From: a virus
Length of the DNA: 39,830 nt
Virus record (IMG/VR): IMGVR_UViG_3300048691_000157
Location: 1 to 39,830 of that record
Reading direction: 5' to 3' (one strand)
Position 1 is the stretch's first letter; the number at the start of each line of letters is the position of its first letter. Made by a program: the position numbers and the translations under genes. The notes beneath the pieces were generated by a model. That model saw only the letters and a list, made by a program, of their open reading frames with translations. It had not been told where the DNA came from and searched no databases. Shown in pieces: positions 1 through 39,830 of this stretch.

Positions 1-660
1 TTTAAAATACATTAACAAATAGAATAATATGCTTACTCCAAAGATGACATCATACGATACAAAGCTGATTCCTGCTATGTATGCAGATGGATGGATACTC
101 GTAGCTATATACGATAATAAGATCTTCTGGCACAAGGAAGAACGAAAGCAAAGAATAAAGAAAGATATAGACCTATCAGACTTTGAAACCTTCTATAAGA
201 AGTATCCAAATAAGAAGAGCAGAAAAGATGCAGAAATAATGTGGGCTCGATTATCTCTGGACGAACAGAACCTAGCTATTATATGAATCGATCGATACCT
301 TATATGGTGGAAGAAGAAGTGAACTGAGAAAGAACATATGCCACACCCTGCTACATGGCTGAATGGTAAAAGGTGGGAAGATGACCTATCTGATCAAGTA
401 AACATCGTAAGAACAGAGTGAGAGAAAAAATCTATCGAACGTGTGAAGGAGGAAGAAGCTATAGATCGAGAGAAAGAAATAATGAATGATAGAATCTATA
501 GAATAAAACAGAATCCTGTAGAATGGGCAAAGGTCGAAGAACTCGCCAAGAGCCAACTCACGGAAGAACAACGTCACTCTACAGCTTATACTATACTTTT
601 AGAGTTTAAGATACGATCCATTGTAAAAACCTATAACCAATAAATTATGACAGAACTAGA
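1..660. repeat. Left copy of near-identical end repeat
   Basis: Bases 1..660 match 39171..39830 at a constant offset of 39170 with scattered substitutions between about 90 and 533 and no indels. Most changes are synonymous in the replication gene. Positions 534..660 are identical to 39704..39830. True phage terminal repeats are normally identical, so this is better read as a circular genome closed through a strain variant. Confidence 0.9.
29..643 (+). CDS. Replisome organiser / replication initiation-like protein
   Basis: A 204-aa protein, read through three in-frame TGA codons (the first at 284..286). It carries the pattern typical of the C-terminal half of phage replisome organisers (O / DnaD-like): FEAF/FETFYKKYPNKKSRKDA followed later by HPATWLNGKRWEDD. 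These proteins bind the phage origin and recruit the host helicase. The start is the only ATG after an in-frame TAG at 20..22. The C-terminal third is a charged, probably helical segment. It precedes the next gene by 3 bases, so they are probably co-transcribed. No DNA polymerase or helicase is seen in the window, so host replication enzymes are likely used. A second, slightly diverged copy lies at 39199..39813. Family call is by recognisable motif; origin binding is inference. Confidence 0.72.
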
Positions 661-1009
661 AACACTCAGAGATGAGTATGAAAAATACGGACTCACACGA
701 TTCAGAGACTACTATGGGATCGGAGTATCGAAGGTATATGAAGCATTCGGACAATCATGACAACAGTGATGGACTCGATCACGTGTATATCCTGAGTTTG
801 TACTTGATGAATCGTCCGTACAGGATCGAAGAGAGAAGTTCTATAGGATAACTGGACTCACGCCAGTACGAAGAGGGGGGAGAACAAAGGAAGAGCGCAT
901 GGAGTGGGTACGAGAGGATACTGTGCAGAAAGTAGAGAGATTCAAGGAAGAGTATGTAAAGCCTGAGCCTTATGTATGACCATTCGCCTTTGCCATGAAT
1001 CGACTATAA
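647..1009 (+). CDS. Hypothetical protein, basic, 120 aa
   Basis: A 120-aa protein with three in-frame TGA codons; it begins 3 bases after the replication gene. It is rich in Arg, Lys and Glu, with a likely helical N-terminal part (ELETLRDEYEKYG) resembling a small DNA-binding unit, but no family is recognised. Position behind the replication gene suggests a replication or regulatory role, which is inference only. The first 14 bases recur at 39817..39830. Confidence 0.6.
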
Positions 1010-1109
1010 TAATCACAATTTGTGCGCAATATACAAGATATTCAGAAAAATCATAATCGCTCTGTGATGCGGATACATTGGGAAAATATAAAAAAAATAT
1101 CATTTAAAT

Positions 1110-1137
1110 TTGCATATATTCTGAATCGCGCTATACT
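1110..1137 (+). promoter_or_regulatory. Plus-strand promoter (TTGCAT-16-TATACT)
   Basis: TTGCAT at 1110..1115, a 16-base spacer and TATACT at 1132..1137. The same TTGCA(A/T)-15/16-TATAAT-like pattern recurs at the other plus-strand promoters of this genome. It would drive the structured RNA that follows. Confidence 0.6.
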
Positions 1138-1144
1138 TAGAATA

Positions 1145-1455
1145 AGTTAAGGCAAGCAACACGGTACACGCTACCTCGAAAGAGATGAAGACCGATGAAC
1201 TAACTATAAGAAACTGAAACCAACTACAGCTTATCTCTATATATAGAATCGTTCGCAGGTCGAACACATGATTGCTATTGAGGTAGGTTGAATGCTGGAA
1301 ACAGCTGATTCGCTAGAAGCACTCCTATTATAGGGAGTGTGTAGTATGTAGCAAGAGAACATTGCAGACGTTCGGTATCTCTATATACTAGTCGCTAAGT
1401 CTGATAACTGCAACGCTTTATGTGTACTACACTTTCCTTATAATCTAACTTATCA
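1145..1455 (+). ncRNA. Promoter-driven structured non-coding RNA
   Basis: No coding frame fills this gap of about 450 bases, but it folds well. CTACCTC (about 1171) pairs with GAGGTAG (about 1280). GTTCG...CGAAC closes a hairpin near 1250. GCTG-GAAA-CAGC is a perfect tetraloop hairpin near 1294. CACTCC/GGGAGTG closes another near 1320. GTGTAGT (about 1339) pairs with ACTACAC (about 1426) around TTGCAGAC and GTCTGATAACTGCAA. The density of long-range helices directly behind a good promoter argues for a functional RNA. It could be a long leader for the small genes at 1459 onward or an independent RNA; class unknown. Confidence 0.5.
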
Positions 1456-1458
1456 CTT

Positions 1459-1533
1459 ATGGCTATCATGAAAATCACTTGTTGGGTTGCTATCTGAATC
1501 TATCTCTGAATTATCCTTACTAAAATTATCTAA
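1459..1533 (+). CDS. Tiny single-pass membrane protein, 24 aa
   Basis: Encodes 24 residues, nearly all hydrophobic (IGIYLGIILTKII at the C-terminus), forming one potential membrane segment. Two glycines are TGA codons. It opens a chain of tightly packed small ORFs downstream of the structured RNA. Function unknown; very short, so coding status is moderately certain. Confidence 0.4.
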
Positions 1534-1535
1534 CT

Positions 1536-1733
1536 ATGTACTCACTAACAGACCCATGATTGCCTTTCGGAGAATCTTATATATCAGTTGGTACATATCG
1601 ACAAAATAAACCACGGCCACAACGCTCTTGGCCTGAATCAAGATGCGATTTATACCGAACTCAACAAAGAGTAATCCGAGTATATCGTGACCAAATACTG
1701 AACTGATTTCCTGTAATCCATTACAATCAATAA
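1536..1733 (+). CDS. Hypothetical protein, 65 aa
   Basis: A 65-aa basic protein, rich in Arg and Tyr (RPQRSWPESRCDLYR), with two in-frame TGA codons, 2 bases after the preceding ORF. No family recognised. Compact packing with neighbours supports it being a real gene. Confidence 0.5.
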
Positions 1734-1734
1734 T

Positions 1735-1878
1735 ATGAAACTAACACAATATCAAATAGACTTATTTTGATTCGATACAATCCAAGCGGAGTTTATAAAT
1801 TCAATAATAGGCAATGCTTTTTCACAATGAGTGATTAAGTGAATTGAAGAAATACAAGCTTTAAAAGATAACCAATAA
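1735..1878 (+). CDS. Hypothetical protein, 47 aa
   Basis: A 47-aa protein joined to the preceding gene by TAATATG, the commonest junction in this phage. Predicted mostly helical (FDTIQAEFINSIIGNAF), with three TGA glycines. No family recognised. Confidence 0.5.
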
Positions 1879-1882
1879 ATAT

Positions 1883-2146
1883 ATGAAACAAGTAACTATC
1901 CGAACTCCTTTTTTCGTGAACCTTTGCTTCCATACACTCCTAATAGCTCCTATTCTAATTATATTTGCTATTTATTGAGCCATGGAGGTGAGTGCAAAGT
2001 CTTGTACCGAGCTACACTCAGAAATGTTTTTTAGACAGCCTCCTGTGGCACTACAGCAACGATGCAGTAAAGTTTGGACTCGTATGAATAATCGAATGAT
2101 CGAAGAGATGGCGCAGAACGAAAGATTTTATATAATAACAAAATAA
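1883..2146 (+). CDS. Membrane protein, 87 aa
   Basis: An 87-aa protein with an N-terminal hydrophobic stretch (LCFHTLLIAPILIIFAIYGA, about residues 14-33) that could be a membrane anchor or signal. It is followed by a soluble, Arg/Met-rich tail with a pair of cysteines. One TGA glycine lies in the membrane segment. No family recognised; a superinfection-exclusion type envelope role is possible but unsupported. Confidence 0.55.
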
Positions 2147-2149
2147 TCT

Positions 2150-2359
2150 ATGTCACCTGAAAAAATCCAACAATCTCAATACGAAGATGAAATGAATCGA
2201 GCGCAGGCAGAGGCTGAATATCATCACCAATGCGAAATGCAAGCGCAGGCAGAGGCAGAAGCCGAAGCAGATGCTTATGCTCGGTATCAATATGAGTCTC
2301 AATGTCAGGCTGAAGCTGAGGCACAAGCTCAATATGAATGCGAACAATGACCTTACTAA
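2150..2359 (+). CDS. Low-complexity Ala/Glu/Gln-rich protein, 69 aa
   Basis: The protein is dominated by repeats such as QAEAEAEADAYARYQYES and QCQAEAEAQAQYECEQ. It should form a single long helix or coiled coil. It ends GPY after one TGA glycine. No family recognised. The opposite-strand frames here are open only because of the composition bias. Confidence 0.55.
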
Positions 2360-2370
2360 CCAATACTAAT

Positions 2371-2541
2371 ATGAACAACATAGAAAAACAAAAAAATGAT
2401 GTCAGGTGCAAGATTCGCAATGTAAAAGAGAACCACAACAACAAATATAAATATCCTCGTGATATTCTTGCTATACTCTCTCTTAGAGAGATGCAGTTAG
2501 AAGATTACATTTTTAATTCTCGGGCTGTAAAAACTTTTTAA
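2371..2541 (+). CDS. Hypothetical basic protein, 56 aa
   Basis: A 56-aa Lys/Asn-rich protein, without TGA codons, ending 3 bases before the ERF gene. The ATG at 2371 follows the preceding stop by 11 bases; an earlier ATG at 2338 overlaps the upstream gene and is less likely. Function unknown; its placement suggests co-transcription with the annealing protein. Confidence 0.5.
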   Translation: MNNIEKQKNDVRCKIRNVKENHNNKYKYPRDILAILSLREMQLEDYIFNSRAVKTF

Positions 2542-2544
2542 AAT

Positions 2545-3222
2545 ATGGAACACAAATCACTTGCTGAGGCAATTATAGCAGTAATGAACGAAGTAAACTG
2601 AGTAGCTAAGTCTATGACAGTTTGAAAATGAAGCAACGCATATCAGGGAGTATCAGATAAGGACGTGAAGACTCTTATGAGAGAATCCATGATGAAAAAT
2701 TGACTCTCTATCTTGCCAACAGATATACAATCAAAAATACAGATTGATAGATGGGAAGAGGCTGACTCATACAATAATAATGCGATGAAGTCTAAGCAAT
2801 CAGTATTTACCGAAGTAACTACAAAGTATATCCTTTTGCATACAAGCTGACAATCTATGGAACTTGCAGGCTATTGACAAGGTGTAGACACACAGGACAA
2901 GGGTGCAGGAAAGGCGACAACATACGCTCTTAAAAATACCCTTCTTAATATGTTCCTTGTACCTACTGGAGTAGATACAGATGATACTCATAGTGATGAT
3001 CATCCTACTCCTCCAAAAAAGCAAACCCCTACTGGTTCGACTGCTAAAAACTGGCTGAACTTTCCACAGCTTAAAAAAGCTATCGAGTGAGGAACTGATA
3101 CTGAGGCATTGCTTACTCAGTGGGTGATCGACAACGAATACGATCTATCAGGTGACATGAAAAAATGTATACGTACATATTGTGATACTGGAGATCTTAT
3201 AGCGCCTGAATGGAAAAAATAA
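2545..3222 (+). CDS. erf: ERF-family single-strand annealing recombinase
   Basis: A 225-aa protein, close to the usual length of ERF-family annealing proteins. The family signature is clear around residues 105-130: GYGQGVDTQDKGAGKATTYA, then LKNTLLNMFL. Seven glycines are TGA, including the second glycine of GYGQGVD, which would be stops in the standard code. ERF proteins anneal complementary single strands during phage recombination and genome circularisation. A linker rich in Asp, His and Pro (about 145-165) separates this core from a C-terminal domain (FPQLKKAIEGGTD...). With the RusA-like resolvase at 10536 it would make a recombination pair. Confidence 0.85.
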
Positions 3223-3234
3223 CCCTAATAAAAC

Positions 3235-3444
3235 ATGCTAGAATTACCAATATATACCTCTCAAATAGACTCAATCCCACCTCCTGAACGATCTGATTAC
3301 GCAAAGTATGTAGATTTTGTCTTATCCTGAGAATCAGATCCCGAATTTGACCCTGAATTTTATCTCTGACCTGAAACTATTATTGTATGACACTCACAGA
3401 ATCAGCCGCTTACAAAAAGAACCTGGCAGAACTCGCAATGATAG
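3235..3444 (+). CDS. Hypothetical acidic protein, 69 aa
   Basis: A 69-aa protein, rich in Pro, Glu and Asp (PPPERSDYAKYVDF, SDPEFDPEFYLGPE), with four TGA glycines, the last immediately before TAG. Its 3' end overlaps the next gene by 58 bases in another frame. No family recognised. Confidence 0.5.
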
Positions 3445-3554
3445 ACGAACAGATTGCAATCTATTGAACTATGCTTGCGAATCTTGCAACTCTTCGCAAG
3501 AAGAGACGTGCTATCAAGGAGAGGATCAACTCGCTCACTAAACATTATTCATAA
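3387..3554 (+). CDS. Hypothetical helical protein, 55 aa
   Basis: A 55-aa protein overlapping the previous ORF by 58 bases. The pattern LAELAMIDEQIAIYGTMLAN followed by LRKKRRAIKERI suggests a helical hairpin or coiled coil with a basic end. One TGA glycine at the turn. Function unknown. Confidence 0.5.
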
Positions 3555-3564
3555 CCTATTTTTT

Positions 3565-3642
3565 ATGCAAAAATATATCCAGTTTATAAATGAGTTTCAC
3601 GAGTGAAACCAAGTAGAGATTGATTTTATCAATACTCAATAA
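3565..3642 (+). CDS. Tiny ORF, 25 aa
   Basis: A 25-aa ORF with one TGA glycine, ending 5 bases before the promoter of the first HNH cassette. Coding status is uncertain because it is so short; it is the last gene before the cassette insertion point. Confidence 0.3.
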
Positions 3643-3647
3643 TTTTC

Positions 3648-3674
3648 TTGCAATAATTAAAATATCTGTATAAT
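3648..3674 (+). promoter_or_regulatory. Promoter of first HNH cassette
   Basis: TTGCAA at 3648..3653, 15-base spacer, TATAAT at 3669..3674. The other two HNH cassettes have the same 15-base spacing (6818 and 9254), suggesting the promoter belongs to the mobile cassette. Confidence 0.65.
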
Positions 3675-3680
3675 GTATGA

Positions 3681-3784
3681 GACTAAAGAGGTGGATTATT
3701 CCACGTTCCGACTTAATTTATAAGTCTCATACTTGCCAGTTCTCTTTAGTCGGAACAGCTGGCAGATATGAGATTTTTATTATT
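3681..3784 (+). promoter_or_regulatory. Pseudoknot-capable attenuator-like leader of HNH gene 1
   Basis: Segment a GACTAAAGAG (3681..3690), a small hairpin GTGGA-TTAT-TCCAC (3691..3704) and segment b GTTCCGACT (3705..3713) precede a stem TCTCATACTTGCCAG (3725..3739) / CTGGCAGATATGAGA (3759..3773). The loop of that stem, CTCTTTAGTCGGAAC (3742..3756), is perfectly complementary to b followed by a, which share GACT. A U-tract follows, then the ATG at 3785. The stem plus U-tract resembles an intrinsic terminator, so pairing of its loop could switch expression of the HNH gene. Confidence 0.65.
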
Positions 3785-4321
3785 ATGGAGGAAATATGGA
3801 AAGATATACCTTGATGTGAGTGATTATATCAAGTTAGTAATTTATGAAAAATAAAAAGTTTAAAATTTTGAAGATGGAAGAATAAGGAAATAATAATGAG
3901 ACCACAGAATGATAGATGATATTTGAGTATTGCATTGAAAAATTCTATAAATAAGAAACAACAAAAAGTTCACAGAATTGTATTAGTAGCATTTGTATGA
4001 TTTTCAAATTTACCAGTAAATCATATCAATTGAATTAAAACAGATAATAGATTATGTAATCTTGAATACTGTACTAAAAGTGAAAATGAAAGACATAAAT
4101 ATCATATTTTAAATATTAAGCCATATTTAAAATGAAGAATATGAATTCTAAATCACAATAGTAAAAGAACATATCAATATAGTTTAGATTGAAATTTAAT
4201 AAAAGTATGGGATTCATTGGCAGATATAAATAGATCGTGTTGATATAATATTAGAAATATAAGCTCTTGTTGCTTATGAAAACAGAAAACAAGTATGGGT
4301 TTTATTTGGAAATACTCTTAA
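3785..4321 (+). CDS. HNH homing endonuclease with NUMOD4 domain
   Basis: A 178-aa protein. The N-terminus MEEIWKDIPGCEGLYQVSN is the NUMOD4 DNA-binding signature. It is followed by an HNH nuclease core (VNHINGIKTDNRLCNLEYCT, about residues 79-98) and a NUMOD1-like C-terminal part with SSCCLGKQKTSMGFIWKY. Twelve in-frame TGA codons occur, all at expected glycines (including KDIPG, SNLG and HING). Such proteins nick or cut DNA at a target site and spread their own gene. No intron or interrupted host gene is evident here, so it appears free-standing with its own promoter and leader. Paralogous in layout to the gene at 6944. Confidence 0.85.
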
Positions 4322-4331
4322 TTTAAAAAAT

Positions 4332-5777
4332 ATGATAGATAAAAATAGTTTAATTGAATTAGTAAATAATTATCACTGATCTAATAATATAGAGATAGAC
4401 TTTATTAAAAATAAAGTATCTTTAGATAATGATTTGAATGAAGTCGAGCATATACTTGACTTCATGTACTCAAACAAACATAAAAAACTTGAATGACTTT
4501 CGTACAAACTAATGCTTGCAAAGACTAAGAAATGGGATATTCAACTACAAAAGGTATCTATAAAGGATACTGAAGTAGAATGAGTAGACTATGAAGTACA
4601 TCTTGATTTTGAAGATGGTTTTAAAATAGTGAAACTCATATCAAAACAATGTTATGAAAGAGAATGAAAGATTATGTCGCATTGTGTAGGATCTTATTTT
4701 GGTCGTGACTCTATAATTTATTCACTTCGAGACTCAAAAAATAATCCTCATTGTACTATCGAGGATTGAAACCAAATAAAGTGAAAATGAAACGGAAGTA
4801 TAGATCCAAAATATGTAGACTACATTGTGAAGTTTCTAGAAAAAACTTGAATGACAGTTTGAGAAAATGAGATGAAGAATATTGGCTATGTGAATATAGG
4901 TAAATTAAAAGAGGACTTGGATATAGATTTTCACGATAGTACAAAAAACCTTTTATATAAAGATATGTACTATCCAACTAATAAAGGTATAGAAAATCTC
5001 TTAGATTCTGAATGAAATGAGATTAAAAACCTTGCATTGCTTGACTACTTCCCTATGTTAAAGGAAGAAGAAAAAGAGAATCAATGGTCATTAAAACTTG
5101 CTATAGATATTAAATGACTTGCAATTGGTTTTGTAGAGTTTATGAAAAAAACAAAAAGTAAGTGAGTAACTGAAAAAGATAATTGTTATACAGGTGGTGA
5201 CTATGCACAGATGATTGGTGGTTACTCTGCAAAGATGAGTGGTGGTGACTATGCACAGATGAGTGGTGGTTACTCTGCACAGATGAGTGGTGGTGACTAT
5301 GCACAGATGAGTGGTGGTGACTATGCACAGATGAGTGGTGGTGACTATGCACAGATGATTGGTGGTTACTCTGCACAGATGAGTGGTGGTTACTCTGCAA
5401 AGATGAGTGGTGGTTACTCTGCACAGATGAGTGGTGGTTACTCTGCAAAGATGAGTGGTGGTGACTATGCACAGATGAGTGGTGGTTACTCTGCAAAGAT
5501 GAGTGGTGGTGACTATGCAAAGATGAGTGGTGGTTACTCTGCACAGATGAGTGGTGGTTACTCTGCAAAGATGAGTGGGTGAGAACACTCTATGATAATG
5601 GCAAGTACAGATTCAAAAATACAATGAAAACTATGATCTCTAATTGTAATTGCAAATAGAGAATATAATTATCCTTATGCTATAAAAGAATATAAGGCTT
5701 CAATAATTGACTGAGAAATTCTAAAAGAAAATACCTGGTATACCCTCAAAAATTGAGAATTTACTATTACTAACTAA
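4332..5777 (+). CDS. PcfJ-like protein with 16 tandem octapeptide repeats
   Basis: A 481-aa protein. The N-terminal half contains the PcfJ-like signature: an EGKIMSHCVGSYF motif (His near residue 117), then IYSLRDSKNNPHCTIE and QIKGKGNG, then YVDYIVKFLE. Residues about 288-415 are 16 repeats of eight residues, GG(DYA/YSA)(Q/K)M(S/I). The C-terminal domain (KLGSLIVIANREYNYP, then WYTLKNGEFTIT) resembles the end domain that follows similar repeats in other phage proteins. About 17 glycines are TGA, yet every glycine inside the repeat is GGT. PcfJ-like proteins are widespread in phages and conjugative elements, but their biochemical role is not established. It lies 10 bases after the HNH gene. 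Confidence 0.75.
5193..5576 (+). repeat. Tandem repeat, 16 units of 24 bp
   Basis: 384 bases made of 16 in-frame 24-bp units (consensus ggtggtgactatgcacagatgagt / ...tactctgca..., written here by positions 5193..5576) inside the PcfJ-like gene. Two unit types (GGDYAQMS and GGYSA[K/Q]MS) are interspersed, and two units end MI. There are no spacers, so it is not CRISPR. Confidence 0.95.
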
Positions 5778-5783
5778 ATATTT

Positions 5784-6080
5784 ATGAAAAGATCAACTTC
5801 ACTCATCCCGAATGTAGTGTTCTATACAAAATACAGCGACTGTCAGATAAAAGATGCAATTCTCGCTGAGATGCGCTACCGTGGAAATGTTATTACACTA
5901 CCGCAAATCGGTAATATGCTTGTAAACTGATTCCGACTCCTTGGGAGTTACGGAAAAGCATTTGAAAAACTCCGTAAGATGTGATATGATATAGAAACTG
6001 TTGTATCTCAGAAGGATAAGCATACTATCACAAAATACGTTCTGAAAAATCCAAACTTTAATTCCACTGACTACGAATAA
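5784..6080 (+). CDS. HTH-domain DNA-binding protein, 98 aa
   Basis: A 98-aa protein. The segment ILAEMRYRGNVITLPQIGNM followed by FEKLRKMGYDIETV matches the pattern of the small winged-helix/HTH domain found in phage proteins (helix-turn-helix, then 'LRK.GYDIET' wing). Probably a transcriptional or replication regulator. Two TGA glycines. It follows the PcfJ-like gene by 6 bases and is joined to the next gene by TAATATG. Confidence 0.55.
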
Positions 6081-6081
6081 T

Positions 6082-6456
6082 ATGCAAGATATAAAAATCA
6101 CGAAGGCGATAATCAACGAACGCCGAGAACTCTCAGTCAATCTTTTAATAAAAGAGTGAGACTATACAGAGATTGAAGCAGAACTACTCAGACAATGCAA
6201 GCTCTCAGGTGATACAATAGATATTGTTATATCCTGACTTGTAAAGGTAGATAATGAGGACGAGATAAAAAAGGCTCGTCAGATTCTCGGACTGACTATG
6301 CAAGACTATTGCAAAGCCTTTCACTACCAAGAAAAGGATATTGCAGAGGAATTATATCGAAAGTACAAAATCAAATCTCGCATAGAACTTACATTAGAGC
6401 AAGTACAGAACGAAATAGAAAACTACAAAATATCCATTAGAACATGACAATCATAA
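6082..6456 (+). CDS. Hypothetical helical protein, 124 aa
   Basis: A 124-aa, highly charged, mostly helical protein with TGA glycines at KEGDYTEIE, ISGLV and RTGQS. The middle (ARQILGLTMQDYCKAFHYQE) could hold an HTH-like unit. No family recognised. Same operon as the HTH gene upstream. Confidence 0.55.
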
Positions 6457-6457
6457 T

Positions 6458-6592
6458 ATGATCTACGAAAAACTATCAAAACCTCACTCCTCAGAACTTC
6501 CTCCCGCATATTCTAAAAAGGATATTCGAGAGATGAAGAGAAAGTGAGAACGTGTACGAATACTTGTTGAACTTTTACAAAATAACTTATAG
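6458..6592 (+). CDS. Hypothetical protein, 44 aa
   Basis: A 44-aa basic protein (YSKKDIREMKRKGERVRIL) with one TGA glycine, ending in TAG. Linked by TAATATG to the previous gene. No family recognised. Confidence 0.45.
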
Positions 6593-6595
6593 AAT

Positions 6596-6778
6596 ATGGA
6601 TTCTCAACACGCAATCTACAATTTAGAGTCGTACATACGACAATGTACAATACAATCCTGTTGGAGTCGTAATATAGGTCTATCATCCGTCTTTTCTGAG
6701 ATGATAGATACTGCGTACAAGCAGATAGAATTGTACAAGGTAGGGAAGTGAAGATTGCAGGCTGAAAATATCCAATAA
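6596..6778 (+). CDS. Hypothetical protein, 60 aa
   Basis: A 60-aa protein with a helical pattern and three cysteines or tryptophans near the middle (CTIQSCWSRNIGLSS). One TGA glycine. Last gene before the second HNH cassette, which starts with a promoter 40 bases downstream. Confidence 0.5.
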
Positions 6779-6817
6779 AAACAAATAATCCGCCACGAGT
6801 CGCAGTTACTAAAATAG

Positions 6818-6844
6818 TTGATTTTATAAAAATATCAGTATAAT
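6818..6844 (+). promoter_or_regulatory. Promoter of second HNH cassette
   Basis: TTGATT at 6818..6823, 15-base spacer, TATAAT at 6839..6844. The spacer end ATATCAG closely resembles ATATCTG in the first cassette. Confidence 0.6.
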
Positions 6845-6849
6845 AAATC

Positions 6850-6943
6850 TGCTATAACATTAAAGAGAGATTTGCCATTAAGGGCATTTACTCGGGGTTG
6901 TTATAGCAAATCTCCGCCCCGAGTAAGTGTCTTTTTTATTATT
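6850..6943 (+). promoter_or_regulatory. Pseudoknot-capable attenuator-like leader of HNH gene 2
   Basis: Same plan as the leader at 3681 with unrelated sequence. Segment a TGCTATAAC (6850..6858), segment b GAGATTTGC (6867..6875), stem TTACTCGGGG (6888..6897) / CCCCGAGTAA (6917..6926). The loop GTTATAGCAAATCTC (6900..6914) is complementary to b plus a, which overlap by TGC. A T-tract (6932..6937) separates it from the ATG at 6944. Confidence 0.65.
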
Positions 6944-7528
6944 ATGATAGATGTAAATAAATGGTTAGATATTCCGTGATACGAGTCAATATATCAAATT
7001 CTTATTTCTGAAAATAAAGTAAAGAGTTTGAAATTTTGAAAAGTTAAAATATTGAAAGTTGCTAAATGAATATGATGACATTTATATTTTTGAGTAAAAG
7101 AAAATTTTAGACATAAAAATATGTATCTTCATAGATTGGTTATGCTTATAAAAGAATGACCTTGTCCTGAATGAATGGAGGTATGTCATAATGACTGAAA
7201 TCCTGCAAATAATCATCCTGATAATCTTAGGTATTGAACCAGAAGTGATAACGTGCAAGATTCCATAAAACATTGAACTTTTCATAAATTTGATAATCCA
7301 ATGAAGTGAAAGTTCTATTGAGAAAATCCAAGGTCATTAAAAATAAATCAATATTCATTAAGTTGAGAGTTTATAAAAGAATGGGATTGTATCAAATCAT
7401 TCTTAAATACAATTGGGAAAGAAAATAGTTCAAGTATTTCTTATTGCTGTAAATGAAAACATAAAACAGCGTATTGATTTATTTGGAAATATAAAAACAA
7501 AATCGAACTGAGCGATTCTCAGGGTTAA
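6944..7528 (+). CDS. HNH homing endonuclease with NUMOD4 domain
   Basis: A 194-aa protein with NUMOD4 start (NKWLDIPGYESIYQI), an HNH core MEVCHNDGNPANNHPDNLRY (about residues 78-97) and a C-terminal NUMOD1-like repeat region (INQYSLSGEFIKEW, then YCCKGKHKTAYGFIWKY). About 16 in-frame TGA codons, one of the highest densities in the genome, all at plausible glycines. Same domain order as the gene at 3785 but diverged, so the two are not a recent duplication. Expressed from its own promoter and leader. Confidence 0.87.
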
Positions 7529-7538
7529 ATATTTTACT

Positions 7539-8258
7539 ATGAACTATGCTCTCCCTATTATCTCGCTTATTGCAATTTCGTCCACTATTTATGCTTTTAA
7601 TGTCGAAACTGACCCGCAAGTCCTCATCGAAAGAGAGAATCGTGAAAAAGTCATCGCTTGCATGGAAAATGTACAATCCTCAACATGAACCGCAAGAATA
7701 TTGCAAGAACAGATAGAAAAGTGTGCGAAGATTGGGCTTGTAAGTATTATTGATGCGAAAGCCACGACTGGGAGTGTAATCCCAGTACCCGAACGCAAGT
7801 GATATACTACAAAACACTCGCTAATACTCACTGGATCTCATGACTATCGCCAATACTCCGCTCGCAAGGGTGCAGGATGGAAAAATAATAATCCAAGCGG
7901 TTTGACATGGGGAATATCAAACACTCTCAAGTGATTATGGAACGATGCAGGTATTGGATATCAAAAATGATCTCTTCGTCCATCGAATGAGTGAGGGAAC
8001 TACATACTTTTTGATTCAGTCGAAGATGGACTCATGGCAAAAATGATCTCTGTTCGTATCAGATGGGGAAAAGCCACTGTCTCACACTTCCTAGCATGAT
8101 GGGGTACTGACTCGATATCTCTATCATTCGATAAAGAAAAACGTATAGAGGAGCTATCAGATGGTGAATTCATGGAACTATTCGTGCAACAGTTAAAGAA
8201 AGAAACACCTGGGTATATCTCAGAACTTGTCGCAGATAAAATTCTAATAATCCAATAA
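7539..8258 (+). CDS. Secreted lysin-like protein
   Basis: A 239-aa protein. Residues 1-19 (MNYALPIISLIAISSTIYAF) look like a signal peptide. The central part has KGAGWKNNNPSGLTWGISNT and YILFDSVEDGLMAKMISVRI. This resembles the 'NNPGN...F.t.eaGl.a' pattern of phage muramidase/lysin-related domains, but the catalytic residues cannot be assigned. It may act on the host envelope or in entry or exit. Seven or so TGA glycines. It begins 10 bases after the HNH gene. Family assignment is tentative. Confidence 0.5.
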
Positions 8259-8259
8259 T

Positions 8260-8397
8260 ATGTACACTCTCATAGACTGTTGGGGAGAAAAATACTTCTA
8301 CGATAACTGATCTATAAATGAAAAATGCCTTTACTTTCTAGGGGTGAGTGAGTATAATAGGAAGAGAATACTAGATGAATATTTTAATCAAAAGTAA
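8260..8397 (+). CDS. Hypothetical protein, 45 aa
   Basis: A 45-aa protein with Tyr/Cys-rich content and one TGA glycine, linked by TAATATG at both ends to its neighbours. No family recognised. Confidence 0.45.
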
Positions 8398-8398
8398 T

Positions 8399-9172
8399 AT
8401 GTTAATTGATAGAAACCAAGTTATACAATGAGACTGCTTAGAAGTATTAAAAGAAATGAAAGATGAAATTATTGATTTAACAGTTACATCTCCTCCTTAC
8501 GATAATCTTAGGTCTTATAATGGATACTCTTTTGATCTTGAGTGAATAGCAAAAGAATTATATAGAGTTACAAAATCAGGTGGTGTAGTTGTATGGGTAG
8601 TTTGAGATCAGACAAGCAAATTTTGTGAATCTATGACTAGTTTCAGACAAGCATTATTTTTTCGAGAATGTTGATTCAATTTGCTTGATACGATGATATA
8701 TTATAAGCAAAATTATGCACCTGCATATCCTACACTGAGAAGATATGCTAATCAGTTTGAATATATGTTTGTTTTTAGTAAAGGGAATCCAAAAACATTT
8801 AATCCAATACAAAAGAAGAAAATTGAACATAGAGCATGAAAAACTTGTTTTAGAAAACCTGATTGAAGTAAAGTACATAAAATACTTGTTGATAATCAAA
8901 GAGAAACAAAAGATGCTAGTAATGTTTGGAGTTATCCATCTGGAAATAAAACTATAGATCATCCAGCAGTATTTCCTGAACAGCTTGCTGAAGATCATAT
9001 CTTATCTTGGAGTAATGAAAAAGATATTGTACTCGATCCATTTGCATGAAGCTGAACAACACTAAAGATGGCTAAGAAAAATAATAGAGATTACTTAGGG
9101 ATAGAGATAAGTGAAGAATATATAGACATAATAAACAATCGAATATGCTATTTCCAAAACCAACAAAAGTAA
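8399..9172 (+). CDS. DNA methyltransferase (N4-cytosine/N6-adenine, beta-type order)
   Basis: A 257-aa protein. The catalytic motif IV TSPPY is near residue 30 and the SAM-binding motif I DPFAGSGTT near residue 214. This motif IV-before-motif I order is typical of beta-class amino-methyltransferases. Both glycines of FAGSG are TGA codons, which is strong direct evidence for UGA = Gly. No restriction endonuclease gene is adjacent, so it is probably a solitary phage methyltransferase protecting the genome from host restriction. About eight TGA codons overall. Confidence 0.88.
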
Positions 9173-9300
9173 AACGAGGAAATACAGTAAGGAAAATAAC
9201 TTTAGCTACAAAAAGTTTAGTGTATGATCGTGATGGGTGAAAGTGTATTTTACTTGCAAAAATAAATAAATTCGTATTATGATCATATCAAACAGCTTAA
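9145..9300 (+). pseudogene. Truncated HNH-like ORF interrupted by third HNH cassette
   Basis: The ORF overlaps the end of the methyltransferase by 28 bases and encodes LFPKPTKVKRGNTVRKI, then VYDRDGGKCIL. That string resembles the N-terminal part of phage HNH proteins, where a CxxC zinc motif should follow. Instead the frame runs into the promoter and leader of the next HNH gene and ends after 51 residues. The break coincides with the promoter at 9254, so it looks like a gene cut by cassette insertion. Confidence 0.5.
9254..9280 (+). promoter_or_regulatory. Promoter of third HNH cassette
   Basis: TTGCAA at 9254..9259, 15-base spacer, TATTAT at 9275..9280. It lies inside the 3' end of the truncated ORF. 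Confidence 0.55.
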
Positions 9301-9384
9301 TTAGTGATCATTTTATATTCCATTGTTCTCGGTAGGTGCTGTTTGATCACTTGCCTATCGAGATCAGTGGATTATTTTTTATTT
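9287..9384 (+). promoter_or_regulatory. Pseudoknot-capable attenuator-like leader of HNH gene 3
   Basis: Third instance of the same fold plan. Segment a ATCAAACAGC (9287..9296), segment b AGTGATCA (9303..9310), stem TCTCGGTAGG (9327..9336) / CCTATCGAGA (9354..9363, one G-U pair). The loop GCTGTTTGATCACT (9338..9351) is complementary to b plus a, which overlap by ATCA. A T-tract (9375..9380) lies 5 bases before the ATG at 9385. Confidence 0.65.
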
Positions 9385-10074
9385 ATGATTAAAAAATGTT
9401 GTATCTGTAATGAAGATTTTGTACTTAAAACACATAATCAAATAACTTGTTCAAAAGAATGTGCAAAAAGTAAAGATAAGGAATTTAAAGAAGAAAAATT
9501 GAAAGATCCTGAATATAGAAAGATATTCTATGAAAAAAAGAAAGCTAGTGCAATAAAAGATTATCAAAAACATAAAGAAAGATGTATTTTAAATGCTAAA
9601 AAACTTAGATATATAAATAATTGTAAGGAATGTTGAAAAGAATTTCAGGCATACTCTAAAACTCTTTTACTTTGTTCAAAAGAATGTCAAAGTATTTGAT
9701 TAAAAAGAGATAGAATATGAGAAAATAATCCAGCATATAGAAATTGATCTTATACAAAAGAAAGTAATAAATTGATTCATCAAAAATGAAATTCAAAATT
9801 TCAAAGAATGTGCAGTATTATGAATAATGAAATGGTAGAAAAATATTGATATAGATTTTGTGAGTATTGCTGAATAAATCAATCTATTCGTTGGGAGCAT
9901 CATCATATTGTTTTTAGAAGTGAAAAGCCTTGACATGAATTTTTACACGATAAATTAAATACAATTCATTTATGTATAAAATGTCATAATGAATTCCATA
10001 AGAATAAATCAAAAAGAGATTCATTAATGAAAGATAGATGACTTGATAAAATATTTTGAATTTTTGTTGAATAA
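9385..10074 (+). CDS. HNH endonuclease with zinc-finger-like motifs
   Basis: A 229-aa protein, distinct from the two NUMOD4-type enzymes. The N-terminal part has CCICNEDF and CSKEC pairs, repeated as CKECGKEF and CSKEC (about 80-105), i.e. two zinc-ribbon-like units. The C-terminal HNH core is RWEHHHIVFRSEKPG, then LNTIHLCIKCHNEFHKNK. The enzyme type is typical of free-standing phage homing endonucleases. About ten TGA glycines. Its cassette appears to have inserted into another ORF (9145..9300). Confidence 0.82.
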
Positions 10075-10110
10075 CTATCGGGAAGACTGTATTACTTATT
10101 TGAAAAATTT

Positions 10111-10548
10111 ATGATAAATAAATCCCTATTTTCCTCTAATTCTGATGAATGGTACACGCCAATGGATTTTTTCACAAAATGCAGTGATGAAGTATGAGGT
10201 TTTGATCTTGATCCTTGTTCTGATTGAAAAAATGCAAAGACTGATAAATTTTATACAAAAGAAGATGACGGACTCTCGAAGAAGTGGATATGAAAAGTAT
10301 TTTGCAATCCTCCATATTCTGATATAGCGAAATGGGCTGAGAAATGTCATACTGAAATAATAGGGGGGGCAGATATAATCTATTTTCTTATTCCAGCTCG
10401 TACTGATACTCGATACTTTCACGACTTTCTTTATAAAAAAGAATGAGTAGAGCTTCGTTTCATAAAATGACGTCTAAAGTTTGGATGATCCAAGAACTCT
10501 GCTCCTTTTCCATCACTACTAGCAATATTCACAAAATGATCTCATTAA
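10111..10548 (+). CDS. Phage DNA N6-adenine methyltransferase (Dam-like)
   Basis: A 145-aa protein. It begins with the family pattern SSNSDEWYTPMDFF, then GGFDLDPCSD and the catalytic motif VFCNPPYSDIAKW (NPPY near residue 67). This matches the phage 'DNA N-6-adenine-methyltransferase' family (Pfam Dam, PF05869), with SAM as donor. Several TGA glycines, including WIGKVF just before NPPY. Overlaps the RusA-like gene by 13 bases. Confidence 0.87.
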
Positions 10549-10907
10549 AACTCCCAATGCCTATATCAGTCAATCAGGCTTATGCGTGATTTAAGATCCG
10601 TCACAAGTCCAATGCGTATAAGAAATGGGAGATAGAGGCTCGCAATGCACTCAGAACGCAACAGAAATACACCATAGACGGCGATGAGTGGCTTTCGGCT
10701 ATGTATGTATTCCATACCGATTTGCACTACAAGAATGGCAAGAAAAAGGTTATCGATGTAGGGAACTATGAAAAGGTGCTTTCTGATTTTTTATGTCACG
10801 AGATACCAGGATTAGAAGATCACAAGTTTTTGTCGATGACTCTTGTAAAGAAACAGAGTACAGGTGAGGATTATGTGGATATTTTTATAGATGAGCTTGC
10901 AATTTAG
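10536..10907 (+). CDS. rusA: RusA-family Holliday junction resolvase
   Basis: A 123-aa protein, normal length for RusA. The N-terminus has PISVNQAYAGFKIRHKSNAY, the RusA-type opening. The catalytic acidic region is KVIDVGNYEKVLSDFL (about residues 77-92), matching the D..N..K...D pattern. RusA cleaves four-way junctions during phage recombination and genome processing, complementing the ERF protein. Only one TGA codon (Ala-Tyr-Ala-Gly). The promoter for the following RNA lies in its last codons. Confidence 0.85.
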
Positions 10908-10924
10908 CTTTATTTTCATATAAT
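10897..10924 (+). promoter_or_regulatory. Promoter overlapping end of rusA
   Basis: TTGCAA at 10897..10902, 16-base spacer, TATAAT at 10919..10924. It matches the other plus-strand promoters and points at a 370-base stretch without genes. Confidence 0.65.
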
Positions 10925-10930
10925 GCTCTT

Positions 10931-11004
10931 GTCTATTCGAGGTAGACAAAGAATCCAGTTTTATATCCAGAGCCTCGAACTCTGGGTAGAAAGTTGGATT
11001 TTTT
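10931..11004 (+). promoter_or_regulatory. Kissing-loop leader with terminator-like stem
   Basis: Hairpin GTCTA-TTCGAGG-TAGAC (10931..10947) and hairpin CCAGAG-CCTCGAA-CTCTGG (10967..10985) have loops complementary over 7 bases (TTCGAGG with CCTCGAA). The second hairpin is nested in AATCCA (10952..10957) / TGGATT (10995..11000) followed by a T-run. This is a relative of the HNH leaders: a terminator-like stem whose loop can pair upstream. Confidence 0.6.
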
Positions 11005-11015
11005 CGTAGTGTAGG

Positions 11016-11256
11016 GTGAAGTGGTGGCGGAATAGGTAAACGCATACAAATCTTGGTGATTTGGACAGGCCGTTATGGGTAGCAAGCAATGACGGGAAAA
11101 GTACAACCAGTGGATCGTACCACATTAAAAATACAGCCAAGAGAAAACCCATATGCAAGGTGACTATACGAGTATGAAACAAAGAGTAACAAAGGAAATT
11201 ATTAGAAGTCTCCGCTAGGAAACTCTGGAAACAAACTCGACAAATCCTTGCCCAAT
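11016..11256 (+). ncRNA. tRNA-Leu-like RNA with group-I-intron-like motifs
   Basis: The 5' part matches a leucine tRNA: acceptor-like GTGAAGTGG (11016..11024), then TGGCGGAATAGGTAAACGC with the D-stem GCG/CGC, then CAAATCTTGG...ATTTG. A partner acceptor strand CCAATTCAC occurs only at about 11250. Between lie group-I-like strings: AATGACGGGAAAAG (P-like, about 11088), AATACAGCC (Q-like, about 11130), GGTGACTATACG (R-like, about 11159) and AGAAGTCTCC (S-like, about 11204; GACT/AGTC would be P7), plus TATGGGT/ACCCATA. A tRNA 3' half with anticodon stem and T-arm is not visible, so this is either a group I intron with tRNA-derived P1 or a tRNA-like regulatory RNA. Confidence 0.42.
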
Positions 11257-11299
11257 TCACTCTCATTATGAGAATATTTATTTTTTATTTTTTACTATT

Positions 11300-11401
11300 A
11301 TGTGATTATTCGACCTTGTTGCAGATGTTGTTACAGCTCCACTCGATATGACATCTAAAGTTATCAAGCGTACCTGAGAAGAACTAGATAGCTGGTTCTA
11401 G
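11300..11401 (+). CDS. Tiny ORF, 33 aa
   Basis: A 33-aa ORF (LFDLVADVVTAPLDM, then TGEELDSWF) with two TGA glycines, ending TAG. It resembles short amphipathic phage peptides, but no family is recognised. It is the first ORF after the structured RNA. The following 65 bases hold small GC-rich inverted repeats (CGAGC...GCTCG, TCGCCTAGGCGA) and no gene. Confidence 0.4.
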
Positions 11402-11466
11402 CCCCCATCCGAGCCTCATCGCTCGGTATATCGCCTAGGCGACCATAACCCTTAACAATTACTTTT

Positions 11467-11667
11467 ATGAAATTTATTCTACAGATTATCTCAATAATAT
11501 CATTCATACTATTCACAATGTATCTCATCTCTGCTATGGGAAATACTGATAATTGATCATTCTCAATGGCAATTATAAATCTTACAGTATCATTTTTTTT
11601 TTGCCTTTTGGAAAAATATACCATAACCCCTTATCTCCCCATTAACCCTATAGAATATGATAATTAA
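11467..11667 (+). CDS. Two-pass membrane protein, 66 aa (holin-like)
   Basis: A 66-aa protein with two hydrophobic segments, about residues 3-24 (FILQIISIISFILFTMYLIS) and 33-52 (FSMAIINLTVSFFFCL), separated by a short polar turn (GNTDNG). Size and topology resemble small class II holins, but it is far from the amidase and a separate XhlA-like candidate exists. Its 3' end overlaps the next gene by 11 bases. Confidence 0.5.
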
Positions 11668-11896
11668 ATCAATCAATAAAATTAAATTATGATATCGTAC
11701 TACGATATTTCAGAATGACTGAATCACAAAACAGATAATAATTGAATGTGATAATCTACAATGATTAGTAGATAAAATTGGAATATTTATGATAAAATAT
11801 CGTGACAAAAAGATAGATGATGCTAGCTCACAGTTTTTAGGTATTCATACTGTATACGATGCTGTTCACAAAGAATTAAAGCCTTTAGATTTCTAA
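11657..11896 (+). CDS. Hypothetical protein, 79 aa
   Basis: A 79-aa protein with three TGA glycines, mixed alpha/beta composition (TKQIIIECDNLQGLVDKIG, then FMIKYRDKKIDDA). No family recognised. The overlap with the membrane protein gene suggests translational coupling. Confidence 0.5.
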
Positions 11897-11917
11897 CTAC
11901 TCTCTAACTAACTCCCT

Positions 11918-12022
11918 ATGAAAGAAATATTCAGCATAAGAACATTTTTACACGATATAGCCTATAGATACTGTATTCCAAAATGGAAAATGAGAATCAT
12001 TGAATTTATTATTAAACTCTAG
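11918..12022 (+). CDS. Tiny basic ORF, 34 aa
   Basis: A 34-aa ORF with aromatic and basic residues (HDIAYRYCIPKWKMRIIEF), no TGA codon, ending TAG 4 bases before the next start. Unknown. Confidence 0.35.
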   Translation: MKEIFSIRTFLHDIAYRYCIPKWKMRIIEFIIKL

Positions 12023-12026
12023 CCCT

Positions 12027-12134
12027 ATGAAATATCTCCTCCTCATCTCAATACTCCTACTGATGATATTTGCCGAGCTTATGACTGAGGTTCAGATTGA
12101 AAATGGAGCCTATACTCGTACAGCTATCCAATAA
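12027..12134 (+). CDS. Small membrane or exported peptide, 35 aa
   Basis: Residues 2-17 (KYLLLISILLLMIFAEL) form a hydrophobic segment, followed by a short polar tail. It could be a signal-anchored peptide. No TGA codon and no family recognised. Confidence 0.4.
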   Translation: MKYLLLISILLLMIFAELMTEVQIENGAYTRTAIQ

Positions 12135-12146
12135 TCAAAACCTCCT

Positions 12147-12290
12147 ATGTATACTTTTCTTAATACAGTATGTCCCAAGTGCTGACAGCCACACTCAATA
12201 CCTACTAACTGGATGGCAGTAACTCCCCCTCCTGTCTCCTGCGGATGTCAGAAAACTACTTTTGTAACTACCTCACTATGAACCCACTAG
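12147..12290 (+). CDS. Zinc-ribbon-like small protein, 47 aa
   Basis: A 47-aa protein with CPKCG near residue 9 and CGC near residue 33, the two halves of a short zinc ribbon. Between them is a Pro/Thr-rich loop. The glycine of CPKCG is TGA. Probably metal-binding; partner unknown. Overlaps the next gene by 13 bases. Confidence 0.5.
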
Positions 12291-12739
12291 ACCAAGAACT
12301 CTATAGATTGTTTGCAGATAAGACGCTAGGCTTTGGATGTGTCGTGAATGCAAATAAATGAGTAACAAAGCAACTTCCACTTATTTGAACATCTTGCATA
12401 ATATGAGTCGTCTCAGATGAATGAGAAATTGATATTATCAATACATATTTAAAACCTTATAAAGACCATAGCTGAAGCTTTTATAATGATTCATTGGAGT
12501 GATTTATGTCTACATATACTATCCTCTGACACGAACCCCAGCTTCACGATGTATTTAGGGTGGTGGCGGAGCAGTTGGGAATAGTATGTGAACTTGCAAT
12601 ATCATCTTTTTCGGATGATTATAAATTGATGTTTTCAAAATGACCTGATACTGTTGAATCATTCTATTATAATCCTACCCTCCCCCTACTTCTCCAAAGT
12701 GACACTACGAAATCTGCTCTTATAGACTTATTCTGCTAA
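12278..12739 (+). CDS. Hypothetical phage protein, 153 aa
   Basis: A 153-aa protein with six or so TGA glycines. It contains TYTILGHEPQLHDVFRVVAE, a pattern shared by small uncharacterised phage proteins, and ends SDTTKSALIDLF. It may be a distant relative of the next gene, which has a similar ending (ALALMYLWLKENNHL). No enzymatic motif seen. Confidence 0.5.
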
Positions 12740-12749
12740 CTATACCTAT

Positions 12750-13070
12750 ATGAACCCATCACACTATCCATCTCTTGAGCTTTGTAAGAGGCTTACATTG
12801 GCAAGATTCCCAGCTACAGAAAAATGATTTCCTCATAATTCTTGACCAGAATATTATATTATGCCTTCCATCGCTGAGTTACTTGATGAGTTACCAAGAA
12901 GTATATGAGAAAATTGATTAGAAATAGTATTTGCAACTTGTAATTGAGAATCAGATAATTGAGTAATTATTCGATATAAATTTATTCATGTAGTACATAA
13001 TAATACTCTCTCCAACGCTCTCGCATTAATGTACCTATGGCTTAAAGAAAATAATCACTTATCTAAATAA
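12750..13070 (+). CDS. Hypothetical phage protein, 106 aa
   Basis: A 106-aa protein of the type often found in accessory phage regions (SIAELLDELPRSI near the middle, NTLSNALALMYLWLKENNHL at the end). Five TGA glycines. No known domain assigned; joined by TAATATG to the next gene. Confidence 0.5.
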
Positions 13071-13071
13071 T

Positions 13072-13209
13072 ATGCCTGCTAAGAAATCTATAACATATTG
13101 AACCTGACTTATTCCAACCATATCTTATTCTACAGAACATCTTGGATGAGACTCCTATATGGTAACAAAAACCACTGTTGAAATGTTTAATATTAAAATC
13201 CCTAAATAA
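13072..13209 (+). CDS. Hypothetical protein, 45 aa
   Basis: A 45-aa protein with three TGA glycines (TYGTGLIP, LGGDSYM). Probably a short beta-rich protein. Unknown. Confidence 0.4.
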
Positions 13210-13211
13210 CT

Positions 13212-13652
13212 ATGACTACCAACAAACTTGTTCGACTTGATGATGTACTAACTACTATTAACAAATGGGTATGAATAAAATCTTGAAATCATACTACAAG
13301 AATTACTTGAAGTATAGAAGATAATATACTCGCTCTCACTACCTATACAGAACCTACCAAGTGAAGCAATCACGCTATCTTGCAGGAGTATATAGATGCT
13401 TCATCATCAACAAGTTCTATTAGAACCCTATTGCTGGATATTCAATCCCGCCTTACTGAGTGAATGGAGTATGTCGTGTGAGGTATTTATGAGTTTTCGG
13501 ATGATGGAAAAGAATGGAAATCGGCAAATCTTGAATCATTTGAAACGAGACTTGGTTTTCATGATAAAATCCGCCCTATCTCTCCTATCTCCTCAGAAGA
13601 ACTACAGGCGATAGAGCTTCTCAAAAGTTTGAATTATACAGTAACCAAATAA
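13212..13652 (+). CDS. Hypothetical protein, 146 aa
   Basis: A 146-aa protein with five or six TGA glycines. It includes GIYEFSDDGKEWKSANLESF, a strand-turn-strand pattern seen in small phage beta-domain proteins, and a C-terminal helix (EELQAIELLKSLNYTV). Function unknown. Within a run of ten small co-directional ORFs. Confidence 0.5.
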
Positions 13653-13656
13653 TTAT

Positions 13657-13818
13657 ATGAAACAATTATCCAGCAATCAGGAATCAGATATCGTCGAGCT
13701 ACTTACTCAAAAAATTATAGACAATAATCCTACTATGGATTTTGATAAAGTATATGCTTATATTTCCGAAGACCATTTTCCTCCGTTTATGGTTGAATTA
13801 TATACTTATATAAAATAA
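13657..13818 (+). CDS. Hypothetical protein, 53 aa
   Basis: A 53-aa acidic helical protein with no TGA codon. No family recognised. Confidence 0.4.
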   Translation: MKQLSSNQESDIVELLTQKIIDNNPTMDFDKVYAYISEDHFPPFMVELYTYIK

Positions 13819-13823
13819 TCCCT

Positions 13824-13952
13824 ATGACACCTACTGACTACATATCGAGAGATGAAGTAATGAAGATAGAAAAACAATGCTGAGCTTTCGACAAAGTGAC
13901 ATTGCCACTCCTCCAAGAACTCCTTAACGAATTAGATTCCTTAACCACTTAA
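13824..13952 (+). CDS. Hypothetical protein, 42 aa
   Basis: A 42-aa protein with one TGA glycine, helical C-terminus (LPLLQELLNELDSL). Five bases separate it from both neighbours. Unknown. Confidence 0.4.
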
Positions 13953-13957
13953 TAATT

Positions 13958-14116
13958 ATGCAATGAAAATACTCAACTACAGACAATAATATATCTTGAA
14001 TCAGATTCCTCGATGGAAAACTACAAACTTCTCACTCTACAGTATACTATGAGGATTGAAAGGCTTTATGATGAGGAATAGAATGGATAGATGTTCCAAC
14101 GATTACAACACTTTAA
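13958..14116 (+). CDS. Hypothetical protein, 52 aa
   Basis: A 52-aa Gly/Thr-rich, probably beta-rich protein with five TGA codons, two of them consecutive within an LGGGIEW string. Without recoding it would be broken into fragments. Unknown function. Confidence 0.4.
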
Positions 14117-14135
14117 TCCTTTACCCTATAGAGAT

Positions 14136-14351
14136 ATGACATATATGCCAACGACAGCTGAGCTGGAGGAGATGTGGTTTAATCAAATACAAACTGTATA
14201 AAAAGACTTCATGGCAAGAATAGAAGCAGATGGAAGAGTTTGAATAGATTATAATTCCTTCAAAAATATGTGGAGGATATCTTTTAGGCAATTCTACCCA
14301 CAATCCCGACAAGATATAGAAACCCTTATAAGATTATTTACTCAACCATAA
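14136..14351 (+). pseudogene. Interrupted small ORF (in-frame TAA at 14199)
   Basis: Reading from ATG 14136 gives MTYMPTTAELEEMWFNQIQ then TAA at 14199..14201. The same frame continues as KDFMARIEADGRVGIDYNSF to TAA at 14349..14351. The two halves look like one 71-residue protein broken by a single nonsense codon. Alternatives are two separate ORFs (14136..14201 and 14211..14351) or a sequencing or strain variant. Confidence 0.45.
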
Positions 14352-14355
14352 CTAT

Positions 14356-14826
14356 ATGACAAAATACTCAACACAATCTCTCTACTCCTCTCTCGTCCTT
14401 AGGCAACAGCAACTCTCTCATGAGATAGCTACTGAATTTATTAAGAAAATGTACGAATATGAGATAATTGACGAAATCTATTTTATCTGATGAGATCCCA
14501 CGTGAACACTCGGATATGGAGATGAGTTCTGGAGTCTTTCAGATATGCTAGAAACACTGGATAAGGACTATGATATAGAGGACGTATGGAATTACTACGA
14601 CTACAACACAGAACACGCAGACCAGGAACATAGACTATCTCTTACTACCTTTATTGGTATGTACAAGTGATATAGTGGTGATCTTTCTACATTATACGAA
14701 GAGTACAAGGAAATACGTGAGAAGAATCGCCTATATTGGAAAAGCACAGAAGGTAAGAAGAAACAAGAAGATATGATGAAGCCTTTAATTGATAAGTTCC
14801 TCGAAGAAATCAAAACCCTCTCGTAA
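14356..14826 (+). CDS. Hypothetical acidic protein, 156 aa
   Basis: A 156-aa acidic protein with four TGA glycines. The centre (DEIYFIGGDPTGTLGYGDEF) resembles strand-loop segments of small immunity-type or regulatory phage proteins; the C-terminal half is a long charged helix. Last gene of the plus-strand unit; its end forms part of the terminator. No family recognised. Confidence 0.55.
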
Positions 14827-14846
14827 TGAGAGGGGATTTTTTTGTG
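14815..14846. terminator. Intrinsic terminator between convergent operons
   Basis: CCCTCTC-gtaat-GAGAGGGG with seven T residues on the plus side and an A-run (T-run on minus) at the other edge. It lies between the convergent ends of the plus-strand unit and the endolysin gene and can serve both. Confidence 0.85.
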
Positions 14847-14847
14847 C

Positions 14848-15417
14848 CTAGATTTCTTTTGGGATAAGGCTATCTTGGTATTGCTTCCATGTAGTACGGT
14901 CTATCTTCCAGAATGAGGAGTCTATATCAGTCTTACGACTCGGGCTGATACCATCCCAGAGTTGTTTCTTTGTGCTTCCCTTGTGTGTTAGGTCGGCATG
15001 GCGGAGTACGTTCTCCTTTGGTATTTTAAACACCGCCATGAGGTGTTGTATGAGTTTTCTTGTTGTTGCTCTCTGTTCCGCTGTGAATCCTGGCCCGATT
15101 ACTTCAATACCGATTCCGTGATAGTTTAATCATACTATGCTCCCCCAGTTTGACGTTCAGGCGTGCCATGTTACTTGTTTAGGATCTGAGAGCTTGTAAG
15201 CATCTCCGTTCGAGTCTATAAGAGCGAATGCAGACACAGGATTTTTAGTCTCGTATTTTACTCAGTTCACGTCTGTTCCTGTAAGTACCTTGATATTTCC
15301 GTTCAGAGTTCAGGGTGGCGTAGCTGTATGGTGCAATATTATGTAGTCACATGTATTTTCTACTCCTTTTGAATAGTGACGTTGTGTTTTTGAAAGATCT
15401 TTTTTAAAAGGAAACAT
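14848..15417 (-). CDS. N-acetylmuramoyl-L-alanine amidase (endolysin)
   Basis: A 189-aa protein of the Amidase_2 / PGRP-like fold. Zinc-site motifs are in order: YIILHHTAT (His29 or His30), TWHAGTSNWG, NYHGIGIEVIG, and LRHADL near residue 145 followed by SPSRKTD. It cleaves the amide bond between muramic acid and the stem peptide. No signal peptide, so export needs a holin, which fits the XhlA-like gene upstream in the same unit. Four TGA glycines, two in or next to the HAG and SNWGSIVG motifs. Start at 15417 overlaps the preceding stop as TAATG. Confidence 0.88.
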
Positions 15418-15632
15418 TATTTTCTATCGTAAGTATGTAAAACTGGTCTGATTCCTAGTGACTCGTTTACTGAGGCTATAACGAGCGTTGCGACTCTATC
15501 CGCCACTTTATACCTAAGAGGGTCTACTATGCCCTCTACGCGAGTGTAATTTCCTTCATATCATCGTTCTACTCGTTGTAGCATGAGTATATCTTGAAGA
15601 AGTGCTGTACTGATTTCTATAGTTGCTTTCAT
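15417..15632 (-). CDS. Hypothetical protein, 71 aa
   Basis: A 71-aa protein with one TGA glycine; helical with alternating charged and hydrophobic residues (ISTALLQDILMLQRVER, then VADRVATLVIASVNESLG). It sits between the endolysin and a zinc-ribbon ORF and overlaps both. No family recognised. Confidence 0.5.
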
Positions 15633-15733
15633 AATTCTATAGTTCACGAGATGGGGCGATAGTTCGGGTCACTGCACTTGTGATTGATTCCGAATATTTG
15701 ATGATTGCAAGATGAGCAAGTGTGAATACCCAT
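15617..15733 (-). CDS. Zinc-ribbon-like micro-protein, 38 aa
   Basis: A 38-aa ORF with CSSC near residue 6 and a further Cys/His pair (HKCSD). Two TGA glycines. Probably too small to fold without metal. Overlaps the following gene by 16 bases. Confidence 0.4.
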
Positions 15734-15734
15734 A

Positions 15735-16217
15735 TTAGATTGATTTAGAGAGCATCTTCCTGAGTTTTTTTGTATTGAAGTATATATCATATCACTTCAA
15801 AAACAATTTCCTATTCTTCTTTGATACTCCAAGTGATTTTAGTATTTTTTCTTGTACTAGTTCGTATTTTTTCATCTCTTTTACTCGCCACTTCTCTGTA
15901 CTAGATATTTCCTTGTTTCAATCCATGCGTATGTGCATTCTACCCATGTGTGCCAATCACTCAGTATCGTCTAGGATTTCTCTTTTACATTTTGATAAAA
16001 AGAAAATACGGAAAGCGGCACTTGCTATTTCACAAGTTGCTATAAGTGTTACCCTATCAGCATTTTTATTTATAGTGTCGATGATTTGATGCGCATATTT
16101 TGCATTTCAGCCATGAGAGTTCAAATAAAATGTTACATCTCACTCTCCATTGAGTGTATTTGTAACTATATCCCTCATATTTTCATCTACTCATCATTCT
16201 AGGTGTATGTATTTCAT
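15735..16217 (-). CDS. ClpP-like (S14/crotonase-fold) protein
   Basis: A 160-aa protein. FYLNSHGGNAKYAHQIIDTI (about residues 25-44) matches the ClpP pattern after strand 1 ('i.S.GG....g..i.d.i'), with both glycines of GG partly TGA-encoded. CEIASAAFRIFFLS holds a candidate catalytic Ser, and GLAHMGRMHIRM a candidate His, as in ClpP-like proteases. In many phages ClpP-like proteins mature the prohead; here the gene lies in the lysis cassette, far from portal and capsid, so its role is unclear. Catalytic competence is not certain. Confidence 0.62.
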
Positions 16218-16218
16218 A

Positions 16219-16422
16219 TTAGTTCTTATGGTAAAATGTTCAGAAATTCTGTCATGGTTCAGATTGTCTCATATCAGCATCGAATTTATCAAGGGCCTTC
16301 TCTACGAGTATACGTGTTGAGATTCCATATTTTCCTTCTATATATCACCTAGCATCATGCCTAGGGAGTTCTTCATAGATTGATAGGTCGAGATCGGGAG
16401 ATTTGTCTGATAGAGTTTTCAT
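16219..16422 (-). CDS. Hypothetical protein, 67 aa
   Basis: A 67-aa protein (LDLSIYEELPRHDARGYIEG, then STRILVEKALDKFDADM) with three TGA glycines, 1 base before the ClpP-like gene (TAATATG). No family recognised. Confidence 0.5.
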
Positions 16423-16432
16423 AGAGTGAAGG

Positions 16433-16633
16433 TTACTTATTCCAAACTACTGGCACGCCCAATAGGATACTTTGCACGTCTTCATACTTAGCTGTTCTGA
16501 TCTCTTGGATCTTTTCCTCTGAGAGATAACACCGTCCAGTTTGTACTCCTGTGTACTCTTGTTTTCAATAGTGTACCTCTAGTCTGTTGTTATCCTTACA
16601 CATTGTGCATTCGAGTCAGAATACTTGATACAT
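16433..16633 (-). CDS. Cysteine-containing small protein, 66 aa
   Basis: A 66-aa protein with CTMCKDN near the N-terminus and a later Cys (TGRCYLSEE), possibly a small metal-binding unit. Two TGA glycines. Unknown function. Confidence 0.5.
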
Positions 16634-16634
16634 A

Positions 16635-16763
16635 TTAGTAAAAGCTTAGTGGAATAGGCGAAAGAGCGAGTCAAAGACCGAAAGCAAAACCTGTCATGAG
16701 ATATGTCCGATTATCAATCCAAAAATCAACGAGAATGTTCTGTAAGCGTATGAAAGTATACAA
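16635..16763 (-). CDS. Small membrane protein, possible holin component
   Basis: The frame open from after TAA encodes a hydrophobic C-terminal half (LMTGFAFGLGLALSPIPLSF). A TTG at 16763 would give 42 residues; the only ATG (16697) gives 20. Position between the amidase and the XhlA-like gene suits a lysis-related membrane peptide, but the start is unsure. Confidence 0.3.
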
Positions 16764-16785
16764 TGTATAGTTTTATAGAATAAAG

Positions 16786-16866
16786 TTATCCGATATTATG
16801 CCCTGGGCGTGGCTTCTTCTTCGGCTTTGGCTTCGGTTTGATAGTGATTTTTACTGTTGGTTTCAT
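16786..16866 (-). CDS. Lys/Pro-rich peptide, 26 aa
   Basis: A 26-aa ORF with alternating Lys and Pro (TIKPKPKPKKKPRPGHNIG). Start overlaps the previous stop as TAATG. Strongly basic; may bind nucleic acid or lipid headgroups, but function is unknown. Confidence 0.4.
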   Translation of the reverse strand: MKPTVKITIKPKPKPKKKPRPGHNIG

Positions 16867-17042
16867 TATTTTATTACGTTAAGTTCTAGATTGACTCTAT
16901 CGGGATCGAGGATCGAATAGATTGCATCGATTTTCTGATTCGTCTGATATGAAAAATAGGTATTCACTATAGTCATTATGAAAATTCCTAGAATGATTCC
17001 TATTATGTATGATATGTAGAATTCCTTATCAGTTACTGCCAT
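16866..17042 (-). CDS. Single-pass membrane protein, 58 aa
   Basis: A 58-aa protein with a membrane segment at about residues 9-30 (ISYIIGIILGIFIMTIVNTY) and a soluble tail. The start at 17042 (MAVTDKEF) is preferred over an upstream in-frame ATG because that region codes for the end of the XhlA-like gene in another frame. Probably part of the lysis cassette. Confidence 0.5.
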   Translation of the reverse strand: MAVTDKEFYISYIIGIILGIFIMTIVNTYFSYQTNQKIDAIYSILDPDRVNLELNVIK

Positions 17043-17308
17043 ATTTTTTCTATTACAAAGAGTAAAACAGCGAACCCTCATGTAGCAAGTGCTATCCTGA
17101 GATTGATACTAGATACCGATTCATGTAACTTATCTATTTTTTCATTATTCTTTTCTATTTTGTCGGAGTTATCTTTATGTTCTACTTTAGTGGCAAAAGA
17201 CTCACTCATATAATCGAGTTTCTTTTCTATTCTTGAAACAGCATCGTTTGTGAATTTGATTTCTTGTTTCATCAAAGCGATCTCTGTATTAGTATTAGAT
17301 GGTGGCAT
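17033..17308 (-). CDS. XhlA-like holin / haemolysin
   Basis: A 91-aa protein: a long charged coiled-coil N-terminal part (EIKFTNDAVSRIEKKLDYM, then KIEKNNEKIDKLHESVSS) and a C-terminal membrane segment (IALATGGFAVLLFVIEKIW). This is the layout of XhlA-family phage holin partners. The membrane segment only appears when the TGA at codon 77 is read as glycine; in the standard code the protein stops just before it. It would let the signal-less amidase reach the wall. Confidence 0.65.
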
Positions 17309-17715
17309 TATACGGATTTTTTACGAGAAATAAAGTTTTTATAGAGAAAATAGGGATACTTGGAGAGAGTTACTGCGAGGAAAAAGCACGTGGCTATCCA
17401 TCGTGGCGTGCCTTCAACTCGCATCGACTCATAGAATACTTTATTTGCTAATTGGTAGTCAGCGAGAGTTTTCGCCTCTGACCAAAGGAAATCATGAATT
17501 ATCGATGATTTTATCCACCGAGGATCGTCTCTATCCCATATCAGCGTAACTATCCAAGGTAGACTCGTAAAGTCTGTCTTTGTTCACTTAGGAGCTACTA
17601 TGTAGAGTCAGCTTCACTTCTCATATCTCTCGTATACTAAGTCATCCGTTAGTACATAGTACGGATTATTTTTAGTAGGGAGTCTTACGGATGAAAATAA
17701 GGTGAAGGATGACAT
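17308..17715 (-). CDS. DUF1353-family phage protein
   Basis: A 135-aa protein with the DUF1353 hallmarks: YIVAPKGTKTDFTSLPWIV (about residues 38-56), then SSIIHDFLWSEAKTLADYQL. The C-terminal part (ATCFFLAVTLSKYPYFLYKN) is hydrophobic. DUF1353 genes are common near tail and lysis genes of phages, function unassigned; a peptidase-like His/Asp arrangement has been suggested for the family fold, which I cannot verify. Three TGA glycines, including KGSGLY. Confidence 0.7.
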
Positions 17716-17716
17716 A

Positions 17717-18754
17717 TTAGATGTTATAGTATCCAGATACACGAAATATTGTACTAGATGATACTCCCCCTACAGTTAGATTATTAGCATCGACAGAATT
17801 ATGGAAAAATATTCATCATGAGTTGTCATATGCCTCAGGTATCCCTTTATTCGCTGTCATCGGCGCGGAACCTATATCACAAGCATACCCTGCAAATTCT
17901 ATTTTATGTCTTGCTCATTGCGTTTTTGGTTGAAATGGAAGAGTGATTCCTAAAAATCAACTAGCTGTTCAGAATGAAGATGCTGCTATTGCAATTACAA
18001 AATGTAATTCATTCCCTTTTATTGTATAATCACAGAATCTATCAGAATAAGTTTGTCCAGTTCAGAATGTTGTTGTTCAAAATAATTGAGGAAGTGCCTG
18101 ACTAGTCCTAGCTTTATACACAGGGCTATTCACTATCACACTCGTAGCTGGTATACTCCAGGTATAAGCTCATCCAGCTGAGAGGATAGCATTGAAGCGA
18201 CCGATGTTAACGACTGGGTCATTTATAGAATATGTTGGTCAAGATGTCACATTCGCATATTTTTCATTTGTTGTAGTGTTTATAAAATCTCACCAAGTAT
18301 TAGCTGAAGGTATTCTTGAAGTACCAATAAATACTTGCGAACTTGTAATAGAATATCCAATATACTGAAATAAATCCGCTTCTTTTGTTGCTAACTCAGC
18401 ACTACCAAGATTCATCCAATTCGTCCCTGCACTTATCGTGATACTCATTGCACTCGTAATAGTCCTCACTACTCTTCCTATCATTATCTTTACAGGTACA
18501 GAGGGGGTAGGGTCATTACCTTCGTAGTTCTTGAGAGCGACTGTGAGATTGCCTCCTGAGACTGTACGAGAGATAGAGTATTGGTAGAAGTCAGCATCAC
18601 CAGAGTATTTGGAGAAAACACTTGATAGATAGTTTTTTATCCCAAGCCCTGTAATCTTCGTCCAAAGTCCAATTCCATTGATTGTAGGGATTGGTGTTGT
18701 GTCAGTAACTGCTATTTCAGGAAGTACACCTGAATCGAAGATTTTATCAGCCAT
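17717..18754 (-). CDS. Virion-associated protein, possible receptor-binding
   Basis: A 345-aa protein, rich in Ser, Thr and beta-strand pattern, with about a dozen TGA glycines in the C-terminal half and none in the first 154 residues. No known domain recognised. Location after the tail/ejection genes and the beta-rich composition fit a fibre tip or adsorption protein. The N-terminal phrase TPIPTINGIGLWTKITGLGI is echoed in the small gene upstream (NITGLGIFTGDKWTG). Confidence 0.5.
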
Positions 18755-18760
18755 AGTTTT

Positions 18761-18955
18761 TTAGATTAGAGGTCGTCAAGTCCATTTGTCTCCAGTGAAT
18801 ATCCCAAGCCCTGTAATGTTGTCTCATACAGAATCTATTAGTGCGAATCAAGCTGAATCTATGAGATAATGCGCGGATAAGTCTCATATCTGTCTCCGTG
18901 TTGTTATCCACGGAGTTGCTGTTGGTCGAGATGGAGAATTCCAGGTAGTAGGCAT
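18761..18955 (-). CDS. Small virion-type protein, 64 aa
   Basis: A 64-aa protein beginning MPTTWNSPSRPTATPWITTR, then QIGDLSAHYLIDSAG. This resembles the N-terminal module of tail-fibre-like proteins (TPW..R...GDLSAHYLID). It contains GLGIFTGDKW, similar to the next gene. Four TGA glycines. It starts 18 bases after a late promoter. Confidence 0.5.
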
Positions 18956-18973
18956 AGTAATTTAGTTACTTTT

Positions 18974-19001
18974 ATTGTATGAGAATTAGTATCATTATCA
19001 A
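18974..19001 (-). promoter_or_regulatory. Late promoter with degenerate spacer palindrome
   Basis: On the minus strand: TTGATA (19001..18996), 16-base spacer, TACAAT (18979..18974). The spacer keeps ATTCTCA at the -10 side, but the other half is ATGATAC instead of ATGAGAA. The -35 directly follows the TAG of the upstream gene. Confidence 0.55.
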
Positions 19002-20675
19002 CTATTTTTTAGGCTTTACTACTTGTTTAGCTTTTGTGCTAACGCTATTAGGACGCACCATTGTAGTATTTCAAGGAGTAGTTCCATTTGTAGGTTTCTT
19101 AGATTTTAAAAGTTTCTCGTATCCTGTTTTTATAAGATAATCAGAATCTTTTAATTTTCAGGCTACTTTTCCGAGTAAGACTTTTGATCCACCCGATATA
19201 ATACTAGGGATTGCCTGTTTCGGATTCATTATAAGTTGTCCTACTCCTCCTAGAAGTTCAGCTGTACCTGCTATACGACCGAATGATTCTTCTATAGGAA
19301 GTCACTTTGCTCTTAGTGCTTTTATATCTTGTTTTACTATATCATCGTAAAGACTTCGTAAAGCTCCATATTTCTTTAGCGCGTCACTAGCCTTTCCATT
19401 TCCTACCTGTCCGAGTATTCCATCTTCTGCCTCTCGAATCTTAGCAACTGCTTTTTTCATTACAGAAGAGAATGTATCTCCAAATTCCGTTTTTGCTCCC
19501 CAGTCTGTTATAGAGTTTATAAGAGTTCTTTGATTCCCGAGTGTTGGTATATCTATTTCTCCGAGTCATTTAAAATAATCCGACTGTTTCATAAGAGCAT
19601 TTATATCTCCTTGAATAGCTGGATTTATTGTGCCATTTACAGAAAGCCTCTCTATTTCATCATCAATAGTTTTTGCAATCTCTCAAGCATTATATTTTGT
19701 GGTAGTTGCACCCCTTGCATCTTCTACATCTTTCCAATACTTCTTCATTGAGTCATTATAAGCCGATACGCGCTCTGTTGTTGTCTTTGGTACATATCAT
19801 GCCTCTACGACTGCATCGTCAGCGAGACGAGCCTTATCTTTGATTTTTGATATATCTTTACTCTTTGCAAGTACATTATAAGATGGAGAAGTTGCTTTGA
19901 ATAATTCCGCTGTTCCATCACTAGACCCGAGAGCTTTCGTAGCAAGTTTTTCCACTCCAGACTCCACTATATCATCTATGGCTCATGGAGCTTTTTTAAG
20001 TGCTTTTGGTATTGCTTGTATTTTCGGCGCTACATACTCTGCACCTTTTACGAGTGCATTGCCTCATGTTTTACCTACATATTTTCAAACAGAAGGTGTG
20101 AGAAATTCACCTGGATTTTCTCAGATATATTTTGTTGCTTTATCCAGCGCATATGTTGCAGCCTGTACTCCGCCTCACTGTTGGTATTGTTCTTGTATGT
20201 TCTGTACTCATTCTCAGGCCGACTTAACAATTCATTTTCATACCATAGACGCAGTATTTCCAAGTCACTCCTTATATGCTGTTGTACCAAGGTTTATGGT
20301 TCATCATGCTACATTTAAAAGTGATGGTATTACGTTTAGTGCTGTTTTTCAAGCATTCACGATAGGATTTCCATTTGGATCGATATTATATCGTTCGAGT
20401 GTAGGGATTGGATTATGGAACTGCGTTTGAGTATCTGGATAGTATTTTTGTGCAATATAACTAGATATAGCTTCTTTAGGTTTTCATGCCTGTAGGTCTG
20501 CAAAAACTGCCTGCTTTTTTGGTGCTTCTACTTTTGGGTCATCGAGGAACCTCTGAATCGGGTCTTGGTTTGGATTTGCCCAATCATATACCTTACTTCA
20601 TACTCCCTCCATAGTTTTATTATATGAAGAGACTCATGATTTTGCAGTATTAAAGATGTTTTCAAAGAGATTCAT
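19002..20675 (-). CDS. Large virion protein, candidate ejection protein
   Basis: A 557-aa protein. The N-terminal part includes SKVYDWANPNQDPIQRFLDD, then a long Ala/Lys-rich helical body with several Gly-Ala stretches (NLGTTAYK, KGAEYVAPKIQAIPKALKKA) and a basic C-terminus (STKAKQVVKPKK). No enzymatic motif seen. Size, helical composition and position beside the CHAP protein resemble internal ejection proteins of short-tailed phages; this is inference. About two dozen TGA glycines, especially in the first half. Confidence 0.5.
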
Positions 20676-20676
20676 A

Positions 20677-23517
20677 TTAGTAGCCTCAGTTAAGTGTTAC
20701 GGTCTGTCCATTATAATTATATGTAGTCACTCCGCCTGTATTTGTATTGTCTTGTGGTTGTACTGGTTGCTGTTCAGTATCTCCCATTTGCCTCTGCTTT
20801 TTTGCAATTAAATTTTCGTATTCCTTTACAAGTGCTTCTACTTTTTTCTTAAAGCCTTCCTCGCTTCATTTGAATGATTTTATTGTAGTGCCATCATCCT
20901 CATACTCTGCAAGTTGTGCCAATTCTGTAGAAGAAGATTGGAGCATTCGGAGTTCTTCGTTAGATAATGCACCAAAGGTAGCTCCATCCGCCTTAGCATT
21001 TATGAGTTCTTGGAGAGTTTTTCAACTTATGAGGTTCTGTACCTCTGCTAGGTATCAATCCTTGTCTTTTTTAGTCCACGGTGAGAATGCTGTAGTTACG
21101 CTTCCTACTGAGTTTGAAAGCGCCTCTGAGTTATCCTTAGAAATAATATTAGTCCATTTATCTCTTAATTTATTAACCTTATTTAACTCTTGCTGTCTTG
21201 GTCAATCTGGACTATTATTATATGCCTCTGCTTGCTTCTTGAAGTTTTCTATGCTTCAGAACTCTGCTGTAATTGCCTTGAGTTCTTCTGAATTTGTTCC
21301 TATTTTTCCAGATGATAGATAGCTTGAATACTGTGGTACAGATTCAGGTTTGAATTGCTTATTTGCTTGTGTCCCCTGTGTTCCTGTTCCTTGTGCCACT
21401 CATTTTAAAGAGCTAGCAAGAGGAGTATTATTATAGTAACCTGTTATTGAACTAGCTGGTACAGTTCGCTCTTGTACTTTTTTATCATTAGCGTAGTTCG
21501 AGTCTTTTACATTTACTGTCCCATTTTCAATATTGACTCATGTTACGATTGCAATATGTCAGTATGTCTTATCATATCCTGATCATCCAAAGAATGCCAT
21601 TCCTCCAACTTCTGGTGTTTTATCTGAGAATGCCTGTACTCTTGCTTCTTTGCTATTTCCACCTGGAGTTGCATTCATACCTGTTCCACGACTAGCATAG
21701 AATCCACATTCTCCTCACTCCTCTCATACTTGCTTATTTATGTATGAATTATTCATAATTTTTGCAGATTTCATCTCGTCTGCGGTAACTACATTGCCGT
21801 TTGAATCCTGATACATTCCATCATCGAGCTTAGTCCATTTATTATCAGCAATATTTTTAGCTTGTGCAATTTTCATCTGGAAGTCTTGCTCCATCCCCAT
21901 CTTTTTAAGGTCAAATGACTGAGAAGAAGCAACTTTTTGTGCATCTGATAACTGTCCATTCTGGAGTGACTGGTATTTCTGATATGCTGGACTCTGCTGG
22001 ATATTCTCTCGCATTTGAGTGAGGTAGTCAGGGAGTGACTTGCCACTTGCATTGAACTCTGCAAGACGAGATTGTACAGTGCTTGTAAATGGTATACCGA
22101 TCTTCTTGTACTCATCGATAGCGGTCTGAATAGCAGTAGCTGGGTCATTGAGTGCTTCCTGAGCTTGCTTCTTCTCGAATTCTGACTTGTATGTCAACAT
22201 ATCCTTTTGAGACTGTATTTGGCGTTGTTCTGAGGCGATTTGTGCGTTGTTTGCTTGCTGAGTCTTGTACTGTTCCATATTGAGTGCGAGGAGCTGTGTA
22301 GAGCTATTTTTGAGCTCAGTATAGAGTCCGCTTGCATTTTGGTACTCGTCACTTGCACTATTGAACAATCGGCGGATAGCCTTGTCTCTATTCGCTTTTA
22401 TAGCACTTTTGAACGAGTCCGTGACTTCTTTTCACTCGAACTCTAGGTCTACCTCATCGCTTATGTTTTCGAGTTGTCTTTTGTATTCATCATAATCTGC
22501 CTTTTTCTCACTCACTACCTTTGCTTGTGTTTCCACTTCTGCGTTATTTGTGAGAGAGTTGTACTCTTCCTGACTCATGCTTCCATCTGATAGAGCCTGT
22601 GCTACTGTTGGATTATTAGACATTACATATGCACCCATTTTCTCGCCTGTTTTTACTATATCTACTTCGCCATTCGTGAACGCTCTCGCTCTTTGGAGCT
22701 TTGCGAGCATAGCAGGATCGCTCGTGAGGTCAGTATACGCCTGTGTACCCATTAGTAGATCGCCACCCTGCATAGCTGTAGATAGAGAGGCCACATCATA
22801 GGTTGTGTATTTTCTGAATGTATTATATCGAGCCTGTGCTTGTCGATACTCAGGTGTGTTGCTAGCTGGTACACTTCCGCCCATTTTTAGCGTGTTGAAT
22901 ATTGTACCAGAGTCCTGTTTTGCTGGATTGAGGAATCCGTCAATAATAGCCTTTTTCTCAGGAGTAGCCTGTGCATATCCACTTGCATTTTTTATTTGCT
23001 CAGGAGTCATATTTTGAGTCTTGAACTTTTCGAGATTTGTCATTATCTCTTGTTCTCGTCATTGAGCTTGTGTATAATCTACTGTTGGAGTTTTTGGTGC
23101 TGTTGTAGTCGGAGCAACTGGATTTGTAGATGGTGGGTTTACTTCTGTTGTAGGAGCTGGAGCGACTGGAGTTATTGCAGGCTGTTGAGGTGTTGAAAGT
23201 CCAGTATTTGGATCTACTGGAGCTTGTGTGAATTTCTGTCAGTCCACTCATGTTACTTCTGTTGTTGGGACAACTGGAGGCGTTGCAGGAGTTGGAGCGA
23301 CTGGAGTTGTATTTGCCTTTATTATATCAGCTGTCTCAGTCCTTCCGCTTGCTTGTAGACGTGCGATACGGTTCGCATCTGAGTTTACATCAGGAGTTTG
23401 AGTAGGCAGAACAACTGGTGTAATATTTCAATACGCCTGAGTTTGTGCCTCATCCCGAGAGATGCCACTAGTTCGGAGTTCCCTGAACTTCGCCCTCTGT
23501 TCCATTGTTGTTGCCAT
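20677..23517 (-). CDS. Large CHAP-domain virion protein (ejection/tail lysin)
   Basis: A 946-aa protein and the largest gene. Residues about 20-160 form a Pro/Thr/Val-rich linker (TPVAPTPATPPVVPTTEV). A helical body follows, then a CHAP amidohydrolase/peptidase domain: GEECGFYASRGTG (Cys near 602), PEVGGMAFFGGSGYDKTYGH (His near 652), IAIVTGV, VKDSNY. The C-terminal 250 residues are charged and helical. Placing a wall hydrolase in a large virion protein is typical of tail lysins or podoviral internal proteins that breach the wall during DNA entry. Start could be 23517 or 23505; both overlap the preceding gene by about 40-50 bases in another frame. Confidence 0.75.
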
Positions 23518-24307
23518 CGTTAGATTGGTTAGATTCTATTTCTTCGATTTCCTTGTCGATTTGTTCCTGTATGAGCTTTTCTATTTCATCCGCCTCGAAG
23601 TCTATATTTTGCTCTATGAGCTTCTCTATTTCGTCCGCCTCACTCTCTATCATCTTGTCTGTTTTATCTTGCCTATCAGAGAGTTTTGATACATTTTCAT
23701 CTATTTTCTTCGTCTTCTGCCTTACTAGATTTCTAGTTGTTATATTGTCCTTCTTTAATTCTTCAGTTTTTCGGATTATATCAGAGCATACCTCTGTTTC
23801 TGCTTCTTTTATTGTATCTATAGTCTCCTCTTTTGCAAGTTCTATATGAGAATCTATCTCATTTAGTTTTTTCTCTAGTTTCGTAGTATCCGTATTTTCT
23901 AGAGTCATCACCTTTTCGTGAGTTTCTTTGAGATACTTTTTGTCGATTGCATCGAGTCCAGTATTGCGAATGAACCCACCACCTGTAGAGTTTTCGAGAG
24001 AGAAGAGCTTATTGTGTTCTTCTGTCGTAAGTCCTGCACCTGTAGCACCTGCCGATAGTGAACAAGATACATATCTTGTCAGTGCCGATACTCCGAAGTC
24101 TATATTCGCTGTATAAGTCTTCGATAAGTCCATAAAAGGAGTAAAATCATACTGATAGTGTCCTGTTGTTGCATTATATGTCAGTGATCCTGTAGCATCG
24201 AGTGAGTTATCTGAGTCATCATATACCAAAACTGAGCCTGATAGACTACTGTCTATAGCTCCGCTTGAGTTATATACTCTTATGTTGATAAGTCATTCGA
24301 GAGCCAT
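23468..24307 (-). CDS. Tail/baseplate-type protein with coiled coil
   Basis: A 279-aa protein. The N-terminal beta-rich domain (GLINIRVYNSSGAIDSSLSG, then QYDFTPFMDLSKTYTANI) resembles small tail-fibre or baseplate modules. It is followed by TTEEHNKLFSLENS, a motif frequent in phage tail proteins, and a long coiled coil (about 125-265) with two near-repeats FEADEIEKLIQEQ / ESEADEIEKLIEQ. Only one TGA (codon 5). Ends in TAG inside the following gene. Confidence 0.55.
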
Positions 24308-24308
24308 A

Positions 24309-24560
24309 TTATACTGTAGTTATAGAAAGCATCTGAGCTACTGATGCGTGGACTTCCGCTGGCATACTCTGTGCTATTTTGGCTATTTGGGCTTGCTTTG
24401 CATTGATAAATACATCCGCGATAGCTGGAAGTACTACTTTTTTGATAGCTTCATTCATATAGAGTTCCTTTGAGATTCCGATTTCTTCGGTATATCCGAG
24501 CTGGACGAGTATCCCATCCAACATAGTGTCTGGGATAGCGTAGGTGATAGTTGTTTGCAT
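24309..24560 (-). CDS. Hypothetical virion-region protein, 83 aa
   Basis: An 83-aa helical protein (TMLDGILVQLGYTEEIG, then EAIKKVVLPAIADVFINA) with no TGA codon. Located between two putative tail proteins; possibly a small structural or chaperone protein. Unknown. Confidence 0.5.
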   Translation of the reverse strand: MQTTITYAIPDTMLDGILVQLGYTEEIGISKELYMNEAIKKVVLPAIADVFINAKQAQIAKIAQSMPAEVHASVAQMLSITTV

Positions 24561-24572
24561 AGTTATGTGTGG

Positions 24573-26045
24573 TTATTCCCAGTACCCTTCAAAATCTACC
24601 ATAAATGTGATAACTCCTGTTGTTGTCACCGCTCCCACATTCTTCGCCACAATCTGGATAAATTCACCTGGGAATACTACGATAGGTGCTCTATCAAAAT
24701 CCTTGTCTACGCCTTGTCCGAGTGTTCCGAGTGCTGCAGCTGCAGCGTATGATTCAAATCCGAGAACCTTACGAACTGGAGCCTTGCTTGTCGCTGTAGT
24801 AGTAGTAGCGAGAGAGACAGCATTATGTCCGAATGCAAGAGAGTATGCGTATATGACTGGAGTTGCATTACCTGCGAGAACTGTAGTGACTGCTCCTTTT
24901 ATACTACATCCTGTGATATATAGAGACTTACCTGGTGCGGCACTTGTTCCGAGTGGTACTTGGTATGATGATACGATTCCGTCTGTACTGACTGCGAGAG
25001 TAGGGAGAGCAGAGAATTGACCACCGAGACCAGAGCCGAGAGCTGCAGTAGTATTTGTCATTACTGCACCTGCACCTGCGGCGAGTGAGTTTGTATAGAG
25101 AGCAGTTGTACCGAGTGTCTGACCTGTTTGACCTTGGTAGCTCATACCTCCACCTCCTGCCATTACATGAGACCAAGCCTTTGACTGGTTCATATCTGCG
25201 AGACTCACATTTACTGCACCGATTCTCATTATCTGAGCTGTACCTGCCACAACAGCATTGTTATACGAGCGGAATGTGATAGGAAGTTGCTGAGACTGAG
25301 TGACAGAACCTGCGGCTGCTTGACGAGGGATTGTAGCTACACATATATTATCTATCCAGAATACGACTTCATTTGTGTTTCCGTAGATGATAAGTGTGCG
25401 AGTTGTATTGATTCCGATGAGTGCATCAAAATCGAGAGGAGCTGATTGTGATTCTGTAGAGTTATTGACTACTACTGCTCGGAGTTCCCCTGTTGCATTG
25501 ATTCTCAGGAATATACCTTCTGTAGGAACTGCGACACCTGTTGATATACCGAATCCCCATTCGTGTACCATATTTGCTACTGGTACAGCTGAGAACTGGA
25601 ACTGGATAGATGGAGCGGTTGAGTAACTTGTATAGATAGGGAAACTTCTGTAGGTTGATACACGAGCAACCGCCCCTGATGCGAGTGATGCTGCAGCATT
25701 CAGATTAAGGAGTCCGTTAGTTACCGTGACGGTTGAGGTTGTTACTGGAGCTGTCCATAGTGACGAGTTGAGTACAGTACCTGGGAAGTATTCGTTGAAC
25801 ATTGTTGTGTCCTGTCCAGTACGCAGCCGATAGTCTGAAGTGACCTCAGGTGCAAACACACGACGAACACCTGTAACTGTACCTTGGTCTGATTCTGACA
25901 ACATTGCAGAGAATCCTGCAACATCGACACCTCCGCCAACATCGACTCCTGCTGGAGTTCCATATGGGAGATTTACTTGAGAGTTGAATGTAGCATCTAC
26001 ATTTGCCATTCAGGCGGTATTGGAACCAGTTTCGATAACTGCCAT
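24573..26045 (-). CDS. Major virion/tail protein, 490 aa
   Basis: A 490-aa beta-rich protein starting MAVIETGSNTAGMANVDATF, an opening common in phage tail or fibre proteins. The true start is upstream of codon 12, which is a TGA; a standard-code reading would begin at Met13. The body is Ala/Thr/Val/Gly-rich with a lectin-like stretch (FNEYFPGTVLNSSLW, then EWGFGISTGVAVPTEGIFLR) resembling concanavalin-type jelly rolls. Despite many glycines there is only that single TGA, suggesting selection for GGN codons in an abundant protein. Likely a structural, possibly carbohydrate-binding, component. Confidence 0.6.
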
Positions 26046-26050
26046 AATAA

Positions 26051-27892
26051 TTAAGAAAAAGAATAAAGAATTTTGCGTTTGCCGAGGACTCGACCACTGG
26101 AGATAGCTGTTACCACGAAGTTTCAAGTTCAAGGCTTTGCTATGAATGAGATGTCATCCCATTCCCAATCGTTACCGACTCTACCAGTTGCTACATTTCC
26201 AGAAGGAGATACTTGTATCTTAGAACCTGTGGTGATACTTGCGTCTGTGATAGTGAATCGTTTTGAGCGGACTGGAACTCACGAGCCGAAGTCTATCTCT
26301 GTTTCTGTAACTGCGAAGCTACCACTTCATCCTGGTATATTTATTGTAGCCGTTGCACCACTTCCACTTGCTGTGACTCCTGAGCCTGTGAAGTTGAGAG
26401 TTGTTACTGTTGTCGATTGTGTACTTCACTCATCTTGGACTGTGAGTGTTCCTCATCATCCAGTTCCTGCAATAGTCAGTTGACGAGTTGCCCCTGTTCC
26501 TGACGGAGTTATTGTTATGTTCGCACCTGCTACGAGTTCTGCTTCCGTTTGAGCCCTACTCGCTGATGCAAAGTCAGAGATTGCGGTACTTGCTATAGAT
26601 ATAGCGACATTCACTGCACTTGTGATGAGTCCCTTGGCATTTACTACGAATTGTGCGACTGAGCCTGCGAGTCCAAAACTTCCTACATTCGAGTTGACGG
26701 TAGCAAGCGTAGTTGCATTACTTCCCTGAGGTGCTGTTATGTCTCCTGTGAGTGCAGCACGAGTCAATAGAGGTGTTGCATCAACATATACGAGAGAAGT
26801 ATCCACCATCGCACCTGTAGCGTCCTGTGATGCTTCTGTGAAGTCTGATACTGTCGAGGCAGGCTGAGTGCCTGTATGATTAGCACGAGCAAGGAGAGTT
26901 GCATCACTTGAGTTGGCTGTTGCACCTGTTGCGATCCCAGAGAGTTTTGTTTTCTCCGCTGTTGTATAGTCGTTGAGTGAGAGTCCTGCATTTGTTCCAT
27001 TCCCGAGAGGGATAGTAGCATCTGTTCCTGTATCGCTCACTACGATTCCATTGGTTGCTGAGGGTGTATAGGTGAGATTTGTTACTCCTGTTACAGATAT
27101 TGATGCATATCTTGCATCGGCATCTGCACGAGTAGGAATACTAGTTGTTGCACCGACACCGAGTGCTCTTTTTGTGAATGTATCTGCACCTGTCTGTTCG
27201 ACTAGTCCTGCGGTTGCATCGAGTCCTGCGAGAGCTGTGAGAGTAGCATCTGAGGCTTGTTTTGTAGCAAGTCCAGTATCCGTATATACCTTTACTGCAT
27301 TCTGAGTTGGATAGAGTGTTGTACTCGTACCAAGTGTAGTCGTATTATCCTTATTCGCTTGATTTTCTGCTACATATCCTATGTTGTTTTCAGAGATTGC
27401 CCAGTTTGTAGAGGTTTGTCATGGAGTATCTACGAGACATCTTACAACATCCCCTGCTGTTACTGCTACTCCTCCGAGAGTTCCTGCAACTGAGATAGTC
27501 CATAGGTCACCCTTGAGTATTGCACCTGCTGTACCGCTACCACCTGTCGATGGGAATACATTACCTGACGCTGAGTAGTTCCCTCTATCATCGAGAAGTC
27601 ATACTACGAGGCCATCAGCATATGATTTTGCAGTGTTGAGAGTATTTGTATCTGCGGTCGCTTGTGCTGTAGAGACTGGCTTGTTCACATCTGAAGTATT
27701 ATCGACATTCGCAAGTCCTACTTGTGATTTTGTTGGTAGTGCAGGAGTTCCGTGTGTATGATCATCTCTAGCATATGCTGTTCCGACTCATACTGCCGAT
27801 GATTGCCCATACGCAGTTTCAGTGACTACAGAAGAGGCAGGTGTTCACCCACTTCATACTACGATGTTCCTTACTTCGATATTAGTAGACAT
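26051..27892 (-). CDS. Tail fibre protein
   Basis: A 613-aa protein. The N-terminal region has [20 protein letters not shown] and [20 protein letters not shown], the classic fibre signature. Repeated shaft-like segments follow ([37 protein letters not shown]). The C-terminal domain, [20 protein letters not shown] and [20 protein letters not shown], matches the terminal domain of many phage fibres. It should mediate host attachment. TGA glycines cluster at both ends, rare in the middle. Its promoter -10 ends only 7 bases from the ATG. Confidence 0.85.
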
Positions 27893-27899
27893 TGTATTT

Positions 27900-27927
27900 A
27901 GTATATGAGAATTGTTCTCATAATCAA
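27900..27927 (-). promoter_or_regulatory. Late promoter with spacer palindrome (tail fibre)
   Basis: Minus strand: TTGATT (27927..27922), spacer ATGAGAACAATTCTCA (16 bases, palindrome TGAGAA/TTCTCA), TATACT (27905..27900). The -10 lies 7 bases from the fibre ATG, so the mRNA would be essentially leaderless. Confidence 0.75.
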
Positions 27928-27928
27928 G

Positions 27929-28483
27929 TTAATTTATCTCTATTGAGAATCCGAATATTGGTCTATCAGATGCTGTTGTTCCGAACTGGATTTTTATTGT
28001 AGATTCTGAGGTGCTGGAATTGATAAAAATAATATCATTATTGGTGTTGGAAATATCAAGAGATGATCATTTTATATATCGTAGACTTCATGATGTTTTT
28101 ACTATTCTTGCAAACTGAGTAGCGTTTGTGAAGCTACAACGGATTACTACTGTCGCACCTCATGGAATAGTTATATTATTTCCTGATACTGTGCAATTAT
28201 ACTTTTTCGTTATCTTTGCTGTTGTACTTCCGCGTCATACTACTATCTCTTGTGAATAGGTAGTCTCCATATCTCAGTTATTTCCTATTAGGTTCACATC
28301 ACGATATGTTCCATCTCCAGTAGCTCCAGCACTTGACCAGATATCCATAGTAAAATACTGTTGTCATTCTTGTCACTTATTCTTTAGTAACTTATAATCC
28401 TGCCTATCCGCATTTAGCCCAGGTATTTTTTCAAATACTGGGATAAATTCGCCTATTGTAATGTTATCATTTATTGGCTTCAT
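27929..28483 (-). CDS. Virion-region protein, 184 aa
   Basis: A 184-aa beta-rich protein with about ten TGA glycines (KGQEGQQYFTMDIWSSAGAT, IPGGATVVIRCSF). No family recognised. Between the tail tubular-like gene and the fibre gene; its stop overlaps the -35 region of the fibre promoter. Likely a small structural protein. Confidence 0.5.
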
Positions 28484-29880
28484 TATCTTTTTACAGAGTT
28501 AGCGCTTAGGGTTATATCGAATAGTTTTGGTGTCTTACTATATATTCATGTAGAGCCTATTTGTGCCCCAGCATAAAGAGTTATCCTTGTGCGAGCGTAT
28601 CAGAATTGACTCTTGTATCCAGCAATTTCTATCGCTTTTGCTACTTCTTGTGGTCATATTTCTCGGAATCAACAGAAGTTCTCGTATTCCTCAAATACTG
28701 TTACATAAAATGAACCTATATCTTTTTCCATCTCATCCGTTTGAACTTCTATTTTTATTCAGCATTTTTGAGTCTCTGCTGTTGGAGTATTCCATTCTGG
28801 TGTTATTAGTCCTATTCTATATGAAAGGTCTTGCTTTGGTATCTCATGCATTCCTCAATCAAGAGGTCTTAGTGTAATTGTATTTATTCTTTTGTATCAT
28901 GTTGATTTTATGTATGTTCTAAACCCACCTGATATTATATCAAGCAAGTAATTATTCGATACAAGGTCAAAATTATCTATACCAATTCGTGTGAGTATGA
29001 AATTCCTTCATGGCTTTACTCGTGAGAATTTATATAGATTATTCCCTGAGAGTATTACAACTCATTTATCGTATGTTACCTTAGATGCGAGGGATAGCTC
29101 TACATATTTCACGTGTTGTATTTGTCGTCATTGATATTGGTAGATTCAATTAGTCCCAATAAGAAAAACATCATATATATTCCCTACTGCTCATAAAACA
29201 GTAAAGTCATTGTTCTCTATTTTCGAGACTATATTATAGGCTCATCATGTAAATTCTAATTCGTATACTTGGGTTGTATTTCAGTTTTTACCAACGACCA
29301 CTATTGAATCGAGATTGACTGCATGAATACGTAGAACCTCAGTTCATGGAGTAAGAGTTGTAGCAATGCTTGTGGTATTTGTAGATACATCAAAATAATA
29401 TAAAATATTTTTCTTTGCAAAAAGAATATTTTGTATATGCCACCCTATTGCTGTGATTTGTGAGCTTAATGTTGGGTATCCTGACGAAAGAAAAGCACCA
29501 ATAGATGATCCATTGTAGTTCGCAATTTTTACTCCTAGTGTTCTCTCAAAAAAGTAATTCTGTTGTTCTGCGCCACTTCCGTATGAGATAACTCCATCCC
29601 ATGCTGTTCCTCAGAGTGAAAGAGTCGTACCATTAAGCATCACACTTGATAGATTGCTCACGAAGTTCCCATAAGGAGTATTTTGGAACCACGTTACTCA
29701 TGCAAGGCTTCTATCTTCCTCTATATAGTATGCTGTATCTGCACTTATGAATCTTTCCTCTATCTGTACCTCTATTCCATCCATATCCTGTACAGAGTTC
29801 TCAGTACCAACAAAATCATCATCAGATATTCCACCTCAGAACGAATTGTAGGTCTTTGAGATGTCGTATTGTGTAAGCAT
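28483..29880 (-). CDS. Tail tubular/stopper-like protein, 465 aa
   Basis: A 465-aa protein with many short repeated strand motifs (AIGWHIQNILFAKKNILYYF, VTYDKGVVILSGNNLYKFSR), consistent with a beta-propeller. Proteins of this size and pattern occupy the tail-tube slot after the connector in podovirus-like genomes. Many TGA glycines (about 18), mostly at predicted turns. Start overlaps the previous stop as TAATG. Assignment is by position and composition, not by a signature motif. Confidence 0.5.
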
Positions 29881-30572
29881 TAGCGAAATTGTGATTGAAT
29901 AGCCGAACCCTGTTGAACGAATCCATCTCCACGAACTGATAGGTCATTTATTGCATCTCGTAGTCTCTTATCGAATAGATTTTCTTGTGCGATAGCTTCA
30001 TTGAGTGGCTTTCCAAGATATTCGAGTCCAAATGATACCATCCCATCCTCGATGAGCTCATTTATACGCTCAGGAACTTTCACCTTATCAGCTGTATCGC
30101 TTGTTAGTAGTGCTGGAGGCTGTATGATAGCCTCTATGAATAATCACGCTGTCACGGCTTCTGTAGATGTTGGAAACACCCATATAGAGTTATCTTGTAT
30201 GTAGAAAAAAGGGTCTGACTTGTTCCAATTCGCATAATAGTCCTTTCCATAAGTGAGCATATCGGGGTTTGCCTCACGACAAGGAGTATAGTATGTATCT
30301 GTAGCCGAGTATTTGATAAATACACGCTTTGTACGAGTTATTGCCTCTACTCCAATAGTATTGACTGTATACTCTACTTGTCCTATGACTGTATCAGTTT
30401 TTCCTTGCTCATAAAAATACTCATCATCGAGCATTCGCATCTTAGCGATTACTTTCTTATAAGCTCGGTTGTAGTGTTTTATTCCTACTACATCAGGATA
30501 GCTCGTGATTGTAGAGTGTAGACGATCTTCACGAACATTCGCGATTGCCTGTATTGGTGTTGTGTTTGCCAT
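29880..30572 (-). CDS. Head-tail adaptor-type protein, 230 aa
   Basis: A 230-aa protein with VIAKMRMLDDEYFYEQGKTD, FIKYSATDTYYTPC and WNKSDPFFYIQDNSIWVFPT, a pattern I recognise from uncharacterised phage structural (tail adaptor/connector) proteins. The C-terminal half continues past a TGA (TAGLFIEA) into VPERINELIEDGMVSFGL. Location between capsid and tail genes fits an adaptor joining portal and tail. One TGA only. Confidence 0.6.
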
Positions 30573-30574
30573 AG

Positions 30575-30769
30575 TTATTTTTTAAGAGCGTATCATCCTT
30601 TGATAGCAGAGCGGAGATCACGCAATACTGCTTTTCTTTTATCCTCTGTAAAGTCTTTTACTTGTGCAACTCCAGTCTCTCAGCCTATACTATAGAAAAC
30701 CTCCAGTACATCTGTAGGTTTTCAGTCTAGTTCACAAGTTCTAGTGTGGATTTTATTGAATCTTAGCAT
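30575..30769 (-). CDS. Small connector-region protein, 64 aa
   Basis: A 64-aa basic protein with three TGA glycines (CELDGKPTDVLEVF, SIGGETGVAQVKDF). Overlaps the preceding gene by 17 bases. No family recognised; position suggests a virion assembly role. Confidence 0.5.
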
Positions 30770-30947
30770 TTTTTCGTGTTTTAGTTGGTTCTACCACCTT
30801 TTCAACCTTATCGAGTGACTCGAATCCCATATTTGCAAAAATAGTAGCGACTTCCTCTATATCAGTAGAGATAACACCATTTTCATCTGCTACAAAACGG
30901 AATCAGTTACGATTTACTACACGACCAGCGGTTGTTTGAAAATTCAT
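30753..30947 (-). CDS. Small connector-region protein, 64 aa
   Basis: A 64-aa protein (VVNRNGFRFVADENGVISTD, then EEVATIFANMGFESLDKV) with one TGA glycine, starting 20 bases after a late promoter. Resembles short head-completion proteins downstream of capsid genes in many phages. Unknown function. Confidence 0.5.
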
Positions 30948-30967
30948 ATTTAAAAAGTTATATTCCC

Positions 30968-30995
30968 ATTATATGAGAATCCTTCTCATAATCAA
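30968..30995 (-). promoter_or_regulatory. Late promoter with spacer palindrome (connector genes)
   Basis: Minus strand: TTGATT (30995..30990), spacer ATGAGAAGGATTCTCA (16 bases, palindromic ends), TATAAT (30973..30968). It lies just after the capsid terminator and restarts transcription into the connector genes. Confidence 0.75.
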
Positions 30996-31008
30996 GTATA
31001 TTTTTAGG

Positions 31009-31035
31009 CACAAAAAATCCCTCCGAAGAGGGACT
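31009..31035 (-). terminator. Intrinsic terminator after capsid gene
   Basis: Minus strand TCCCTC-TTCG-GAGGGA followed by TTTTTT. A very stable UUCG tetraloop hairpin, 7 bases beyond the capsid stop codon, which would uncouple capsid expression from downstream genes. Confidence 0.88.
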
Positions 31036-31041
31036 TTATGA

Positions 31042-31926
31042 TTACGCATTGTAATGAATGGCAATTGCCTTTGCATTCTCTCCAAATATCTTCATTCCCC
31101 AGATAATCTGAGCAAGAACATTTGTATAGAATCCGTCAGTACCTTCTGTAACCTTTGTGTCTGATACCTGAAGAACTGCGTTAACAGAACCTTCAGCCAT
31201 CATAATCATTTCCTTACTAGCATCAAGTGCGGTAGTAACATATACAGGAACTCCACCGATCATACCAATGTATCCTGTCTTTACGACCTGAAAAGCATCG
31301 TTAGAACCTGAAGTGAACTGTGTAGCCTGAAGAAGGAGTCCTTCGACATCTGTAGAAACAAAGAGTTTCATGTTTGATACTTTCACATTCTGCTTTCGGA
31401 GTGCTGTACGCATTGCGATAACACGACCGTAGATATTAGCTGCAGTTGCTGCAGTAGGTGCGCCTGAATCAATTTTGTTTCCTGCTGGGATGTCTGCAAC
31501 CTGAGTCACGAGAATCTGATTGACAACTTGGTCATCAAGAAGAGTTCCCATACCTTCAGAGAAGCGAGATGCAACCTTTTGCTCAAGAGAGAGATTAGAC
31601 TGTACTTCCTGAATGTTCGGGAGAGTAACGCGCTTCTCAGTGTACTTATCGATGATAAGGTTTTCAAGAGTGATAGCAAAGTCAGAAGCAGTGATTGCTC
31701 CTCCAGGGCCTACGCCTACGTCACTATTCGTAAGGTCACCTGCACCTGTAATGGTAGAGGCAGTAAATGTAAGAGTTGGGAGAGTCTGTACGCGAACTGT
31801 GTCTCCGCGTTGCTTGAGTTCTCCTTCGTATCCACGGTTTGTATGTGCGAGGAATACTGTATCACGATCGAGATTACGGATAACTTCGTTCGAGAAAATA
31901 GCGGGGGTAATAATAGTATTAGCCAT
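31042..31926 (-). CDS. Major capsid protein
   Basis: A 294-aa protein beginning MANTIITPAIFSNEVIRNLD, then NRGYEGELKQRGDTVRVQTL, a pattern of P22-like/HK97-fold phage coat proteins. It directly follows the scaffold gene and precedes a strong terminator, as expected for the most abundant virion protein. The whole gene has no TGA codon although it contains over 20 glycines, in contrast with most genes here. It ends MKIFGENAKAIAIHYNA. Confidence 0.85.
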   Translation of the reverse strand: MANTIITPAIFSNEVIRNLDRDTVFLAHTNRGYEGELKQRGDTVRVQTLPTLTFTASTITGAGDLTNSDVGVGPGGAITASDFAITLENLIIDKYTEKRVTLPNIQEVQSNLSLEQKVASRFSEGMGTLLDDQVVNQILVTQVADIPAGNKIDSGAPTAATAANIYGRVIAMRTALRKQNVKVSNMKLFVSTDVEGLLLQATQFTSGSNDAFQVVKTGYIGMIGGVPVYVTTALDASKEMIMMAEGSVNAVLQVSDTKVTEGTDGFYTNVLAQIIWGMKIFGENAKAIAIHYNA

Positions 31927-31973
31927 AATAGAAAAAATTTAGTTTTAAAGTTTTTGACTATCTGGCTTCCTAC

Positions 31974-32489
31974 CTATCTCATAGTAACTTTTCCTGCGTC
32001 CATTAGATCACGAATACGATTGTATTCTTTTGGATTATTCTTTGCGATTTTCTCCAGTTCAGCCTTTGTAACAGTTGTCTTCTGTGAGGTAGTTTCTCAG
32101 TCAGATAAGCCGAGTGAGTTTGTTCTATCACGATTCTGCTTTGCTTTGTCTGAATTCAAGACAAGAGTTTTAGCGTCTTCGAGTGATAGCCCTTTCTTTG
32201 TATATTCGGATAGTTCCTTAGTATACTCAGATAACTCGGGATTTTTATCTAGGAACTTCTCCATTGCATAGTCTTCTTTGGTGAATGTATTGCTAGAGTC
32301 TGATGATTTGCTTTCGAGCTCTTTAAGCTTTCGCTTTTGTTCTACGAGAGTCTTCTCGGCTTTTTCTCTTCGTGCTTTTTCTCGAAAATAATCATCTTCG
32401 GTAAGTTTCACTGGAGTATCATCAGTTGTGTAATTGTACTCTGTAACATCGGTTACATCGTCAATAACTTCGTCAGTTGCTTCTGTCAT
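31974..32489 (-). CDS. Scaffolding protein
   Basis: A 171-aa highly charged protein: acidic N-terminus (MTEATDEVIDDVTDVTEYNY), coiled-coil middle (YFREKARREKAEKTLVEQKR), and basic C-terminus (KNNPKEYNRIRDLMDAGKV). This composition and the position immediately before the coat gene are typical of internal scaffolds that direct prohead assembly. One TGA glycine at SDGET. Transcribed from the promoter at 32585 with a leader of about 90 bases. Confidence 0.75.
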
Positions 32490-32584
32490 AGCATATTGGG
32501 TTAACAGATAATAAAAGAAATTTTGTAGAGTGTTCTCGAACTCCAGCCTACCATCCGTAGATAGTAGAATTGGAATCTAAAACC

Positions 32585-32612
32585 AGTATATGAGATTTAT
32601 TCTCATAATCAA
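32585..32612 (-). promoter_or_regulatory. Late promoter with spacer palindrome (scaffold-capsid)
   Basis: Minus strand: TTGATT (32612..32607), spacer ATGAGAATAAATCTCA (16 bases, palindromic), TATACT (32590..32585). The 95-base leader to the scaffold ATG contains a hairpin CTACTATC-TACG-GATGGTAG flanked by TCCA/TGGA. Confidence 0.75.
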
Positions 32613-32613
32613 G

Positions 32614-32865
32614 TTAAACTTTAGGTCTTGCAACGCCTAGTGTGTTATGATTTACGAGGTCAAATACTCACTTTCTCGCTCTGATATACATACTCGCCTC
32701 TTGCACTTTCTTTTGTGTCTCTACACTTGTGATATCGAATTCAGGAGATTGCATAACTTCACGATTGAAGTCTGCAATATACTCTTCTTCGAGTCTTTTG
32801 AGTATGAGGAATCAAGGGTGCTTCTTGAGGCTTTCGAGATGTCATTTTTCTTCGGTAGTTAGCAT
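32614..32865 (-). CDS. Hypothetical protein between portal and scaffold, 83 aa
   Basis: An 83-aa charged helical protein (RLEEEYIADFNREVMQSPEF, then VQEASMYIRARKGVFDLV) with three TGA glycines. Its stop lies in the promoter for the scaffold-capsid unit. No family recognised; the place between portal and scaffold suggests a head-assembly accessory. Confidence 0.5.
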
Positions 32866-34709
32866 TATTGGATTGTTGGATTATTATTAGCCTGTTGTAT
32901 TACACTGTTCATCGCCTGAGCCGTGCTTCCTCCATTCGCTTCTCACATATCTGTAGGAACTTGTGGGATATTTGCTATGATCAGCTCGTCTATTCGCTTG
33001 ATGATAGCTTGTTTCGCTGGAGTATCGAGAGCCTGTGAGTAGATTGCACGGAGTGTTTCTAGATCTTGATTTGGCAACGGATCAGCGAGTTGCTCGTTAT
33101 TATTGAGGAGTTCAAGATTCCCCATTGCTTCTCGTTCGTCTACACTTGGTGGGATATACTGCATTGGATTTGCATCTACAATACCTGAGTATTCTATACC
33201 TGCTCGCATCCAGCTATTGAGTCCGTATCAAGGCTTCATATTCGGCATTATTGTACCTGAGAGTGCAACCCATGTAGCGAATGACTCCTTGTTTTGTGCT
33301 TGTACTTCTTCTGCTGATACAATGTAGATATTTATCATTCCACCTGAGAGAAATTCCCTCTTGCGAAGTGAGCGAGAGAATGCTTGTCACTTGTCGAAGA
33401 TTGCAATATTCTTTGTTGCTTTTTCTCCCATATTCAGTTCGTATGATTTGAATATGTCTTCCCACATTCTCTGATACGACTCTTGATAGTTACTTGAAAT
33501 ATACCTATGAATCTTGTTGCCGTTCTTGTCGAGGATTTGTATCTCTGCTTTTGTCTGGCTTCCACTTGGAGACTGTCCGAATGATGGAGCTTGTGACCCT
33601 GTTGCATCGCTTGCGTCTTGCCTCATTTCCTGCTTCATTGCGCCTACTCGTCCTCCTGATTTATTCAGAGGTATTTCTATGAGTGCTGGCTCATTTCATA
33701 GGTCTGAGAAATTACCCTCAAAAGTTATTCCGCCAGCTTTTTCCTTATTGAATGCGTTTATATCTATACCGAGCTTTTGATTTACGATTTTATCGCTTCC
33801 GAGTTCTTCTATACGAATACCTGCAAGCTCTAGGTTTACGAGTTCATCGTATGTATTCTGAAAGTTTATAACTTCATCGAGGAGAGCGAATCCGAAGAAT
33901 GACTTATATTTTGGCTTTCGTCTGTGAAGCTGGATAGGATACTTGATTTTCTCAGGATTAGCTACCTCGTCTTCATCAAGTGCTTCGAGTTCTTCTTGCC
34001 GAAGTAAATGAGTCATTGTATGATCCCATATCGTCATATACTTCTTGCCTTCATAACAAGTGAAGTGATAGTATATAGTTGTCATCTCGTCATCCTCTAC
34101 ATACTGTACATTGTTTGCTTTAGCTGTAGCCCGTTCCGTCTTGCGTTGTTCCTCAGATATTCCTGCGACTACCTCATCTCTTGAGGACTTATTGTAGTAT
34201 TTGTTTTTCTTTATGTATTCGAGAGTCACTTGCTTCTCGAATCCTATGTATCGCATCTCTGAGTCCTGATAGTTGCGAGGGTCTGGGATAATAGAAAGAG
34301 GATCAATTCCCTTTATAACTGGTCGGTTTGTCTTATCATCGAACTTATCGATAAAAGTCGCATAAATACCATAATAGTTGTTTCCATTGATAATATCCCG
34401 CTTAATTTGCTTAATCCCCATCTTTCGGTAGTCGAACTTCGCTACTTTTTCAGCCATCTTTACAATACCATCTTCGAGGACTCACTTCTCAGATACGAGT
34501 TTTATATCGAGATCATCTGTGAGGAAAGTCGCCTCTTCGAGTTGCATATGCTTATATGCAAGATTGGAACGAATAAATCCCTCAGGAACATCCTTTAGGA
34601 TTTCTTTATCGAGGTTTCTTTTTCTATCTCTTTCAGACTGTACATATTGGAGTCCTGCATTGTACTCTTTTTGTACTTTATCCCTGAGTCAATCTATATC
34701 CTTGATCAT
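32865..34709 (-). CDS. Portal protein
   Basis: A 614-aa protein. It starts MIKDIDGLRDKVQKEYNAGL and has a recognisable portal core: GIKQIKRDIINGNNYYGIYA, KGIDPLSIIPDPRNYQDSEM, FLLDEVINFQN-type helix (FALLDEVINFQNTYDELVNL), then a helical C-terminus ending NNNPTIQ. The length and the position right after the large terminase match a dodecameric DNA portal. The middle contains a Gly/Ser-rich disordered patch (SQAPSFGQSPSGSQTKAE). Eight or so TGA glycines link what would otherwise be several fragments. A promoter of the spacer-palindrome type sits 20 bases upstream. Confidence 0.8.
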
Positions 34710-34729
34710 AGTTTGGTGTTATTTATTCC

Positions 34730-34757
34730 ATTATATGAGAATTGTTCTCATAATCAA
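34730..34757 (-). promoter_or_regulatory. Late promoter with spacer palindrome (portal)
   Basis: Minus strand: TTGATT (34757..34752), spacer ATGAGAACAATTCTCA (identical to the fibre promoter), TATAAT (34735..34730). The -35 starts 1 base after the terminase stop codon, within the shared string TTTTAACTTGATT. Confidence 0.78.
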
Positions 34758-34758
34758 G

Positions 34759-36243
34759 TTAAAATCTAGGGCGTGCGATTCAGAGGGGTTTTCTATCGAG
34801 ATCACCTTTATTTGCGAGATAATCAACTCATTGCGAGAGACAATCTATTACATCATCGTGCTTTCCATTAGGGAACTCATAGAGTTGATCTTCTATTTTC
34901 CGAGTAAACGACTTATCAGTCATATCCTTTCTAAGATAGATAGCATGAAGTGATACCTTTGGCTCTAATATGAATTTTATTCTATCCTCTTTTTTCATTT
35001 TCGGCTTATAGGTATTTACTATGATATTGCGATTGTTCTGTTTCAAGAATATCCGCAAATCCTCTATAAACTTGGACTGTTCACGATTGATTGCTACATC
35101 TTCCACAACAATACTATTTACTCTATATCCATCAGATTGCATTCGATCATACATTGAGAGGATAGCATAGAAAGTCTTAGATGGGGCAGAAGTCTCAGCA
35201 TATCAGTCGATTTGGTATATATTCCTGGAGATGTTGTGTATTCACATTCCAATTATTACTGCATCATCAGAGCTAGATGATGAAGAGAAAGCAGGATCTA
35301 CGGATAGAATACAAGTCAGGTCTCATTTTTTTAGTATTCAATCTGCTCGTTCAAAATCAGACTGATTATAGTATTGAATATCCGATAGAGAGAATATGTT
35401 ACTAGATGAAGCAATAGGATCTTGCTGATAAAGTGCTGAGAAGTCCTTTTTACTCACATTCGCTCGGATCTCCTCGAAGTATGTCTCATCCCATTTTCAC
35501 TCCCAGAGAATAGGATTTCATTTCTCATCTATAGCAGGGATTTTTAGAATATCCCATTTATCTCATCCGTTTTCTTGCTCTTTTAGGAGGTATCATGCGA
35601 GATCGTTTACATTCCATCGTGTCATCATAACGATAATAGCCGAGTCTTGCGATTGTCGGCGTGTATAAAATGTAGAAGTATACCAATCAATTACCCTTTG
35701 TTGCGTTGTTGGGCTTTCTGCCTCCATTCGATCCTTTGTGGGATCATCGATTATTCCTATATCAAAACCTTTTCCTGTAAGAGCTCATCATACACCTACT
35801 GTATATACTCATCCTCATTTGCTTGTTTCCCAGTTTCCTCATTCCTTTTTATCTTTTGATAGTGCAAATGTAGGAAATATGTTTTTGTAGTCATTATCCT
35901 GGACGACTTGTTTCGCTTTACGACCAAAGTCAGAGGCAAGATCAGCTCCATAAGAAGAAATCACAAGCTTTCGTTTTGGATCACGACCAAGACACCAGAT
36001 GGGAAAACGGATTGATACAAGCTCACTCTTTCCAGTTCGAGGTGGACAGAATATCATCAGACGCTTTATGTCTCATCTCTCTACTGCTTCGAGCTTGTCG
36101 ATTATTTGTCTATGTATTCATAATCAATTCTGTTGTGCTATCATCTCATATTCTTCTTTTGTATACTTTGTAAAAAAATCGAGCTTTCTATGGCTCAATT
36201 CTCTCAGTGCGAGTTCTTTTTGTGCTTGTTCCTTTGTTACCAT
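34759..36243 (-). CDS. terL: Terminase large subunit
   Basis: A 494-aa protein with the full terminase layout. ATPase: Walker A FCPPRTGKSE (Lys72), Walker B DIGIIDDP, then IIVMMTRWN coupling motif. Nuclease: LSVDPAFS, IVVEDVA and KHDDVIDCLS, the three acidic motifs of the RNase H-like domain. It packages DNA into the prohead through the portal. About 17 TGA codons at glycines, e.g. in the GGGVYTVGVGGALTGKGFD region where several are consecutive; that glycine-rich loop matches other terminases (VGGALTGKG). Confidence 0.93.
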
Positions 36244-36312
36244 TGTCAAGTTTGCTTTAGATAAAAGAAATCATTTTCTATATAGCCGTAAATCGAGAGC
36301 CTTTTTTATATA

Positions 36313-36744
36313 TTATACAATATCTGTCATAGCTAATAGTTCAGAAGTGGTAAATTCCTTGAGATTACCTATATCTATTCGTTCGGTAGGTTTCCCTGTC
36401 AGTAACTGCTTTCTATCAAAATTATTCTTTGCAATATCATTAAGCTGTTTAACATCGTTTACAGAGAGTTCTTCTTTAAGCTGTAGGGTAGTGACTGCTT
36501 TGGCTGTAAGTGCTTCTATACCGCTAATAATGCTATCTAATCGCTGTATTTGAATCCTACCTTGCTCTGTTGTCGCAAGTTGTCGCAATTCTTCAAGTAT
36601 TCTACCTATCGTATCGTGAGAACATTCATATTCTGTACCAGTAAGTTTCTCTTCGATATCGTGTGTTGATAAGCTTGGATTCAATAGATACATTTCTCGT
36701 ATCTTAGCATTTGTTTCTATGTCTGTTTTCTTCCCTCGTGTCAT
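36313..36744 (-). CDS. terS: Terminase small subunit / HTH protein
   Basis: A 143-aa protein. The N-terminal part (NAKIREMYLLNPSLSTHDIE, then HDTIGRILEELRQ) has an HTH pattern as in small terminases. The C-terminal part has helical oligomerisation features. Position directly upstream of terL supports the call. It has no TGA codon. The 69-base gap to terL contains no clear signal. Confidence 0.65.
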   Translation of the reverse strand: MTRGKKTDIETNAKIREMYLLNPSLSTHDIEEKLTGTEYECSHDTIGRILEELRQLATTEQGRIQIQRLDSIISGIEALTAKAVTTLQLKEELSVNDVKQLNDIAKNNFDRKQLLTGKPTERIDIGNLKEFTTSELLAMTDIV

Positions 36745-36746
36745 AG

Positions 36747-36968
36747 TTATTTAATTATCTTATAAATTGCTTTTAGCTTTTCTTTTAATCACTCAGGTTT
36801 ATGTTTCATAAATACTCATTTTTTTACTAAAGTTATTCCATAATAAATATCTTCTAATGAAGCATCTTCTATCATGGATTTTACTACAAGTTTCTTATCT
36901 CATTTTGATAGAGTCCACTTTGTATAAAATGATTCATTATATTGCTCTGTTTTTATTTTTGTTTCCAT
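36747..36968 (-). CDS. Hypothetical basic protein, 73 aa
   Basis: A 73-aa Lys-rich protein (QYNESFYTKWTLSKGDKKLV, then LVKKGVFMKHKPEGLKEKLK) with three TGA glycines. Separated by 2 bases from the terS start. Possibly a small DNA-binding protein; no family recognised. Confidence 0.5.
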
Positions 36969-37033
36969 AGTTTATTAGTTAGTGATAATGGAATTGGTAC
37001 ATAGAACATATCATCTGTGATTTTATCTTTCAT
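36953..37033 (-). CDS. Tiny ORF with uncertain start
   Basis: An ATG at 37033 gives 26 residues (KDKITDDMFYVPIPLSLTNK); the frame is open upstream to about 37082 without another ATG, so a non-ATG start is possible. It overlaps the next gene by 16 bases. Coding status weak. Confidence 0.25.
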   Translation of the reverse strand: MKDKITDDMFYVPIPLSLTNKLWKQK

Positions 37034-37082
37034 TATTTCATCAAGTTCAGATTCTGATGGATGAGTAGTCAGTGGTAGAGCA

Positions 37083-37403
37083 TTATTTCATTAGTGATAT
37101 TTCAGCCTGTAGATCCTGTATCATTCCCTCTAGTCTCATCATATTAGCTATCATAGCCTCATTATTAGATGGGATAAGGTTGTGGAGTTCTCAGTATGTT
37201 TCTATTTGGTTCTTGCTGAACTTTGTGTTTGTTTCTGACATTAGTATATAATTGTTAAAAGAGTCTGTAGTTATTATCTCTGGCTTTAGATAACGAGCAA
37301 TTGTGTGCCTACTATGATTAAGCATTTTTGCTACTGCCCTTTGAGAGAATCAAAATGATATATAAAAATAGATTTCCTGTACTTGTTCTGTAGTGAGTTT
37401 CAT
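37083..37403 (-). CDS. HTH DNA-binding protein, candidate late regulator
   Basis: A 106-aa protein. Residues 1-41 (TEQVQEIYFYISFGFSQRAV, then AKMLNHSRHTIARYL) are a helix-turn-helix of the resolvase/transposase-like type ('S.R.VAK.L..SR.TI.RYL'). The remainder is a linker and a coiled-coil tail (MRLEGMIQDLQAEISLM) for dimerisation. Two TGA glycines. A dimeric HTH protein at the head of the late region is a good candidate to bind the spacer palindromes of the late promoters; that is inference. Confidence 0.6.
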
Positions 37404-37837
37404 TATTTAAGACGATTAAGTACTTTCCTAACTATAGCGACTCGTTTTCGTACCTGTGGGTCTCTAGGATTCTTGTATTGTCCTGACTGGATATACATTG
37501 CGTCCTCAGCGAACCCCTCTTTTGCATTGGTCATGCCATAATCTCGGAGAAATTGCTTACTTCATTTAGCCACAGATTTATCCCATTCTTGTTGATATTG
37601 TATCCATTCTTGATCAGTAATCAAGTTATCCTGAATGTAGTGACCAATTTCGTGATCGACGATCATTTGATTAGATACATCGGCTTTATCTTTAAGCTCG
37701 CAGACATATACTACCTTATTGATATTGTCGTAATATCATCCGTATGGTCATGTACCGCAAGCTGTTCAGAGTCAAGGGAGCATGAGTCATACAGGGATGA
37801 CGTTTATAGTTACGAGTGCGAGGATTGATGCTATCAT
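37403..37837 (-). CDS. Secreted zinc-metallopeptidase-like protein (HEIGH)
   Basis: A 144-aa protein. Residues 1-26 are hydrophobic with a Gly/Cys end (LVTINVIPVGLMLPGLGTAC), consistent with a signal peptide, possibly a lipobox (LGTAC). The zincin motif IVDHEIGHYIQD has His62, Glu63, His66; a downstream EGFAED (Glu107/Glu111) could supply the third zinc ligand. It would act outside the cytoplasm or at the membrane. Unusual for a late phage operon; possible roles are envelope modification or superinfection exclusion. It lies directly behind an attenuator-like leader. Six TGA glycines, three within the signal region. Confidence 0.62.
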
Positions 37838-37844
37838 ATAAAAA

Positions 37845-37900
37845 GCCTTCTAATCCCGTGAAGAAGTAGAAGGCAAAATCAAATATTCACGGTCACTTGA
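37845..37900 (-). promoter_or_regulatory. Attenuator-like leader with loop-to-leader pairing
   Basis: On the minus strand, GCCTTCTA (37874..37867) pairs with TAGAAGGC (37852..37845) followed by TTTTT and, 3 bases later, the ATG. The loop contains TTCACGG (37862..37856), fully complementary to CCGTGAA upstream in the leader (37892..37886). Same logic as the HNH leaders: a start-proximal terminator-like stem whose loop can be captured by upstream RNA. Confidence 0.6.
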
Positions 37901-37911
37901 TTCTGTTATCC

Positions 37912-37939
37912 ATTATATGAAAAAATCAAGACAAAGCAA
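37912..37939 (-). promoter_or_regulatory. Promoter at head of late region
   Basis: Minus strand: TTGCTT (37939..37934), 16-base spacer, TATAAT (37917..37912). The spacer lacks the TGAGAA/TTCTCA palindrome, so it is not of the late-operator class. Confidence 0.6.
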
Positions 37940-37957
37940 ATCAGATATAAAAAATCC

Positions 37958-38059
37958 CTATGTATAGTTCTCTCATTCATATACCCAATCTACTCAGTAG
38001 GATTCTCAATATATCTTATTTGCAAGATCTGATGATGTTTCTTTTGAAATTATTATCAT
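37958..38059 (-). CDS. Tiny ORF, 33 aa, behind structured leader
   Basis: A 33-aa ORF (IIISKETSSDLANKIYGESY) with three TGA glycines, ending TAG. It is the only ORF between the structured leader at 38060..38189 and the next promoter. Could be a regulated peptide or part of the leader mechanism. Confidence 0.4.
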
Positions 38060-38189
38060 ATTATTATAGTTATATTGCCTCTGTCATCAACTCACCCGTA
38101 GGGTTGTATACGTTTACATACTAGAGTATGTGGGAGTTAATAACCAAGTTAAATTCACCAGCCAAGCTGATGACAGAAGTAACATACTT
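38060..38189 (-). promoter_or_regulatory. Riboswitch-like structured leader
   Basis: Minus-strand RNA closed by a 10-bp stem TCTGTCATCA (38177..38168) / TGATGACAGA (38089..38080). Inside are AACTCCC (38138..38132) / GGG-T-GAGTT (38097..38089 region), a hairpin CATACT...AGTATG (38130..38117), and a mini-hairpin CCC-TAC-GGG. It has no U-tract; the multi-helix junction before a tiny ORF is riboswitch-like in form. Ligand or role unknown. Confidence 0.5.
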
Positions 38190-38191
38190 AT

Positions 38192-38218
38192 ATTATATCC
38201 ATTTTCCAAAAATTGCAA
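38192..38218 (-). promoter_or_regulatory. Promoter for structured leader and 33-aa ORF
   Basis: Minus strand: TTGCAA (38218..38213), 15-base spacer, TATAAT (38197..38192). Confidence 0.6.
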
Positions 38219-38219
38219 T

Positions 38220-38247
38220 AAAAAACTCCCCCGCATCGGCAGTGGAG
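38220..38247 (-). terminator. Terminator-like hairpin upstream of minus promoter
   Basis: Minus strand CTCCACTGC-CGAT-GCGGGGGAG (one mismatch, one G-U) followed by six T. It would end any minus transcript entering from 38.3-38.5 kb just before the new promoter. Confidence 0.5.
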
Positions 38248-38303
38248 AATTACAAACACCCTGGCAGATTTCTGTGATATTATTCAATTGTTTTTTCTCA
38301 TAA

Positions 38304-38331
38304 TTGCAATACAATATTCTAGGTCTATCAA
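38304..38331 (+). promoter_or_regulatory. Promoter of small RNA
   Basis: TTGCAA at 38304..38309, 16-base spacer, TATCAA at 38326..38331. The -10 is weaker than at other sites. Confidence 0.45.
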
Positions 38332-38332
38332 A

Positions 38333-38448
38333 AACTGTCCTCACTGTAACCTACTCGGGCTTATTCGTTCGTCAAAAAGAAGTGAGATCCTTTCTTAGTA
38401 GGTGTATGAAGAATTGTGACAGTTATCTCTCGAAAGAGAGATTTTTAT
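38333..38448 (+). ncRNA. Pseudoknotted small RNA with own terminator
   Basis: About 115 nt, non-coding. AACTGTC (38333..38339) / GACAGTT (38418..38424) closes the molecule. Inside, CTCACT (38340..38345) pairs with AGTGAG (38381..38386) and CCTACT (38350..38355) with AGTAGG (38397..38402) in crossing order, i.e. a pseudoknot. A terminator follows directly. The minus strand also shows GACAGTTTTT at the other end, so transcription on that strand cannot be excluded. Confidence 0.5.
38425..38448 (+). terminator. Intrinsic terminator of small RNA
   Basis: ATCTCTC-GAAA-GAGAGAT followed by TTTT: 7-bp stem, GNRA tetraloop, U-tract. Confidence 0.8.
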
Positions 38449-38514
38449 TTATGATCAAGACTCATGCTATACTATGAGATTATTTAAGAAGTAAAAGACA
38501 AATTAAAGAATAAT

Positions 38515-38542
38515 TTGCAATCCTGTGAGAATATGATATACT
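38515..38542 (+). promoter_or_regulatory. Strong plus-strand promoter (TTGCAA-16-TATACT)
   Basis: TTGCAA at 38515..38520, 16-base spacer, TATACT at 38537..38542. Preceded by an AT-rich stretch. It drives the structured RNA at 38549 and probably the replication genes across the circle junction. Confidence 0.65.
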
Positions 38543-38548
38543 GCCTGT

Positions 38549-38940
38549 GAATAAATATTCAACTCTTGGCTAGACACCACAGAGATCGTCTAGCCCTCTG
38601 TGCGCTATCCAAGACAATCTATAGTATCTAACCGAAAGGAAGGATACTATTTTTGTGAACTCGAACCTTTCACGAGGATATGCTATAAGGACGGGTAATC
38701 TGACTTATAGAACAACATCTAGCCACCGAGGATAAAGAATGCTAGCCCCCTTATCACAACGAAGCGACCCGTCTGGGAAGTATAGTTAACTCTCAACCGA
38801 CACCCGTGTTATTACTAGGGAAAGGAGTATAAATATGTTACTAGTAAGCTCTCAATAAGTAGCTGAAGAAATACCACTATAATAAAAGGGGTAGGGGATT
38901 GTATCTGAACATCCCCCACTTCCTCGCTCGCCTGTTGGGA
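38549..38940 (+). ncRNA. Large structured leader / non-coding RNA
   Basis: About 390 nt without a substantial ORF. GGCTAGAC (38568..38575) / GTCTAGCC (38588..38595) and CACAGAG / CTCTGTG (about 38579, 38596) form an H-type pseudoknot. ATAGTATC...CC-GAAA-GG...GATACTAT (38621..38650) followed by five T is terminator-like. CTATAAG/CTTATAG closes a loop containing GACGGGT (about 38690), complementary to ACCCGTC (about 38767). TTACTAG (38812..38818) / CTAGTAA (38841..38847) encloses AAAGGAG and an ATG. GTAGGGGAT/ATCCCCCAC forms a last hairpin before the gene at 38957. Likely a regulatory leader of the replication operon; class unknown. Confidence 0.5.
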
Positions 38941-38956
38941 AATAATCCACGCAACT

Positions 38957-39175
38957 ATGACAACACTTCCAAAGATATATTTACTTACGAGAGATCGAGC
39001 ATTAGAGATCATGTGGTATATGGATTTTATATATGATGAGTTCTGAACTCTCCAATATTCTGATGTATCGGATAAGGTAACGCAGAAAGAATGGATGATA
39101 ACTCAGATGTACTTTAACAACTGATATACTGCGGATCACGTCATATCACAACTGAAAAGTAAGTATATATTTTAA
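38957..39175 (+). CDS. Hypothetical protein upstream of replication gene, 72 aa
   Basis: A 72-aa protein with two TGA glycines (YDEFGTLQY, YFNNGYTADHVISQLKSKY). The C-terminal part looks like a small HTH (YTADHVISQLK). It is 23 bases upstream of the replication gene copy at 39199 and probably co-transcribed with it. Its last codons and stop are also present at bases 1..5. Confidence 0.55.
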
Positions 39176-39198
39176 AATACATTAACAAATAGAATAAT

Positions 39199-39813
39199 AT
39201 GCTTACTCCAAAGATGACATCATACGATACAAAGCTGATTCCTGCTATGTATGCAGATGGATGGATACTTGTAGCTATATACGATAATAAGATCTTTTGG
39301 CATAAGGAAGAACGAAAGCAAAGAATAAAGAAAGACATAGACCTATCAGACTTTGAAGCCTTCTATAAGAAGTATCCAAATAAGAAGAGTAGAAAAGATG
39401 CAGAGATCATGTGGGCTCGATTATCCTTAGACGAACAGAACTTAGCTATTATATGAATCGATCGATACCTTATATGGTGGAAGAAGAAGTGAACTGAGAA
39501 AGAACACATGCCACACCCTGCTACATGGCTGAATGGTAAAAGATGGGAAGATGACCTATCGGATCAAGTGAACATAATAAGAACTGAATGAGAGAAAAAA
39601 TCTATCGAACGTGTGAAGGAGGAAGAGGCTATCGACCGAGAGAAAGAAATAATGAATGATAGAATCTATAGAATAAAACAGAATCCTGTAGAATGGGCAA
39701 AGCTCGAAGAACTCGCCAAGAGCCAACTCACGGAAGAACAACGTCACTCTACAGCTTATACTATACTTTTAGAGTTTAAGATACGATCCATTGTAAAAAC
39801 CTATAACCAATAA
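39199..39813 (+). CDS. Second copy of replisome organiser-like gene
   Basis: 204 codons, the counterpart of 29..643 with about 25 substitutions, most at third codon positions; amino-acid changes are few (for example FETF to FEAF and AKVEE to AKLEE). The pattern of purifying selection shows both versions encode a working protein. Because the copies sit at contig ends they most likely represent two strain alleles of one locus, not a duplicated gene. Confidence 0.7.
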
Positions 39814-39816
39814 ATT

Positions 39817-39830
39817 ATGACAGAACTAGA
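39817..39830 (+). CDS. Partial start of basic 120-aa protein (second copy)
   Basis: ATGACAGAACTAGA is the same as the start of the gene at 647; the window ends here, so only the first codons are present. Confidence 0.6.

Follow-up and report, generated by a model that had tools for sequence, protein, structure and literature searches.

The window, meaning the whole stretch of DNA analysed here, is a complete IMG/VR record of 39,830 bases. Only in genetic code 25, in which TGA encodes glycine, do its genes stay open throughout, with an open-frame coverage of 0.87 versus 0.40 in table 11. Its ends (1-660 and 39171-39830) share a 660-nt repeat that carries 24 mismatches (96.4% identity) and is thus not an identical terminal repeat; each end contains a replication-initiation-like ORF. 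A PcfJ-like protein is encoded at 4332-5777; near 5190-5600 its gene carries many short repeats in tandem (SGGDYAQM / SGGYSAKM). Scanning the window for the leader described below, gene-blind and with 8-nt seeds, returned exactly three sites on the plus strand (3681, 6850 and 9287) and none on the minus strand of the 39.8 kb, against a chance expectation of 0.075 sites per genome (mean of 40 dinucleotide shuffles). All three sites directly precede an HNH gene (Table 1). The HNH endonuclease domain, the mark of free-standing HNH homing endonuclease genes and often accompanied in them by NUMOD4, was recognised by Pfam in the genes behind copies 1 and 2 and solely by PHROG 1271 in the gene behind copy 3. 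The loop sequences of the three copies are unrelated to one another. A search for an empty allele, with baits that included the PcfJ-like gene, yielded no relative that spans this early region; Erf as bait recovered no code-25 phage, and a host-genome scan using the terminase was a dead end.

Copy 1 (3681-3784) begins with two short segments, a and b, followed by the 5' arm (c) of a terminator-like hairpin, a loop comprising a' and b', the 3' arm (c'), a T tract and the ATG of the endonuclease gene. The loop, CTCTTTAGTCGGAAC, matches exactly the reverse complement of b fused to a, the two sharing a 4-nt overlap, GACT. These elements lie where the first-pass annotation had placed them, and it correctly gave their order in this copy as a b c a' b' c'. 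The same annotation spoke of a "triple-helix" leader; the arrangement is one of three crossing helices instead, with no evidence for a three-stranded helix. We also observed that GTATGAGACT (3675-3684) is exactly complementary to AGTCTCATAC (3723-3732) in the lower terminator arm of copy 1, a pairing that only read-through transcripts could fully use, as the first 6 nt of GTATGAGACT precede the predicted transcription start.

Table 1. Leader elements and downstream genes in the window.
Feature	Position	Strand	Basis or remark
Copy 1, -10 box TATAAT	3669-3674	+	Sequence; predicted transcription start 3681
Copy 1, segment a, GACTAAAGAG, predicted RNA 5' end	3681-3690	+	Exact complement of 3742-3751
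Copy 1, small hairpin GTGG-ATTATT-CCAC between a and b, in this copy only	3691-3704	+	Sequence, folding
Copy 1, segment b, GTTCCGACT	3705-3713	+	Exact complement of 3748-3756
Copy 1, terminator-like hairpin, 5' arm c	3719-3741	+	Sequence scan, folding
Copy 1, loop a'b', CTCTTTAGTCGGAAC	3742-3756	+	Sequence
Copy 1, 3' arm c', includes T5 run 3774-3778	3757-3779	+	Sequence
NUMOD4-HNH_3 endonuclease gene, ATG at 3785	3785-4321	+	Code 25
Copy 2, -10 box TATAAT	6839-6844	+	Sequence
Copy 2, leader	about 6850-6934	+	a 6851-6859, b 6867-6875, c 6880-6897, loop 6899-6914, c' 6917-6934
HNH_3 endonuclease gene	6944-7528	+	Pfam
Copy 3, -10 box TATTAT	9275-9280	+	Sequence
Copy 3, leader	9287-9375	+	a 9287-9296, b 9303-9310, c 9314-9337, loop 9338-9351, c' 9352-9375
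HNH gene, other family (PHROG 1271)	9385-10074	+	PHROG match

Both of the two HNH genes in G003, a phage whose terminase is about 70% identical to that of the window, carry such a leader. More code-25 phages were gathered through HNH motif patterns with TGA read as glycine, and a controlled test was applied to genes with at least 70 nt upstream, each scored for a hairpin close to its start codon with a loop that can pair to RNA further upstream. At a score of 27 or more, 19 of 25 HNH genes in code-25 phages were positive compared with 8 of 216 other genes, and 1 of 482 shuffled upstream regions reached this score; the 19 include window copy 3, which the seed search had placed among the "other" genes. 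In table-11 phages the counts were 7 of 52 HNH genes and 3 of 304 other genes, with none of 712 shuffles positive. Fisher's test gave p = 4e-17 and p = 8e-5, respectively, but the true significance is below these values because some loci are related and p was not corrected for relatedness. Sampling was biased to NUMOD4/HNH_3 relatives, the gene finder was crude with start codons picked by motif, and the "other" genes include a few real-looking leaders, such as those of a DnaD-like gene (L176) and a TnpB-like gene (L173). About a quarter of the code-25 HNH genes with a leader-sized gap have no leader, and a sample of 16 HNH genes of cultured phages, most of them located within operons, showed none.

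The leaders had been expected to occur in phages of code-25 hosts and to be tied to mobile HNH genes. Confinement to code 25 is contradicted by four table-11 phages (L008, L032, L058 and L073), whose HNH genes have strong, alignable leaders with the same pairing of 5' end and terminator loop through a 5' segment of 11-12 nt; a family restricted to code 25 is thereby refuted. A stricter scanner for the two-segment form had found nothing directly before these table-11 HNH genes in the first scan because they have one segment. The enrichment upholds a recurrent phage leader RNA associated with HNH genes, and an exclusive association fails, since one leader (L176 11204-11298, minus strand) lies ahead of a DnaD-like replication gene instead of an HNH gene. 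The TnpB/OrfB-like gene at L173 3184 has a pseudoknot-like leader. A scan match at L169 14404 (score 28.6) was AT-rich with no HNH gene behind it and was not counted. Elsewhere, an intergenic site upstream of a small terminase-like gene (L014 680-795) follows the a/b/c plan; its overlap is 6 nt and its 10-bp stem is perfect, and it lacks a T tract. The HNH genes of L023, L035 and L055 share another recurrent upstream leader, which looks like a separate RNA motif: it contains a GATAGGGTAGCTCC-like stretch, and the loop of its hairpin is able to pair with sequence downstream.

The leaders fall into several kinds. Type I, the subtype of the window, consists of a, a short spacer (TTAAA in most), b, the stem and the loop; in all eight type I leaders measured, the loop is fully covered by a and b jointly, with 2-5 nt shared between them. 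In G027 the order is again a b c a' b' c' but the segments do not overlap, and L185 and one leader in G031, judged by eye from their sequences, look similar. Type II has a single segment, a small conserved hairpin, the stem and the loop (L201, G029, two in G031, and G032; the leader before the DnaD-like gene is of this type), and type III is the table-11 group, also with a single segment. In L099, L057 and L072 the loop of a hairpin seems, from the sequence, to pair with the terminator loop. The double segment with overlap is a trait of type I (eight leaders measured) and does not extend to the plan in general: with types that lack b, a two-segment switch is not general.

Pairing is maintained while the leader sequence varies. 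In the type II alignment of only five sequences, 95.9% of cells were paired and 9 pairs had changed on both sides; values as high occurred in 0 of 500 shuffles on four of five measures, and controls with slid partners gave at most 2 double-changed pairs. Type III, with only four sequences, had a loop helix 93.6% paired with 5 double-changed pairs and a whole-structure covariation score reached by 0 of 500 shuffles, though its long stem aligned poorly (67.8% paired). The two leaders of L190, 86% identical, differ at two positions of the 5' segment, both matched by changes in the loop. Related leaders with compensatory changes thus exist elsewhere, the absence of which the first-pass annotation had named as grounds for abandoning its proposal. 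Leaders also appear to have been exchanged between HNH genes, since those of L201 and G029 are 94% identical and the HNH proteins behind them 34% identical.

The position of the 5'-most segment was examined relative to the -10 box, which played no part in finding the leaders. Segment a starts exactly 6 nt past the box in all three window copies. The best TATAAT match starts 11-13 nt ahead of the 5'-most segment in most HNH leaders for which that segment was scored, namely the three window copies, G003a, G026, G027, G030, the plus-strand leader of L180, both L190 leaders, L008, L017, L032, L058 and L073; the match is 6/6 in most of these and 5/6 and not unique in window copy 3, G030 and the L180 leader. 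For other genes the best position was scattered. In leaders scored on b, the box was about 13 nt further upstream, matching expectation. Given this spacing, segment a is predicted to form the 5' end of the RNA.

A stable hairpin followed immediately by a U run is the signature of an intrinsic (Rho-independent) terminator, and most leaders have both. The hairpins have energies of -16 to -28 kcal/mol, most stems end in 4-8 T just ahead of the start codon, and a run of at least four T at the 3' base of the stem is present in 17 of the 19 code-25 HNH leaders listed. This anatomy is attenuator-like, in line with the earlier suggestion, and from it we infer that the hairpin would end transcription. 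When the RNA was folded only up to the end of the loop, before c', nine of ten type I-like leaders had their 5' end paired to the loop in the lowest-energy structure; adding c' made the terminator the lowest nested fold in 10 of 10, all energies being from nested folds that ignore pseudoknots. No ATG reading frame is conserved among the leaders between the start and the stem, which argues against ribosome-mediated attenuation; a ribosome-sensing leader peptide was rejected on this ground.

Rough distances were used to ask which pairings could coexist. A 15-bp span measures about 45 Å and the 5-nt a-b linker reaches at most about 38 Å, so a and b cannot both pair fully with the loop; complete simultaneous pairing over 14-16 bp was rejected for this reason. 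Segment b is 3-8 nt from stems of at least 11 bp, which makes b-loop pairing hard to combine with the full terminator, the longest gaps being marginal. The exclusion is stronger in type III, where the single segment is 3-6 nt from a stem of 20-22 bp. With the overlap of a' and b' and the short linkers, the terminator and antiterminator pairings are likely to be mutually exclusive on these rough distances, and the shared overlap in every type I leader measured agrees with the earlier view of a and b as competitors.

The leader structure and its linkage to HNH genes are well supported, and the plan probably represents a genuine switch of selfish HNH genes that has yet to be named; its direction and signal we infer. 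We give about even credence to attenuation during transcription, with RNA from upstream taking hold of the terminator loop and, in type I, with a and b in competition. Such a cis-acting element of about 75-105 nt would hold its HNH gene mostly off. Transcription would begin at segment a and then meet the intrinsic terminator, with the start codon following closely on its U tract. The terminator loop would exit the polymerase before the 3' arm is made and would then be open to capture by upstream RNA, for which two segments would compete in type I. Capture by b, adjacent to the stem, would form an antiterminator; a, at the 5' end, would reach over a longer linker and could in principle coexist with the terminator, and by taking the shared overlap from b it would again favour termination. 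The single stem-adjacent segment of type III would itself be the loop-capturing antiterminator. This role for the stem-adjacent segment is proposed from the rough distance exclusions, and the roles of a and b could be reversed. Something would have to shift the balance, such as polymerase speed, a phage or host factor, or another RNA. With somewhat less confidence, short of an even chance, we suggest that these leaders form an unnamed, sequence-variable RNA class that spans two genetic codes and phages with unrelated bacterial hosts. The 5' end of such an RNA would capture the terminator loop of an HNH gene, an overlapping segment would add a strand-exchange switch, and the module would be swapped between HNH genes.

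The leader might act instead on translation or mRNA stability, with the pseudoknot protecting the 5' end or fixing the start region and the T tract merely unstructured. Start-site RNA hairpins do control T4 homing endonucleases (PMC2988022), and the table-11 leader L017, read by eye, pairs a loop with a Shine-Dalgarno-like site. However, the start codon in the code-25 leaders is unpaired and downstream of a hairpin that in most cases runs into the T tract, and we consider an effect at this level unlikely. A slightly smaller probability attaches to the terminated leader being a stable, trans-acting small RNA, in which case the low readthrough into the HNH gene would be incidental. The promoter-like box, terminator and compact fold would suit such an RNA, as would loops that differ between copies in one phage, as for RNAs avoiding cross-reaction; yet the leader is always placed at the start codon of a gene, its sequence varies fast, and searching the phage genome for further good matches to the three window loops gave none above the chance level, so that no trans target within it stood out. 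It is improbable that the hairpin only insulates the gene against read-through from upstream phage genes, with the pseudoknot merely stabilising it and no switch involved, for although the hairpins are strong and T4 mobE and segF have intrinsic terminators at their 5' ends (PMC2988022), a plain terminator needs no covarying loop partner, no partner exactly at the predicted start and no a/b overlap.

A loop-capturing attenuator conserved in its pairing and not in its sequence would escape sequence searches, and it would also be missed by ordinary covariance models, as these do not accommodate pseudoknots. Phages commonly carry homing endonucleases as selfish genes, and to our knowledge the restraint of their cost is known mainly from T4-like phages. 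A simple search rule, which looks closely ahead of start codons for a terminator with a loop complementary to the transcript's 5' end, makes the extent to which phages place RNA-folding gates on selfish genes directly testable.

The first-pass annotation knew of no described RNA class with this plan, and our searches agree: Rfam 15 gave no match in the window or the leader-bearing loci searched, with weak matches far below the curated cut-off, and no description of the plan was found in the literature searched, in which subscription journals were thinly covered, so an earlier description is possible. Several known systems share parts of it. As in riboswitch and T-box attenuators, a terminator precedes the start codon and mutually exclusive pairings share nucleotides, but here the loop is captured, whereas there it is a terminator arm. 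The capturing partner is moreover the 5' end of the same transcript, and no conserved aptamer sequence is seen. H-type pseudoknots and kissing loops likewise pair a hairpin loop with outside RNA, and L099, L057 and L072 look loop-to-loop, but the hairpin here is a terminator and type I has two overlapping segments per loop. The omega RNA of IscB (HEARO) is also a structured RNA immediately 5' of an HNH protein gene; it was ruled out by the lack of an Rfam match and by the proteins, which match NUMOD4/HNH families and no RNA-guided nuclease family. The leaders would fall within a known kind, attenuators and the RNA control of phage homing endonucleases, and are not claimed as categorically new.

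The T4-like phages provide the nearest biological precedent. According to the published account (PMC2988022), their homing endonucleases I-TevI, mobE and segB are restrained by start-site RNA hairpins, mobE and segF have intrinsic terminators at the 5' end of the gene, a hairpin of seg43(25) is another such RNA control, and repression of I-TevI depends on the position of the transcription start. In both cases an RNA structure or terminator near the start limits, or in our leaders would limit, expression of the endonuclease. The T4-type hairpins mask the ribosome binding site, and where a terminator is used it sits within the 5' end of the coding region (PMC2988022); in the window copies the start region lies downstream of the stem, which does not fit a hairpin that sequesters the ribosome binding site. 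Hosts and proteins differ, and the passages of the T4 account consulted describe no upstream segment that pairs with a terminator loop (PMC2988022). The RNA plan of the HNH leaders is thus different from that of their closest precedent.
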